From: Pseudomonas sp. EpS/L25
GTDB lineage: Bacteria > Pseudomonadota > Gammaproteobacteria > Pseudomonadales > Pseudomonadaceae
Assembly: GCF_001512295.1 (NCBI RefSeq)
Contig: NZ_LNUP01000015.1
Coordinates: 248,001-312,000 of the forward strand
Length of the DNA stretch: 64,000 nt
Direction: 5' to 3'
Under the pieces are notes generated by a model, which was given only the letters and a program-made list of their open reading frames with translations, did not search any database and had not been told where the DNA came from. This document shows, piece by piece, positions 1 to 64,000 of the stretch (the stretch's first letter is position 1; each line of letters starts with the position of its first letter). The translations under genes were made by a program, and so were the position numbers.

Positions 1-142
1 CGCCATGGCCGGTGCCCTTGTTGGCCAGGCGCTCGTAGGTGCGTTCCTCGCCATTGGCGAAGCGCAACTGCATCTCCTCGACGGTGAACAGGCGGCTCTT
101 GGCCACGATCTGTCGGGCGAGGACAGTGGGTTTCTGGCGCAT
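1..142 (-). CDS. nudE: ADP compounds hydrolase NudE, N-terminal part (runs off the window)
   Basis: Only the first 47 or so codons are present; the rest lies to the left of base 1. The readable start is MRQKPTVLARQIVAKSRLF, followed by a segment containing LRFANGEERTYERL, which matches the N-terminus of pseudomonad NudE as I know it. NudE is a Nudix hydrolase that cleaves ADP-ribose, NADH and related ADP compounds. The Nudix box itself is outside the window. The gene is divergent from yrfG with a 63-base gap, an arrangement common in Pseudomonas, which supports the call. Confidence 0.75.
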   Translation of the reverse strand, partial: MRQKPTVLARQIVAKSRLFTVEEMQLRFANGEERTYERLANKGTGHG

Positions 143-205
143 GGACGGCTCCTGGGCTGGGCGGACGGGTATGATAACCCGCCTGTTACATGATCCGGAG
201 TCACC

Positions 206-865
206 ATGACCCCTCTCGACTGGAGCCGTATCGATACCGTGTTGCTGGACATGGACGGCACCCTGCTCGATCTGCACTTCGACAACCATTTCTGGCTGGA
301 GTACCTGCCGCAGCGCTACGCCGAGCGCCACGGCCAGTCCTTGGCGCTGGCCAAGGCCGAGCTGGAGCCGCTGTTTCGCAGCCACCAGGGCAAGCTGACC
401 TGGTACTGCCTGGACTTCTGGAGCGCCGAGCTGGGCTTCTCCATGCGCGAACTCAAGGAGGAGATCGCCCACCTGATCGCCTTGCGGCCGGACGCCGACA
501 CCTTCCTGGCCGCCCTGCAGCGCGCCGGCAAGCGGGTGGCGCTGATCACCAACGCCCACCGCGATTCCCTGTCGCTGAAGCTGGAGCGTATCGAGCTGGC
601 GCCCTATTTCGACCGGCTGATCAGTTCCCACGACTATGGCTTTCCCAAGGAAGAGCAGCAGTTCTGGCATGCCCTGCAGGCCGACTTCGCCTTCGATCCG
701 GCGCGCACCCTGTTCATCGATGACAACCTGCCGATCCTGCGCAGCGCCCGCGACTACGGCGTCGCCCATCTGCTGGCGATCCACGAGCCGGATAGCCGCC
801 GCGGCCCCAAGGACAGCGAGGAGTTCGCGGCGGTACGGGACTATCGGGAAATACTGCCGCAGTGA
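206..865 (+). CDS. yrfG: GMP/IMP nucleotidase, HAD superfamily (YrfG)
   Basis: 219 aa HAD-like phosphatase. Motif I is LLDMDGTL with nucleophile Asp15 and acid/base Asp17. Motif II is the Thr in ALITNAH, and motif IV is FIDDNLP. An alpha-helical cap lies between motifs I and II. YrfG of E. coli removes phosphate from GMP and IMP in the cytoplasm. The call rests on the motifs, the usual family length (about 220 aa) and the position next to nudE. The ATG at 206 follows CCGGAGT. Substrate specificity is inferred from family membership only. Confidence 0.85.
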   Translation: MTPLDWSRIDTVLLDMDGTLLDLHFDNHFWLEYLPQRYAERHGQSLALAKAELEPLFRSHQGKLTWYCLDFWSAELGFSMRELKEEIAHLIALRPDADTFLAALQRAGKRVALITNAHRDSLSLKLERIELAPYFDRLISSHDYGFPKEEQQFWHALQADFAFDPARTLFIDDNLPILRSARDYGVAHLLAIHEPDSRRGPKDSEEFAAVRDYREILPQ

Positions 866-870
866 TGGCT

Positions 871-907
871 ACCCCCACCCCAGCCCTCTCCCAGCGGGAG
901 AGGGGGC
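871..907. repeat. Dispersed intergenic hairpin repeat, CCCTCTCCC family, copy 1
   Basis: The stretch reads CCCACCCCAGCCCTCTCCC, a two- to three-base loop, then GGGAGAGGGGG, so it can form a strong hairpin. Near-identical copies lie at 27506-27539 and 47767-47802, always in intergenic DNA just after a gene. It belongs to the class of small dispersed palindromic elements common in pseudomonads. Here it lies between yrfG and the LysR gene and may also act as a weak terminator. Confidence 0.7.
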
Positions 908-926
908 AAGCGCCTGGAGATAAACC

Positions 927-1820
927 TTGGATATCAAACAGCTGCGCTTTCTCATCGCCCTGGACGAGACGCGCCATTTCGGCCAGGCGGCGGCGCGCTG
1001 CCATGTGACCCAGCCGACCCTGTCCATGCGCCTGCGCGGCCTGGAAGACGAGCTGGGGGTGGAGCTGGTGCGCCGCGGGCAGCGTTTCGAGGGCTTCACC
1101 GAGGCCGGTCAGCGCATCCTGGCCTGGGCCCGCACCCTGATGGCCGCCCACGATGGCCTCTATGCCGAGGCCCAGGCCTTCCAGGGGCAACTGGTGGGCA
1201 CGCTGCGGGTCGGCCTGGTGCCGCTGGCCAGCTTCGATCCCATGCCGCTGCTGCAGCACCTGCGCCTTTTGCACCCCAAGCTGCATTTCCAGCTGCAGGT
1301 GCTCAGCACCGAGCGCATCCTCGAAGCCGTGGCCAGCAATCGCCTGGAGCTGGGCATTTCCTACCTGGAGCACCTGGACCCGGCACGTTTCGACAGCCTC
1401 ATCCTGACCGAGACGCGCATGGGCTTGCTCTATGACGAGCGGCATTTCGCCTTCGCGCAGACCGCCCTGGACTGGCAGGCGGTGGCCGAGCTGCCGCTGG
1501 GGCTGCTCACTGGTGCCATGCATTTCCGCCAGTCGGTGGACCACGGCTTTCGCAGCCTCGGGCTGACGCCGCAACCGGTGCTGGAGACCGATGCGGTCTA
1601 TCTGCTCCTGCAGGCGGTCAACGCTGGCCTCTGCTGCGCCGTGGTGCCCCTGGCCGGCGGTTTCGACCGCCTCACCCCCCATGCCCGGCTGATCCCCATC
1701 GACACGGCCCGCACCCTGACGCCCCTGGGCCTGCTCATTCGTCGGACCGAACCCCGACTGGCGGTCGCCGATGCCTGTTTCCAGGCGATCAAGGCGCTCT
1801 ACGCCGAGGTTGATAGATAG
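927..1820 (+). CDS. LysR-family transcriptional regulator
   Basis: 297 aa. The N-terminal 60 residues form a winged helix-turn-helix typical of LysR regulators (MDIKQLRFLIALDETRHFGQ, then AAARCHVTQPTLSMRLRGLE). The remainder is a periplasmic-binding-like effector domain. The start is TTG at 927, preceded by GGAG at 914-917; no ATG gives the conserved DIKQLRFL N-terminus. It lies 94 bases upstream of fdhD in the same direction, so regulation of the fdhD-oxidoreductase pair is plausible but inferred. The effector is unknown. Confidence 0.85.
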   Translation: MDIKQLRFLIALDETRHFGQAAARCHVTQPTLSMRLRGLEDELGVELVRRGQRFEGFTEAGQRILAWARTLMAAHDGLYAEAQAFQGQLVGTLRVGLVPLASFDPMPLLQHLRLLHPKLHFQLQVLSTERILEAVASNRLELGISYLEHLDPARFDSLILTETRMGLLYDERHFAFAQTALDWQAVAELPLGLLTGAMHFRQSVDHGFRSLGLTPQPVLETDAVYLLLQAVNAGLCCAVVPLAGGFDRLTPHARLIPIDTARTLTPLGLLIRRTEPRLAVADACFQAIKALYAEVDR

Positions 1821-1914
1821 CGTTTATCAAGGCATCGGTCATAGCGATTAGACGCCTCGGGATGTGCTGGTTAATCTTTGATCTGTGTCAAACCGCCGCA
1901 GGTCGTTTTCGCCC

Positions 1915-2730
1915 ATGTCCCAGGAATCGCCAGGTCCTGTCGCCGCCCTGCCCGCCGGCTATGCCTTCGCCGAGCTGGAGCAGCCCGCCGTGCGTGGCGA
2001 ACAGCCGCTGGCCGAGGAGGTGGCGCTGGCCATCGCCTACAACGGCATCAGCCATGCGGTGATGATGGCGACCCCGGCCGACGTGGAAGACTACGTGGTC
2101 GGTTTCAGCCTCAGCGCCGGCATCGTCGATGCCATCGACGACATCTATGGCATCCAGGTACGTCGCGTTGGTGAAGCCCTCAACGTCGACGTCGAGATCA
2201 GCAGCCGCACCTTCTGGGCGCTCAAGCAGCAGCGCCGCCAGCTGGCCGGGACCAGTGGTTGCGGCCTGTGCGGAGTCGAGGCGCTGGAACAGGCGCTGCC
2301 GCAGCTGGACCGGCTGCGCAAGGTACCGCTGCCACCGGCCGCCCACCTGCACGACCTGCGCCAGCGCATCGATGCCGCCCAGGACCTGGGCCAGCGCAGC
2401 GGGGCGGTGCATGCCGCGCTGTTCATCGATGGCCAGGGCGAACTAACCCTGTGCCGCGAGGACATCGGCCGCCACAACGCCCTGGACAAGTTGATCGGCG
2501 CCCTGCTGCGCCAACGCCAGCCGGTGCGCGAAGGCTGCGTGGTGGTCACCAGCCGCTGCAGTCTCGAGCTCATCCACAAGGCGGTGCGGGCCGGACTTGC
2601 CACCCTCATCACCCTGTCTGCCCCCACCGGGCTGGCCGTGGAGTGGGCGCGCCGCCACCGTCTCAATCTGATCCACCTGCCACACCGGTCGCCGCCGCGG
2701 GTCTATGCCCCGGCGCCGCTGGCCCCTTGA
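1915..2730 (+). CDS. fdhD: Formate dehydrogenase accessory sulfurtransferase FdhD
   Basis: 271 aa from the ATG at 1915; a longer in-frame extension from 1885 is possible but adds nothing recognisable. FdhD carries sulfur from the IscS desulfurase to the molybdenum cofactor so that formate dehydrogenases become active. The signature loop GTSGCGLCGVEAL holds Cys116 and Cys119, matching the CxxC pair of E. coli FdhD. The C-terminal half contains CREDIGRHNALDKLIG and VVTSRCSLELIHKA, both typical of the family. The downstream molybdopterin oxidoreductase starts 16 bases after the stop and is the probable client. Confidence 0.93.
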   Translation: MSQESPGPVAALPAGYAFAELEQPAVRGEQPLAEEVALAIAYNGISHAVMMATPADVEDYVVGFSLSAGIVDAIDDIYGIQVRRVGEALNVDVEISSRTFWALKQQRRQLAGTSGCGLCGVEALEQALPQLDRLRKVPLPPAAHLHDLRQRIDAAQDLGQRSGAVHAALFIDGQGELTLCREDIGRHNALDKLIGALLRQRQPVREGCVVVTSRCSLELIHKAVRAGLATLITLSAPTGLAVEWARRHRLNLIHLPHRSPPRVYAPAPLAP

Positions 2731-2746
2731 TCCCACGGGAATCGCC

Positions 2747-5071
2747 ATGAACAAACCTCAGCAGTCCTTCAAACCCTATCAAGGCCCCGCCGCCGGCTGG
2801 GGCGCCCTGAAGAGCGTGGTGCACTTCTGGCTCGACAGCGGCAACGCCTTCAAGAACCTGCGGACGCTGCTCAAGACCAACCAGGACCACGGCTTCGATT
2901 GCCCGGGCTGCGCCTGGGGCGAGGCGCCGGAGAACGGCCTGGTGAAGTTCTGCGAGAACGGCGCCAAGGCGGTCAACTGGGAGGCCACCAAGCGCCGCGT
3001 CGATGCCGCCTTCTTCGCCCGCCACAGCGTGACCTCGCTGCTGGAACAGAGCGACTACTGGCTCGAATACCAGGGCCGGCTGACCGAGCCGCTGCGCTAT
3101 GACGCGGCCACCGATCGCTACGTGCCCATTGCCTGGGACGCCGCCTTCGCGCTGATCGCCAAGGAGCTCAAGGCCCTGGCCAGTCCCGACGAGGCCGAGT
3201 TCTACACCTCGGGGCGCGCCAGCAACGAGGCGGCCTTCCTCTATCAGTTGTTCGTGCGCGCCTACGGCACCAACAATTTTCCCGACTGCTCGAACATGTG
3301 CCACGAGGCCAGCGGCGTCGGGCTGGGCCGCAGCATCGGCGTCGGCAAGGGCACCGTGACCTATCACGACCTGGACGAGGCGGATGCCATCTTCGTCATC
3401 GGCCAGAATCCCGGCACCAACCATCCGCGCATGATCGAGACCCTGCGCAACGCGGTGAAGCGCGGTGCCCAGGTGGTCTGCTTCAACCCGCTCAAGGAGC
3501 GTGGCCTGGAGCGCTTCCAGCATCCGCAGAGTCCGCTGGAGATGCTGACCAACGACTCGCGGCCCACCAATACCGCCTACTTCCGCCCGGCCCTGGGTGG
3601 CGACATGGCGGCACTGCGCGGCATCGCCAAGTACCTGCTGCAGTGGGAGCGCGAAGCGGCCGCCAAGGGTGGCAAGCGCATCTTCGACCATGACTTCATC
3701 GCCGCCCACACCCTCGGTATGGACGACTACCTGGCTCAGGTCGACGCCACCTCCTGGGAGCTGATCGAGCGCCAGTCGGGGCTGTCGCTGCACGAGATCG
3801 AGCAGGCCGCGCGCATGTATGCCCGCGCCGAGAAGGTCATCATCTGCTGGGCCATGGGCATCACCCAGCACCGCCACTCGGTGGCCACGGTGCAGGAGAT
3901 CGCCAACCTGCAGCTGCTTTGCGGCCAGATCGGCAAGCCTGGCGCCGGTCTCTGTCCGGTGCGCGGCCACAGCAACGTCCAGGGCGACCGCACCATGGGC
4001 ATCGACGAGAAGGCCCCGGCCTGGCTCAGCGACGCCCTGGCCAAGCGCTTCGCCTTCGAACCGCCGCGCAACCGTGGCCACAACACCGTGGAGGCCATCG
4101 CCGCCATGGAACAGGGCCAGGCCAAGGTCTTCATCGCCCTGGGCGGCAACTTCGCCCAGGCCACCCCGGACACCCCGCGTACCCACAAGGCGCTGCGCAA
4201 GTGCCGGCTGACCGTGCACATCGCCACCAAGCTCAACCGCAGCCACCTGGTGACCGGGCAGCAGGCGCTGATCCTGCCCTGCCTGGGTCGCACCGAGACG
4301 GACGTGCAGAAGGGCGGCAAGCAGGCCATCACCGTGGAAGACAGCTTCAGCATGGTGCACGCCTCGGCCGGCATCCTGCGGCCGCTGTCGGCGCAGATGA
4401 AGTCCGAGCCGGCCATCGTCGCCGGGCTGGCCAAGGCCACCCTGGGCAACCACCCGGTGGACTGGGACTGGCTGATCGAGGACTACGACCGCATCCGCGA
4501 CCTGATCGCCGACGTCATCCCCGGCTTCCAGGATTTCAATGCCCGGCTGGCCGCCCCCGGTGGCTTCTACCTGGGCAACAAGGCCGGGCGCCGGGAGTGG
4601 AATACTCCTACCGGCAAGGCCAACTTCGCCGCCAACGCCCTGCTGCATGACCTGCTGCCGGACGCGGTCCGTCGCCAGGGCATCAAGCCGGACCTAATCC
4701 TGCAGACCATGAGATCCCACGACCAGTACAACACCACCATCTACAGCCTCGACGACCGCTATCGCGGCGTGAAGGGCCAGCGCGACGTGGTCTTCGTCAA
4801 CCAGGCCGATCTGGATCGCCTGGGCGTGGCCGCCGGCGAGAAGGTGGATCTGGTCGCCCTGTGGGACGACGGTATCGAGCGCCGGGTCCGCGGCTTCACC
4901 GCGTTGCCGTTCGACATCCCGGTCGGCCAGGCCGCCGGCTACTACCCGGAGACCAATCCGCTGGTGCCCCTGGAGAGCTACGGCGAGGGCAGCTTCACGC
5001 CCACCTCCAAGTTCGTCGCCATCAAGGTCGAGAAGGCCAGCGCCGGCAACCGCATCGCCTCGGTCGCCTGA
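2747..5071 (+). CDS. FdhF/YdeP-family molybdopterin oxidoreductase (paralogue 1)
   Basis: 774 aa. It belongs to the formate-dehydrogenase-alpha-like YdeP group of bis-MGD enzymes. FDCPGCAW near the N-terminus and KFCENGAKA supply cysteines of the type that bind an Fe-S cluster. NMCHEASG has Cys185 in the position usually taken by the molybdenum-ligating Cys or SeCys. Later come GQNPGTNHPRM and GAGLCPVRGHSNVQGDRT, both typical of the family. No signal peptide is visible, so it should be cytoplasmic. Start is the ATG at 2747, 16 bases after fdhD. The substrate is not established; YdeP relatives have been linked to acid resistance and formate metabolism. A second paralogue lies at 13384-15726. 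Confidence 0.88.
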   Translation: MNKPQQSFKPYQGPAAGWGALKSVVHFWLDSGNAFKNLRTLLKTNQDHGFDCPGCAWGEAPENGLVKFCENGAKAVNWEATKRRVDAAFFARHSVTSLLEQSDYWLEYQGRLTEPLRYDAATDRYVPIAWDAAFALIAKELKALASPDEAEFYTSGRASNEAAFLYQLFVRAYGTNNFPDCSNMCHEASGVGLGRSIGVGKGTVTYHDLDEADAIFVIGQNPGTNHPRMIETLRNAVKRGAQVVCFNPLKERGLERFQHPQSPLEMLTNDSRPTNTAYFRPALGGDMAALRGIAKYLLQWEREAAAKGGKRIFDHDFIAAHTLGMDDYLAQVDATSWELIERQSGLSLHEIEQAARMYARAEKVIICWAMGITQHRHSVATVQEIANLQLLCGQIGKPGAGLCPVRGHSNVQGDRTMGIDEKAPAWLSDALAKRFAFEPPRNRGHNTVEAIAAMEQGQAKVFIALGGNFAQATPDTPRTHKALRKCRLTVHIATKLNRSHLVTGQQALILPCLGRTETDVQKGGKQAITVEDSFSMVHASAGILRPLSAQMKSEPAIVAGLAKATLGNHPVDWDWLIEDYDRIRDLIADVIPGFQDFNARLAAPGGFYLGNKAGRREWNTPTGKANFAANALLHDLLPDAVRRQGIKPDLILQTMRSHDQYNTTIYSLDDRYRGVKGQRDVVFVNQADLDRLGVAAGEKVDLVALWDDGIERRVRGFTALPFDIPVGQAAGYYPETNPLVPLESYGEGSFTPTSKFVAIKVEKASAGNRIASVA

Positions 5072-5108
5072 ACGGGGTAGGCTGTCTGCTAGATAGGAGG
5101 GTGCAGCG

Positions 5109-5617
5109 ATGCAGTGCATCGCCACCTGGCTTGGCGCGGATCCGGTTCGCTGCGGACTGCTTGCCGTGCCGGCCGACCTGCAGCTGCCGGACGCCTGGCT
5201 GGCCGCCGGCTTCGTGCGCAACCGAGTGTGGGATCGCCTGCATGGCTATCCCGAACCGATCCCCCTGGCGGATCTGGACGTCATCCATTTCGTCCGGTCG
5301 ACTGCCGGCCCGAGCGGGACAGGGACATCGAAGCCGCATTGGCGGAGCGGGCGCCAGGCTGGCCCTGGTCGGTGAAGAGTCAGGCGCGCATGCACCTCCG
5401 CCATACCGACCCGTCCTATGGCGACAGCCTGGATGCCATGCAGCATTGGCCCGAGGTGGAGACCGCGCTGGCAGCCCGCCTGACCCCGGCAGGTTGCAGC
5501 GAGGTGGTCAGCCCCTTCGCCCAGCGTGGCCTGGTCTTCCTGCCTCTCACGCCCAATCCGCTGCGTCCCCGGCCCGCCGCCTTTCGCCAGCGCCTGGCGA
5601 CCACGGGCTGGTGCTAG
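5109..5617 (+). pseudogene. Nucleotidyltransferase-family gene (PF06042-like), broken by a -1 frameshift
   Basis: Reading from the ATG at 5109, well placed after AGGAGG at 5095-5100, gives a family-like N-terminal half: LAAGFVRNRVWDRLHGY followed by LADLDVIHF. After about base 5292 the family match moves to the next frame: RDIEAALAERAPGWPWSVKSQ, ARMHLRHTDPSY, then WPEVETALAARL, ending at the stop 5615-5617. In the first frame translation ends early. Restoring one base near 5292, so that the join reads HFDPVDCRPERDRD, rebuilds one 170-residue protein. The family is an uncharacterised nucleotidyltransferase-fold group. A true mutation and an assembly error look the same here. Confidence 0.8.
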
Positions 5618-5663
5618 CGCTGGCCGCGCCTGCAGGTGCAGACGCCCTGGGCGAAGTCGAGGA

Positions 5664-7556
5664 CTAGGCGACCTTGAAGCGTGCCGACAGCTCCTGCAGT
5701 TGCAGGCTCAGGCGCGCCAGTTCGCTGCTGGAGCGAGCGGTTTCCGCACTGGCCGCGGCAGTCTGGTCGGTCACCTCGTGGACCTTGACCACGCTGCGAC
5801 TGATGTCTTCCCCGGCCGAACTCTGCTGCTCGACCGCGGCGGCGATCTGCTCGCTCATGGACTCGATCTCATCCACCGCGCTGCTGACGCTACCGAGCAT
5901 GACCCCGGCCTGGCGGGTCAGGTCGACACTGCTGGCGGTCAGCTGGATGTTGCGGTCGAGCGCGGCGCTCATCTGGTCGGTGCTGCCATGCAGGCTGGTG
6001 ATCAGGGTGGCGATCTCGTCGGTGGAGGAGCGGGTTCGCTGGGCCAGGCCGCGCACCTCGTCGGCCACCACGGCGAAGCCGCGACCCGCTTCGCCCGCGC
6101 GGGCGGCCTCGATGGCGGCGTTGAGGGCCAGCAGATTGGTCTGGTCGGCCACGGCCTTGATCACGTCCAGGACGCCGCCAATGCGGTCGGCGTCCTGCCT
6201 GAGCGACGCCATGGTGTCCTGGGTGGTATCCACTTCCTGGGCCAGGTCCTCGATCTGGGTGACCACCTGGCCGACCGTCATGTCGCCCTCGCGGGTCTTG
6301 GACGCCGCTTCCCGTGCGGCTACCGAGGCCTGGCCGGCGTTGCGCGCCACCTCGCCGATGGTGGCGGTCATCTGGTGCATGGCCGTGGCGATCTGTTCGG
6401 TCTCGATCTTCTGCGCCATGGCGCCGGCCCGGGTCTGCTCGGTGATGGCGGAAAGCTCTTCGGCCGCGCTGGCCATCTGTACCACGCCGTCGCGGAGTTC
6501 GCGGATCAGCTCGCGCAGGTTTCCGGTCATGCGTTGCAGGGCGCTCTGGAGCACGCCGAGTTCGTCGTGGCGGTCGACCGCTACTTGTACGCTCAGATCG
6601 CCGCTGGCGACCTGCTCGACCAGGCGTATGGTCTCGCGCAGGGGCGTCACGATGGAGCGGGTGATGATCCAGGCCGTGGCCAGGCTGAGGGCGATGATGG
6701 CGAGCAGCCAACCGAGCAGCGAGCGCTGGGCGCTGCTCATGTCGGCCTCGCGCAGTTGGCCTTGAACGGCCTTGAGTTCGTTGCTGATATCCGCCAGCGT
6801 CTGGGTGGTCTGGTCGAGGCCCTTGCCTGCCTCGACCGCCTTGGCCTGCAGTTCGACCATATGATCGAAGTACTGGGCGTAGCCTTGGATGCCACCTTGC
6901 AGCGCCTGGAACTGGTCCGTGGGCAGGAGGCTCTCCACCTCCTTCAGTTTGGCGCGGACCTGGTCCAGGCTCTGCCTGACGCGCTGCTCCTGGTTGGCGC
7001 TGGGGGCGGCCCGGTAGGAGCGCGATTCCAGCCGCATCCGCTGGCTGGCCGCGAAGAGTTCGCTGAGTTGCTGTTGGGCGGTCGGGTGGTCTGCCTCTTT
7101 CTGCGTGGCCGCCAGCGTCTTGAACCGTTCAGTCAGGTCGTCGCCGATCTTGCCTCCGGCATCGCGGCTCCTGGTCTGTTCTGCCGAGAGGGCCACCCGG
7201 TCTCGCTGCAAGGCACGATAACGCTGGAGCGACTCCTGCGCCTGCCGGGTGAGTTCCTGATTCCGCTTAACCTTGGAGGCGTTCGCGACACTCTCCAACT
7301 GGCCGGCGAAAAGATCGATGCTCTTCAGCCACTGGGTCGCCTGCTCCGGGGTATCGTCGAGCGCGAATGCCTGGCCCTGGATACGCATGTCTCGACTGTA
7401 GAAGCCCAGCAGGTCGATGGCCTCGACCCGCAGGCCACGCCGATTCAGGGAGTCGATGCCATTCCAACCGCTGTAGGCGACCAGCAGCGTGGGAATGATG
7501 AGCAGGCTAAAGCCCAGCAGCAGCTTCGAGCGGACGCTGATATTTTTCAGTTGCAT
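5664..7556 (-). CDS. Methyl-accepting chemotaxis protein
   Basis: 630 aa from the ATG at 7556 ([16 protein letters not shown]). An N-terminal membrane helix ([19 protein letters not shown]) leads into a periplasmic, mostly helical ligand domain of about 280 residues. A second membrane helix ([18 protein letters not shown]) is followed by a HAMP domain. The C-terminal signalling helix contains the conserved hairpin tip [20 protein letters not shown], then [14 protein letters not shown], which contacts CheA and CheW. There is no NWETF-type pentapeptide at the C-terminus (it ends RFKVA), so it probably relies on other receptors for adaptation enzymes. The ligand is unknown. An in-frame upstream extension to 7715 is AT-rich and unlikely to be translated. 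Confidence 0.92.
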
Positions 7557-7982
7557 GACAAAACCCTGGCCGCGATGCCGCAGTCGATAGGAAGTAAAGA
7601 GGTAGGTGGAATAAATAGGAAAGTCGTGAAGTGTGTCAATGATTTTTGTTTTGCCATTATTGCCAAGTTGGCTTCTTAATTCGGCGAGCAATATTGAGTT
7701 TTTGTCGAGAGTCATTGTGACGAGTTAGTTCGGGTGGCTTTTTCACTCTAACGATTCGTGATTAAAGTATTTCTATATAGATAAAATTCCAATGGCGCAG
7801 GATGCGCGGCCTGGATGGCGGGGCTTGCCTGGTAAATACCTGCAGAACGTCTGTTCATTCGATTACTATTGAGGCAGAGGCCTGTCCATGAACTAGGTGG
7901 ATACCGGGTGCAGCCTGATAGAACCCTGGGATATCGTCAGACTCAATAGAGGTATTCCGCCTCGTCTCCGGCAAGGTCTTCA
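7557..7982. other. Intergenic region, lower GC than its surroundings
   Basis: This stretch separates the divergently transcribed chemoreceptor and monooxygenase genes. It is clearly more AT-rich than the flanks (for example TTTCTATATAGATAAAATTCC near 7769-7790) and should hold promoters for both. I see no convincing open reading frame, RNA gene or repeat in it. Confidence 0.5.
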
Positions 7983-8972
7983 ATGTCCGTCACCGATCGC
8001 CGCCATGCCTTCCTCCAGCATCCGGGCTTCTCGCGACTCTTCGCGCCGGGACGCCTGACCCTGGGTTTCCTGCTGCCCCTGGAAGGCTATCCCGACGATC
8101 CCATGCCGACCCTGCGCGACCACGCCCGGCTGGCGCGGCTGGCGGACCAGTTGGGCTTCGCCGCGCTCTGGGCGCGCGACGTGCCTTTCTACGATCCCGG
8201 TTTCAACGACGCCGGCCAGGTATTCGAGCCCTTCACCTATCTCGGTTATCTGGCTGGTATCACCCAGCACCTGACCCTGGCCACCGGCAGCGCCGTCATC
8301 ACCCTGCGTCATCCCCTGCACCTGGCCAAGATGGCGGCCACGGTCGATCAGCTCAGCGAGGGTCGCCTGGTGCTGGGTGTGGCCTCCGGGGATCGGCCGG
8401 TAGAGTACCCGGCCTTCGGGCTGGAGAGTGAATTCGAACGGCGTGGCGAGCGCTTTCGCGATGCCTTCGAGATGTTCCGGCTGGCCGGCGAGACGAATTT
8501 TCCCTTGGGTGAATTTCGTCGCTTCGGTGATCTGCAGGGCGTGGCCGATCTGGTGCCCAAACCGGTGCACGGCAGGGTTCCAGCGCTGGTGACCGGGCGC
8601 AGCCGGCAGACGGTGGACTGGATCGCCGCCAAGGCCGATGGCTGGTTCTACTACTTCGTGCCCGCTGAACACGTTCCGGCCCTGACCCGGGTGTGGCGCG
8701 AGGCGCTGGACGAGATCGGGGGGCGCGAGCTGTTCAAGCCCTTCGCCCAGGGGCTGTTCTTCGAGCTGGCCAGCGACCCGGCCCAACCACCACGCCCGAT
8801 CCACGCCGGGCTGTCCTGCGGGCGGCGGGCTCTGGTGGACTACCTCGGCCAGTTGCAGGAAGCCGGGGTCAATCATCTGGCCCTTAATCTACGGCCTTCG
8901 CGGCGTCCGGCCAGCGAGGTCGTTCAGGAGCTGGGCGAATTCGTGCTGCCGCATTTTCCGTCTCTCTCCTGA
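7983..8972 (+). CDS. LLM-class flavin-dependent oxidoreductase (bacterial luciferase-like)
   Basis: 329 aa TIM-barrel monooxygenase of the luciferase-like family. Family features include LGFAALWARDVPF near residue 60, ATGSAVITLRHPLHLAKMAA, and SEGRLVLGVASGD, the loop that binds flavin phosphate. The length is normal. It starts at ATG 7983 after CAAGG. It stands alone between a chemoreceptor and putA, so context gives no substrate. Such enzymes oxidise varied small molecules with reduced FMN. Confidence 0.85.
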   Translation: MSVTDRRHAFLQHPGFSRLFAPGRLTLGFLLPLEGYPDDPMPTLRDHARLARLADQLGFAALWARDVPFYDPGFNDAGQVFEPFTYLGYLAGITQHLTLATGSAVITLRHPLHLAKMAATVDQLSEGRLVLGVASGDRPVEYPAFGLESEFERRGERFRDAFEMFRLAGETNFPLGEFRRFGDLQGVADLVPKPVHGRVPALVTGRSRQTVDWIAAKADGWFYYFVPAEHVPALTRVWREALDEIGGRELFKPFAQGLFFELASDPAQPPRPIHAGLSCGRRALVDYLGQLQEAGVNHLALNLRPSRRPASEVVQELGEFVLPHFPSLS

Positions 8973-9144
8973 CGCTCGGCACAAGACGCTGACCAGAGGT
9001 GTGAAGCCAGGTAACACTTGTCTGGCTAACGATCTGTCCTCGTCGCCTTTCGCCTGGCGGATTTCCTCGTGGCGGGGGTTCAACCCAGTAGCAACCCTTG
9101 GCCTGATCTCTGCATAGTCTTGCGATCTGTTACCTGGCTGCTGG

Positions 9145-9190
9145 TGCAACCAGATCGACGGTAGAATCTGTCGGGTTGCACTTGGTTGCA
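9145..9190 (+). promoter_or_regulatory. Candidate PutA operator cluster upstream of putA
   Basis: Three exact copies of GTTGCA or its complement lie 65-110 bases before the putA start: TGCAAC at 9145-9150, GTTGCA at 9175-9180 and GTTGCA at 9185-9190. The last two are spaced exactly 10 bp apart, one helical turn. GTTGCA is the established recognition sequence of the ribbon-helix-helix domain of E. coli PutA, and the PutA encoded here keeps such a domain. Autorepression that is relieved by proline is therefore likely, by inference. Confidence 0.65.
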
Positions 9191-9254
9191 CTTTTCTGTC
9201 GGGCGGCGCTAAGCTGCGCCGAATTTCGACGCCTTCTTGCTTGAGGATCTGCGC

Positions 9255-12200
9255 ATGGCCACCACCACCACCCTGGGCGTAAAGCTCGACGAAGCCACCC
9301 GCGATCGCCTCAAGGAAGCCGCGCGCCGTATCGACCGGACCCCGCACTGGTTGATCAAGCAGGCCATCTATACCTACCTGGAAACCCTGGAAAGCGGTGC
9401 GACCCTGGCCGATCTGCAGGGTATCGCCCAGCGCCTGGCCGAGGGTGACAACGAGGCTGTCGAGGCCCTGGCCGATCCGGTCTACCAGCCGTTCCTGGAA
9501 TTCGCCGAGAGCATCCTGCCGCAGTCGGTGCTGCGTTCGGCCATCACCGCCGCCTATCGCCGCCCGGAAGAAGAGCTGCTGCCGTTGCTGCTGGAACAGG
9601 CACGCCTGCCCGCCGCCCAGGCCAAGGCCACCCATGAGCTGGCCCATCGCATCGCCGAGAAGCTACGCAACGCCAAGGGTGCAACCGGGCGCTCCGGAAT
9701 GGTGCAGAGCCTGCTCCGCGAGTTCTCGCTGTCCTCCCAGGAAGGCGTGGCCCTGATGTGCCTGGCCGAAGCCCTGCTGCGCATCCCCGACAAGGGCACC
9801 CGCGATGCCCTGATCCGCGACAAGATCAGCACCGGCAACTGGCAGCCGCACCTGGGCAACAGTCCCTCGCTGTTCGTCAACGCCGCCACCTGGGGTCTGC
9901 TGCTGACCGGTCGCCTGGTGTCGACCCACAATGAAGCCGGCCTCACCAGCTCGCTCAACCGTCTCATCGGCAAGAGCGGCGAGCCGGTGATCCGCAAGGG
10001 CGTGGACATGGCCATGCGCCTGATGGGCGAGCAGTTCGTCACCGGTGAGACCATCGCCGAGGCCCTGGCCAACGCCAGCAAGTTCGAGGCGAAGGGCTTC
10101 CGCTACAGCTACGACATGCTCGGTGAAGCGGCCCTGACCGAGGCCGACGCCCGCCGCTACCTGGCCTCCTACGAGCAGGCCATCCACTCCATCGGCAAGG
10201 CATCCCACGGTCGCGGCATCTACGAAGGCCCGGGCATCTCCATCAAGCTCTCGGCCCTGCATCCGCGCTACAGCCGCGCCCAGTACGACCGGGTGATGAG
10301 CGAGCTCTATCCGCGCCTGCTGGAGCTGACCCTGCTGGCCAAGCGCTACGACATCGGCCTGAACATCGACGCCGAGGAAGCCGATCGCCTGGAGATTTCC
10401 CTGGACCTACTGGAGCGCCTGTCCTTCGAGCCGCAGCTGGCCGGCTGGAACGGCATCGGCTTCGTCATCCAGGCCTACCAGAAGCGCTGCCCGCTGGTGA
10501 TCGACTACCTGATCGACCTGGCCAAGCGCAGCCGGCGCCGGCTGATGATCCGGCTGGTCAAGGGCGCCTACTGGGACAGCGAGATCAAGCGCGCCCAGGT
10601 GGAAGGCCTGGAGGGCTATCCGGTCTATACCCGCAAGGTCTACACCGACGTGGCCTACCTGGCCTGTGCCCGCAAGCTGCTGGCGGCGCCGGAATCCATC
10701 TACCCGCAATTCGCCACCCACAACGCCCACACCCTGGCGGCCATCTACCAGATGGGCGGGCAGAACTACTACCCGGGCCAGTACGAATTCCAGTGCCTGC
10801 ACGGCATGGGCGAGCCGCTGTACGAGCAGGTGGTGGGCAGCGTCAAGGACGGCAAGCTGGCACGGCCGTGCCGCATCTATGCCCCGGTGGGCACCCACGA
10901 GACGCTGCTGGCCTACCTGGTGCGCCGGTTGCTGGAAAACGGCGCCAACACCTCCTTCGTCAACCGCATCGCCGACCACTCCATTTCCCTGGACGAGCTG
11001 GTGGCCGATCCGGTGGTGCAGATCGAGCAGCAATCCGCCAGCGAAGGCGCCATCGGCCTGCCGCATCCGCGCATTCCCCATCCCAGCACCCTGTATGGCG
11101 CCGAGCGGCGTAACTCCAGTGGCCTGGACCTCTCCAGCGAGCACCGCCTGGGTTCGCTGTCGGCCGCGCTGTTGGCCAGTGGCAACACCGCGTGGGAAGC
11201 TCGCCCGCTGCTGGGTCGCGCCAGCGAGCCGGCCATTCCGCAGCCGGTGCTCAATCCGGCCGATCGCCGTGATCGTGTCGGCCAGGTGAGCAACGCCACC
11301 CGCGTGGATGTCGACATCGCCCTGGAAGAGGCCCTGGCCGCCGCGCCCATCTGGCAATCCACCCCGCCCGAGCAGCGCGCCGCGGCCCTGGATCGCGCCG
11401 CCGAGCTGATGGAGGCGCAACTGCAGCCGCTGATGGGCCTGCTGGTGCGCGAAGCCGGCAAGACCTACGCCAACGCCATCGCCGAGGTGCGCGAAGCGGT
11501 GGACTTCCTGCGCTACTACGCCGCCCTGGTGCGCCGTGACTTCGCCAATGACAGCCACCGCCCGCTGGGTCCGGTGGTCTGCATCAGTCCCTGGAACTTC
11601 CCCCTGGCCATCTTCGCCGGCCAGATCGCCGCGGCCCTGGCTGCCGGCAACACCGTGCTGGCCAAGCCGGCCGAGCAGACCCCGCTGATCGCCGCCCAGG
11701 CCGTGCGCCTGCTGCTGGAGGCCGGCATCCCCGAAGGCGTGCTGCAACTGCTGCCGGGCGAGGGCGCCACCATCGGCGCTGCCCTGGTCAATGATGTGCG
11801 GGTCAAGGGCGTGATGTTCACCGGCTCCACCGAGGTGGCCCAGATCCTGGCGCGCAACATCGCCGGACGCCTGGACGCCCAGGGCCGGCCGATCCCGCTG
11901 ATCGCCGAGACCGGTGGCCAGAACGCCATGATCGTCGACTCCTCGGCGCTGGCCGAGCAGGTGGTGACCGATGTGGTCGCCTCCGCCTTCGACAGTGCCG
12001 GCCAGCGCTGCTCGGCCCTGCGCGTGCTCTGCGTGCAGGACGACGTGGCCGACCGGGTGCTGGAGATGCTCAAGGGCGCCATGGCCGAATGCCGGCTGGG
12101 CAATCCGGAGAACCTGGCCATCGACATCGGCCCGGTGATCGACGGCGAGGCCAAGGCCACCATCGAGAAACACATCCAGACCCTCAAGGGCAAGGGCCGC

Positions 12201-13223
12201 CGGGTGCACCAGGGCGGTCGCGTGGAGGGCGATGCCATCCACCGCGGTACCTTCGTCCTGCCCACCCTGATCGAGCTGGAAAGCCTGGCCGAACTGGGTC
12301 GCGAGGTCTTCGGCCCGGTGCTGCACGTGGTGCGCTACGCCCGCAAGGACCTGGACAAGGTCATCGACCAGATCAACGCCACCGGCTACGGCCTGACCTT
12401 CGGCGTGCATACCCGCATCGACGAGACCATCGCCAAGGTGATCGAGCGTGCCCATGCCGGCAACCTCTACGTCAACCGGAACATGGTCGGCGCGGTGGTC
12501 GGGGTACAGCCCTTCGGTGGCGAAGGTCTCTCGGGTACCGGTCCCAAGGCCGGCGGCCCGCTGTACCTCTATCGCCTGCTCAGCACCCGCCCGGACGGTG
12601 ATCCGGCCGTGGCTCTGGCCAAAGGCAGTGTCGGCGAGACCGAATGGCAGGTGCGCGAGGCCCTGCGCCAGCAGGCCGGCAATCCGCTCGCGGCGCTGCA
12701 GGACTGGGCCAAGCAGCAGGGGCTGGGCGAGCTGGAGCACGCCTGCGTCCGCTTCGCCGAGGAATCCCTGAGCGGCCTGACGCGCCTGCTGCCGGGCCCC
12801 ACCGGCGAGCGCAACAGCTACAGCCTGCTGCCACGCAGCCGGGTGCTGTGCCTGGCGACGGACGAAGGCGACCTGTTGCTGCAACTGGCGGCGGTCATGG
12901 CGGTGGGCAGTACCGCCCTGGTCGAGGAAAGCCACAAGGCGATGCTGAATCGCCTCCCGCAAACGGTGAGGGCGCGAGTACAGGTGGCAGCCGACTGGCG
13001 CAAGGACGAGGTCGCCTTCGAGGCCGTACTGCACCATGGCGACTCCGACCAGCTGCGCCAGGTCTGCCAACAGGTGGCCAAGCGCAACGGCCCTATCGTC
13101 GGCGTCCAGGGCCTGGCCCGTGGCGAGACCGCCATTCCGCTGGAGCGCCTGCTCATTGAGCGCGCCCTGAGCGTGAATACCGCGGCGGCGGGCGGGAATG
13201 CGAGTCTGATGACCATTGGGTGA
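9255..13223 (+). CDS. putA: Trifunctional proline dehydrogenase / L-glutamate-gamma-semialdehyde dehydrogenase / repressor PutA
   Basis: 1322 aa. Residues 1-50 form a ribbon-helix-helix DNA-binding domain (TTTLGVKLDEATRDRLKEAA). The proline dehydrogenase barrel follows (for example YEGPGISIKLSALHPRY and RLMIRLVKGAYWDSEIK). The second half is the aldehyde dehydrogenase, with ETGGQNAMIVDSSA and the catalytic Cys in DSAGQRCSALRV. A C-terminal segment of about 200 residues resembles the extra domain of long PutA proteins. It oxidises proline to glutamate at the inner membrane, feeding quinone and NAD. GAGGA lies at 9243-9247 before the ATG. putP is not in the window. Confidence 0.97.
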   Translation: MATTTTLGVKLDEATRDRLKEAARRIDRTPHWLIKQAIYTYLETLESGATLADLQGIAQRLAEGDNEAVEALADPVYQPFLEFAESILPQSVLRSAITAAYRRPEEELLPLLLEQARLPAAQAKATHELAHRIAEKLRNAKGATGRSGMVQSLLREFSLSSQEGVALMCLAEALLRIPDKGTRDALIRDKISTGNWQPHLGNSPSLFVNAATWGLLLTGRLVSTHNEAGLTSSLNRLIGKSGEPVIRKGVDMAMRLMGEQFVTGETIAEALANASKFEAKGFRYSYDMLGEAALTEADARRYLASYEQAIHSIGKASHGRGIYEGPGISIKLSALHPRYSRAQYDRVMSELYPRLLELTLLAKRYDIGLNIDAEEADRLEISLDLLERLSFEPQLAGWNGIGFVIQAYQKRCPLVIDYLIDLAKRSRRRLMIRLVKGAYWDSEIKRAQVEGLEGYPVYTRKVYTDVAYLACARKLLAAPESIYPQFATHNAHTLAAIYQMGGQNYYPGQYEFQCLHGMGEPLYEQVVGSVKDGKLARPCRIYAPVGTHETLLAYLVRRLLENGANTSFVNRIADHSISLDELVADPVVQIEQQSASEGAIGLPHPRIPHPSTLYGAERRNSSGLDLSSEHRLGSLSAALLASGNTAWEARPLLGRASEPAIPQPVLNPADRRDRVGQVSNATRVDVDIALEEALAAAPIWQSTPPEQRAAALDRAAELMEAQLQPLMGLLVREAGKTYANAIAEVREAVDFLRYYAALVRRDFANDSHRPLGPVVCISPWNFPLAIFAGQIAAALAAGNTVLAKPAEQTPLIAAQAVRLLLEAGIPEGVLQLLPGEGATIGAALVNDVRVKGVMFTGSTEVAQILARNIAGRLDAQGRPIPLIAETGGQNAMIVDSSALAEQVVTDVVASAFDSAGQRCSALRVLCVQDDVADRVLEMLKGAMAECRLGNPENLAIDIGPVIDGEAKATIEKHIQTLKGKGRRVHQGGRVEGDAIHRGTFVLPTLIELESLAELGREVFGPVLHVVRYARKDLDKVIDQINATGYGLTFGVHTRIDETIAKVIERAHAGNLYVNRNMVGAVVGVQPFGGEGLSGTGPKAGGPLYLYRLLSTRPDGDPAVALAKGSVGETEWQVREALRQQAGNPLAALQDWAKQQGLGELEHACVRFAEESLSGLTRLLPGPTGERNSYSLLPRSRVLCLATDEGDLLLQLAAVMAVGSTALVEESHKAMLNRLPQTVRARVQVAADWRKDEVAFEAVLHHGDSDQLRQVCQQVAKRNGPIVGVQGLARGETAIPLERLLIERALSVNTAAAGGNASLMTIG

Positions 13224-13285
13224 GGAACGGGGTGCCTCAGTGGGCACTCCGCGGTTCCTAGGGGATAGCCTCGTCAGTACAGAAA

Positions 13286-13313
13286 AAAGCCCAACGCCTC
13301 GGTGTTGGGCTTT
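13286..13313. terminator. Bidirectional terminator between putA and the second FdhF/YdeP gene
   Basis: AAAGCCCAACGCC pairs with GGTGTTGGGCTTT (13 pairs including one G-T). The hairpin is preceded on the plus strand by AAAAAA, which becomes a U-run for transcripts from the right, so it serves the minus-strand gene best. putA ends 62 bases to the left. Confidence 0.8.
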
Positions 13314-13333
13314 GCTCTGGTGGGTCCTGTAGT

Positions 13334-13359
13334 GTGGACAAGGGCGCAGCCTTGTCCAC
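13334..13359. repeat. Dispersed hairpin repeat, GTGGACAAGG family
   Basis: GTGGACAAGG, a 6-base loop, then CCTTGTCCAC. Related hairpins lie at about 17622-17645 (TGGACAAGGC/GCCCTTGTCCA) and 47717-47742 (GTGGAAAA/TTTTCCAC), each beside TAGCGTGG or its complement. This is a second small palindromic repeat family of the genome. Confidence 0.6.
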
Positions 13360-13383
13360 GCCTGGCCTGATCAATCCTTAGCC

Positions 13384-15726
13384 CTAGACCCCATACCCCT
13401 CAGGCTCTACCGGAAAGCTGCCATCGTTCGCCGCGATCAGCTTGTTCAGGCGTACCGGGATCGCCTTGGCCGCCGGTACCTTGCTGCCTTCGGCATGGTG
13501 CCAGAGCGGGATCAGAGCGTTGCATTCCGGGTAGTAACCGCCGCAGGCGCCTTCCGGGATGTTGTAGGGCGTGACCCGCAGCGGTCCCACTTCGCGGCGT
13601 ACGCCATCGTCGGCCACCGTCGCCACCTGCACCTTGTCGCCTTCGGCCAGGCCCAGGCGTTCGATGTCGTTGCGATTCATGAAGAGCACCGCACGGGTGC
13701 CCTTCACGCCGCGGAAACGATCGTGATAGCCATAGATGGTGGTGTTGAACTGGTCGTTGCTACGCAACGTCATCAGGGTGAGGACGTCACGCCCGCTCGC
13801 GGGCATGTCCGGGTCTTCTTCCAGGCTGCGTGGCACGATGAGATTGGCCTTGCCGGTCTCGGTCTTCCACTCGCGCTTGGCTGCCGGCAGCGGGCGATGG
13901 AAACCACCCACCTCCCACATCCTGGCATTGAAGTCGTGGAAGATCTCCGGGAAGGAGCGGGCGATCTCGTCGCGGATCAGCCCGTAGTCGGCTACCCAGG
14001 CATCCCAGGTGACCTGGGGATTGTCCGGCAGGGTGGCCTTGGCCAGCCCGGCGACGATGGCTGGCTCGGACAGCAACTCGCCCTCGGGCGGCTCGGCCGC
14101 GCCGCGCCAGCCGTGGATGCAGCCGGTGCTGTCCTCGGTGCTGTGAGCCTGTTCCACGCCGCGCTGGCGGTCGATCTCGGTACGACCCAGGCACGGCAGC
14201 AGATAGGCCTTGTCCGCCGGCACCAGGTGATTGCGGTTGAGCTTGGTGGCGATCTGCACCGACAGGCGCAGGGTACGCCAGGCCGGTTCCATCAGGCTGG
14301 TCTCGGGAATGGCGCGCAGGAAGTTGCCGCCCAGGCCGATGAAGGCCTTCACCGAGCCATCGAGGATGCCTTCACAGGCCTCCACGGTATTGCGGCCCTT
14401 GTCGCGCGGTGGGGTGAAGCCGAAACGTTCGCCGAGCTGATCGAGCGGCGCCAGCTCCGGCTTCTCGGTGATACCCACGGTACGCTGACCCTGGACGTTG
14501 GAGTGCCCGCGCACGGGGCAGATGCCGGCGCCCGGCTTGCCGATGTTGCCACGCAGCAGCAGCAGGTTGGCCAGCATCTGGATGGTTTCCACCCCATGGC
14601 GATGCTGGGTCAGGCCCATGCCATAGATGCCGATGACCTTCTGGGAGCGCCCATAGACCGCCGCGGCCGCTTCCAGGGCGCTGCGAGTCAGCCCCGACTG
14701 CCGCTCCAGCTGCGGCCACTCCTGGCGTTGCAGCCAGTCGCAGAAGTCGGCGAAGCCATGACAATGCTCGGCGATGAAGGCATGGTCGAGCACGGCCGGT
14801 TGGCCTTGCTCTCGGGCCTGGTCATCGGCGGCCAGCAGCGCCTTGCACATGCCGGTGAGGGCGGCAAGATCGCCACCCGGCTTGAGCTGATGGTACTGGG
14901 TGCTGATCTGGGTCGGGTGGTCGGTCAACATCTCCACCGGCGATTGCGGATTGACGAAGGTTTCCAGGCCACGTTCGCGCAGGGGATTGAAGGTGATGAT
15001 GGGCGCGCCGCGCTTACGCGCCTCCTGCAGGTCGTGCAGCATCCGTGGGCTGTTGCTGCCCGGATTCTGACCGAAGAACAGCAGGCAGTCGGTTTGATCG
15101 AAATCGTTGAGGGTCACGGTGCCCACGGTCACGCCGATGCTTTTGGGCAGGGCCACCGAGGTGCTCTCGTGACACATGTTGGAGCTGTCCGGCAGGTTGT
15201 TGGTGCCGTACAGGCGGGCGTAGAGCTGATAGAGGTAGGAGGTCTCCAGCGCCGCCCGCCCCGAGGCGTAGAAGATCACCGAATCAGGATCCAGCGCCTT
15301 GAGTTCGGCGCCGATGTCGGCGAAGGCCTCGGCCCAGCTCACCGGACGATAGCGGTCGCTGGTGGCGTCGTAGCGTAGCGGGTGGGTGAGGCGGCCGACC
15401 TCTTCCAGGTCATAGTCGCGCCATCCACGCAACTCGCTGAGCGAATGCTGGGCGAAGAATTCCGGTCCGCATCTCTTGCTGGTGACTTCCCAGGCGGTGG
15501 CCTTGGCGCCGTTCTCGCAGAATTCCAGCGGATGGGGCTTGCCCGGCTTGGCCCAGGCGCAGCTGACGCAGGCGAAGCCACCGTGCTTGTTCTGCTTGGC
15601 CAGCAAGGCGCCGGATTTGAGCGGTACCCGCTCGCGCAAGACGATTTCGGTCACCGAGCGGGCCGAGCCCCAGCCCCCGGAAGGGGCGTCATAGCGTTCA
15701 ACCCTGGGTTTGCCGATCTTGCTCAT
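13384..15726 (-). CDS. FdhF/YdeP-family molybdopterin oxidoreductase (paralogue 2)
   Basis: 780 aa from the ATG at 15726 (MSKIGKPRVERYD). It has the same architecture as the gene at 2747-5071: FACVSCAW and EFCENGAKA near the N-terminus, NMCHESTSVAL with the likely molybdenum-ligand Cys, GQNPGSNSPRM, then GAGICPVRGHSNVQGQRT. The two proteins are clearly homologous but diverged, so this is not a recent duplication. It has no fdhD beside it; the FdhD at 1915 may serve both. No signal peptide. Substrate unknown. Confidence 0.88.
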   Translation of the reverse strand: MSKIGKPRVERYDAPSGGWGSARSVTEIVLRERVPLKSGALLAKQNKHGGFACVSCAWAKPGKPHPLEFCENGAKATAWEVTSKRCGPEFFAQHSLSELRGWRDYDLEEVGRLTHPLRYDATSDRYRPVSWAEAFADIGAELKALDPDSVIFYASGRAALETSYLYQLYARLYGTNNLPDSSNMCHESTSVALPKSIGVTVGTVTLNDFDQTDCLLFFGQNPGSNSPRMLHDLQEARKRGAPIITFNPLRERGLETFVNPQSPVEMLTDHPTQISTQYHQLKPGGDLAALTGMCKALLAADDQAREQGQPAVLDHAFIAEHCHGFADFCDWLQRQEWPQLERQSGLTRSALEAAAAVYGRSQKVIGIYGMGLTQHRHGVETIQMLANLLLLRGNIGKPGAGICPVRGHSNVQGQRTVGITEKPELAPLDQLGERFGFTPPRDKGRNTVEACEGILDGSVKAFIGLGGNFLRAIPETSLMEPAWRTLRLSVQIATKLNRNHLVPADKAYLLPCLGRTEIDRQRGVEQAHSTEDSTGCIHGWRGAAEPPEGELLSEPAIVAGLAKATLPDNPQVTWDAWVADYGLIRDEIARSFPEIFHDFNARMWEVGGFHRPLPAAKREWKTETGKANLIVPRSLEEDPDMPASGRDVLTLMTLRSNDQFNTTIYGYHDRFRGVKGTRAVLFMNRNDIERLGLAEGDKVQVATVADDGVRREVGPLRVTPYNIPEGACGGYYPECNALIPLWHHAEGSKVPAAKAIPVRLNKLIAANDGSFPVEPEGYGV

Positions 15727-15802
15727 GGTGCGCCTCACATGACGGTCTGGCGATGTGCCTGTAGGTCATGGGACGACGCCTCTGGCAGGAAGGTTCTGGC
15801 CG

Positions 15803-16270
15803 TCAGCCCGGCGGTGCGGCGAAGCCCAGCTGGCGCCAGCCTTCGTAGACCGCCACCGCCACGGTGTTGGACAGATTGAGGCTGCGGCGATTGGGCAGCA
15901 TGGGCAGGCGCAGCCGCTGTTCGGGTGGCAGTGACTCCAGTACCTCGGCGGGCAGCCCGCGACTTTCCGGCCCGAACAGCAGGGCATCGCCCGGTGCATA
16001 GACGATCTCGGTGAAGGGGTGGCTGGCCTTGGTGGTGAAGGCCAGCAGTCGGGGCGGCTGCAAATCTGCTATACAGGCCGCGAGGCTGGCATGGGTCCGC
16101 ACGCTGGACCACTCGTGGTAGTCCAAGCCCGCGCGACGCAATTTCTTGTCGTCCAGCGCGAAGCCCAGCGGCTCGATCAGGTGCAGGCGGCAGCCGGTGA
16201 TGGCGCACAGGCGAATGACGTTGCCGGTGTTGGGTGGAATTTCCGGTTGGTAGAGGATGATGTCGAACAT
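15803..16270 (-). CDS. trmL: tRNA (cytidine(34)-2'-O)-methyltransferase TrmL
   Basis: 155 aa SPOUT methyltransferase, close to the 157 aa of E. coli TrmL. It starts MFDIILYQPEIPPNTGNVIR and has the trefoil-knot SAM site in LLFGPESRGLP and LPMLPNRRSLNLSNTVAVAV, the last being a hallmark of this subfamily. TrmL methylates the wobble ribose of tRNA-Leu isoacceptors. It is divergent from the membrane protein at 16343. In P. aeruginosa, from memory, a gene of this kind lies near ntrC with one hypothetical gene between, which matches here. Confidence 0.93.
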   Translation of the reverse strand: MFDIILYQPEIPPNTGNVIRLCAITGCRLHLIEPLGFALDDKKLRRAGLDYHEWSSVRTHASLAACIADLQPPRLLAFTTKASHPFTEIVYAPGDALLFGPESRGLPAEVLESLPPEQRLRLPMLPNRRSLNLSNTVAVAVYEGWRQLGFAAPPG

Positions 16271-16342
16271 GAAGGGCTGGGCGCCTGGCAAAGCGCCTAT
16301 GGTACTGCGCCGTGGGCGTGCCGTCGCGAGCGGGGCGGGACG

Positions 16343-16900
16343 GTGAGTCTCTGGCGCCGGCTGGTCGACGGGCTGTTGCGCGAGCGGCGTGCCCGCCAGG
16401 AAGAACTCGCGCGGGTGGAAGATCCCGACCTGCTCAAGGCCGAATGGCGCGCCCAGCGCCAGCGGCTGGCCCTCTGGCTGGCCTCGGCGGCGCTGGGCGC
16501 CGGCCTGTTCGGCATGATCATCGGCCAGTTGGTGTACCAGCGCACCCATCCCGATCCCTGGTCGGCCGAGGCGCGCCGTCCGGTCATCCTGGGCGTGGAC
16601 AGTCGCCAGGAAGCCGGCCGCTTCGAATTGCTCATCACCGCTGACCGCTCGCTGTTCTACGAACGCTATCGCCCCGACGGCGCCCTCAGCCTGCGCCTGC
16701 CGCGGGCGCGCTGGGACGGCGGCGACCGCCAGGGCCGGATCGCCCGAGCCGGGGGCAGTTTCTCCTGGACGGTCTGGCAGGAGGGACAGGACCTGCAGGT
16801 GCTGCTGGTGGGCGTCGGCGGCGGGCTGCAGGCCACTGATCGGCTGGTGGAGGAGGGCGAGGACTGGGTGCTCCACGTCGAGGTACGCCTGACGCCCTAA
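16343..16900 (+). CDS. Membrane-anchored protein of unknown function
   Basis: 185 aa from a GTG at 16343 preceded by GGGGCGGGA. A basic N-terminal helix (LVDGLLRERRARQEELARVE) is followed by one membrane span (LALWLASAALGAGLFGMIIGQL), then a C-terminal region of about 110 residues rich in beta-strand patterns that should face the periplasm. I do not recognise a domain. A hypothetical gene stands in the same place between trmL and the nitrogen-control genes in other pseudomonads, so it is probably a real conserved gene. Confidence 0.7.
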   Translation: MSLWRRLVDGLLRERRARQEELARVEDPDLLKAEWRAQRQRLALWLASAALGAGLFGMIIGQLVYQRTHPDPWSAEARRPVILGVDSRQEAGRFELLITADRSLFYERYRPDGALSLRLPRARWDGGDRQGRIARAGGSFSWTVWQEGQDLQVLLVGVGGGLQATDRLVEEGEDWVLHVEVRLTP

Positions 16901-17054
16901 ATGCCCCGTTATCAGGCAGGAGGGGCTCGTGATGCACCAGAGCTGAACGTGATCCTGCTTCTGCAGCCGGTCCTGAATTCAGGCGAAGTGGGGGCTCTGA
17001 CCCAGGTTTCTGGCGGGAAATGGCTCTGGAAGGGGATTTCGGGCGTTTTTTAGG

Positions 17055-17148
17055 CAAAAAAAGAGGCCATCACACGGAGTGATGGCCTCGAGAATAAAAG
17101 AGGGGATTCCCCAGCCTGCCTGTACCGAGGTCCCCAAAAGGGTGGTTA
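17055..17148 (-). ncRNA. nrsZ: Sigma54-driven small RNA candidate, NrsZ-like
   Basis: A full sigma54 promoter at 17159-17175 predicts a transcript starting near 17148 on the minus strand and ending at the strong hairpin with U-run at 17056-17089, about 94 nt long. There is no plausible coding sequence. The RNA contains a small GGGGAAUCCCC palindrome and the terminal stem. It lies between ntrC and the hypothetical/trmL genes, which is where the nitrogen-regulated sRNA NrsZ of P. aeruginosa is encoded as I recall; NrsZ is RpoN/NtrC dependent. NrsZ is longer (about 226 nt), so this could be a shortened version or a different RNA. The gene name is by position and promoter type, not by sequence match. 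Confidence 0.55.
17056..17089 (-). terminator. Rho-independent terminator of the sRNA candidate
   Basis: GAGGCCATCAC and GTGATGGCCTC pair perfectly around a 5-base loop (17063-17089). Read on the minus strand the hairpin is followed by seven U (17062-17056). Its orientation fits a minus-strand transcript only. Confidence 0.85.
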
Positions 17149-17158
17149 CCTAGGACAT

Positions 17159-17175
17159 TGCAGGAGGTGTGCCAA
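17159..17175 (-). promoter_or_regulatory. Sigma54 (RpoN) promoter
   Basis: On the minus strand the sequence reads TTGGCACACCTCCTGCA. It has the invariant GG and GC doublets 12 bases apart, a perfect TTGGCAC -24 element and a CTGCA -12 element. Predicted +1 is near 17148. I found no clear NtrC palindrome within the next 40 bases upstream, where the inverted-repeat element at 17211 begins. Confidence 0.75.
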
Positions 17176-17210
17176 GTTTTGGTTTGGGTGTTTTGGGGGG
17201 GCTTTGTTGC

Positions 17211-18014
17211 CTGGGTTGAGCGTTAGCGAAGCCCAACAATGTGGAAGTTGACAGTAGTGCCTTGGTTATTAGTGCCCAAGCTGCCTCTTGCGCTCTGCTG
17301 ATGCCTCTGGTTTCGCCTGACCGGCGACTTACTTTTCTTTGCTTGTGCAAAGAAAAGTAAGCAAAAGAAAGCACACCCCACGTTTCGGCCCTTCGCTACG
17401 CTCCGGGTCCCCTCGCTCCGGCGCCGCTCCGGAGGCACGGCACGAAGGGGCTTCCTGCCCCTCGCGCCTTGCTCGGCGTCCTGCCTCGCATCCCCCTCCA
17501 CGACACCTGCACTCGGCCTCACTGACGGGGACGGGGCGCCAGCCTGAGAGTTCGGAGTTCAGGGGGCGTAGCGTGGAAGACCGCGCAGCGTTTCCACTGT
17601 TGGGCATCGACACCATCAGTGGACAAGGCTTCGCCCTTGTCCACGCTACGAGTCGCTTCCGTTTCTTCAACCAACACTTTCAGTCTGGCGAGTCGCCCCG
17701 TTCAGGAGGGAGAACGCCAGGGGCGTGGAGTGGGTCGAGCCGCATGGATGCGGCGAGAGGCCTAACGGGCCATGGACGGCCCGTGTAGGTCGACCCCGGA
17801 ACGGCGCTGGTGTGAGCGAACCCGGAGCGCAGCGGAGGGCCGGATGGTCGGGGCAAGCGTTTTTGCTTACTTTTTTCGCGACTGAAAAAAGTGAGTCGCC
17901 CGAGTGGGCGAAACAAGAGCTACAAGCAGACCACGATAAACAGCTAGGGCAACGATAAACCAAGGCACTACTGTCAACCTCCACATTGGGCTTCGCTATT
18001 GCTCAGCCCAACCT
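17211..18014. mobile_element. 0.8 kb inverted-repeat-bounded intergenic element without transposase
   Basis: The two ends are imperfect inverted repeats of 55-60 bases: 17211-17270 carries TAGCGAAGCCCA, then TTGACAGTAGTGCCTTGGTT, and 17957-18014 carries their reverse complement in the same order. The interior has further palindromes, such as ACTTTTCTTTGC/GCAAAGAAAAGT at 17331-17360 and ACTTTTTTC/GAAAAAAGT at 17869-17891. Open frames inside look like chance reading of repeat DNA. It is best described as a non-autonomous repeat, lying between ntrC and the sRNA promoter. Confidence 0.6.
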
Positions 18015-18033
18015 ACGGCACCGTAGAGAACCC

Positions 18034-19464
<1,431 letters not shown>

Positions 19465-19476
19465 GCGTGCTCCTCT

Positions 19477-20541
19477 CTATTCCAGCGGCAGGAAGATGCT
19501 GAAGGCGGTGTGGCCCGGATGGCTTTCACACTCGATCAGCCCCTGGTGCTGGGTGATGATGTTCTGGGTAATGGCGAGTCCCAGGCCGGTGCCGTCGGGG
19601 CGACCGCTGACCATGGGATAGAAGATGGTTTCCTGCAGGTCCGGGGGGATGCCCGGACCGTTGTCGGTGATCTCCACCTTGCACACCAGGCGATGGCGAT
19701 GGTGGCCGATGGTGAACTGGCGCAGGGTACGAGTTCTCAAGGTGACACGGCCCAGACGCAATTCGTTCTGCTGGGAGATGGCCTGCATGGCGTTGCGCAC
19801 GATGTTGAGCACCGCCTGGATCATCTGCTCGCGATCGATCGTCAGGTCGGGAATGCTCGGATCGTAGTCGCGCACCAGGTTGATCAGCCCCTGGCTCTCC
19901 GCTTCCACCAGGCTGCAGACCCGCTCGAGCACCTCGTGCACGTTGGTGATGGCCAGTTTCGGCAGCTTGTTGGAGCCGAGCATGCGGTCGACCAGATTTC
20001 GCAGTCGGTCGGCTTCCTCGATGATGACGTTGGTGTAGTCCTTGAGCGCTTCTTCCGGCAGCTCCCGGGCCAGCAACTGGGCCGCGCCACGGATGCCACC
20101 GAGGGGGTTCTTGATCTCGTGGGCCAGGCCGCGCACCAGCAATTTGGTGGTTTCCTGCTTGGAAAGTTGCGCCTCTTCCTTGGTGATGCGCAGCAGCCGG
20201 TCACGCGGATGGACTTCCAGCAGCAGCAGGGTGTTGTGCCGGTCCAGGATGGGCGTCACCGCATAGTCCACCGTGAGGCTGTTGCCCGAGGTGGAGACCA
20301 GCAGCGCCTCGCGCTTGGTGAAGGGATGGGCATGGTCCACCGCCTGGCGCAGCGCCTGCAGGGCTTCGGGCGATTCGGTGAAGAGTTCGCTGATGAACTG
20401 GCCGTGACTGCGCTGACCACTGATGGCGAGCAGCATCTCCGCGGCCGGGTTCATGTACTCCAGCCGCAACTCCGCATCCAGCAGGATGACCGCGGTCGTG
20501 AGGTTGTCGAGCAGGAGCCGGTGGATGACGTCGGTAGGCAT
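19477..20541 (-). CDS. ntrB: Nitrogen regulation sensor histidine kinase NtrB
   Basis: 354 aa from the ATG at 20541 (MPTDVIHRLLLDNLTTAV). An N-terminal PAS domain (LEYMNPAAEMLL) is followed by the H-box VRGLAHEIKNPLGGIRGAAQ with the phosphorylated His, and then the ATPase boxes N (QAVLNIVRNAMQAI), G1 (DNGPGIP) and G2 (GTGLGLAI). There is no membrane segment, as expected for the cytoplasmic NtrB that is controlled by PII. A longer in-frame start at 20592 is rejected because the family N-terminus begins at MPTD. Confidence 0.96.
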   Translation of the reverse strand: MPTDVIHRLLLDNLTTAVILLDAELRLEYMNPAAEMLLAISGQRSHGQFISELFTESPEALQALRQAVDHAHPFTKREALLVSTSGNSLTVDYAVTPILDRHNTLLLLEVHPRDRLLRITKEEAQLSKQETTKLLVRGLAHEIKNPLGGIRGAAQLLARELPEEALKDYTNVIIEEADRLRNLVDRMLGSNKLPKLAITNVHEVLERVCSLVEAESQGLINLVRDYDPSIPDLTIDREQMIQAVLNIVRNAMQAISQQNELRLGRVTLRTRTLRQFTIGHHRHRLVCKVEITDNGPGIPPDLQETIFYPMVSGRPDGTGLGLAITQNIITQHQGLIECESHPGHTAFSIFLPLE

Positions 20542-20575
20542 GGGAGGCCACAGCGCTATAGGGACGATAGGAAAA

Positions 20576-20592
20576 TGCAAGAAGCAAACCAA
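20576..20592 (-). promoter_or_regulatory. Candidate sigma54 promoter for ntrBC
   Basis: On the minus strand this reads TTGGTTTGCTTCTTGCA. The GG and GC are 12 bases apart and the -12 element TTGCA is perfect, but the -24 element lacks CAC. Predicted +1 is near 20565, giving a leader of about 24 bases. The NtrC palindrome at 20697-20711 is centred about 139 bases upstream. Confidence 0.45.
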
Positions 20593-20696
20593 GACGCCCC
20601 GAGTTAGGGCAGATAGCTGTAACGTGCACTAACAGCCGCCGCCGGGCTCGACGGCTCGGCTAGGATTTGTATCAAGATGGTGCGGCGCTAAAAAAC

Positions 20697-20711
20697 GCAC
20701 CAAGGTGGTGC
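20697..20711. promoter_or_regulatory. NtrC binding site upstream of ntrB
   Basis: GCACCAAGGTGGTGC matches the NtrC form GCAC-N6-GGTGC and differs from the classic E. coli glnA site (GCACCAACATGGTGC) only in the central bases. It lies between the DUF4124 gene and ntrB, so autoregulation of ntrBC is the likely role. Confidence 0.7.
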
Positions 20712-20712
20712 C

Positions 20713-21348
20713 CTACAGAAAGGGTAGCCAGGATTTCTTGGCTTCGGGCGGTTTCATGTCCAGTGGACACTCTGGACGCTTGCCCCAGTCGCCCTGGATA
20801 CAGGGATGCGCCCGGCGCTTCTGCTCCAGGGAGGGGCGGCGCAGATGGAAGGGCTGGGCCGGCGTACGCTCCAGTACGGTACCGTCGGCCGCGAGGATCT
20901 CCGCCACCAGCTGGTGGGTGCCGCGGTCCAGGCCGCCCAGTGGGAATACCGGGCTGCGACCAGCCCCGGCCTCCTTGTCGTCCAGCAGCAGGCGATAGCT
21001 GTGGCCCGGCTGCAGCTCCGGCTCGCTGACCAGGCTGACGATGAGCTGGCCCTCCTGGTCGATCACGGTGGCATCGGGCTCGGGCACCAGGATGCGCAGC
21101 ATCTGGTAGCGGAAGGGCGCTGCCTTGGGTGTCTGCACCGGCGGGGTGCTCGGCGTCGGGCTCAGTTTGCGGCTCGGCTGGCCCTGCTGGTTGAGATTGT
21201 TGGTGGTCGTCACCGGGACCTTGGTGGCCTTCACGCCCTTGGGGGGCTGATCGGTGTAGACGCGATTGCCATCCTTGTCGACGTAGCTGTAGACCGCCGC
21301 CTGGGCGGGAAGCAGGACGCAGAGCAGCAGGGCCGGGAGCAGACGCAT
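20713..21348 (-). CDS. DUF4124-domain periplasmic protein (downstream of pair)
   Basis: 211 aa with a signal peptide (MRLLPALLLCVLLPAQAAVY) followed directly by the DUF4124 signature VYSYVDKDGNRVYTDQPP. A low-complexity Thr/Pro linker follows, then an Ig-like beta domain (VSEPELQPGHSYRLLLDD, GLDRGTHQLVAEI) and a basic C-terminal tail. Its ATG overlaps the stop of the upstream paralogue by one base (ATGA), so translation is coupled. Function is not known. The pair lies between glnA and ntrB. Confidence 0.85.
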   Translation of the reverse strand: MRLLPALLLCVLLPAQAAVYSYVDKDGNRVYTDQPPKGVKATKVPVTTTNNLNQQGQPSRKLSPTPSTPPVQTPKAAPFRYQMLRILVPEPDATVIDQEGQLIVSLVSEPELQPGHSYRLLLDDKEAGAGRSPVFPLGGLDRGTHQLVAEILAADGTVLERTPAQPFHLRRPSLEQKRRAHPCIQGDWGKRPECPLDMKPPEAKKSWLPFL

Positions 21349-21866
21349 CAGCGGGCAGGACTGTTGACGCTGATGCGCTGCACGGTGACGGTCTTCTCGG
21401 CGCTGGTCTGGATCACCTCGCCCGTGCTCGAGAGCACCTGGGCCGCGAAGCGATGCTCGCCGCGCTCCAGGTTGGTCACGCCGAACCTCGTGCTCTGGCC
21501 AGGGCTGCCATAGGGCGCGCCATCCACCAGCAACTGCAGGCTCTGGCCCGGGCCCAGGGCCGGCTCCACGGAGACCCCTACCGAGAAGGTACCGTTGTTG
21601 GCGCGGATGGCCTCGTCGTCGGGCACATTGACCTCCAGCCGGTTGAAGGCCGGGCCGGCAGGTGTCGGAGCCGCAGGTGCAGTCGGCACGCTGGGGGCAG
21701 GGCGGGGGTTGCCGACGGTGTTGGTGGGCGCCACCTGCACCGGTTGGGCATTGGCCGAGGGCTGGTCGCTGAACACCGTGTTGCCTTCGGCATCGACCGA
21801 CTTGTAGATCGCCGCCTGGGCAGAGCAGGCGAGGCAGAGCAGACAGCAGGCGAGCAGGCGAGGCAT
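21348..21866 (-). CDS. DUF4124-domain periplasmic protein (upstream of pair)
   Basis: 172 aa from ATG 21866 (MPRLLACCLLCLACSAQAAIY), a signal peptide, then the DUF4124 motif IYKSVDAEGNTVFSDQPS. A Pro/Ala/Thr-rich linker leads to an Ig-like domain (VSVEPALGPGQSLQLLVDG, TNLERGEHRFAAQVL). It is homologous in layout to the next gene and overlaps it by an ATGA junction. Both are probably envelope proteins; the role is unknown. Confidence 0.85.
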   Translation of the reverse strand: MPRLLACCLLCLACSAQAAIYKSVDAEGNTVFSDQPSANAQPVQVAPTNTVGNPRPAPSVPTAPAAPTPAGPAFNRLEVNVPDDEAIRANNGTFSVGVSVEPALGPGQSLQLLVDGAPYGSPGQSTRFGVTNLERGEHRFAAQVLSSTGEVIQTSAEKTVTVQRISVNSPAR

Positions 21867-21973
21867 GGCGGAATCTCGGCCGGGCAATGATAGGCAAGGG
21901 TAGCAGGCACGTGGCTGGCTCCGGTAGGCGGCGATGGCCTGCCGATCACGCTGCCACCTGTTGGTGCGCAATG

Positions 21974-21997
21974 AAAAAGGCCTCCCGAAGGAGGCCT
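21974..21997 (-). terminator. Terminator of glnA
   Basis: On the minus strand AGGCCTCC-TTCG-GGAGGCCT is followed by a run of U, 22 bases after the glnA stop. It has an exact 8-bp stem with a stable UUCG loop. Confidence 0.88.
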
Positions 21998-22018
21998 CTT
22001 GGCGTTACCGCAGCGGGA

Positions 22019-23425
22019 TCAGACGCTGTAGTACAGGTCGTATTCCAGCGGGTGCACGAAGGTACGGACCTTGATCTCTTCCTCGGACTTCAGCTCGATG
22101 TAGGCATCGATGAACTCGTCGGTGAAGACGCCGCCCTTGGTCAGGAACGCACGGCCGGCGTCCAGGGCTTCCAGGGCTTCCTTCAGGCTGCCGCAGACCT
22201 GCGGGATCTTCTTGCCTTCTTCCGGCGGCAGATCGTACAGGTTCTTGTCGGCGGCATCGCCGGGGTGAATCTTGTTCTGGATGCCGTCCAGGCCGGCCAT
22301 CAGCAGGGCGGCGAAGCACAGGTAGGGGTTGGCAGCCGGATCCGGGAAGCGGGCTTCGATGCGGCGGGCCTTCGGGCTCGACACATAGGGGATACGGATG
22401 GAAGCGGAACGGTTACGGGCCGAGTAGGCCAGCATGACCGGGGCTTCGAAGCCGGGCACCAGACGCTTGTAGCTGTTGGTGGACGGGTTGGTGAAGCCGT
22501 TCAGCGCCTTGCCGTGCTTGATGATGCCGCCGATGAAGTACAGGGCGGTATCGGACAGGCCGGCATAGCCTTCGCCGGCGAAGGTGTTCTTGCCATCCTT
22601 GGAGATGGACATGTGCACGTGCATGCCGGAGCCGTTGTCGCCGTACAGGGGCTTGGGCATGAAGGTGGCGGTCTTGCCGTAGGCGTCGGCCACGTTGTGC
22701 ACGACGTACTTCAGGGTCTGGGTCTCGTCGGCCTTCTTGACCAGGGTGTTGAACTGCACACCGATCTCGTTCTGGCCAGCGGTCGCCACTTCGTGGTGGT
22801 GGACTTCCACGACCAGGCCCATCTCTTCCAGGGCGTTGCACATGGCGGTACGGATTTCGTGGTCGTGATCGACCGGCGGAACCGGGAAGTAGCCGCCCTT
22901 GACGCCCGGACGGTGGCCCTTGTTGCCGCTTTCGAAGTCGGCGTCGGTGTTCCAGGACGCCTGCTCGGAGAAGATCTTGAACATGGAGCCGGAGATGTCC
23001 GACTTGAACTTCACTTCGTCGAAGATGAAGAACTCGGGCTCCGGGCCGACGAACACGGTGTCGCCGATGCCGGTGGACTTCAGGTACTCCTCGGCGGCCT
23101 TGGCGATACCACGGGGGTCGCGCTCGTAGGGCTGCATGGTGGAGGGTTCGATGATGTCGCAGACCAGGATCAGGGTCGGCTCTTCGGTGAAGGGGTCCAG
23201 GACGGCGGTGCTGTCGTCGGGCAGCAGGATCATGTCGGAGGCTTCGATGCCTTTCCAGCCGGCGATGGAGGAGCCGTCGAACATCTTGCCGTGGGCGAAG
23301 AAGTCTTCGTCCAGCGCGTCACGCGCCGGCATGGTGACGTGTTGCTGCTTGCCTTTGGTGTCGGTGAAGCGCAGGTCTACCCACTTCACGTCGTTTTCTT
23401 TGATCAGTTGAACAGCCTTCGACAT
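22019..23425 (-). CDS. glnA: Type I glutamine synthetase GlnA
   Basis: 468 aa, the normal length for GSI-beta. It has the N-terminal [13 protein letters not shown], the catalytic [16 protein letters not shown], the ATP-binding region [19 protein letters not shown], and NLYDLPPEE with the tyrosine that is adenylylated by GlnE. It makes glutamine from glutamate, ammonia and ATP. A strong GGAGG lies before the ATG. It is transcribed from the sigma54 promoter at 23577-23593 with two NtrC sites behind it. Confidence 0.98.
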
Positions 23426-23576
23426 GGTTTCCTCCAGAGGAATTTCGGCCGGGAGCGGTTGGCGGTACTCCCGGTATCAGCTGTGCCCTTGAGGGGCGCT
23501 TCCGTACTGCCTGTCGGCGACCGGCGTTCCACGAAAAGCGCCCTATGCTGGCCCAGGGGCGGCTGCCTCACAAGAG

Positions 23577-23593
23577 AGCAAGTAGTATGCCAG
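23577..23593 (-). promoter_or_regulatory. Sigma54 promoter of glnA
   Basis: On the minus strand the sequence is CTGGCATACTACTTGCT, a near-perfect TGGCAY-N5-TTGCW element with GG and GC 12 bases apart. Predicted +1 is near 23566, leaving a leader of about 140 nt before the glnA ATG. Confidence 0.8.
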
Positions 23594-23666
23594 TGCCCCT
23601 AAATGGGCTGGAGTGCGCTTCTGGCGTCTCCAGCGCCGCTTTCAGGCCTGTCGATGTCGGATGCAT

Positions 23667-23681
23667 GCACTTTTTTGGTGC
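23667..23681. promoter_or_regulatory. NtrC site 1 of glnA
   Basis: GCACTTTTTTGGTGC has the GCAC-N6-GGTGC form and is centred about 108 bases before the predicted start, the same position as a known NtrC site of E. coli glnA. Confidence 0.7.
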
Positions 23682-23697
23682 TTAAAATTGTCATATC

Positions 23698-23712
23698 GCA
23701 CCTAAATAGGGC
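23698..23712. promoter_or_regulatory. NtrC site 2 of glnA (weaker match)
   Basis: GCACCTAAATAGGGC keeps the GCAC half and most of the second half, and is centred about 139 bases before the predicted start, 31 bp (three helical turns) from site 1. The spacing matches the E. coli enhancer pair. Confidence 0.5.
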
Positions 23713-23809
23713 TTTGATGGATTTTGTCGGCCGAATTCGAGTGCGAGGCCATTTTCAGGTATGATCTTGGCCCTTTTCTTTCGCGTTACCCGCCTGCCGT
23801 CTCCCGCTC

Positions 23810-25264
23810 ATGAAGCTCATCATCAAGGTCTTTCCGGAAATCACCATCAAGAGTCGCCCGGTGCGCAAGAATTTCATTCGCCAGCTGGTGAAGAACATTC
23901 GTGTCGTGCTGCGCGATCTGGATCCGGACGTCCTGGTCGATGGCATCTGGGACAACGTCACCCTGGAAACCGCGGTCAGCGAGCCGCGTGCGCTGGCGGA
24001 GATGAAGCAGCGCCTGGCCTGCACCCCCGGCATCGGCCAGTTCCTCGAGGTGCACGAGTATCCGCTGGGCGACTTCGAGACCATCCTCGCCCTGTGCGAA
24101 CGCCATTTCGGCGAGCGGGTGCGCGGCAAGGTGTTCTCGGTACGCTGCAAGCGCGCCGGCAAGCACGACTTCTCCTCCATGGACGTGGAGCGCTATGTCG
24201 GCGGCGGTCTGCGCGAGCGCTGTGGCGGCGCCGGCATCGCCCTGAAGAATCCCGAGGTGAGCGTCCGCCTGGAGATCCGCGACCAGCGGTTGTTCATCAT
24301 CGACGAGCACCACGAAGGGCTGGGCGGCTATCCGCTGGGCGCCCTGGAGCAGGTGCTGGTGCTGATGTCCGGTGGCTTCGATTCCACCGTCGCCGCCTAC
24401 CAGATGATGAGGCGCGGCATGGTCAGCCACTTCTGCTTCTTCAATCTCGGCGGCCGTGCCCATGAATTGGGCGTGATGGAAGTGGCGCACTATCTGTGGG
24501 AGAAATTCGGGCGCTCCCAGCGCGTGCTGTTCATCAGCGTGCCCTTCGAGGAAGTAGTGGGGCAGATCCTCACCCAGTGCGACGACAGCCACATGGGCGT
24601 GATCCTCAAGCGCATGATGCTGCGCGCGGCCAGCCGTATCGCCGAGCAGCTGCAGATCGAGGCGCTGGTGACCGGCGAGGCCGTCTCCCAGGTCTCCAGC
24701 CAGACGCTGACCAACCTGGCGGTGATCGACAAGGCCACCGACACCCTGGTGCTGCGTCCGCTGCTGGCCAGTCACAAACAGGACATCATCGACACCGCCC
24801 AGCGCATCGGCACCGCCGACTTCGCCAAGCACATGCCCGAGTACTGCGGCATCATCTCGGTGAATCCCACCACCAAGGCCAAGGGCTTCCGGGTGGAGCA
24901 CGAGGAAGGCAAGTTCGACCTGGCGGTGCTCGACGCCGCCCTGGAGCGCGCCCGCTTCATCACCGTCGACAAGGTGATCGAGGAGCTGGGCAAGGACGTG
25001 CAGGTGGAAGAGCTGGCACAGCCCTTGCCAGGGCAGATCGTGGTGGACATTCGCCATCCCGACGTCCAGGAAGAGGCGCCGCTGGAACTGCCCGGTATCG
25101 AGGTGCAGGCCATGCCGTTCTTCGCCCTGAACAGCCGTTTCAAGGAACTGGACGAGAGCCGCCAGTACCTTCTCTATTGCGACCGCGGAGTGATGAGCCG
25201 GCTGCATGCTCATCACCTGCTCACCGAAGGGCACGCCAATGTGCGCGTTTATCGTCCGGCCTAA
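23810..25264 (+). CDS. thiI: tRNA uracil 4-sulfurtransferase ThiI
   Basis: 484 aa, like E. coli ThiI (482). A ferredoxin-like and THUMP region occupies the first 165 residues. The PP-loop [17 protein letters not shown] activates uridine 8 of tRNA, and the C-terminal rhodanese domain carries the catalytic Cys in [12 protein letters not shown]. The enzyme makes 4-thiouridine in tRNA; with the rhodanese domain present it can also donate sulfur for the thiamin thiazole. Monocistronic by appearance, divergent from glnA. Confidence 0.96.
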
Positions 25265-25418
25265 GCAGCCGGGCCTGCTGGGTGGCAGTATCCGCCACCG
25301 CCCTCCCGACTCCTTCTAGCGCTCGGCGCCACGCCGGGCGCCGCGTTCGCGCCTTTGCAATCTCCGGCTGTCAGCCTGGTGGCTGAAGCTCCTTCATTTC
25401 TATACCGAGAACACCACT

Positions 25419-27236
25419 GTGATCGAGAATCTACGCAACATCGCCATCATCGCGCACGTCGACCATGGCAAGACCACCCTCGTCGACAAGCTGCTGCGCC
25501 TGTCCGGCACCCTGGACCGCAAAGAAGCGGAAAACGAGCGGGTGATGGACAGCAATGACCAGGAAAAGGAACGTGGCATCACCATCCTGGCCAAGAACAC
25601 CGCGCTGAAGTGGGGCGACTACAACATCAACATCGTCGACACCCCCGGCCACGCCGACTTCGGTGGCGAGGTGGAGCGGGTGATGTCCATGGTCGACTCC
25701 GTGCTGCTGGTGGTCGACGCCCAGGACGGCCCCATGCCGCAGACCCGCTTCGTGACCCAGAAGGCCTTCAAGGCCGGCCTGCGTCCGATCGTGGTGGTGA
25801 ACAAGATCGACCGTCCCGGCGCGCGTCCGGACTGGGTCATCGACCAGATCTTCGACCTGTTCGACAACCTCGGCGCCACCGATGAGCAGCTGGACTTCCC
25901 GATCGTCTACGCCAGCGCCCTGAACGGCATCGCAGGGCTCGACCACGAGAAGATGGACGACAACATGGATGCCCTGTTCCAGGCCATCGTCGACCACGTA
26001 CCGGCGCCCCAGGTCGATCTGGACGGTCCCTTCCAGATGCAGATCTCCCAGCTGGACTACAACAGCTTCCTGGGCGTGATCGGCATCGGCCGCATCGCTC
26101 GTGGCCGCATCAAGGCCAACACCCCGGTGGTGGCCATCAGCGACGACGGCACCAAGCGCAACGGTCGTATCCTCAAGATCATGGGTCACTCCGGCCTGCA
26201 GCGCGTGGAAGTGGCCGAAGCCGAAGCCGGCGACATCGTCTGCGTCTCGGGCATGGACGAGCTGTTCATCTCCGACACCCTGTGCGATCCGCAGAACGTC
26301 GAAGCCCGTCCGCCGCTGACCGTCGACCAGCCCACCGTGAGCATGACCTTCCAGGTCAACGACTCGCCGTTCGCCGGTCGTGAAGGCAAGTTCGTCACCA
26401 GCCGCAACATCAAGGACCGGCTGGAGAAGGAACTGCTGCACAACGTGGCCCTGCGCGTCGAGCCGGGCGAGTCCGCCGAGAAGTTCAAGGTCTCCGGTCG
26501 TGGCGAGCTGCACCTGTCGGTACTGATCGAGAACATGCGCCGCGAAGGCTTCGAGATGGCCGTGGGCCGTCCGGAAGTGGTGATCATCGAGAAGGACGGC
26601 GAGAAGCAGGAGCCCTACGAGAACGTCACCATCGACATCGAAGAGCAGCACCAGGGCTCGGTGATGGAGCAGATGGGTCTGCGCAAGGGCGATCTGACCA
26701 ACATGATCCCCGACGGCAAGGGCCGTATCCGCCTGGAATACACCATCCCGGCGCGGGGCCTGATCGGCTTCCGGAACAACTTCCTGACCCTGACCTCGGG
26801 CAGCGGCATCCTGACCTCGACCTTCAGCCACTACGGCCCGATCAAGGCCGGTGAAGTGAGCAACCGTCAGAACGGCGTGCTGGTGTCCATGGCCACCGGT
26901 ACCGCCCTGACCTACTCGCTGGAAACCCTGCAGAGCCGCGGCAAGCTGTTCCTGGCCCCGGGCGACGAGATCTACGAAGGCCAGCTGTGCGGCATCAACA
27001 GCCGTGACAACGACCTGGTGCTCAACCCCACCAAGGGCAAGAAGCTGGACAACATGCGCGCCTCGGGCAAGGACGAAGTCATCGCCCTGGTGCCGCCGAT
27101 CAAGTTCACCCTCGAGCAGGCGCTGGAATTCATCGCCGACGACGAGCTGGTGGAAGTGACGCCCAAGTCCATCCGTCTGCGCAAGAAGTACCTGAACGAG
27201 AACGACCGCAAGCGCTTCGAGCGTTCCAAGGTCTGA
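25419..27236 (+). CDS. typA: Translational GTPase TypA/BipA
   Basis: 605 aa from a GTG at 25419 ([20 protein letters not shown]). The G1 loop is [10 protein letters not shown]2 is ERGITI, G3 is DTPGHADF and G4 is NKID. After the EF-G-like domains comes the BipA-specific C-terminal domain ([20 protein letters not shown]). TypA binds the ribosome and helps 50S assembly under cold and other stress. It ends with a clear terminator. Confidence 0.97.
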
Positions 27237-27256
27237 TTTCACTCAGGTCAAGCAGG

Positions 27257-27279
27257 AAAGCGCCTTCGGGCGCTTTTTT
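27257..27279 (+). terminator. Terminator of typA
   Basis: AAAGCGCC-TTCG-GGCGCTTT followed by TTT, 20 bases after the typA stop. The 8-bp stem and UUCG loop make this a strong intrinsic terminator. Confidence 0.9.
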
Positions 27280-27368
27280 GTTGCCCGCGTGCCGCAGTCG
27301 ACAGCGTCTTTATCGCGGCCCTGGTGGTCTGCCGATGCGGTCGCATCCCACGGATGCATGCTATACGT

Positions 27369-27465
27369 GTAGGAGCAACCGCCTCTATCGCGGCCATGGG
27401 CCGCTCCTACAGGTTCGATGTAATTGTAGGAGCGGTCGCTACGGCGCACCGGCATGGCCGCGATG
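27369..27465. repeat. REP doublet, GTAGGAGC family
   Basis: Two inverted REP-like units: TATCGCGGCCATGGGCCGCT then CCTAC, and GTAGGAGCGGTCGCTACGG followed by CATGGCCGCGAT. The same family occurs at 47608-47690 and 56175-56304. These match the pseudomonad REPs with a GTAGGAGC head. The 27280-27704 gap between typA and estA holds this doublet and the hairpin repeat at 27506, and no gene that I can support. Confidence 0.7.
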
Positions 27466-27505
27466 AAAGACGGTGTTCGGTAGCAGCTGTGTTTAGCGGG
27501 CGTTC

Positions 27506-27539
27506 CCTCACCCCAGCCCTCTCCCAGGGGAGAGGGGGT
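27506..27539. repeat. Dispersed intergenic hairpin repeat, CCCTCTCCC family, copy 2
   Basis: CCTCACCCCAGCCCTCTCCC followed by AGGGGAGAGGGGGT. It is nearly identical to the copies at 871-907 and 47767-47802. Confidence 0.7.
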
Positions 27540-27704
27540 AAAGCGGCCCTGTTGCCGCGATAGCCGCTCTGGGGTTGGCCTTGCAGCACTGCCATGAGCA
27601 TCACGCTCTTTTTGCGCACGACGAGATACAGCGTCATAAAAACCGTCTAGCGTGAGGCTACGCGTTCTGACGCGTGCCCCAATAACAACAATCAAGGTGT
27701 AGGC

Positions 27705-29642
27705 ATGACGCTTTCTCCCAAGCAACGCCTGCCGCTGGCCATCGCCCTGGCGATGGCCCAGGCGGCAACCGCCCAGGCGGCTCCCAATCCCTACAGTGGC
27801 TTCACCGTGTTCGGCGACAGCCTGCTGGATGCCGGGCAATTTCCCGACACCGGGGTCAACGGTGCCAGTCTCAGATTCACCAATAGGGTCGGCCCTAGCT
27901 ACAGCCCTGCGAATGGGGCGGTGACCGGCCCGGTGTCTTCGATCCTGCTCGGCCAGCAGCTGGGCTTCGATGCTCGCACCCTGGATGCCTCGACCTCGGT
28001 GATCAACCGCTTGCTGGGCCTGAGCGATGGCGACAACTGGGCCACGGGCGGTTACACCACGGCGCAGATCCGCGATTCGATCACCGCGGCCAACGGCTCG
28101 GTGGTGGCGGCCAACGGCCTGACCCTGCGCACGCGCGACGGCTATCTGCCGAGCCTGGCCAGCCAGGGCCTGAGCCTGGATCCCAACACCCTGTTCTATA
28201 TCAGCGGCGGTGGTAACGACTTCCTCCAGGGGCTGATCACCTCGCCGGCCACCGCGGCGGCGGCGGCCAATCGCCTGGGTGATGGCGTCGCCGCCCTGCA
28301 ACAGGCCGGCGCTCGCTACCTGGTGGTCTGGCTGCTGCCCGACATCGGCCAGACCCCGGCCCTGGCCGGTTCGCCGCAGCAGGCAGCCACCTCGGCGTTG
28401 AGCCGGGTCTACAACCAGGCCCTGGTCACGCGCCTGGCCGGTATCGATGCCGAGATCATCGGTCTCAACGTGCCGCAGCTGCTCGCCGAGGTGGTGGCAG
28501 ACCCGGCACGCTATGGCCTGGCGACCGAGCAGAATCTCACCGGCACCTGCTTCAGCGGCGACAGCTGTGCGCGCAACACCACCTATGGCCTGGGGGCGGC
28601 CGCGGCCGATCCGAGCAAGCTGCTGTTCAACGACCGGGTCCATCCGACCATCACCGGCCAACGGCTGATCGCCGACTACGCCTATTCGCTGCTGGCGGCG
28701 CCCTGGGAAGTGACCCTGCTGCCGGAGATGGCCCAATCCACGCTGAGGGCGCATCAGGATGGCCTGCACCAGCGCTGGTTGGGCGACTGGCATGCCTGGC
28801 AGCCGCTGGGACGCTGGCAGGGCTACGTGGATACCAGCGGGCGGCGGCTGGACGTCGACGACCAGCACAGCACCGCGGGTGGCGACGGCAACGGCTACAG
28901 CCTGGACCTGGGCGGCAGCTACCGGCTCAGTGAGCAATGGCGGATCGGCGTGGCGGCCGGGGTGGCGCGCCAGCACCTGGAAGCCGGTGCGGCCGATTCC
29001 GACTATCGCCTCAACAGCTACCTGCTCAGCGCCTTCGCCCAGTACCAGGGCGAGCGGCTGTGGGGCGATCTCACCGCCACCGGCGGCCGACTGGACTACG
29101 ATGACCTGCGTCGCCGCTTCGCCCTTGGTCCGACCGTGCGCAGCGAGCAGGGTGACACCGACGGCGATCTGCGCGCCCTCTCGGCGCGCCTCGGCTACGA
29201 CCTCGCGGCGGCCAGCAGTCCCTGGCACTTGAGCCCCTACCTGAGCGCCGACTACGCCCGGGTCCAGGTGGACGGCTATCGCGAGCGCGGCAGCGATGCC
29301 ACGGCGCTGGAATTCGACGACCAGTCGAGCACCTCGCGGCGACTGGGGCTGGGTCTGCAGGGGCGCTGGCAACTCGCACCGGCCACGGCGTTGTTCGCCG
29401 ACCTGGGTCGCGAGCGGGAATTTGCCGACGGCACCCGCGATGTGACCATGCGCCTGAACAGCGTGCCGGGTCTGGACTACACCCTGGACGGCTACCAGCC
29501 CGACAGCGACCGTACCCGCCTGAGTCTGGGCGTGGTCCAGCGGCTGACGCCGGAACTGACCCTGCGCGGTGGCTACAGCTATGCCGGCGCGGGGGATGCC
29601 CATCAGCAGGGGGTGGGCCTGGGCCTATCGCTGGACTTCTAA
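27705..29642 (+). CDS. estA: EstA-type autotransporter esterase
   Basis: 645 aa, the length of P. aeruginosa EstA. A signal peptide (about residues 1-26) is followed by a GDSL passenger: FTVFGDSLLD with Ser39, YISGGGNDF with the oxyanion Asn, and FNDRVHPT with the catalytic Asp/His. The last 270 or so residues form the autotransporter beta-barrel, ending in alternating residues with a terminal Phe (GLGLSLDF). In P. aeruginosa EstA is an outer-membrane esterase affecting rhamnolipid production and motility. ATG 27705 follows CAAGG. A single-gene unit. Confidence 0.93.
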   Translation: MTLSPKQRLPLAIALAMAQAATAQAAPNPYSGFTVFGDSLLDAGQFPDTGVNGASLRFTNRVGPSYSPANGAVTGPVSSILLGQQLGFDARTLDASTSVINRLLGLSDGDNWATGGYTTAQIRDSITAANGSVVAANGLTLRTRDGYLPSLASQGLSLDPNTLFYISGGGNDFLQGLITSPATAAAAANRLGDGVAALQQAGARYLVVWLLPDIGQTPALAGSPQQAATSALSRVYNQALVTRLAGIDAEIIGLNVPQLLAEVVADPARYGLATEQNLTGTCFSGDSCARNTTYGLGAAAADPSKLLFNDRVHPTITGQRLIADYAYSLLAAPWEVTLLPEMAQSTLRAHQDGLHQRWLGDWHAWQPLGRWQGYVDTSGRRLDVDDQHSTAGGDGNGYSLDLGGSYRLSEQWRIGVAAGVARQHLEAGAADSDYRLNSYLLSAFAQYQGERLWGDLTATGGRLDYDDLRRRFALGPTVRSEQGDTDGDLRALSARLGYDLAAASSPWHLSPYLSADYARVQVDGYRERGSDATALEFDDQSSTSRRLGLGLQGRWQLAPATALFADLGREREFADGTRDVTMRLNSVPGLDYTLDGYQPDSDRTRLSLGVVQRLTPELTLRGGYSYAGAGDAHQQGVGLGLSLDF

Positions 29643-29700
29643 GCGCGGTTCAACCCTCGGATGGCCCACTGGCCTTGCGACAGCCGGCCATCCACTTGTG

Positions 29701-32025
29701 CTAGACCCGGTTGAGATCACCTAGCCGTTGGCGCTGCCAGTCGCGCAACTCATCCAGGCGCCGCGGCGGACAGACCAGAAAGCCCTGCAGCAGATCGCAG
29801 CCGGCCTGTTGCAGGCAGAACTGCTTCAGTTCGGTATCCACCCCTTCGGCGATGACCTGGGCGTCGCGGGCATGGCAGAAGGCGACGAGGGCGTCCAGGC
29901 TGGCCTGGTTGCCGGGTTGGCTGAGCCGCTCGACGATCAGGCGGTCGAACTTGATGGTGTCGGCAGGATAGTCGGTGACCTGCTGGATGGAGGTGTAGCC
30001 CACACCGAAATCGTCGATGGCCACGCGAAAGCCCTCGGCGCGCAATTCATGCAGCAGCGCCAGGGTTCGCTCGTTCAATTCGGCGGCGAAGGTCTCGGTG
30101 AACTCCAGCTCCAGGCGGCCTGGATCGACCCCATGGTGACGCACCCGTTCGCAGAGGTAGGGCACGATATCGGCCTGCTCCAGTTGCGCGGACGACAGGT
30201 TGATGGACAGTACCAGGCCGTCGCCCAGCACCTCTTGCAGGGCCGGGTACTCACGGCAGGCCTGGTCCACCACCCAGCGGTCGATCCAGCGAAAATGCCC
30301 CTGGCGTTCGGCGATGGGAATGAACTCAGCCGGGGACACGGCGCCCAGGCGGGGCGAATTCCAGCGCAACAGGGTTTCGGCGGAGCGCACCTGGCCGGTG
30401 CTGTCGACGGCCGGCATGTAGACGAGGTGAAATTCCTCGCTCGGATTCATCTGGCGCAGATGCTCGTCCAGCAGGTCCTGACGGCGTTGGCGCGCTGCCA
30501 GCTCCGCGGTGAAATGCACCAGGCGATTGCCGCCTTCGCTCTTGGCCCGGTTCAGGGCCAGGTCGGCCTGGGCCAGCAGGTCGGCCAGATCCAGCGGGGC
30601 CTCGGGGGCGGCCAGGCCGAGGCTCAGGGTCACGGCATAGCGTCGTTCGCCGACCAGGGTGCCGTTGTCGTAGTGCCGCTGTAGCTGCTCGCCCAGTGCC
30701 AGGGCATCGTCGGCTGCCTTCTGGCCGCGCAGCAGGATGGCGAATTCGTCACCAGCTAGGCGGGTGAGGACCACCTCGTTGCCTTCGCGATAGGGCGCGA
30801 CCGCCAGCTGCGTCTGCTGGGCCACGGCCTGCAGCAGTTCATCACCTACCTCGTGACCGAATCTGTCATTCACCAACTTGAAATGATCCAGCCCGAAGTA
30901 CAGCAGCGCGATGGCACGACCGTCCGGCTTTTCCGCCAGCCAGGACTCGCCCATCAGTTGGAAATAGCGGCGGTTGCCGATCTGGGTGAGGACATCGGTG
31001 CGCAGGGCGGTGCGCAACCGCGCCAGGATGGCCAGGTTGCTGTCGTGCAGGCGCTTCATGTTGGCGCCCAGGTGGCCGATCTCGCCGGGTTCCTCGCTGT
31101 TTTCGAGCGCCTGGCGCTGGCCTTCCAGCACCTCGGTGAGCTGACTGTCCAGCCGGGCGATGGGCCGGGTGATGTAGCGCCTGATCAGGGCCACCAGCAC
31201 CAGGATGCAGGCCAGGGTCACGAGCAGACCGCCGCCGAAGTAGGCGATCGCCAGGTGACGTAGCTGCCGGCTCAACTGCTCGGGGTCCGGGGTCAGGTGG
31301 ACATAGAGATCGGGCGAGAGGCGCTTGACGACGGTGAAGTCGCTGCTCTGGCGGGGCGGTGTGCGGGTGAATGCCGGAGGGGCACCATAGCTCTGCTCCA
31401 GGGCTCGGCGGAGGGCTTCCACACGGTCCGGGCTCACCGCCAGTTGCAGGGTCATCGCCAGGTCGCGCTGGCCTGACAGCGGCGGCCCGGCCGTACTGGG
31501 CAGCAGTGCGGTGGTGGCCACCAGCAGCGGCCGGCCCTGTTCGTCGGTCAGATAGTCGCGCCGCTCCTGGGGGCCGTCCGACTCGCGTACCAGCCGCTCG
31601 AGCAACTGCCGCTGGACGGTGCTCAGTTGGGCGAAGGGGTCGTCGCTGCGTTCGTAGTAGTAGGCCAGGCTGAGATCGGGCCGGGCGATGGTGAGGGAGA
31701 TCCGACTGGGCGCATCGGCGCCGGCCAACTGCCGTATTGCCAATTGCAGCTGGATGCCCAGGGCTTCGTTGCGATAGGGCACGTCGGTCTGGCGCAGGAA
31801 GTTGCCCAGGGCCGCGCTGCTGGATAGCGCATAGAGCAGGTTACGGCTGAAGTGATCGTATTCGCGGTAGGCGCTTTCGAGCGCCGCCAGGTCGTGGTTG
31901 AGGCGCGAGCGTTCGAGGCCGATCACTGCCCCGCGCTGGATCTTGTAGCCCAATCCGACCAAGGTCAGGCTGCAGAGCAGCGCGACCGGCAGGATCAGCA
32001 GCAGGACGCGCCTATTGAGATTCAT
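29701..32025 (-). CDS. Membrane GGDEF/EAL protein, MbaA-like
   Basis: 774 aa. A membrane helix at residues 6-26 is followed by a periplasmic domain of about 240 residues, a second membrane helix (AYFGGGLLVTLACILVLVAL) and a HAMP-like linker. The GGDEF domain has RLAGDEFAILL as its active-site loop. The EAL domain reads ETLLRW in place of EALLRW but keeps INLSSAQL, LELEFTET, DDFGVGYTS, IKFDR and AEGVDT, so c-di-GMP hydrolysis may be intact. Its start overlaps the stop of the upstream PotD-like gene by 14 bases. The pair matches the layout of Vibrio cholerae nspS-mbaA, where the binding protein tells the c-di-GMP enzyme about polyamines. That parallel is inferred from domains and order only. 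Confidence 0.8.
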   Translation of the reverse strand: MNLNRRVLLLILPVALLCSLTLVGLGYKIQRGAVIGLERSRLNHDLAALESAYREYDHFSRNLLYALSSSAALGNFLRQTDVPYRNEALGIQLQLAIRQLAGADAPSRISLTIARPDLSLAYYYERSDDPFAQLSTVQRQLLERLVRESDGPQERRDYLTDEQGRPLLVATTALLPSTAGPPLSGQRDLAMTLQLAVSPDRVEALRRALEQSYGAPPAFTRTPPRQSSDFTVVKRLSPDLYVHLTPDPEQLSRQLRHLAIAYFGGGLLVTLACILVLVALIRRYITRPIARLDSQLTEVLEGQRQALENSEEPGEIGHLGANMKRLHDSNLAILARLRTALRTDVLTQIGNRRYFQLMGESWLAEKPDGRAIALLYFGLDHFKLVNDRFGHEVGDELLQAVAQQTQLAVAPYREGNEVVLTRLAGDEFAILLRGQKAADDALALGEQLQRHYDNGTLVGERRYAVTLSLGLAAPEAPLDLADLLAQADLALNRAKSEGGNRLVHFTAELAARQRRQDLLDEHLRQMNPSEEFHLVYMPAVDSTGQVRSAETLLRWNSPRLGAVSPAEFIPIAERQGHFRWIDRWVVDQACREYPALQEVLGDGLVLSINLSSAQLEQADIVPYLCERVRHHGVDPGRLELEFTETFAAELNERTLALLHELRAEGFRVAIDDFGVGYTSIQQVTDYPADTIKFDRLIVERLSQPGNQASLDALVAFCHARDAQVIAEGVDTELKQFCLQQAGCDLLQGFLVCPPRRLDELRDWQRQRLGDLNRV

Positions 32026-33055
32026 GGCGGCCTACCAAGGCGCTACCGATGCGCTGTCGGGTCTGGAAGGTGTCGGGGGGACCTTCCTGGAAGGTCTGGC
32101 TGCGGGCGAGTACCTCGGCAGGTGGAAACAGGCTGGGATCCTGGCGCAGGTCCGTGGAAAGCAGCCGTACGGCGCCGGCGTTGGCTGTCGCCAGGTGCAG
32201 TTCCGTGGAAGCCAGCAGCGCGTTGCGCGGCTCGTTGAGGAAATCGATGAAGCGCTCGGCAGCAGCCTGGTGCGTGGAGCTGCTGAGTATCGCCACGCAG
32301 TCCACCCACAGCAGACTGCCCTCGTGGGGGGTGACGAAGCGCCAGGGCTGTCCGGGCGTCGCCGCATTGAGCAGGTGCTGATCGCCGCTGTAGCCCAGGG
32401 CCAGGTCGATGTGGTCGCTGTAGGCCGGATTGCGCAGGGCGCTGACCACGTATTGATAGGTCAGCACCGCGGGTGCCTGGGCCTTGAGCAGGTCGAAGCT
32501 GCGCCGGAGCAGCCCGGCATCGTCGCTGTTGATCGCGCCGCCCAGGGTGAGCAGGGGAGCGACCAGCAGGTCGTCGTGATCCTCGAGCATGGCGATGCGG
32601 CCGTGCAGGGCCGGTTCTGGTTGCAGCAGCGCCTGCCAGGAGTCCGGCGGGCGAGTCAGCCGATCGGCGCGGTAGAGCAGGCCCAGGGTGCCCCAGACAT
32701 AGGGCACCGCATAGTCACCGCAACTGCTGCGCCAGCGCGGATCGATCTCGGCCAGATGGGCGATTCGCCGAGAATCGATGCGGGTCAGCAGGCCATCGCG
32801 GCCCAGGCGGGTAGCGCTGACCTCGTTGATCACCACCAGGTCGAGAGCGGCATCGCCGCGCGCCAGGGTGGCATCGCGCACGTCGCTGCTGTCGAAATGG
32901 ATCTCCTGCAGCGGCGGATTGGCCTTGGCCCAGCGTTGCAGCAGGGTGTCGCTGAAATAGCCTTCCCAGGTGTAGAGCCGCAGGGGGTCGGCCACCAGCG
33001 GAAGCGGTAGGCCGACTAGCCAGAGCAGCAACAGCAGCATCCGTCGTGGGCGCAT
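32012..33055 (-). CDS. PotD-like periplasmic binding protein, NspS-like sensor partner
   Basis: 347 aa from the ATG at 33055. The signal peptide MRPRRMLLLLLWLVGLPLPL ends near VADPL, and the mature protein starts LRLYTWEGYFSDTLLQRW, the start typical of spermidine/putrescine-binding proteins. Further family features are DLVVINEVSATRLGRDGLLT, PYVWGTLGLLYR and LLWVDCVAILSSSTH. No ABC permease or ATPase gene lies nearby; the next gene is the GGDEF/EAL membrane protein, overlapping by 14 bases. That points to sensing rather than uptake. The ligand is probably a polyamine but is not shown by sequence alone. Confidence 0.8.
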   Translation of the reverse strand: MRPRRMLLLLLWLVGLPLPLVADPLRLYTWEGYFSDTLLQRWAKANPPLQEIHFDSSDVRDATLARGDAALDLVVINEVSATRLGRDGLLTRIDSRRIAHLAEIDPRWRSSCGDYAVPYVWGTLGLLYRADRLTRPPDSWQALLQPEPALHGRIAMLEDHDDLLVAPLLTLGGAINSDDAGLLRRSFDLLKAQAPAVLTYQYVVSALRNPAYSDHIDLALGYSGDQHLLNAATPGQPWRFVTPHEGSLLWVDCVAILSSSTHQAAAERFIDFLNEPRNALLASTELHLATANAGAVRLLSTDLRQDPSLFPPAEVLARSQTFQEGPPDTFQTRQRIGSALVGRHESQ

Positions 33056-33151
33056 CTTGGTCTTCCAGGCGATAGCGAGCGACAGTCCTGACGGCGCGCG
33101 CCTGGCGTGCACCGTCCTCCCGATAACACTTAGGAGCCTAGACGAACCTGG

Positions 33152-33778
33152 TTAGTTTATCGGCGACGATGTCCGAGCGTGCAGATCGGCTCGGGTGTAA
33201 GGCCGATCACTGCCGGCGGCCAGGGTTCCCAGATCCTGCATCAAGTCGTGGGTGGGCGCGCGCCGCCCGTGCAGCAGCACCAGCGGCAGCAGCAGGCTCG
33301 CCACCAGGACGAGCGTCTGGCGCCGTGGCAGCAGGACCTGGGCCGGCAGCAGGCGCAGGCATAGCGCCGCGACCACCAGGCCGAGCAGGGTGCCGGTGAT
33401 GGCCTCGGACGGCGAGTGATAACCCAGGCGTACTCGTGAGTAGGCCACCAGCACGGCGGCCCCGACGCCTAGCCAGGGAGCCAGGGGTCGCAGGCGACCT
33501 TGCCCGAACAGCAGCCAGGCCAGCACCGGCAAGACGCTGGCGGCCTGCATGGAGTGGCCGCTGAAACCGGTGAAGTCCAGTTCCCGGCTGCCGATGCCCC
33601 AGCCGAAGAAGGCGATCTTGGTCGCGGCGGTGAGCAGGCAGGCCAGGGCGAACAGACCGAACCACAGCAGCAGGGCGCGCAGACCGCTGCCCAGCGCCAG
33701 CCAGAGACCGATGAGCAGGGCGCAGGGCAGCATCACGGCAGCGTCGCCGAAGTTGGTGATGAAGGGCCAGAAACTCAT
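33152..33778 (-). CDS. PAP2-family membrane phosphatase (paralogue A)
   Basis: 208 aa with about five or six membrane spans. It has the PAP2 motifs FTGFSGHSM and SRVRLGYHSPSEAITG. The usual Asp after the second His motif is Glu here, and the KX6RP first motif is not obvious (TKIAFFGWGIG occupies its place). It could dephosphorylate lipid phosphates or undecaprenyl pyrophosphate; activity is uncertain given the altered motifs. A paralogue follows at 33899-34528. Confidence 0.8.
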   Translation of the reverse strand: MSFWPFITNFGDAAVMLPCALLIGLWLALGSGLRALLLWFGLFALACLLTAATKIAFFGWGIGSRELDFTGFSGHSMQAASVLPVLAWLLFGQGRLRPLAPWLGVGAAVLVAYSRVRLGYHSPSEAITGTLLGLVVAALCLRLLPAQVLLPRRQTLVLVASLLLPLVLLHGRRAPTHDLMQDLGTLAAGSDRPYTRADLHARTSSPIN

Positions 33779-33898
33779 GGGCGGGGCTCTCGCTCGAGGC
33801 GCGAAAGAACGCGCCAGGGGACTACGGAGAAGACGAAAGCGTCCATGGTAACGCTGGCATCGCCCCGCCTGCCACCGTCTGGCCCGCGCCTGTCCGCG

Positions 33899-34528
33899 TC
33901 AGTTCTGCAGCGGTGCCACCCCGGCGCGCTGGTGGGCGCGGGTCCAGGGGTTCTGCTCGTCGGCGAACTTCACCGCCAGGCGTTCCAGCACCCGTTGCGT
34001 CGGGGCGTTGGTGCCGTGCAGCAACAACAGCGGCAGGAGCAGCAGGCTGGCGCCCAAGGCCGCCTGGCGGGGCTTGAGGACCACCTCCTGGCCGCGCAGC
34101 AGCCACAGCAGGCTGGCACTCGTGGCGTAGCCAATGGGCAGGCCGGTCACCACTTCGGAGATCGAGTGGTAGCCCAGTACCACCCGCGAGATGGCGATGA
34201 GCAGGGCGCAGACGGCACCCAGGGCGGCGGCAGTCAGGCGCAGCGCGGGGCGTGCCCGGCTGGCCAGCAGCCAGCCGAGGATCGGCAGGATGCCGCCCAC
34301 CAGCATGGAGTGGCCGCTGAAGCCGGTGAAGTCCAGGTGCGGGATACCCAGGCCCCAACCGAAGAAGGCGATCTTGGACAGGGCGACGCTAAGACTCGCG
34401 GCACCGAACAGGAGCAACCACAGCAGCGCCGCCCGCGCCGAGAGCCCGGCCAGCAGCCAGAGCGCGATGAGCAGGGCGCAGGGAAGCATCACCGAAGAAT
34501 CGCCGAAATTGGTGATGAACAGCCACAT
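33899..34528 (-). CDS. PAP2-family membrane phosphatase (paralogue B)
   Basis: 209 aa from ATG 34528 (MWLFITNFGDSSVMLPCALL). It shares the N-terminus FITNFGD..VMLPCALLI, FFGWG and DFTGFSGHSM with paralogue A and has SRVVLGYHSISEVVTG, again with Glu where Asp is usual. The tandem arrangement and shared oddities show a local duplication. Multi-spanning; the active site should face the periplasm as in other members. Confidence 0.8.
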   Translation of the reverse strand: MWLFITNFGDSSVMLPCALLIALWLLAGLSARAALLWLLLFGAASLSVALSKIAFFGWGLGIPHLDFTGFSGHSMLVGGILPILGWLLASRARPALRLTAAALGAVCALLIAISRVVLGYHSISEVVTGLPIGYATSASLLWLLRGQEVVLKPRQAALGASLLLLPLLLLHGTNAPTQRVLERLAVKFADEQNPWTRAHQRAGVAPLQN

Positions 34529-34650
34529 GGATGAACGGACTCCTGAAGCGGACGAGGCATTCTGACCTCCGCACGCCCAGAGGTTGCATGCAGCGTGCCG
34601 AGCTGTGGACTGTCGCAAGAAAACGGCGGGACGTCTTTCGCAGTCCCAGC

Positions 34651-34686
34651 AAAAAGCCCCGGCACCTGAGGTGACCGGGGCTTTTT
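34651..34686. terminator. Bidirectional terminator downstream of metK
   Basis: AAAAAGCCCCGG pairs with CCGGGGCTTTTT, with extra CACC/GGTG pairing inside. A and T runs on both sides make it bidirectional. It is separated from the metK stop by the inverted-repeat element at 34704-34946. Confidence 0.88.
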
Positions 34687-34703
34687 GCCAAGGGGGCGTC
34701 TTA

Positions 34704-34946
34704 GAACCTGTTCACGATCTGCTGCGCGTCGGCCAAACGGCGTTGAAAATGGCCTGGAAGGCCGGTCCCACCTGGGCGGTCCCGTCGCAATGCTCATTTA
34801 CCACTCGTAAACCCGAGCGCGAGTCCGATCCGCTTCCTCAGCCATTTGATTCGCTGGCGCTCACCCTACGGGCCAGCCGTTGGCTGTTACTCCCGTTGGT
34901 CGTTGCGCCTTGTTTGGCTCTAGCTCGCGAGATCGTGAATAGGTTC
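34704..34946 (-). mobile_element. MITE-like inverted-repeat element, copy 1 (243 bp)
   Basis: The ends are GAACCTGTTCACGATCT and, at the right, the complement of GAACCTATTCACGATCT. It is flanked by TTA on both sides (34701-34703 and 34947-34949), a 3-bp TNA target duplication. The right TTA is the TAA stop codon of metK. The interior aligns with the reverse complement of copy 3, plus about 60 extra bases near 34843-34905. No coding capacity. The minus sign marks its orientation relative to copies 2 and 3. Confidence 0.75.
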
Positions 34947-36137
<1,191 letters not shown>

Positions 36138-36254
36138 CGAACGGTTCCTAAATTACCAAGGGGTGAGGGCCCGAAGGCCGGTCGAGACAGCAGTTTGCGT
36201 ATTGGACATGACGCCTGGGGGCGCCGCTGTCCGCCCGCCACTGGCCAGTTAGCC

Positions 36255-37253
36255 TCATGACGGGGTGTTTCCCTGATCCGGACGCGCGAATTGCCGCACC
36301 TGGATCTGAAAGCCGTTGCGCAGGCCGAGGTAGAGACTCTCGCCGGCCTGCAGGCCGGCTGCCTGGGCCCAGCGCGCCAGTTCGTCCTGGTCGAAGCCAA
36401 GCCAGAGATCGCCACAGGCTTCGCGCGCCCAGGCCTGATCGTGGGGGCAGAGATCGGTGATCACCAGGCTGCCACCCGGCACGACGCGCTGCGCGAGGCG
36501 TTGCAGCGCTTCCGCCGGTGCCGCGAGATGATGCAGGACCATGTTGAGGATCACGCAGTCGGCCTGGGGCGTCGATTCGGTAAGGGCATCGCCCAGGTAC
36601 AGTTCGACATTGTCGAGGCCGTCGCGTTGGCAGCACTGGCGGGCCAGTTCGAGCATCGCCGGACTGTTGTCCACCGCCATCACCCGGGCGAAGCGATGGG
36701 CCAGATCCGGCAGGAAGGCGCCATCGCCTGGCCCCACTTCCAAGGCGCAACCGCGGGGGTCCAGGGCCAGGGCGTCCAGCAGGCTGAGCAGGCCGTCGTG
36801 ATACTGCGGCAGGCTGGCGATGAGGTCCTGCTGGGCCTGGAACTTGTCCGCCACCCGGGCGAAGAAGTCGCGACTCACCGACGCGCGCTGGGCATGCACC
36901 TCGCCGATGCGCGCTTGGACGGCGTCCGGCAGCTCCAGGCTGTCCACTTCCTCGAGCAGGGCAGCGTGCAGCGCGCCGCCTACGGTGCCCAGGCGGGGCA
37001 GGGCGCGGCGATAGAAGATGGCGTTGCCTTCGCGGCGGGAGGCCACCAGGTTGGCCTGGGCCAGCACCTTGAGGTGGTGGCTGATGCCGGACTGGCCGGT
37101 GGCGAAGATCTGCGCCAGTTCCAGCACGCCGAAGGAGGCGCTGTGCAGGGCGCGCAGGACGTTGAGGCGCAAGGGATCGCCGCCGGCCTTGCACAGGGCG
37201 GCGAGGGTGTCACCTTGGTCTCGGCCGAGCGCCGGTACACGTAGCTGGGTCAT
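36255..37253 (-). CDS. ArsR-family regulator fused to a SAM-dependent methyltransferase domain, SahR-like
   Basis: 332 aa. The first 100 residues are an ArsR winged helix (VLELAQIFATGQSGISHHLK then VLAQANLVASRREGNAIFYR). Residues 140-330 form a class I methyltransferase fold with the SAM loop ALEVGPGDGAFL, AVDNSPAMLELA and VILNMVLHHLAAP. Proteins of this layout next to metK have been described as SahR, which responds to S-adenosylhomocysteine and controls the methionine cycle. That role is inferred. The palindrome at 37294-37317 is a likely autoregulatory operator. Confidence 0.8.
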   Translation of the reverse strand: MTQLRVPALGRDQGDTLAALCKAGGDPLRLNVLRALHSASFGVLELAQIFATGQSGISHHLKVLAQANLVASRREGNAIFYRRALPRLGTVGGALHAALLEEVDSLELPDAVQARIGEVHAQRASVSRDFFARVADKFQAQQDLIASLPQYHDGLLSLLDALALDPRGCALEVGPGDGAFLPDLAHRFARVMAVDNSPAMLELARQCCQRDGLDNVELYLGDALTESTPQADCVILNMVLHHLAAPAEALQRLAQRVVPGGSLVITDLCPHDQAWAREACGDLWLGFDQDELARWAQAAGLQAGESLYLGLRNGFQIQVRQFARPDQGNTPS

Positions 37254-37293
37254 GGGGCGCTAGTCTAGAGACCCGTCCCGGTGCTCGCAAGAA

Positions 37294-37317
37294 AAGCATC
37301 AAAAAGTTTTGATACTT
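37294..37317. promoter_or_regulatory. Palindromic operator candidate of the SahR-like regulator
   Basis: ATCAAAA-AG-TTTTGAT is a perfect 7+7 palindrome (37298-37313), extended by AAG/CTT outside one mismatch. It lies 41 bases before the regulator's start codon and on the other side faces the pqi operon. It is the only palindrome of this kind in the gap. Confidence 0.6.
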
Positions 37318-37470
37318 GTCTGACGATAGTGGGGCAGGCATACCTGCGGAGATGTAGGTAAGATGCCAGCGGCGTCCGGTTCGCCTACCGCTATCCCATG
37401 TGGTAACTCCGGCGCCGCGCGTGCGTCAAAGTTGCAGACTTCGTCCAGGGAGCGCCATCCAGGTCGTCTC

Positions 37471-38112
37471 ATGTCCGTCCAGCCACCGTCTTCTTCCGCG
37501 CCCGCACCCGGCACTCGCCTGGTGATCTGCGAGCACTGCGACTCGGTGCATCGCCTCGAACCCCTCGCGGCAGGCGAGCGGGCGCATTGCCTGCGCTGCG
37601 GCGCGCTGCTCCACCGCGCCAGCCGGCTCGATATCCAGGGGCTGCTGGCCCTGGCCTGCGCCGCCGCGGTGCTGTTCGTCGTCGCCAATGTCGGGCCCAT
37701 CCTGCAATTGAGCTTTCGCGGCCTGCACAGCGAGGCGACCCTGCTCGAATCCATCGTCGCCATGAGCAGCGGCTTCGCCGGGCCCATGGCGCTGGTGGTG
37801 GCCATGACCCTGTTCGTGGTGCCCCTTCTGCAAATCGTCCTGCTGCTCTGGGTGCTCGGTTTCGCCCTGGCCGGCTACCGTGCGCCCGGCTTCGCCACGG
37901 CCATGGTCACCCTGCATTATCTGCGGCCCTGGAGCATGATCGAGGTCTTCGTGCTGGGTGCCCTGGTGGCGGTGATCAAGCTCGCCGGCCTGCTCCACGT
38001 GGTGGTGGGCGTGGGGCTGTTCGGCATGGTGGGCCTGATGGTGGTCTTGCTGGTCATCGCCAAGCGCGACCTGCATCCGCTGTGGGACGCCGTCGGGGAG
38101 CGCGAGCCATGA
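37471..38112 (+). CDS. PqiA-family membrane protein, first half (PqiA1)
   Basis: 213 aa. It begins with a zinc-ribbon-like segment (VICEHCDSVHRL, AHCLRCGALLHR), then four membrane spans with LLALACAAAVLFVVANVGPI and HYLRPWSMIEVFVLGALVAV, which are typical of PqiA. In E. coli PqiA is one protein of about 417 aa made of two such halves; here the halves are separate genes joined by an ATGA overlap. PqiA works with the MCE protein PqiB and lipoprotein PqiC in lipid movement between membranes. Confidence 0.88.
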   Translation: MSVQPPSSSAPAPGTRLVICEHCDSVHRLEPLAAGERAHCLRCGALLHRASRLDIQGLLALACAAAVLFVVANVGPILQLSFRGLHSEATLLESIVAMSSGFAGPMALVVAMTLFVVPLLQIVLLLWVLGFALAGYRAPGFATAMVTLHYLRPWSMIEVFVLGALVAVIKLAGLLHVVVGVGLFGMVGLMVVLLVIAKRDLHPLWDAVGEREP

Positions 38113-38750
38113 CCGCGCCGCAACTACCACCGCGGGCCGACGAACTCGGCCTCTGCCTCTGCCATGTCTGCGGCAAGGTCTGCACCGCGCCGCGTCGGCA
38201 CAAGGCCGGCTGCCCGCGCTGCGGCTCGGCGCTGCACCGCCGCAAGCCCAACGTCTACGCCAAGACCTGGGCCTACCTCATCGCCGCGCTGATCCTCTAC
38301 ATCCCGGCCAACACCCTGCCGGTGATGTATACCGGTACCCTGGGCCGTGGCGCGGAAAGCACCATTCTCGAAGGGGTGATCGAGTTCTGGGAGAACGGCT
38401 CCTGGGGCGTCGCCCTGGTGATCTTCATCGCCAGCGTGGCGGTGCCGTCCATCAAGTTCCTGGTACTCGGTACCCTGTTGGTGACCTGCCAGAGACACAG
38501 CGACTGGGCGACCGCCCAGCGCGCCCGGCTCTATCGCTTCGTCGAGCTGATCGGCTATTGGTCGATGCTCGACGTCATCGTGGTCGCTCTGGTGTCGGCC
38601 CTGGTGCATTTCGGTGCCCTGAGCTCGGCCGCGCCGCGCCTGGGCATCGTCTTCTTTGGTTTCGTGGTGGTGCTGACGATGCTCGCCGCGATGAGTTTCG
38701 ATCCCCGCTTGATCTGGGATGCAGAGGTGAACGATGACGGACAGGCATGA
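38109..38750 (+). CDS. PqiA-family membrane protein, second half (PqiA2)
   Basis: 213 aa. Two CxxC pairs (CHVCGKVC, CPRCGSALH) precede four membrane spans, including AYLIAALILYIPANTLPVMY and RFVELIGYWSMLDVIVVALV, both PqiA hallmarks. It starts inside the stop of PqiA1 (ATGA) and overlaps the MCE gene by 17 bases, so the four pqi genes form one tightly coupled operon. Confidence 0.9.
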   Translation: MTAPQLPPRADELGLCLCHVCGKVCTAPRRHKAGCPRCGSALHRRKPNVYAKTWAYLIAALILYIPANTLPVMYTGTLGRGAESTILEGVIEFWENGSWGVALVIFIASVAVPSIKFLVLGTLLVTCQRHSDWATAQRARLYRFVELIGYWSMLDVIVVALVSALVHFGALSSAAPRLGIVFFGFVVVLTMLAAMSFDPRLIWDAEVNDDGQA

Positions 38751-40380
38751 ACCCGACGCCCTGGCGCCTACCCCCGAGGTACGCCGCAGTCGCTGGAGCG
38801 TATCGCTGATCTGGCTGGTGCCCATCGTGGCGGCCCTGATCGGGCTGTCCATGGTGGTGCACAGCTGGGCCTCCCGCGGGCCGACCATCAGCGTGACCTT
38901 CCTCACCGCCGAGGGCCTGGAAGCCGGCAAGACCCAGGTCAAGTACAAGAACGTGGTGATCGGTACCGTCAGCGACATTCGCCTGGCGCCGGATCGCAAT
39001 CGCGTGATCACCACCATCGAGCTGGAAAAGTCCGCCGAGGGTTTCGCCACCCAGGATGCCCGCTTCTGGGTGGTGCGCCCGCGCTTCGGCGTGAGTGGCG
39101 TGTCGGGCGTCGATACCCTGCTGTCGGGGGCCTTCATCGGTGCCGACATTGGCGACTCCACCGAGTCGCGCCGCGACTTCCGCGGCCTGGAGCAGCCTCC
39201 CGCGCTCATCCACGGCGCCTCCGGCCGGAGATTCATCGTCACGGCCGACGACATCGGCTCGCTGGACGTGGGCTCGCCGGTCTATTACCGCCGCATCCAG
39301 GTCGGTCGGGTGGTGTCCTTCCATCTCAACCCGGATGGCAAGGGCGTCAGTGCGCAGATCTTCGTCGACTCGCCCTATGACCGCTTCGTCACCGTCAACA
39401 CCCGCTTCTGGAACGCCAGCGGCGTCGATGTCTCGCTCAGCGCCGCCGGTCTCAAGCTCAATACCCAGTCGCTGGCCACCGTGGTGGCGGGCGGTATCGC
39501 CTTCGTCACGCCGGAATGGCCCAGGGATCCGCAGGAAGCCCAGGAAGACCAGAGCTTCACCCTGTTCGACGACCAGACCAGCGCCCTGGCGCCGCCGGAT
39601 GGCGAGCCGTTCTATGTACGGATGAGATTCCAGCAGTCCTTGCGCGGGCTCTCGACCGGCGCGCCGGTGGAGTTCCTTGGCATGAACGTCGGCCGGGTGG
39701 TCTCCCTGACCCCCGACTACGAAGACGCCCAGGACCGCTTCTCGCTGATCGTCGGTGCGGTCATCTATCCGCAGCGCCTGGGTGACGTCGGCAAGCGCAT
39801 CGAGGCCAAGGATCGCGATGGCAAGCTGTTCGCCGGCTGGGTGGCCCGCGGCCTGCGTGCCCAGGCGCGGACCGGCAATCTGCTGACCGGGCAGCTGTAC
39901 ATCTCCATCGACTTCGTGCCCAGCGCGCCCAAGGTGGCCTTCGATCCCCAGGCCAAGCCACTGGTGATCCCCACCGTCACCGGCAGCTTCGACCGCCTGC
40001 AGGAGCAGATGGCCGGTATCGTCAACAAGATCGACAAGATCCCCTTCGACTCCATCGGCAAGAACCTCGACACCAGCCTGGCGCAGCTCGGCGGCACCCT
40101 CAAGCAGCTCAACGCCGGCGTCCTGCCGCAGCTGACCACCACCCTGATGGGCGTGCAGCAGCTGACCGGCAGCGCCAGCCAGAGCCTGGGCGCCGATTCG
40201 CCGGTGCAGCAGAACCTGAACCAGACGCTGGAGGAAATGCAGCGCATGGCCCGCTCCCTGCGCGTGTTCGGCGACTACCTCGGCCGCCATCCGGAATCCC
40301 TGATCCGTGGTCTGGTGACCGATCCGCCGCCCAAGCTCGAACCGGGCTCCCGCGATCCCGCCAAAGGAAAACTGCCATGA
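38734..40380 (+). CDS. pqiB: MCE-domain intermembrane transport protein PqiB
   Basis: 548 aa. One N-terminal membrane helix (SLIWLVPIVAALIGLSMVVH) is followed by three MCE domains, starting near ISVTFLTAEGLEAGKTQVKY, FIVTADDIGSLDVGSPVYYR and FYVRMRFQQSLRGLSTGAPV. The helical C-terminal region (KNLDTSLAQLGGTLKQLNAG) is the needle-forming part in E. coli PqiB, which stacks into a hexameric tube across the periplasm. It overlaps pqiC by 4 bases. Confidence 0.93.
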   Translation: MTDRHEPDALAPTPEVRRSRWSVSLIWLVPIVAALIGLSMVVHSWASRGPTISVTFLTAEGLEAGKTQVKYKNVVIGTVSDIRLAPDRNRVITTIELEKSAEGFATQDARFWVVRPRFGVSGVSGVDTLLSGAFIGADIGDSTESRRDFRGLEQPPALIHGASGRRFIVTADDIGSLDVGSPVYYRRIQVGRVVSFHLNPDGKGVSAQIFVDSPYDRFVTVNTRFWNASGVDVSLSAAGLKLNTQSLATVVAGGIAFVTPEWPRDPQEAQEDQSFTLFDDQTSALAPPDGEPFYVRMRFQQSLRGLSTGAPVEFLGMNVGRVVSLTPDYEDAQDRFSLIVGAVIYPQRLGDVGKRIEAKDRDGKLFAGWVARGLRAQARTGNLLTGQLYISIDFVPSAPKVAFDPQAKPLVIPTVTGSFDRLQEQMAGIVNKIDKIPFDSIGKNLDTSLAQLGGTLKQLNAGVLPQLTTTLMGVQQLTGSASQSLGADSPVQQNLNQTLEEMQRMARSLRVFGDYLGRHPESLIRGLVTDPPPKLEPGSRDPAKGKLP

Positions 40381-40976
40381 AGCGCCTGACCTGCCTGGCC
40401 CTGCCCCTGTTGTTGGCCGCCTGCGCCGCCAAGGCGCCGCTCAACTACCACACCCTGACCAGTGCGGCCGAGCCGGAATCGGGTGGGCGCGCGGCGACCT
40501 TCCGCTTCGCCCTGCAGGGCGTCTCGGTACCGCCCCAGGTCGACCAGCCGCAACTGGTGATCCGCCAGGGCGACGGCATCGCCCTGCTGGAGAACGAGCG
40601 CTGGATCGCACCACTGGCCGACGAGATCCGCGGTGCCCTGTCGGCCGATCTGTCCGCGGACCTGGGCACCCTGGACCTGGGCGATGCCCCGCGCGGCGCT
40701 GGCGCACCGGTGCTGCGCATCAAGGTGGACGTGCAGCGCTTCGAGTCGATACCGGGACGCCGGGTACAGCAGGACGCGCTCTGGACGCTGCGCCTGGCCG
40801 AACCGGGAGGCGAGCGGATGCTCACCTGCGGCAGTCGCATCCAGCAGCCGGCAGGCGCGTCCTACGCCGAGGTCGTGCTCGCCCATCGCCAGGCGCTGGC
40901 GCAACTGGCCAAGCGCATCGAACCGGTGGCCCTCGCCTTCGTCGCCAATGGCGATACGGTCTGCCCGGCCGGCTGA
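40377..40976 (+). CDS. pqiC: PqiC-family outer-membrane lipoprotein
   Basis: 199 aa with a lipoprotein signal (MKRLTCLALPLLLAACAAKA; lipobox LLAAC). The body contains NYHTLT near its start and a C-terminal NGDTVCPAG, consistent with the ABC-type transport auxiliary (PqiC/YmbA) family. It probably docks the PqiB needle at the outer membrane. Its TGA stop is also the target duplication of inverted-repeat element copy 2. Confidence 0.88.
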   Translation: MKRLTCLALPLLLAACAAKAPLNYHTLTSAAEPESGGRAATFRFALQGVSVPPQVDQPQLVIRQGDGIALLENERWIAPLADEIRGALSADLSADLGTLDLGDAPRGAGAPVLRIKVDVQRFESIPGRRVQQDALWTLRLAEPGGERMLTCGSRIQQPAGASYAEVVLAHRQALAQLAKRIEPVALAFVANGDTVCPAG

Positions 40977-41145
40977 GAGCCTGTTCAACGTCTCGCAAGC
41001 TAGAAAGCAAGGCCTAAGGCGGCCCCACGAAAAGGCCTGAAAAAGCGGATCGGACCCGCGCTCGGGTTTACGCGTGGCAAATGAGCATTGCGATGGGGCC
41101 GCCCAGGGGCTTTTCAACGCCGCCCGGCAGACCTTGAACAGGCTT
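40977..41145 (+). mobile_element. MITE-like inverted-repeat element, copy 2 (169 bp, degenerate)
   Basis: The left end is GAGCCTGTTCAACGTCTCG; the right end is the complement of AAGCCTGTTCAAGGTCTG. It is flanked by TGA on both sides (40974-40976 and 41146-41148). The left TGA is the stop codon of pqiC. The interior shares GGCGGCCCCACGAAAA and AAATGAGCATT with copy 3 in the same orientation. It is more decayed than the other two copies. Confidence 0.65.
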
Positions 41146-41231
41146 TGAGGCGACAGCGTCGATTGCTGGAAGTGCCCTGGCTGGGCCAGAATGACGACCC
41201 CTTCGCTCTGCCTCTGCCAGGAGACACCGCA

Positions 41232-43229
41232 ATGCCCAGCCGTCGTGATCGAGCCAACGCCATCCGCGCCCTCAGCATGGATGCCGTGCAAAAAGCCAAC
41301 AGCGGCCACCCCGGCGCGCCCATGGGCATGGCCGACATCGCCGAGGTGCTCTGGCACGATCAGCTCAAGCACAACCCGGGCAACCCCCAGTGGGCCGACC
41401 GCGACCGCTTCGTGCTGTCCAACGGCCATGGCTCCATGCTGATCTATTCGCTGCTGCACCTGTCCGGTTACGACCTGTCCATCGATGACCTGAAGAACTT
41501 CCGCCAGCTGCACAGCAAGACCCCGGGCCACCCCGAATACGGTTACGCCCCCGGCATCGAGACCACCACCGGTCCGCTGGGGCAGGGCATCGCCAACGCC
41601 GTGGGCTTCGCCCTGGCGGAGAAGGTCCTGGCCGCCCAGTTCAACCGTGACGGCCACACCATCGTCGACCACCACACCTACGCGTTCCTGGGCGATGGCT
41701 GCATGATGGAAGGCGTCTCCCACGAAGCCTGCTCCCTGGCCGGCACCCTGGGCCTGTCCAAGCTGATCGCCTTCTACGACGACAACGGCATCTCCATCGA
41801 TGGCGAGGTCGAAGGCTGGTTCACCGACGATACTCCCAAGCGCTTCGAGAGCTACGGCTGGCAGGTGATCCGCAACGTCGACGGCCATGATGCCGACGAG
41901 ATCAAGACCGCCCTGGACACCGCGCGCAAGAGCGACCAGCCCACCCTGATCTGCTGCAAGACCGTGATCGGCTACGGCGCGCCGCACAAGCAGGGCAAGG
42001 AAGAGTGCCACGGCGCCCCCCTGGGCAACGACGAGATCCAGGCCGCCCGCGAACTGCTCGGCTGGTCCCATGCGCCCTTCGAGATTCCCGCCGACATCTA
42101 CGCCGAGTGGAGCGCCAAGGAGCGCGGTGCCGCTGCCGAGGCCGAGTGGAACGGTCGCTTCGCCGCCTACGCCGCTGCCCATCCGCAACTGGCCGCCGAG
42201 TTCAAGCGCCGCATGGCCGGTGACCTGCCTGCCGACTTCGCCCAGCGCGCCGCCGCCTTCATCCAGGAAGTCGCCGCCAAGGGCGAGACCATCGCCAGCC
42301 GCAAGGCCAGCCAGAATGCCCTGCAGTTCTTCGGCCCGCTGCTGCCCGAGTTGCTCGGCGGCTCCGCCGACCTGGCCGGTTCCAACCTGACCCTGTGGAA
42401 GGGCGCCAAGGGCGTCACCGCCGAAGATGCCAGCGGCAACTACGTGCATTACGGCGTCCGTGAATTCGGCATGAGCGCCATCATGAACGGCGTCGCCCTG
42501 CACGGCGGCCTGGTGCCCTACGGCGCCACCTTCCTGATGTTCATGGAATACGCCCGCAACGCGGTGCGCATGTCCGCCCTGATGAAGCAGCGGGTGCTCT
42601 ACGTCTTCACCCACGACTCCATCGGCCTCGGCGAAGACGGCCCCACCCACCAGCCGGTGGAGCAACTGGCCTCGCTGCGCTACACCCCCAACCTGGACAC
42701 CTGGCGTCCGGCCGACGCGGTGGAATCCGCCATCGCCTGGACCGCGGCCCTGGAGCGTCGCGACGGCCCCAGCGCCCTGATCTTCTCGCGCCAGAACCTG
42801 GCCCACAGCGTGCGCGACGAAGCCACCCTGGGCAACGCCGCCCGCGGTGGCTATGTGCTCAAGGACTGCGTGGGCGAACCCGAGCTGATCTTCATTGCCA
42901 CCGGCTCCGAAGTCGGCCTGGCGGTGCAGGCCTACGAGCGCCTGACCGCCGAAGGGCGCAACGTGCGCGTGGTCTCCATGCCCAGCACCAGCGTCTTCGA
43001 CCGCCAGAGCCCCGAGTACCGCCAGCAGGTGCTGCCGGTGGAAGTCGGCGCCCGCATCGCCATCGAAGCCGGCATCGCCGACTTCTGGTACAAGTACGTA
43101 GGCCTCGACGGTCGCATCATCGGCATGCACACCTACGGTGAATCCGCTCCGGCCGCCGCGCTCTTCGAGCACTTCGGCTTCACCCTGGACAACGTCCTGG
43201 CGGTGGCCGGCGAGTTGCTGGAAGACTAA
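41232..43229 (+). CDS. tktA: Transketolase
   Basis: 665 aa from the ATG at 41232, preceded by AGGAGA. Thiamin diphosphate binding is shown by [20 protein letters not shown]; other marks are [35 protein letters not shown] and [17 protein letters not shown]. It moves two-carbon units in the pentose phosphate pathway. In pseudomonads it usually clusters with metK upstream and epd-pgk-fba downstream. Here accessory genes from vgrG to nrdH separate it from epd. Confidence 0.97.
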
Positions 43230-43251
43230 GGCTCGCGGGTTGCAGGGCAAG

Positions 43252-43277
43252 AAGCCACGCTGCTGCGTGGCTTTTTT
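43252..43277 (+). terminator. Terminator of transketolase gene
   Basis: AAGCCACGC, a short loop, GCGTGGCTT, then TTTT, 23 bases after the stop codon. A strong intrinsic terminator. Confidence 0.88.
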
Positions 43278-43316
43278 ATGGCTGACATTCAGCGGAGGGA
43301 TAGTTCGCGGCCCTCG

Positions 43317-43506
43317 GAACCTGTTCACGATCTCGCGAGCTAGAGCCAAACAAGGCCTAGGCGGCCCCACGAAAACACCTGAGGAAGTCGCGCGCGAGTT
43401 TGCGAGTGGTAAATGAGCATTCCGGCGGGGCCGCCCAGGCGGGGCTGGCCTTCCAGGGTCTTTGCAATGCCGTTTGGCCGACGCGCAGCAGATCGTGAAC
43501 AGGTCC
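43317..43506 (+). mobile_element. MITE-like inverted-repeat element, copy 3 (190 bp)
   Basis: The left end is GAACCTGTTCACGATCT; the right end is the complement of GGACCTGTTCACGATCT. The flanks are TCG on the left (43314-43316) and TCA on the right (43507-43509), a TNA duplication with one change. The right TCA is, read on the minus strand, the TGA stop of vgrG. Inside, GTTTGGCCGACGCGCAGCAG and TTGTTTGGCTCTAGCTCGCG (complement) are shared with copy 1 in the opposite orientation. Confidence 0.75.
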
Positions 43507-45378
43507 TCAGGGATTCACCCTGATGCTCGCTCCCACCAAGGTGACGCCACCCGCATCCAGCTGGATGAAGCTGCCACCGGCCTTGAGGGTCAGGTGGACG
43601 CCAGCCTCCAGGACGATCTTCTGCCCGGACTGGAGCCGGATCTCACTACCGGCCTCGACGAACAGGCCGGTGCCCAGGCGCAGGTGCTGGCTGTCGCCGA
43701 TGTTCAGGTGGTCGTCGGCGCGGACCTCCGTGCGGCGTTCGCCGTGGGTGATGCGGTGTTCCTCGGCGTGAAATTCGCTGTAGCTGTTGGCGCGGATGCG
43801 TTGGTGCCGCTCGTGGCCGATCTCGCTGCGGTGGTCGTGGCCAATGCGTTCGTCCCAGTCACGCTGGGCGTGGATGTGGATCTCCTCCTGGCCCTGGCGA
43901 TCCTCGATGCGCAGTTCGTTGTAGCCACCGCCGCCGGGGCTGCTCAGGCTCTTGAAGCTGCTGTGGGTCTTGTCCTTGGGCAGTTCCAGCGGCGGACGAT
44001 GCTCGGCATGGTAGAGGCAGCCGGTGACCAGAGGCTGGTCGGGGTCCCCTTCGAGAAAGCCCACCAGTACCTCCATGCCGATGCGCGGCACGGCCAGGGC
44101 GCCATGGCCGTTGCCGGCCCAGCCGCTGGCGACTCGCAGCCAGCAGCTGGTGCGTTCATCCGCCTGGCCTTCGCGGTCCCAGTGGAATTGCACCTTGACC
44201 CGGCCGAGGGCGTCGCAGTGGATCTCTTCACCAGCCGGTCCGGTGACCACGGCGCTCTGGGCCCCTAGCAACCTTGGCTTGGGATGGCGCAGCGGTAGGC
44301 GGAAGGGTACCGACCAAGGGATGGCGGCGAAGGTATTGCGATAACCCTGGCGGAAGCCGTCGTCCTGCAGGCGACTATCGGCGCTGGTGATGCTTTCTTC
44401 GAGCACCTGGGGCTGCCGGCCCTGGTGACGAACCTCGGTCAGCAACCAGAGCTGGTTCCAGTCGCCGCGTGGGTGATCTTCCAGCGGTAGGAAATGCCCG
44501 CTCACCAGACTGGGCTGGTCGCTCGTGCCGCTGGCCTGGTGGGCGTCGGCCCTCAGGCGTTCCAGGCGTCGGCCGCTCAGACGCTGGCCGGTGTCACGGT
44601 CGGTGAAGCGGCCGGGAAAGCCGTAATGCTCCAGTGCCGGTTGAATGGTGGCCTGTGCGCTGCTTTCCAGCCGCAGGCGCGGCTTGAGGAAGTCATGATC
44701 GCGCAGGGTGGCAGCGCTGCTGCGGGTCCGCAAGGTGACAGCGAAGCGCCGGACCACGGGTTCGTCCGCCACCAGGCCACTGCCGGGCAGGTAGCGGGTG
44801 GCGCCCAGGCGGGGGAAACCGGTGGCGTCATCGCCGAACACCAGCACATGGCCATCGGGGCGGTGTTCGTGGTGATAGTGCAGGCCTTCCTCCTCGCATA
44901 GGCGATTGAGGAAGGCGAGATCGCTTTCGCCGTATTGCACGCAGTAGTCGCGTGGCGGATAGACCGTGGGGCCGAGGGCGAAGCGGTGGTCACCCTCGAG
45001 AATGCCGTGCTCTGCGAGCAGTTGGGCGAGGATCTGCGGGACGCTGCGCTGCTGGAAGATGCGCGAATTGACGCGGTGGGCGAGGTAGGCGAGCCGCGGC
45101 ACCAGGTCGAGGCGATAGCGGGTGAGGCGCTGGCCGGAATCACCCTGGGCGACGGCGGCGATCTGGCCATGGATGCCACCGCCCGGGGTCAAGCCCAGGT
45201 AGGCGCGGCGGTGCAGCAACTGCTCCAGTGGCCAGTCGGGTCTTTCGCTGACCAGGTCGAGCTGGAAGCGGTAGGGCTGGCCGATGGCTTCGCTGCCGTC
45301 GAAGGCGAGAATCTGGAAATCGTGAGCGACGCCTTCCAGCGTCAGGGTGAAGGGCGGAGCATTGGCCGGGCTGAACAT
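43507..45378 (-). CDS. vgrG: Type VI secretion tip protein VgrG, C-terminal tail apparently cut short
   Basis: 623 aa. The N-terminal gp27-like base runs from FTLTLEGVAHDFQILAFDGS to about residue 340. The gp5-like OB domain contains GPAGEEIHCDALGRVKVQFH and ASGWAGNGHGALAVPRIGME. A beta-helix with short repeats follows, ending LTLKAGGSFIQLDAGGVTLV, then GASIRVNP. Typical VgrG proteins continue with a Ser/Gly-rich tail after this point; here the TGA comes from the junction with the repeat element. No effector, adaptor or other type VI gene is in the window, so it is an orphan. Confidence 0.9.
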   Translation of the reverse strand: MFSPANAPPFTLTLEGVAHDFQILAFDGSEAIGQPYRFQLDLVSERPDWPLEQLLHRRAYLGLTPGGGIHGQIAAVAQGDSGQRLTRYRLDLVPRLAYLAHRVNSRIFQQRSVPQILAQLLAEHGILEGDHRFALGPTVYPPRDYCVQYGESDLAFLNRLCEEEGLHYHHEHRPDGHVLVFGDDATGFPRLGATRYLPGSGLVADEPVVRRFAVTLRTRSSAATLRDHDFLKPRLRLESSAQATIQPALEHYGFPGRFTDRDTGQRLSGRRLERLRADAHQASGTSDQPSLVSGHFLPLEDHPRGDWNQLWLLTEVRHQGRQPQVLEESITSADSRLQDDGFRQGYRNTFAAIPWSVPFRLPLRHPKPRLLGAQSAVVTGPAGEEIHCDALGRVKVQFHWDREGQADERTSCWLRVASGWAGNGHGALAVPRIGMEVLVGFLEGDPDQPLVTGCLYHAEHRPPLELPKDKTHSSFKSLSSPGGGGYNELRIEDRQGQEEIHIHAQRDWDERIGHDHRSEIGHERHQRIRANSYSEFHAEEHRITHGERRTEVRADDHLNIGDSQHLRLGTGLFVEAGSEIRLQSGQKIVLEAGVHLTLKAGGSFIQLDAGGVTLVGASIRVNP

Positions 45379-45496
45379 CGCATCGCATCCTTGCGAATCG
45401 AAAGCCCGGATTCTGCTCAGCGACTGGGCACCGCTTCAAGCGCTGGATTGCGCATTCTAGAGCGGTTTCACAGGCGATTTCTTGCGCAGTGGCGGT

Positions 45497-46003
45497 CTAG
45501 AGTGCGGCGAACAGGTCACGCGGCGGCGGCAGTGCCCCTTCCAATTCCAGCAGGAACTGCTTGGTCGGTAGGCCGCCGCCGAAACCGGTGAGGGCGCCGG
45601 ATGCGCCGATCACCCGATGGCAAGGCAGGACGATGGGCAAGGGATTGCGGCCATTGGCGGCGCCCACCGCGCGCATCGCCTGAGGGCGGCCGACGTGGGT
45701 CGCCAGCCGGCCGTAGCTCCAGGTCTGGCCATGGGGGATCTCGGCCAGGGCGCGCCAGACCTCCAGCTGGAAGGGCGTACCACGCGGCGCCAGGGGCAGG
45801 TCGAAGGTCTGGCGATGCCCCGCGAAATACTCACCGAGTTGCTGGCGGGCCAGGTCGAGGATCGGATGGTCGGTGGCGATCCAGCTGGCATCGCGCTTGG
45901 CCAGATAGCGATTCTCGGGAAACTCCACCACGCGCAGGCCACTGTCGTCGGCGGCCAGGGTGAGCGTTCCTATGGGGCTATCCAGCAGGCAGTAGGCGAT
46001 CAT
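45497..46003 (-). CDS. ogt: Methylated-DNA--protein-cysteine methyltransferase
   Basis: 168 aa from ATG 46003. The active-site motif is LPIVLPCHRVIGASG with the acceptor Cys, and the DNA-binding helix is GRPQAMRAVGAANGRNPLP. It removes O6-methylguanine and O4-methylthymine lesions by suicide transfer to itself. It overlaps the upstream ada-alkA gene by an ATGA junction, making a two-gene alkylation-repair operon. Confidence 0.95.
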   Translation of the reverse strand: MIAYCLLDSPIGTLTLAADDSGLRVVEFPENRYLAKRDASWIATDHPILDLARQQLGEYFAGHRQTFDLPLAPRGTPFQLEVWRALAEIPHGQTWSYGRLATHVGRPQAMRAVGAANGRNPLPIVLPCHRVIGASGALTGFGGGLPTKQFLLELEGALPPPRDLFAAL

Positions 46004-47538
46004 CACGGCGATTCCTTGGCGAGACGGGTGGGAACGGGTTCGGCGGGGGCGTCGGCAGGTGCCTTCCAGGTGGCCTCGCGCCAGACCTGCATCACCCCGT
46101 AGGCGCGCCAGGGTCGCCAGGCTTCGGCGCGGGCGTACAGGGCCTTGGCGGTCAGGCGTTCGCCCGGGGGCGCCAGCCATTTCTGCAACACCAGGTCTTC
46201 CACCGGGCAGGCGTCGGGATGGGCGAGGGCGCGCAGGGCGATGTACTGGGCGGTCCAGGGCCCAATGCCCTTGAGGGCGATCCAGCGGCGGGCGAAGTCG
46301 TCGAGGGTGCGACCGGTATCGAAGTCCACCGCGCCGGCGCGCAGTGCCCGGGCCACGGTGCCCAGGGTGCCGGCGCGGGCGCGGATCAGGCCGAGGCTGG
46401 TCAGGTCTTCCAGGGCAGCATCGGCCAGGGCGTCGACCGTGGGAAAGAAATGGTGCAGACCGGCGGGTGGGCGACTGGCCTCGTGACCGGGCTCACCCCA
46501 GGGACGACCGAAGCGCTGCACTACCCGGGCGGTCATGGTGGTGGCCGCCACCACGCTGACCTGCTGGCCGATGACGGCGCGCACGGCGATCTCGAAGCCG
46601 TCCCAGCCACTGGGCAGGCGCAGGCCGGGCCGGCGTGCCACCAGATCGGCCAGGGTCGGGTCGACCGCCAAGCCCTGGGCGATGGCCTGGGGATCGGCGT
46701 CCAGATCGAACATGCGGCGGATGCGGGCTACGGCGGCTTGTAGCTCGCCAGGCGCAGCGCCATGCAATTCCAGGCGCAGCGCCGGCGTATCGGCGTCCCA
46801 GGCCGAGACGCGCAGCCAGCCCGGCTGCTCGGGCGTGCCTATCACCCGCGCATAGCTGTGGTCATCCAGGACCTCGACGCCGGGCAAGGCGTGGCCACGC
46901 AGGAAATCCAGCTGGGCGACGAAGTCATAGGGCGGACGATAGGCCAGGCGCAGGACCAGCACCGGCGAAGCCGCTGCCTGACCCTTGCGCAGCTGGCTGG
47001 GGGCCAGGCCGTAGGCGTCGCGAAAGGCGGTATTGAAGCGTCTCAGACTGCCAAAGCCGGCGGCCAGGGCCACCTCGGTGATGGGCAGGCGGGTCTCGCT
47101 GAGCAGCTGCTTGGCGAACAACAGGCGGCGGGTGGTGAGTACCGCCAGGGGCGCGGCGCCCAGGCGCTCGACGAAGAGCCGGCGCAGTTGGCGTTCGCCG
47201 AGGTCGAGGCGGGCGGCGAGGGCGGGCAGGCCGCCGTCGTCCAGACCCTCGTCCATCAGCCGCAGGGCACGCGCCAGGGTGGCGTCGCCGCGCTGCCAAT
47301 GGCCGCCGGCGGGAGAGAGTTCGGGGCGGCACCTCAGGCAGGGACGATAGCCGGCGGCTTCGGCGGCCGCGGCGCTGGGGTAGTAGCTGACGTTCTCCGG
47401 GCGTGGCGGTTGCGCCGGGCACACCGGCCGGCAATAGATGCCGGTGGTGAGCACCGCGGTGTAGAACAGGCCATCGAAGCGCGGGTCTCGCGCGAGGCGG
47501 GCACGTTCGAAGGCGGGAATGTCGGGGAAGGCGTTCAT
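46003..47538 (-). CDS. Ada-type regulator fused to AlkA DNA-3-methyladenine glycosylase
   Basis: 511 aa with three parts. The Ada zinc/methyl-acceptor domain (residues 1-80) has Cys36, Cys40, Cys67 and Cys70 in GIYCRPVCP and YRPCLRCRPE. An AraC helix-turn-helix (residues 90-190) follows, then AlkA: an N-terminal beta domain and a HhH-GPD glycosylase domain with LKGIGPWTAQYIALRAL and the catalytic Asp in CPVEDLVLQKWL. The Ada C-terminal methyltransferase is absent but is supplied by the coupled ogt gene. It likely senses methyl phosphotriesters, induces the operon and excises alkylated bases. Confidence 0.93.
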   Translation of the reverse strand: MNAFPDIPAFERARLARDPRFDGLFYTAVLTTGIYCRPVCPAQPPRPENVSYYPSAAAAEAAGYRPCLRCRPELSPAGGHWQRGDATLARALRLMDEGLDDGGLPALAARLDLGERQLRRLFVERLGAAPLAVLTTRRLLFAKQLLSETRLPITEVALAAGFGSLRRFNTAFRDAYGLAPSQLRKGQAAASPVLVLRLAYRPPYDFVAQLDFLRGHALPGVEVLDDHSYARVIGTPEQPGWLRVSAWDADTPALRLELHGAAPGELQAAVARIRRMFDLDADPQAIAQGLAVDPTLADLVARRPGLRLPSGWDGFEIAVRAVIGQQVSVVAATTMTARVVQRFGRPWGEPGHEASRPPAGLHHFFPTVDALADAALEDLTSLGLIRARAGTLGTVARALRAGAVDFDTGRTLDDFARRWIALKGIGPWTAQYIALRALAHPDACPVEDLVLQKWLAPPGERLTAKALYARAEAWRPWRAYGVMQVWREATWKAPADAPAEPVPTRLAKESP

Positions 47539-47607
47539 GGCGGCAGGTTAGCACCGCCCGGGAGGCGCGACTGGCCGTTTTCGGACGGGACCGCGGAGGT
47601 GGATATC

Positions 47608-47690
47608 TATCGCGGCCATGGGCCGCTCCTACGGGGGCATCGTGTCTCTGTAGGAGCGGCCGCATCGGCGGACCGCCATGGCCGCGATAA
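47608..47690. repeat. REP doublet, GTAGGAGC family
   Basis: TATCGCGGCCATGGGCCGCT then CCTAC, and about 20 bases later GTAGGAGCGGCCGCATCGG with CATGGCCGCGATAA. Same family as 27369-27465 and 56175-56304. It fills the gap between the repair operon and nrdF with two other hairpin repeats at 47717 and 47767. Confidence 0.7.
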
Positions 47691-47716
47691 GGTTATCAAC
47701 CAATCAGCTCCGTAGC

Positions 47717-47802
47717 GTGGAAAACGGCGCAGCCTTTTCCACTGAGGACTTCTTCGCGAGGCGCGCCCTCACCCCAACCTTCTCCCAGGGGGAGAGGGGG
47801 CT
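47717..47802. repeat. Two hairpin repeats: GTGGAAAA family and CCCTCTCCC family (copy 3)
   Basis: 47717-47742 is GTGGAAAACGG/CCTTTTCCAC, related to the hairpin at 13334. 47767-47802 is CCTCACCCCAACCTTCTCCC then GGGGGAGAGGGGG, related to 871 and 27506. The latter ends 20 bases before the nrdF stop and could serve as its terminator. Confidence 0.6.
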
Positions 47803-47822
47803 TGCCGGAGCAGAGGGTTGGC

Positions 47823-50936
<3,114 letters not shown>

Positions 50937-50955
<19 letters not shown>

Positions 50956-51341
50956 AAGTCGTTCACTCCCGTGCGCACCCGGTCGACATCCTCCGTCGTG
51001 CCGAGCAATTCGAATTGGTAGAGCAGGGGCACCGCGCATTTCTGGGCGACGATGCGTCCACCCAGGCAGTAGCCCTCGCCGAAGTTGGTGTTGCCGGCGG
51101 CGATGACGCCGCGGATCAGGGCCCGGTTGTGCGGATCGTTGAGAAAGTGGATCACCGGCTTGGGCACCGCGCCCTTGCTGCCGCCGCCGCCATAGGTCGG
51201 CAAGACCAGGATGTAGGGCTCGCGGGCCTTGAGCGGTTCGGCGGCGGGATCCTGGGGAATGCGCCGCGCCGGCAGTCCGAGTTTCTCGACGAATCTGTGG
51301 GTGTTCTCCGAGGTGCTGGAGAAATACAGCAGCTCGCCCAT
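50937..51341 (-). CDS. nrdI: Flavodoxin-like NrdI
   Basis: 134 aa from ATG 51341 ([20 protein letters not shown]). The FMN-binding loops are [12 protein letters not shown] and PTYGGGG, with [13 protein letters not shown] typical of NrdI. It supplies the oxidant used to build the manganese-tyrosyl radical in NrdF. It lies between nrdH (10 bases) and nrdE (overlap). Confidence 0.95.
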
Positions 51342-51351
51342 GGCCGCGGCC

Positions 51352-51576
51352 TCAGGCCACCAGCTGGCCGAGCTTGTCCGGGCGGAAGCCGGCCCAGTGG
51401 TCGTCACCGGCCACCACCACCGGCACCTGGCGATAGCCCAGGGATTCCACGGTCTGGCGCGCCTGGGCATCCTGTTCGATATCCACCACCTGGTAGGTGA
51501 TGCCCTGACGGTCCAGGGCGCGGTAGGTGGCGTTGCACTGCACGCAGGCGGGCTTGCTGTAGATGGTGATGGTCAT
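51352..51576 (-). CDS. nrdH: Glutaredoxin-like redoxin NrdH
   Basis: 74 aa from ATG 51576 ([20 protein letters not shown]). The redox pair is Cys11/Cys14 in [25 protein letters not shown] is the conserved C-terminal part. It passes electrons from thioredoxin reductase to NrdE. First gene of nrdHIEF. Confidence 0.95.
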
Positions 51577-51696
51577 GGCTGACTCCTGTCCGTAGTGGAG
51601 CGAACTCAAAGGAAAAAGCCTGACGCCAGCCGGCGTTTACCAGGGCGTCACGGGTCTTTTCCTTCGAGCGCGGCTTGGGCCTCAAGTTCGGTCCAG

Positions 51697-51743
51697 ATAC
51701 TACATATGGTGTTTTATAATTTCTACAACACAACAAGTAGGGT
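51697..51743. promoter_or_regulatory. Candidate NrdR box pair upstream of nrdHIEF
   Basis: 51697-51712 read on the minus strand is ACACCATATGTAGTAT, and 51728-51743 on the plus strand is ACACAACAAGTAGGGT. Both resemble the palindromic NrdR box ACACTATATATTGTGT; the first matches better. Their centres are 31 bp apart, the usual spacing of paired NrdR boxes. They lie 120-167 bases before nrdH. Confidence 0.45.
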
Positions 51744-51816
51744 TTTTGATCTGGGTCATGCCTTTGATCTATCGCCCCCGGATGACGGTTTTTGCCAGGC
51801 CATGGGCGAAGCGTCA

Positions 51817-51842
51817 GGTAGCCCCGCAACCCTGGGACTACC
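51817..51842. other. Unassigned stem-loop in the nrdH-epd gap
   Basis: GGTAG-N-CCC and GGG-N-CTACC can pair around an 8-base loop. It lies in the 462-base divergent gap, about 200 bases before epd and 240 before nrdH, with no U-run, so it is not an intrinsic terminator. I cannot assign it to a known riboswitch. The rest of the gap shows the NrdR-like boxes and nothing else I can support. Confidence 0.35.
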
Positions 51843-52038
51843 TATAGGGCTTCCCTGCAGACCGCGATCCGTTGTCGCTGCGGCAGGCATGCCAGGCCAG
51901 GCGGCGAATTTCTTTCCTGTCTGCCAAGGGAAGCGCCTTTTTGTAGTGCGAAAGTCGACCTGACTACCCTGGCGACTCCCATTCGTCGTCGAACCGCCGC
52001 ATAATCGGCCTTTCGCTTGCGCCCGAGTCCGTTCACGC

Positions 52039-53082
52039 ATGAGTCCCGCTCGCTATCGCCTCGCTCTTAACGGCTACGGTCGCATCGGTCGTTGCGTGAT
52101 GCGTGCGCTGCACGAGCGCGGCGCGGCCACCGAGCTCGCCATCGTGGCCCTCAACGACCTGGCCGACCGGCCCAGCCTCGAATACCTGACGCGCTTCGAT
52201 TCCACCCATGGCCGCTTTCCCGGGCGGGTGGCGCTGGAGGGCGAACGCCTGCGCATCGGCGACCAGGCCCTGGAGATCCGCCGCGAGGCTGAACCGGAGC
52301 GGGTCGACTGGGCGGCGCTGGACGTCGATCTGGTGCTGGAATGTTCCGGCGCCTTCAGCACCCGTGCCGAAGGTGGCCGCTTTCTCGCGGCGGGCGCCCC
52401 TCGGGTGCTGTTCTCCCAGCCCATGGCCAGCGAGACGGACGTGGACGCCACCGTGGTCTACGGGGTCAACCAGCAGGCCCTGCGCGGCGATGAGACGCTG
52501 GTCTCGAATGCGTCCTGTACCACCAACTGCAGCGTCCCGGTGCTGAAACTTTTGCATGAGACCCTGGGTCTGGAGTACGTCTCCATCACCACGATCCACT
52601 CGGCCATGAACGACCAGCCCGTGATCGACGCCTACCATGCCGAAGATCTGCGGCGGACGCGCTCGGCGTTCCAGTCGATCATCCCGGTGGCGACCGGCCT
52701 GGCCCGCGGTATCGAGCGCCTGCTGCCGGAGCTGAGCGGCCGCATCCAGGCGCGCGCCGTGCGCGTACCCACGGTCAACGTCTCCTGCCTGGACATCACC
52801 TGCATCGTCGGCCAGGACACCACGGCCCCCGCGCTCAACACCCTGTTGTGTGACGCCGCCCGGAGCGGTCCCCTGGCCGGGCTGATCGACTATACCGAGT
52901 TGCCCCACGCCTCCTGCGATTTCAACCACGATCCCCATTCGGCCATCGTCGATGGTAGCCAGACCCGCGTCTCCGGCCCCCGGCTGGTCAATCTGCTGGT
53001 CTGGTTCGACAACGAATGGGGTTTCGCCAACCGCATGCTCGACGTCGCCGGCCACTGGCTGCGCATCGCCAAGCCCACCTGA
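52039..53082 (+). CDS. epd: Erythrose-4-phosphate dehydrogenase
   Basis: 347 aa GAPDH-like enzyme. The NAD-binding start is RLALNGYGRIGRCVMRALHE, the catalytic Cys is in SNASCTTNCSVPVLK, and the C-terminal end has WFDNEWGFANRMLDVA. It converts erythrose 4-phosphate to 4-phosphoerythronate for pyridoxal phosphate synthesis. The order epd-pgk-fba is the standard one and separates it from true GAPDH. pgk follows after 27 bases. Confidence 0.93.
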   Translation: MSPARYRLALNGYGRIGRCVMRALHERGAATELAIVALNDLADRPSLEYLTRFDSTHGRFPGRVALEGERLRIGDQALEIRREAEPERVDWAALDVDLVLECSGAFSTRAEGGRFLAAGAPRVLFSQPMASETDVDATVVYGVNQQALRGDETLVSNASCTTNCSVPVLKLLHETLGLEYVSITTIHSAMNDQPVIDAYHAEDLRRTRSAFQSIIPVATGLARGIERLLPELSGRIQARAVRVPTVNVSCLDITCIVGQDTTAPALNTLLCDAARSGPLAGLIDYTELPHASCDFNHDPHSAIVDGSQTRVSGPRLVNLLVWFDNEWGFANRMLDVAGHWLRIAKPT

Positions 53083-53109
53083 AACAAGCACAACTAAGGG
53101 ATTGCCTGT

Positions 53110-54273
53110 ATGTCCGTGTTGAAAATGAGCGACCTCGATCTGAAGGGTAAGCGCGTCCTGATCCGCGAAGACCTCAACGTTCCGGTGAAGGAAGGCCAGA
53201 TCAAGAGCGACGCCCGCCTGGTCGCCGCCCTGCCGACCCTCAAGCTGGCGCTGGAGAAGGGCGCCGCGGTGATCGTCTGCTCGCACCTGGGCCGTCCCAC
53301 CGAGGGCGAGTTCAGCGAAGAGAACAGCCTGGCGCCGGTCGCCACCTACCTGGGCAAGGCCCTGGGCTGCGAGGTGCCGCTGGTGAAGGACTACCTGGAC
53401 GGCGTGCAAGTCGAGCCGGGCCAGTTGGTGCTGCTGGAGAACGTGCGTTTCAATGTCGGCGAGAAGAAGAATGCCGATGAACTGGCGAAGAAGTACGCCG
53501 CCCTGTGCGACATCTTCGTCATGGACGCCTTTGGCACCGCTCACCGCGCGGAAGGCTCGACCCATGGCGTGGCCAAGTTCGCCAAGGTCGCCGCGGCCGG
53601 TCCGCTGCTGGCCGCCGAACTGGATGCCCTGGGCAAGGCACTGGGCAACCCGGCCCGTCCGATGGCGGCCATCGTCGCCGGCTCCAAGGTGTCCACCAAG
53701 CTGGACGTGCTGAACTCCCTGGCGCAGATCTGCGACCAGCTGATCGTCGGCGGCGGCATCGCCAACACCTTCCTCGCCGCGGCTGGCTACAAGGTCGGCA
53801 AGTCGCTGTACGAAGCCGACCTGGTGGACACCGCCAAGGCCATCGCCGCCAAGGTCAGCGTGCCGCTGCCGGTGGACGTGGTGGTCGCCAAGGAATTCGC
53901 CGAGACCGCCCAGGCCACCACCAAGTCCATCAACGACGTGGCCGACGATGACATGATCCTCGACATCGGTCCGGTCAGCGCCCAGCAATTCGCCGACCTG
54001 CTGAAGTCGGCCAAGACCATCCTCTGGAACGGCCCGGTCGGCGTCTTCGAATTCGACCAGTTCGGCGAAGGCACGCGCACCCTAGCCCAGGCCATCGCCG
54101 ACAGCGACGCCTTCTCCATCGCCGGCGGTGGCGACACCCTGGCCGCCATCGACAAGTACGGCATCGGTGAGAAGGTCTCCTATATCTCCACCGGCGGCGG
54201 TGCCTTCCTCGAATTCGTCGAGGGCAAGGTACTGCCGGCCGTGCAAGTTCTCCAGCAACGCGCCCAGGAGTGA
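53110..54273 (+). CDS. pgk: Phosphoglycerate kinase
   Basis: 387 aa, the normal bacterial length. It has [33 protein letters not shown], the hinge and nucleotide sites in [20 protein letters not shown] and [15 protein letters not shown], and the C-terminal [14 protein letters not shown]. It interconverts 1,3-bisphosphoglycerate and 3-phosphoglycerate. Part of epd-pgk-(lipoproteins)-fba. Confidence 0.98.
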
Positions 54274-54278
54274 TCGCC

Positions 54279-54470
54279 ATGCGTACGCCGCTGCTTGTCT
54301 GTTCCGCTGTCCTGATGCTGGCCGGTTGCGCCGGTGGCAATGCCGACAAGGCCTGCGCGGTCTTCGCGCCGCCACCCGCGGCAGCGGCCACGCCCACGGC
54401 GCAGAACGGCGAGCGTGTCGATACGCTCACGGGCAACGCCAGTCGCCTCACCAGCGGCTGCGCCCAATGA
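54279..54470 (+). CDS. Small lipoprotein of unknown function
   Basis: 63 aa from ATG 54279, 5 bases after pgk. The lipobox is VLMLAGC, with Cys as residue 17 or so. The mature part is short, Ala/Pro/Thr-rich and contains two further Cys. Its stop overlaps the next lipoprotein start (ATGA). I do not recognise a domain, and its reality rests on the signal peptide and tight packing. Confidence 0.6.
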   Translation: MRTPLLVCSAVLMLAGCAGGNADKACAVFAPPPAAAATPTAQNGERVDTLTGNASRLTSGCAQ

Positions 54471-54796
54471 GAGGGCGCGTCCTCATCCTCGGCCTGCTGG
54501 GCGCTGCGCTGCTGGCCGGTTGTGCCGGGCGCGGTGGCCAGCAGACCGGTGGCTGGACCCACTGGGTCTGCGATTCCAAGGCGGCCTTCGACTGGCGCTA
54601 CGTGGATCGCAGCCAGTCCATCGTCGACCTCAAGCTGGAAAGCGATGGGCTGATCCGTCACCTCAACCGCGAACCGGCCACCGACGGCCAGTCCTATACC
54701 GACGGGCTGGTGGCCTTCCACATCCGTGGTGACCAGGGGCTCGTCTACTGGATCGCCGGCAATGACCTCATCGGTCGTGGCTGCCGTGCGCCGTGA
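54467..54796 (+). CDS. MliC-like lipoprotein
   Basis: 109 aa from ATG 54467. The signal peptide and lipobox are MRGRVLILGLLGAALLAGCA. The mature domain (WVCDSKAAFDWRYVDRSQ, VDLKLESDGLIRHLNREP, GQSYTDGLVAFHIRGDQG, ending GRGC) has the Cys-to-Cys beta-barrel pattern of MliC, a membrane-bound inhibitor of C-type lysozyme. The match is by pattern and moderate. It sits inside the pgk-fba operon, where pseudomonads have small hypothetical genes. Confidence 0.6.
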   Translation: MRGRVLILGLLGAALLAGCAGRGGQQTGGWTHWVCDSKAAFDWRYVDRSQSIVDLKLESDGLIRHLNREPATDGQSYTDGLVAFHIRGDQGLVYWIAGNDLIGRGCRAP

Positions 54797-54915
54797 ACCG
54801 GCGAATGTCAGCTGAACCGATTAATCCACGGCGGCCAGGGGTCGGCCGCTTGAACCCTGCCAGCCGCTCATGCAGGCTGGCGCCACCACCGCCTTTGTTA
54901 GGGAGATAATCACCA

Positions 54916-55980
54916 ATGGCACTCGTCAGCATGCGTCAGCTGCTGGATCACGCCGCCGAATTCGGCTACGGCGTCCCGGCCTTCAACGTCAACAACCTCG
55001 AGCAGATGCGCGCCATCATGGAAGCCGCCGACAAGACCGATTCGCCGGTCATCGTCCAGGCCTCCGCCGGTGCCCGCAAGTACGCCGGCGCTCCCTTCCT
55101 GCGTCACCTGATCCTGGCTGCGGTGGAAGAATTCCCGCACATCCCGGTGGTCATGCACCAGGACCACGGCACCAGTCCCGACGTCTGCCAGCGTTCCATC
55201 CAGCTGGGCTTTTCCTCGGTGATGATGGACGGCTCGCTCAAGTCCGACGGCAAGACGCCTTCCGACTACGACTACAACGTGCGTGTCACCCAGCAGACCG
55301 TGGCTTTCGCCCATGCCTGCGGCGTGTCCGTGGAAGGCGAGCTGGGTTGCCTGGGCAGCCTGGAAACCGGCATGGCCGGTGAAGAAGACGGTGTTGGCGC
55401 CGAAGGCACCCTGGATCACAGCCAGCTGCTTACCGATCCGGAAGAAGCCGCCCAGTTCGTCAAGGCCACCAAGGTCGACGCCCTGGCCATCGCCATCGGC
55501 ACCAGCCATGGCGCCTACAAGTTCACCAAGCCGCCGACCGGGGACACCCTGTCGATCCAGCGCATCAAGGAAATCCATGCGCGCATCCCGGACACCCACC
55601 TGGTCATGCACGGCTCCAGCTCGGTGCCCCAGGAGTGGCTGAAGATCATCAACGAGTACGGTGGTGACATCAAGGAAACCTACGGCGTGCCGGTCGAGGA
55701 GATCGTCGAAGGCATCAAGTATGGTGTCCGCAAGGTCAACATCGACACCGACCTGCGCCTGGCGTCCACTGGCGCCATCCGCGAGTTCATGGCCAAGAAC
55801 CCCGCCGAGTTCGATCCGCGCAAGTACCTGGCCAAGACCGTGACCGCCATGCGCGACATCTGCATCGCCCGCTATGAAGCCTTCGGCACCGCCGGCCAGG
55901 CATCCAAGATCAAGCCGATCTCCCTGGATGCCATGTTCGAGCGCTATGCCCGCGGCGAGCTGGACCCCAAGGTCAACTGA
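54916..55980 (+). CDS. fba: Class II fructose-bisphosphate aldolase
   Basis: 354 aa. Zinc ligands are in [14 protein letters not shown] and [13 protein letters not shown]; the phosphate-binding end has [19 protein letters not shown]. The subtype is the longer Calvin-cycle-like class II aldolase found in pseudomonads. Its start follows AGGGAGATAA. It closes the epd-pgk-fba cluster and is followed by a strong terminator. Confidence 0.97.
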
Positions 55981-56069
55981 TCCTGGTGATGAAAAAAAGC
56001 TCCTTGCCAGTCAATTGAGCACTGAGCGCAGCCCACACTGCGCTTCCAGCTACCCTGGTTAGCACGAAG

Positions 56070-56104
56070 AACGCCGCGTTCCCGGTACGGGAACGCGGCG
56101 TTTT
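56070..56104 (+). terminator. Terminator after fba
   Basis: A perfect 15-bp stem, AACGCCGCGTTCCCG with its complement around GTA, followed by TTTT (56101-56104). It lies about 90 bases after the fba stop. Confidence 0.9.
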
Positions 56105-56174
56105 CATTATCTCAGCGGAATTGGCCAATGCCGGGCTTCTGCATGGACCGCAATGGGCATCTACTGCTGAAGCC

Positions 56175-56304
56175 TTATCGCGGCCACGGGCCGGATGGAC
56201 CGGTGCCTGTAGGAGCGGCCATGGCCGCGATAAGACAGTGGCGCCTACCGTCGGAGCATCGCCGTAGGAGCAGCCGCACCGGCGTACCGCCATGGTCGCG
56301 ATAA
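56175..56304. repeat. REP cluster, GTAGGAGC family (three units)
   Basis: Units are TTATCGCGGCCACGGGCCGG, GTAGGAGCGGCCATGGCCGC followed by GATAA, and GTAGGAGCAGCCGCACCGG with CATGGTCGCGATAA. It fills most of the gap between the fba terminator and the M48-like gene; nothing else was seen there. Confidence 0.7.
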
Positions 56305-56428
56305 CAGCCGTAAAGCCAGCTCCAAGCTGCAATGTTGCACAAAGCCACCCAATGCCTTGCCGACACACTGGGTGAAGGCTTGACGGATCGGCATCGCCCC
56401 TACGGGATCTTTTGGGGGGAGCCAGGCG

Positions 56429-58684
56429 TCAGGCCGAGTGGCGTAGCCGAGGCCTCTCGCCAGTAGAATCGGCGTCGGCGTCGGCCTCGGCCTCGGCCTG
56501 CAGACACCAGCGCGTCAGGTGCAGCCAGGCGCGCTGGTGCAGCTCGCTCAGCGCCGGCAGCAGACCCGAGGTATGGCGGTACACCGCGGAGGGCGAGTCC
56601 TCGGCCAGTTCCAGTCGCGGGCAGTGTCGCTGCAGGTGTTCGCCCAGGCTGACCTCGGCGATGGACGCCGGCAGGCGCAGCGGCGATCGCAGCCAGAACG
56701 TCACTCGGCGCTGGTGATCCTGCTTGGCGAAATCGCACAATTCGTTGATGCGTGGCGAGCCTTGCAGTTGCCGTTGCAGGGTGCGGTACTCCTTTACCAG
56801 CAGACGCGCCTCGCGCAGGCGTTCCACCTCTGGATAGTGTTCGGCGAGGGTGAGGAGCAATCGATAGCACTCGCGTGCCTGCGCCTGGCCGGGCAGGCGC
56901 CGGGCGAGGGCCAGCTCGATGCGCTGGCGATGCAACGGCGCCAGCTGCTGCAACTGCTCCCGGGAAGGGGGCTGCCAGGTATCGATGGCGCGATAGTCCT
57001 GCAGATGCTGCTGGTTGAATTCGCCCTCGCCGCGTACCGCCTGGGCCAGGCCGTGGATGTGCAGTTCCTCGTAGAAGGCCAGCAGGCAGCGGCGTTGCGC
57101 TTCCTTTTCCGCCTCCTGCCAGGCCCGTGACGTCTGCTGGGCCAGGCGTTGCAGACGCTCGCGGACGGCATTCGCAGCGAGGGCACGGGTCGCACGATCC
57201 AGCGGCAGGTGCAGCGGCAGCCAAGGCGAATCGGGCCAGGCGTGACCGCTCCACAGTACGAGCTCCTCGCCAGCATCCCGCTCCAGCTCCGGTACCAGGT
57301 CGGCGACCGTGGCGCTCCGCTGGCCGGGTGCTGCGTAGCCCGCCTGGCGATACACCGCCTGGGTGAGGGCCTGGCCGTGGGACTCGTAGTGGTCCAGCAG
57401 CGCCTGGGCCGGGCGTTGGTCATCCAGCAGCGGCTGTTGCTCAAGGGCGTTCACCCAGTTGACCCGCTGCTGATCCGCCGGATGGCGCTGCCAGTAGCGA
57501 CTGCTTTGGTTCGCACTCAGCGACGAACGCTCGCACTGCCTGGCCAGCAGGGCTTCCACCAGTTCCAGCAGGTTCTCGGCGAGCCCCAGCTCCTGCGGCG
57601 CGGCGAGACTGCGGCGCCGGGCCTCGCGCCAGGCCTGGCTGGCATCGCGGCGGCGCAGCGCAGTCTCGCGAAAGCCGTCGCTGCCGCCGAGCTGGGCTTC
57701 GTAGTGATCGGCCCGGGCTTCCCGGCGTTGGCTCGCGGCCTGGGTCAGGCGCCGTGCCGCAGCAAACAGCAGTCGCGCCCAACCCCGTGCCAGCCGCGGA
57801 CGGCGGCGTGCCGAGCGGGCAGGGCGCTGCTCCTGGCCGAGGCGTTCCAGCCAGGCCAGGCTGGCATTGAGCAGGCCGCCGCCGAGGGCATCCAGCCAGT
57901 GGGCCTGGTGTCCGAGCGCATGGGCGAGGCTGGCCAGGTACTGGCGGGTGGTCAGGGCAGGTAGCAGTGGCAGGCCCAGATACAGGGTGCGACCGGCCCC
58001 GCCGAGGCGGATATCCGCCTCGGCGCTGAGCAGGATGCGTCGTGGCGGGCGCACGCCCATGGCCTGGCAGAGGGCGTCGACCATCCGCCACAGGCCCGGC
58101 TCCTGCGCGGCGGTCAGCGGCAGCGTGGCAACCGCTTCAGTGCGCCGGCGCAGGGGGGGCAGCAGGAAATCGACGGCCAGCCAGGCACCCAGCAGGGCGG
58201 TCGGCAAGGCCAGGATGCAGGCGATCAGGGCGTCCTGATGCAGCAGGCCGGCGAAGGCATGCAGCGCACCCAAGGCCAGCAGGAGGCCGAGCAGCCCGGG
58301 CAGCAGATAGAGGAGGGACAGCAGCAGCGCGGTGCCGATGGCCGCCAGCAGTTGCAGCCGGCGCCCGAACGGGAAGGCCGGGCGTGGCAGGCCGGACGTC
58401 CGCAGGGCGGCCAGCCGTGCCTGCAGATCGAGATCCTGGGCGAGCGGTGGTGTCCGCTCGCGCTCTTCCAGGTGCACCTCGAGTCCAGCGTCCGTCAAAC
58501 GCTCGAGCCAATCGCGGGCCGCCGCGGCGGACAGATCGCGCTTGAGGATGCCCGTCGCCGGCGGCAGCAGTCGCTCTGCCTGCTCCGGGGTCAGCTTCAG
58601 GTGATAGAGCAGGCTGACCCTCAGGGTGTCGGTCGGGACATCGGGGCGGCAGCCACCGCTGAGGTGGAGATCGTAGCGAGCCAT
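56429..58684 (-). CDS. M48-like membrane protein with altered HExxH (catalytic Glu missing)
   Basis: 751 aa from ATG 58684 (MARYDLHLSGGCRPDVPTDT). The first 100 residues may be a small effector-like domain. Membrane segments follow at about 110-175. The M48 peptidase core reads SLAHALGHQAHW, where the HExxH Glu is Ala256, with His255 and His259 kept; the third ligand Glu322 is in REARADHYEA. The C-terminal 350 residues are helical with two more YE-rich segments. It resembles an inactive (pseudo-)peptidase, or one with another general base. Longer in-frame reading to 59164 overlaps the nucleoside hydrolase and is rejected. Confidence 0.75.
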   Translation of the reverse strand: MARYDLHLSGGCRPDVPTDTLRVSLLYHLKLTPEQAERLLPPATGILKRDLSAAAARDWLERLTDAGLEVHLEERERTPPLAQDLDLQARLAALRTSGLPRPAFPFGRRLQLLAAIGTALLLSLLYLLPGLLGLLLALGALHAFAGLLHQDALIACILALPTALLGAWLAVDFLLPPLRRRTEAVATLPLTAAQEPGLWRMVDALCQAMGVRPPRRILLSAEADIRLGGAGRTLYLGLPLLPALTTRQYLASLAHALGHQAHWLDALGGGLLNASLAWLERLGQEQRPARSARRRPRLARGWARLLFAAARRLTQAASQRREARADHYEAQLGGSDGFRETALRRRDASQAWREARRRSLAAPQELGLAENLLELVEALLARQCERSSLSANQSSRYWQRHPADQQRVNWVNALEQQPLLDDQRPAQALLDHYESHGQALTQAVYRQAGYAAPGQRSATVADLVPELERDAGEELVLWSGHAWPDSPWLPLHLPLDRATRALAANAVRERLQRLAQQTSRAWQEAEKEAQRRCLLAFYEELHIHGLAQAVRGEGEFNQQHLQDYRAIDTWQPPSREQLQQLAPLHRQRIELALARRLPGQAQARECYRLLLTLAEHYPEVERLREARLLVKEYRTLQRQLQGSPRINELCDFAKQDHQRRVTFWLRSPLRLPASIAEVSLGEHLQRHCPRLELAEDSPSAVYRHTSGLLPALSELHQRAWLHLTRWCLQAEAEADADADSTGERPRLRHSA

Positions 58685-58833
58685 GGGCAATCCTTTGCAT
58701 GGTCGTCCGCCAGGGACGAGGTAGAAAACACCGGGGATTTCTACCTCACTCCTGCAGCGATCTTGCGTGCACAGCTCGCACTTATTCGGCTGGCGAGGGC
58801 TCTGGCGCGGTCCCTTCGCCGATTCGTGACCGA

Positions 58834-59787
58834 TTAGGCGTTCGTGTCGGTCAGTACCTCTTCCATCCAGGCAACCATCCCCGGGCCGTCCATGTCCAGG
58901 CAGACCGTCACCGGCGGATTGCTGGACCAGCGACCATCCTGATAGGCACGACCCTTCGGGGCGAAGAAGGTCTGGCCTTCCGCGAGTCCTTCGGTGCCGA
59001 CGCTCAGATGGCCGCGGGCGGTGCGGAACAACTCCGGCCGGCGCAGGAAGGCCAGGGCGCAGCTGTCGTGGGGATGGCAGCCGTCGATGTCCTTCACGCT
59101 GCGATAGAAATCGGCATAGAAGTCGTAGCTCTTGGCCAGCACCTCGCCCAGGGCGCCCTGGCATGTGGCGATCCGCTGCAGGCGTGGCGGGTCGAGCACG
59201 GCGCGGTGGGTGGCATCCAGGCCGACCAGCGTCAGCGGCCAGGATGCGGCGAAGACCCGGGCGGCAGCGTGGGGGTCGGAGAAGATGTTGGCTTCCGCCA
59301 CCGGCGTGACGTTGCCCGGTTCGACGATGGCGCCGCCCATCACCACCACCTGGCGGATGCGCTGGGCGACGTCCGGGTCCAGCGCCAGGGCGAGCGCCAG
59401 GTTGCCGAGGGGGCCGACCGCCACCAGGGTGATCTCGCCCGGGCGCAGGCGGCTCTGCTCGACGATGAAGCGGGCGGCATCCAGGGCATGGGGCGTCCGG
59501 CTGGGCGTCGGTAGCGCCTGATTGCCCAGGCCATCCTGGCCGTGCACGTGCAGGGCATGGTTGCCCGCCGGCTTGACCAGGGGTTCGGCGACCCCCGCGG
59601 CGACCGGGACATCGCGTCCGGCCAGCTCGGTGAGCAGCAGGGCATTGCGCGTCGCGGTGCTGACCGGGACGTTGCCGAAGGTGGTGGTCAGGCCGAGCAC
59701 CTCGAAGGCGGGGTCGGCGAACAGCAGGGCGATCGCCTGGGCGTCGTCCACGCCAGGGTCGGTGTCGAAGATGATGGGAAGGGACAA
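58834..59787 (-). CDS. Inosine-uridine preferring nucleoside hydrolase family protein
   Basis: 317 aa from a TTG at 59787 with GGAG before it. The calcium-binding motif is IFDTDPGVDDAQAIALLF. Others are TTTFGNVPVSTATRNALLLT, VMGGAIVEPGNVTPVAEANI and the C-terminal HPHDSCALAFL. It cleaves ribonucleosides to base and ribose. No transporter or kinase lies nearby to refine the substrate. Confidence 0.93.
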   Translation of the reverse strand: MSLPIIFDTDPGVDDAQAIALLFADPAFEVLGLTTTFGNVPVSTATRNALLLTELAGRDVPVAAGVAEPLVKPAGNHALHVHGQDGLGNQALPTPSRTPHALDAARFIVEQSRLRPGEITLVAVGPLGNLALALALDPDVAQRIRQVVVMGGAIVEPGNVTPVAEANIFSDPHAAARVFAASWPLTLVGLDATHRAVLDPPRLQRIATCQGALGEVLAKSYDFYADFYRSVKDIDGCHPHDSCALAFLRRPELFRTARGHLSVGTEGLAEGQTFFAPKGRAYQDGRWSSNPPVTVCLDMDGPGMVAWMEEVLTDTNA

Positions 59788-60029
59788 GGCATTTTCTCCG
59801 GCTCGAATCTTGTCCCAGGCTACCCGAGCCAGGGTGACGCCGGCCAGGCCCGGATGGAAGACCGCCAGGCTGGCTCAGGTCGAATCGAACGACGGTGAAG
59901 TGGTGTACCCAGCCGGCCCGGGGCTCAGTGGCCGTGCATCACCTCGCCCGAGCGAATCCTGCCGACAAGGAGCGCGTCACGCGGCACCGTCCGCGCAGGA
60001 GCCTTGTCCCGGGCCTGGATCGGCGCGCG

Positions 60030-60284
60030 TCACTCGGGTAGATCGAGCTCGCCCAGCGCATCCGGCTGGTTGCGAAAGGCCCGGGCGAAGACTTCCCGGT
60101 TGCGGGCCATGAACAGGCCCAGGTCTTCACACTGTTTCTCGGCAAGACCGGGCACGGCCTTGTCCAGCACGCTGGCGAGGGACTCGGCCAGCTCCAGCAT
60201 CTTGTCGTGACGATCGGCTTCGGCTTTATCCATGAACAGGCGCTCCGGATCTCGGCTACTGCGATACAACACTTCGACGGCCAT
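60030..60284 (-). CDS. yebG: SOS-regulated protein YebG
   Basis: 84 aa, starting MAVEVLYRSSRDPERLFMDK, then AEADRHDKMLELAESLASVL, which follows the E. coli YebG N-terminus (MAVEVKYV, KKEADAYDKMLDTADLL). YebG is a small DNA-damage-inducible protein of unclear biochemical function. A LexA box 22 bases upstream fits SOS control. Confidence 0.88.
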   Translation of the reverse strand: MAVEVLYRSSRDPERLFMDKAEADRHDKMLELAESLASVLDKAVPGLAEKQCEDLGLFMARNREVFARAFRNQPDALGELDLPE

Positions 60285-60305
60285 GCGTCACCTCGTATCC
60301 TGTAT

Positions 60306-60321
60306 CTGTTTATATATACAG
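60306..60321. promoter_or_regulatory. LexA (SOS) box of yebG
   Basis: CTGTTTATATATACAG matches the gammaproteobacterial LexA consensus CTG-N10-CAG with an alternating TA core, differing by one base from CTGTATATATATACAG. It lies 22 bases before the yebG ATG. Confidence 0.88.
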
Positions 60322-60531
60322 TATTCGGCTTTGTCCGGGATTGCAACCACGACCGTTCGGCGGGCGCCGCCCGGGCACTCATGGCAATTTGCCAATCGTT
60401 CGACATTTCCACGCGCCAGCGAAATAGTCAGGGGAAACTTAAGGGCGCAAGCTGGTCTCTGAGTCTGGACTGAACGGGCATCCACGCCCGCCTTTTCCGG
60501 ATCATCTCCGGCTCACGGAACGAGACCGCCC

Positions 60532-60603
60532 ATGCCCAGCTGCCTTCTCCCTTCGCCCTATGCCCTGTTCGGCCGGCACTTGCCCAACGAGGTGCGGGCG
60601 TGA
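60532..60603 (+). CDS. Short upstream ORF (23 aa) coupled to the MurJ-like gene
   Basis: ATG 60532 opens MPSCLLPSPYALFGRHLPNE and then VRA, ending at TGA 60601-60603, which overlaps the GTG start at 60600 (GTGA). No good ribosome site is visible. It may be a leader peptide, a remnant of an upstream gene, or chance. Confidence 0.3.
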   Translation: MPSCLLPSPYALFGRHLPNEVRA

Positions 60604-62093
60604 GTTCGACCGTCATCATCCTGGCCATCACCGTCGCCAGCTTCCTGCTGGGTTTCCTGCGCGACCTGCTGATCGCCCGCCAATTCGGCGTGAGCTGGGA
60701 GGCCGACCTCATCTTCGTCGCGCTGATCCTGCCGGTATTCTTCGAAAGCTTCTTCGGCCTCGCCCTGCGCGACGCCATGATTCCCTATCTACAGCGCATC
60801 CGTGACCGCTGCAACGCCCAGTACGAGCAGGTGGGGCGCTGGCTGTACTGGCGCATCGGCCTGTTCGGCCTCTTGCTGTCGGTGATCGGGGTGCTGGCCA
60901 GTCCCTGGCTGATGCACGCCCTGGCGCCTGGCTGGAGCGATGAGCAGGTCGAGGCGGGCAAGCTGGTGTTCGCCGTTGGCACCCTGCTGATCTGCGTACA
61001 GGCCATCCTCTATTGCCAGGGCGCACTGCTCAACCTGGATCGTATCTTCATCCTGCCGATGACCCGGACGCTGATGCTGAACCTCGGCGCCATCCTGGCC
61101 ATCGTCACCCTGCAGCCGAGCGGCATCAGCCTGTTCATCGGCATGCTGCTGCCCCAGGTGCCGCTGATCGTCATCCAGCACCGGCGCCTGGGCTACCTCG
61201 GCCAGCGCTCGGTGGCGATGGAAAAGCCCGAGGGCAGCCCCTTCGCGCTGACCTTCGCCCCGGTACTGCTCGCCGCCGGTGCCCAGCAAGGCTGCATGCT
61301 GGCGGAGCGCTTCTTCGCCTCGCTGCTGGCTGAGGGCAACATCACCATGCTGTCCTTCTCCTATCGCATCGTCACCATCCCGCTCACGCTCTATGCGCTG
61401 TCGATCCTGGCGATGATCTTCCCCGAGCTGACCCGCAGCTGGAATGAGGGCAACACCGACAAGTACGGCGCGCTGATGCGCAAGGCGCTGCTGGGCACCC
61501 TGCTGTTCCTGGTGCCGGCAGCGGTGGTGCTGTTCGGCTACGCCGAGCCGGTGGTCAAGGTGTTGCTGGAGCGCGGTGCTTTCGGTGCCGAGCAGAGCGC
61601 GGCGACCGCCACCCTGGTGGTGGCCTACGCCCTGGGCCTGCCCTGGATGGGGCTGGCGTTGCTCTGGGGGCGAGCGCTGCTCTCGCAGCAGCGGGCACGA
61701 ACCTTCCTCTACGCCACCTTGGCCAGTTCGCTGATCACCGTGGCCCTGGATGCCTGCCTCTACAAACCCTTCGGTGCCCAGGGCCTGGCCTATTCCTTCA
61801 CTACCGGGGCCTTCCTGCAGGCGCTGTTCATGGCGCTGGCGCTGTATCGCCACTCCCTGGGCGGTCTGCATCTGACCCTGCTGTTGCGCTGGTTCGGCGC
61901 CGGCAGCGCGGTGGCCCTCTTGAGTCTCTGGTTGCCCAAGCCGGTCGGCCTGCTGGAGCTGATCGTCGGTATCGGCGTGGCCATGCTGGTATTCGTGCTG
62001 TTGCTGCTGGCTCTGGGTGAGCGCGATCTGTTCCGTCGTGCCTACTGGGCCCGGGGCGTCAGTGGACCGGAGGGTGCCGAGCCTTCCAGATAG
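60600..62093 (+). CDS. MurJ/MviN-like flippase of the MOP superfamily
   Basis: 497 aa from a GTG at 60600. About 14 membrane spans. The start (ITVASFLLGFLRDLLIARQF, GVSWEADLIFVALILP) and later APVLLAAGAQQGCMLAERFF and SILAMIFPELTRSW follow MurJ. It is clearly shorter in its loops than housekeeping MurJ and is outside the usual rpsT-ribF context, so it is probably a paralogue for another lipid-linked substrate, such as an exopolysaccharide. The next gene is a SAF-domain oxidoreductase. Confidence 0.8.
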   Translation: MSSTVIILAITVASFLLGFLRDLLIARQFGVSWEADLIFVALILPVFFESFFGLALRDAMIPYLQRIRDRCNAQYEQVGRWLYWRIGLFGLLLSVIGVLASPWLMHALAPGWSDEQVEAGKLVFAVGTLLICVQAILYCQGALLNLDRIFILPMTRTLMLNLGAILAIVTLQPSGISLFIGMLLPQVPLIVIQHRRLGYLGQRSVAMEKPEGSPFALTFAPVLLAAGAQQGCMLAERFFASLLAEGNITMLSFSYRIVTIPLTLYALSILAMIFPELTRSWNEGNTDKYGALMRKALLGTLLFLVPAAVVLFGYAEPVVKVLLERGAFGAEQSAATATLVVAYALGLPWMGLALLWGRALLSQQRARTFLYATLASSLITVALDACLYKPFGAQGLAYSFTTGAFLQALFMALALYRHSLGGLHLTLLLRWFGAGSAVALLSLWLPKPVGLLELIVGIGVAMLVFVLLLLALGERDLFRRAYWARGVSGPEGAEPSR

Positions 62094-62317
62094 ATGAGCT
62101 AAAAGTGGCGATCTGCAGCCATTGGTCGCTAAATGTCATGAAGTCTTGAATTTTTGAGGTGGCTTCGAGTCGCACGGAAAGAGTGATCCCAGTCAATAGA
62201 ATTTCTGCTGGAAGCGTTGTTGTTCCATGTGCAAGAGATCGGACACGCAGTTGGGGTCGGCACTTCGCAAGGTGGCCTTGGTCGCCACCATCATTCTCTT
62301 AGAAAGGAATCGATCCT

Positions 62318-63583
62318 ATGTCCTCCCCTACACCCGTCACCCGCATCGGTATCGTCGGTACCGGCATGATTTCTCGCTGCCTCGCGCGTCTGATCAGCCG
62401 TCACTACGACGACATGACCGTCACCCGCGTCCTGACCCGCCGCCCTATCGCCACGGTCACCGACTATCCGTTGCCCGAGGCGCTGACCCTGTCGGTGAAC
62501 GAACTCATCGACCAGTGCGACCTGTTGGTGGAGTGCAGTGGCGACCCCTACCACGGCACCGAGATCATCGAGCGCGCCTTCGAGGCTGGCATCAAGGTGG
62601 TCACCATCAATGCCGAGCTGCAGGTGACGACGGGCTCCTACCTGGCGGGCAAGGGCTTCCTCACCGAGGCCGAGGGCGACCAACCCGGTTCGCTGGCCGC
62701 ACTGCACGAGGAAGCGGTGCAGATGGGCTTCAAGCCGCTGGTGTACGGCAACATGAAGGGCTACCTTAACCATAATCCGACCCCGGAAGACATGGCCTAC
62801 TGGTCCGCGCGCCAGGGCACCAGCGTCGACCAGACCACCTCCTTCACCGACGGCACCAAGGTGCAGATCGAGCAGGTGGTGGTGGGCAACCACTATGGCG
62901 CGACCATCACCCGCCAGGGCCTGGAAGGACTGAACTCGACCAACCTGCAGGACAGTGCGAACATCCTCGCGCAGATGGCCGAGCAACTGGGCAAGCCCAT
63001 CGTCGACTACGTGATCCCGAGCGGCTACTCCGCGGGTGGCGTCTTCGTCGTCGGTCGCCATGACGAGGACCAGGCCGGCGCCATCGAATACTTCAAGCTG
63101 GGCAAGGGGCCGTACTATGTCTTGGTACGCCCCTTCCACCTGTGCTCCCTGGAAGTCGGCAAGACCCTGCGCCGCGTCATCGCCGGCGGCAAGGTCCTGC
63201 TCAACAACTCGCCCACGCCGACCCTGAGCGTGGCGGCGATCATGAAGAAGCCCATGGCCGTGGGCGAGGTCATCGAGCGCGGTATCGGTGGCTACAGCGT
63301 GCGCGGCGAAGCGGTGAAGATCGCCGAGTGCCCGGACCACCTGCCGATCGGCCTGCTCAAGCACAGCGTGCTCAAGCGGGCGATGGAGCCTGGGCAGATC
63401 GTCACCTTCGACGACGTCGAGCTGACGCCCAGCCGCGCCCTGGATATCGTGCTGCAACAGCATCGCGAGGCGATCCACCGGCAGGTGCTGGAAACCCAGC
63501 TTGGCGAGCCGGCCTGGAGCGCCGTGGCTGGTCTGGCCTCGGCCGCCGCTCTGCCCAAGGTGGCTGGCTCGGTGCTGTCCTGA
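62318..63583 (+). CDS. NAD(P)-binding oxidoreductase with C-terminal SAF domain
   Basis: 421 aa. A Rossmann start (RIGIVGTGMISRCLARLISR) is followed by VECSGDPYHGTEIIERAF and KVVTINAELQ, similar to homoserine dehydrogenase-like proteins. The last 100 residues form a SAF-type beta-clip (PIGLLKHSVLKRAMEPGQIV, TFDDVELTPSRALDI). Proteins of this layout occur in sugar or secondary-metabolite clusters. The exact reaction is not known. ATG 62318 follows AAAGGA. The 224 bases before it hold a possible promoter but no gene. Confidence 0.75.
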   Translation: MSSPTPVTRIGIVGTGMISRCLARLISRHYDDMTVTRVLTRRPIATVTDYPLPEALTLSVNELIDQCDLLVECSGDPYHGTEIIERAFEAGIKVVTINAELQVTTGSYLAGKGFLTEAEGDQPGSLAALHEEAVQMGFKPLVYGNMKGYLNHNPTPEDMAYWSARQGTSVDQTTSFTDGTKVQIEQVVVGNHYGATITRQGLEGLNSTNLQDSANILAQMAEQLGKPIVDYVIPSGYSAGGVFVVGRHDEDQAGAIEYFKLGKGPYYVLVRPFHLCSLEVGKTLRRVIAGGKVLLNNSPTPTLSVAAIMKKPMAVGEVIERGIGGYSVRGEAVKIAECPDHLPIGLLKHSVLKRAMEPGQIVTFDDVELTPSRALDIVLQQHREAIHRQVLETQLGEPAWSAVAGLASAAALPKVAGSVLS

Positions 63584-63604
63584 GTCACGCGGTGCAGTGA
63601 AACG

Positions 63605-63630
63605 AAGAAGGGGCCGCTCGGCCCCTTCTT
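63605..63630. terminator. Bidirectional terminator between convergent genes
   Basis: AAGAAGGGGCC-GCTC-GGCCCCTTCTT, an 11-bp stem, followed by TTT on the plus strand. It abuts the stop codon of the minus-strand HAD gene at 63631. Confidence 0.85.
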
Positions 63631-64000
63631 TCATTGGGCGCTGTTGGCCGCCTCCCGCAGGCGCTCCACCGTGGCGGGTAGCTCGTCCATGTGGGCGATC
63701 AGCGCGGTCACTCCCAGCTTGGTCAAGGTCTCGCCGTGGGTCGGCGGGATATGGCTGGCACCGGTGAAGCCGATGACCCGCATCCCGGCGGCCAGGGCCG
63801 CGCGTACGCCGGTGGCGCTGTCTTCGATCACCAGGCAGCGCTCCGGTGTGACGCCCATCGTCCTGGCGGCGAGCAGGTAGACGTCGGGCGCCGGCTTGGG
63901 GCGCTCGACCATGTCGGCACTGAAGATATGCCCTGCCACCCGTTCGACCAGGCCGGCCCGGCGCACCGAGGCCTCGACGCTGTGCCTGAGGCTGTTGGAG
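63631..64000 (-). CDS. HAD-family hydrolase, C-terminal part (runs off the window)
   Basis: About 123 C-terminal residues are present; the N-terminus with the nucleophile Asp lies to the right. SNSLRHSVEASVRRAGL holds motif II. KPAPDVYLLAARTMGV holds the motif III Lys, and CLVIEDSATGVRAALAAGM is motif IV. The pattern fits the beta-phosphoglucomutase/2-deoxyglucose-6-phosphatase subgroup. Substrate unknown. Confidence 0.88.
   Translation of the reverse strand, partial: SNSLRHSVEASVRRAGLVERVAGHIFSADMVERPKPAPDVYLLAARTMGVTPERCLVIEDSATGVRAALAAGMRVIGFTGASHIPPTHGETLTKLGVTALIAHMDELPATVERLREAANSAQ

What the first reader, a model, noticed from the sequence alone, without database searches (positions are those of the whole stretch)
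29701..33055. NspS/MbaA-like pair: polyamine-type binding protein coupled to a c-di-GMP enzyme
Seen: a PotD-like secreted protein with no transporter genes, its stop overlapping by 14 bases a membrane protein with periplasmic, HAMP, GGDEF and EAL domains. Known: in Vibrio cholerae NspS binds norspermidine and signals to MbaA through the periplasm to change c-di-GMP and biofilm. Inference: an equivalent polyamine sensor in this pseudomonad. The AGDEF loop and ETL variant of EAL leave the balance of synthesis and hydrolysis open.
Basis: partly seen in the sequence, partly recalled or inferred. Interest (0 to 1): 0.65.

Follow-up and report, generated by a model that had tools for sequence, protein, structure and literature searches.

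The report
NspS–MbaA polyamine sensor, cyclase half degenerate
This Pseudomonas (P. oryzihabitans group) carries a known kind of two-gene sensor, first studied in the cholera bacterium, in which a secreted polyamine-binding protein controls a membrane enzyme of the biofilm messenger c-di-GMP; here the messenger-making half has lost a key metal-binding residue, so the sensor probably only destroys the messenger.

Summary
nspS (33055-32012) overlaps mbaA (32025-29701) by 14 bases on the minus strand, with no transporter genes alongside. Both proteins align along nearly their whole length with the experimentally studied S. meliloti NspS and MbaA (about 41% and 37% identity). Six of the eight residues modelled to contact norspermidine in V. 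cholerae NspS are kept; D90 becomes N77 and F131 becomes V120. In 13 genomes of the genus, the same 10 carry both genes and the same 3 carry neither.

The pair is already on record: a 2023 paper (PMC9993111) lists nspS-mbaA pairs in P. stutzeri and other Pseudomonas with this same overlap. It is a new member of a known kind.

One detail appears new. In all 10 members of this genus the GGDEF domain has Gly (G378) where PleD has the metal-binding Asp327, reported as essential for cyclase activity. Sinorhizobium and nearly all Stutzerimonas relatives keep Asp there, as do 40 of the 43 GGDEF domains in this genome. The EAL catalytic residues are intact. I infer a polyamine-controlled phosphodiesterase without cyclase activity, unlike the two-way V. 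cholerae switch. The ligand and the protein-protein contact are untested.

The parts
32012..33055 (-). nspS-like gene: secreted PotD-like polyamine-type binding protein, 347 aa
29701..32025 (-). mbaA-like gene: membrane protein with a periplasmic sensor, GGDEF and EAL domains, 774 aa
32012..32025 (-). 14-nt overlap of nspS and mbaA (published as '13 bp' for Pseudomonas; that paper's '3 bp' for S. meliloti is 4 nt in L098)
31240..31950 (-). MbaA periplasmic domain (residues 26-262), predicted Cache/CHASE4-like fold, the likely docking site for NspS
   Evidence: pLDDT 86.5; weak matches to CHASE4 and Cache domains
30892..30894 (-). MbaA codon 378, Gly in place of the first metal-binding Asp of the GGDEF domain (PleD D327)
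30742..30756 (-). AGDEF motif (residues 424-428)
30370..30378 (-). ETL motif (residues 550-552) of the EAL domain; the catalytic Glu550 is kept

Best explanation
The two genes are an NspS-MbaA polyamine-sensing system. NspS is secreted to the periplasm, binds a cationic polyamine, and in one conformation docks on the Cache/CHASE4-like periplasmic domain of MbaA; it does not feed a transporter. Docking is relayed through the membrane and a HAMP-like linker to the GGDEF-EAL module. In this lineage (P. oryzihabitans group) the GGDEF domain has lost a metal-binding aspartate and probably cannot make c-di-GMP, but it may still bind GTP and regulate its neighbour. The EAL domain is intact, so the output is probably on/off control of c-di-GMP breakdown. 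Shown by sequence: homology, gene pairing, most of the pocket, the degenerate cyclase site and the intact EAL site. Inferred: ligand, docking and direction of the response.
For: Nearly full-length homology to the genetically studied S. meliloti pair, about 41% (NspS) and 37% (MbaA). The same 10 of 13 genus members have both genes and the same 3 have neither. The genes are adjacent with a 14-nt overlap across P. oryzihabitans and Stutzerimonas in different surroundings. Predicted V. cholerae NspS contacts W41, D70, Y233, D236, W261 and D263 correspond to W30, D58, Y222, D225, W250 and D252. D159 and D162 match PotD D168 and E171 (the PotD contact list is from my own knowledge). The NspS model matches polyamine-binding proteins first. 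G378 replaces Asp in 10 of 10 genus members; Sm and Shinella keep Asp, and nearly all Stutzerimonas do (one has Glu). 40 of 43 GGDEF domains in the same genome keep the Asp. D327 is reported essential (PMC7288161), and LapD, an inactive relative, has Arg there (PMC3032553). The Lys/Arg at the PleD R446 position is also Gly. EAL residues E550, N609, E641, D671/D672, K692, E727 and Q747 are kept. dN/dS of GGDEF is 0.23 against 0.09 for EAL in this group (Stutzerimonas 0.18 and 0.10), so GGDEF is slightly relaxed but still constrained.
Against: No complex, binding or enzyme data were available. The D90 and F131 contacts are changed (N77, V120), so ligand preference may differ from norspermidine. 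The genome has no carboxynorspermidine decarboxylase above cut-off, so norspermidine is unlikely to be self-made. In V. cholerae an intact SGDEF site is needed for any polyamine response (PMC8079147), so a version without a cyclase may work differently or not at all. The AlphaFold model of NspS is of moderate confidence (pLDDT 71.5), and the fold match for the periplasmic domain is weak.
Confidence: 0.68

Rival explanations
1. A V. cholerae-type bifunctional switch: the AGDEF domain still makes c-di-GMP when ligand-bound NspS docks, and the EAL domain breaks it down otherwise.
For: The MbaA family is bifunctional in V. cholerae (PMC8079147). AGDEF by itself is tolerated: two other AGDEF domains in this genome keep all metal and nucleotide residues (L141, L149). 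E427 and the guanine-binding N and D are intact.
Against: The metal ligand equivalent to PleD D327 is Gly in 10 of 10 genus members, and the R446-position residue is Gly. D327 is reported essential.
Confidence: 0.2
2. An NspS-MbaA pair whose binding protein senses a different ligand (another polyamine, an acetylated polyamine or an amine such as agmatine or GABA), so that it works like NspS-MbaA but is not a norspermidine or spermidine sensor. This overlaps with the best explanation rather than excluding it.
For: Contacts D90 and F131 are changed to N77 and V120, and PotD Y85 aligns with V79. NspC is absent. In S. meliloti the response differs between polyamines (PMC9993111).
Against: The main anionic and aromatic residues are retained, including W30, Y33, D159, D162, Y222, D225, W250 and D252.
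Confidence: 0.35
3. An orphan substrate-binding protein that serves the Pot transporter encoded elsewhere, next to an unrelated c-di-GMP enzyme.
For: The NspS fold is that of PotD, and a Pot-type transporter exists elsewhere in the genome.
Against: The overlap and pairing are conserved across genera in different surroundings, the genes are present or absent together, the transporter has its own two binding proteins, and the pair resembles the studied S. meliloti sensor.
Confidence: 0.05

Closest known systems
Sinorhizobium meliloti NspS-MbaA (smc00991/smc00992; PMC9993111)
   Same: Same two genes in the same order with overlapping ends; about 41% and 37% identity over nearly the full length; same domain layout; NspS without a transporter
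   Different: Sm keeps SGDEF with the metal Asp, a canonical EAL, and all eight predicted contacts; the window has AGDEF with Gly378, ETL, and six of the eight; overlap of 4 nt against 14 nt
Vibrio cholerae NspS-MbaA (VC0704/VC0703)
   Same: Architecture, gene order, overlap, alternative GGDEF and EAL motifs (SGDEF/EVL), six of eight predicted norspermidine contacts
   Different: V. cholerae MbaA needs its SGDEF site for polyamine responses (PMC8079147); here that site is predicted inactive. The V. cholerae sequences could not be fetched, so the comparison rests on published residue numbers and the Sm homologue
Stutzerimonas (P. stutzeri group) nspS-mbaA
   Same: 43-48% identity for NspS, about 45% for MbaA, 14-nt overlap
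   Different: SGDEF, with Asp at the D327 position in nearly all members; EVL (sometimes EAL) instead of ETL; different neighbouring genes
E. coli PotD/PotF and P. aeruginosa SpuD/SpuE
   Same: Fold and much of the polyamine pocket
   Different: They serve ABC transporters; about 23-26% identity in the structural match
Caulobacter CC3396 (PdeA)
   Same: Non-catalytic GGDEF fused to an active EAL domain; proposed analogy for GTP-regulated phosphodiesterase (PMC7288161)
   Different: Not a polyamine sensor; no homology tested

Membership tests
NspS-MbaA polyamine sensor (homologous family) | PotD-like periplasmic binding protein with no transporter genes alongside | tested here: met
NspS-MbaA polyamine sensor (homologous family) | nspS directly upstream of and overlapping mbaA | tested here: met
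   14-nt overlap, conserved in the genus and in Stutzerimonas
NspS-MbaA polyamine sensor (homologous family) | Nearly full-length homology of both proteins to an experimentally studied pair | tested here: met
   S. meliloti Ak57 L098: about 41% and 37%
NspS-MbaA polyamine sensor (homologous family) | MbaA layout: TM, periplasmic domain, TM, HAMP, GGDEF, EAL | tested here: met
   GGDEF and EAL by Pfam; periplasmic fold predicted; TM segments read from sequence; HAMP only by position, not matched by Pfam
NspS-MbaA polyamine sensor (homologous family) | Eight NspS residues predicted to contact norspermidine | tested here: inconclusive
   6 of 8 kept; D90 to N77, F131 to V120; Shinella also departs at both (N, L)
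NspS-MbaA polyamine sensor (homologous family) | Polyamine binding and NspS-MbaA contact | not testable with these tools
   No ligand docking or two-chain prediction available
V. cholerae-type bifunctional (cyclase plus phosphodiesterase) switch | GGDEF catalytic site intact, including the metal Asp equivalent to PleD D327 | tested here: not met
   G378 in 10 of 10 genus members
V. cholerae-type bifunctional (cyclase plus phosphodiesterase) switch | EAL catalytic residues intact | tested here: met

The most novel reading that the evidence does not exclude
In the P. oryzihabitans lineage the NspS-MbaA switch has become one-way: the cyclase half has lost its metal site in all members while the sensor and the phosphodiesterase remain under purifying selection, so external polyamines tune only c-di-GMP breakdown, with the GGDEF domain perhaps kept as a GTP-sensing regulator.
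Probability: 0.6. Interest if true: 0.45.

Novelty: new member of a known kind. Interest (0 to 1): 0.33.

Why it matters
The pair extends a studied polyamine biofilm sensor to the P. oryzihabitans group and offers a natural experiment. In V. cholerae the cyclase site is needed for any polyamine response; here the same kind of sensor persists with that site degenerate in every member. Comparing it with Stutzerimonas or S. meliloti would show directly whether NspS can signal through phosphodiesterase control alone.

Tried and rejected
V. cholerae NspS could not be fetched: one search found no record, and no Vibrio genome is among the control genomes that matched. Its residue numbers from PMC9993111 were therefore mapped through S. 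meliloti, which that paper says keeps all eight. A two-chain complex could not be predicted, because the folding tool takes one chain. No promoter-like site was found in 29550-35000, which is uninformative at this G+C. Considered and rejected: an orphan transporter component (the pairing is conserved); ETL as a catalytic defect (the middle residue is A, V or T across the family); AGDEF as decisive by itself (two other AGDEF domains in this genome are otherwise intact). The NspS/MbaA distance correlation (r about 0.98) is mostly shared ancestry and is not used as evidence of contact. A second PotD-like gene next to a GGDEF gene (C11:362-374 kb) was checked and set aside: the genes do not overlap, and I see no periplasmic domain in the GGDEF protein by eye.

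Full report
Observation. Both genes are present where stated. On the minus strand nspS runs 33055-32012 (347 aa) and mbaA runs 32025-29701 (774 aa), overlapping by 14 nt. Pfam finds solute-binding domains in the first, and GGDEF (343-501) and EAL (523-754) in the second. No transporter gene lies alongside. The tandem PotD-like genes elsewhere in the genome sit next to an ABC ATPase and two permeases.

Where it comes from. The window lies in a 5.4-Mb genome whose closest named relatives are Pseudomonas oryzihabitans and P. rhizoryzae.

Literature. The pair type is known. PMC9993111 describes the S. meliloti system and reports pairs in P. stutzeri and other Pseudomonas with a '13 bp' overlap. 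Its counting is one less than mine: S. meliloti '3 bp' is 4 nt in L098. So the 14-nt overlap here is the published Pseudomonas arrangement. I cannot tell from the text whether P. oryzihabitans is among its unnamed species.

Family membership. tblastn aligns the window proteins with the S. meliloti Ak57 pair at 41% (NspS, alignment length 321) and 37% (MbaA, alignment length 774); that paper gives 32% and 31% between S. meliloti and V. cholerae. In 13 genomes of the genus the same ten have NspS and the MbaA N-terminus, and the same three have neither. In a 298-genome sample of the family, 50 genomes match, nearly all in this genus and one other, the Stutzerimonas genus by the named hits. In 369 Gammaproteobacteria 12 match, and several of these are followed by GGDEF-EAL genes. 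Gene neighbours are metK-PAP2(-PAP2)-nspS-mbaA-esterase-typA in the P. oryzihabitans group; none of these neighbours was found around the Stutzerimonas pairs. So the two-gene unit is what is conserved.

Pocket. PMC9993111 lists eight modelled norspermidine contacts in V. cholerae NspS, all conserved in S. meliloti. Aligned through S. meliloti, the window has W30, D58, Y222, D225, W250 and D252 at six of them, and N77 and V120 in place of D90 and F131. Stutzerimonas has E and L at those two. D159 and D162 align with PotD D168 and E171 (PotD contacts from my own knowledge). Ligand identity remains open. Carboxynorspermidine decarboxylase is absent above cut-off (28.9 bits against 409), so norspermidine is unlikely to be home-made by that route.

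Structures. An AlphaFold model of NspS (pLDDT 71.5) matches polyamine-binding proteins first. The MbaA periplasmic domain (pLDDT 86.5) matches Cache and CHASE4 sensor domains weakly, including the CHASE4 domain of PA2072, which from my own knowledge is another GGDEF-EAL protein.

Enzyme sites. All EAL catalytic residues are present: E550, N609, E641, D671/D672, K692, E727 and Q747. ETL in place of EAL is no defect, because the first residue is the catalytic one and V. cholerae has EVL. In the GGDEF domain, AGDEF, N and D of the nucleotide site, and K are present, but the first metal Asp (PleD D327) is Gly378 in every genus member (for all but one, for the most divergent; full-length relatives). 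Stutzerimonas has Asp in nearly all members (Glu in one, L033), and Sinorhizobium and Shinella have Asp. The residue at the R446 position is also Gly. D327 is reported essential (PMC7288161), and LapD is inactive with Arg there (PMC3032553). dN/dS is 0.23 for GGDEF and 0.09 for EAL in this group, against 0.18 and 0.10 in Stutzerimonas: slightly relaxed, not a pseudogene.

Mechanism. In V. cholerae, norspermidine-bound NspS docks on MbaA and favours cyclase activity; apo or spermidine-bound NspS leaves phosphodiesterase activity (PMC8967002; PMC8079147). By analogy, docking here most likely inhibits or releases the phosphodiesterase, and the GGDEF domain may serve as a GTP-sensing regulator as in Caulobacter CC3396 (PMC7288161). 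The anatomy is shown; docking, ligand and direction are inferred. An alternative, that the system no longer responds to polyamines, cannot be excluded, because the V. cholerae SGDEF-site mutant behaved like a deletion.

Verdict.

Noticed in passing
G000:C11:365615-369199 (L117:3616-7199): A PotD-like binding protein gene lies between what reads like an acetylpolyamine amidohydrolase/HDAC-family gene and an intact GGEEF diguanylate cyclase, with no transporter seen nearby; the cyclase shows no obvious periplasmic domain. Possibly a second polyamine-linked c-di-GMP locus.
   Followed up: partly
window 33152-34618 (-): Tandem PAP2-type phosphatase-like genes directly upstream of nspS. Several P. 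oryzihabitans strains have only one copy, and the three genus members without nspS-mbaA also have a single copy.
   Followed up: partly
L051-L057: Other Gammaproteobacteria have NspS-like proteins next to GGDEF-EAL proteins with a canonical GGDEF and a different N-terminus; this wider set of pairs looks larger than the published census.
   Followed up: no
L160, L161 (G000:C14:220385-220822, G000:C17:13244-13705): Two other GGDEF domains of this genome are degenerate at the metal Asp position (Gly with VGDEF; Thr with ADDAF).
   Followed up: no
window 27705-29642 (+): GDSL-esterase/autotransporter-like gene convergent with mbaA; conserved neighbour in most of the P. oryzihabitans group.
   Followed up: no
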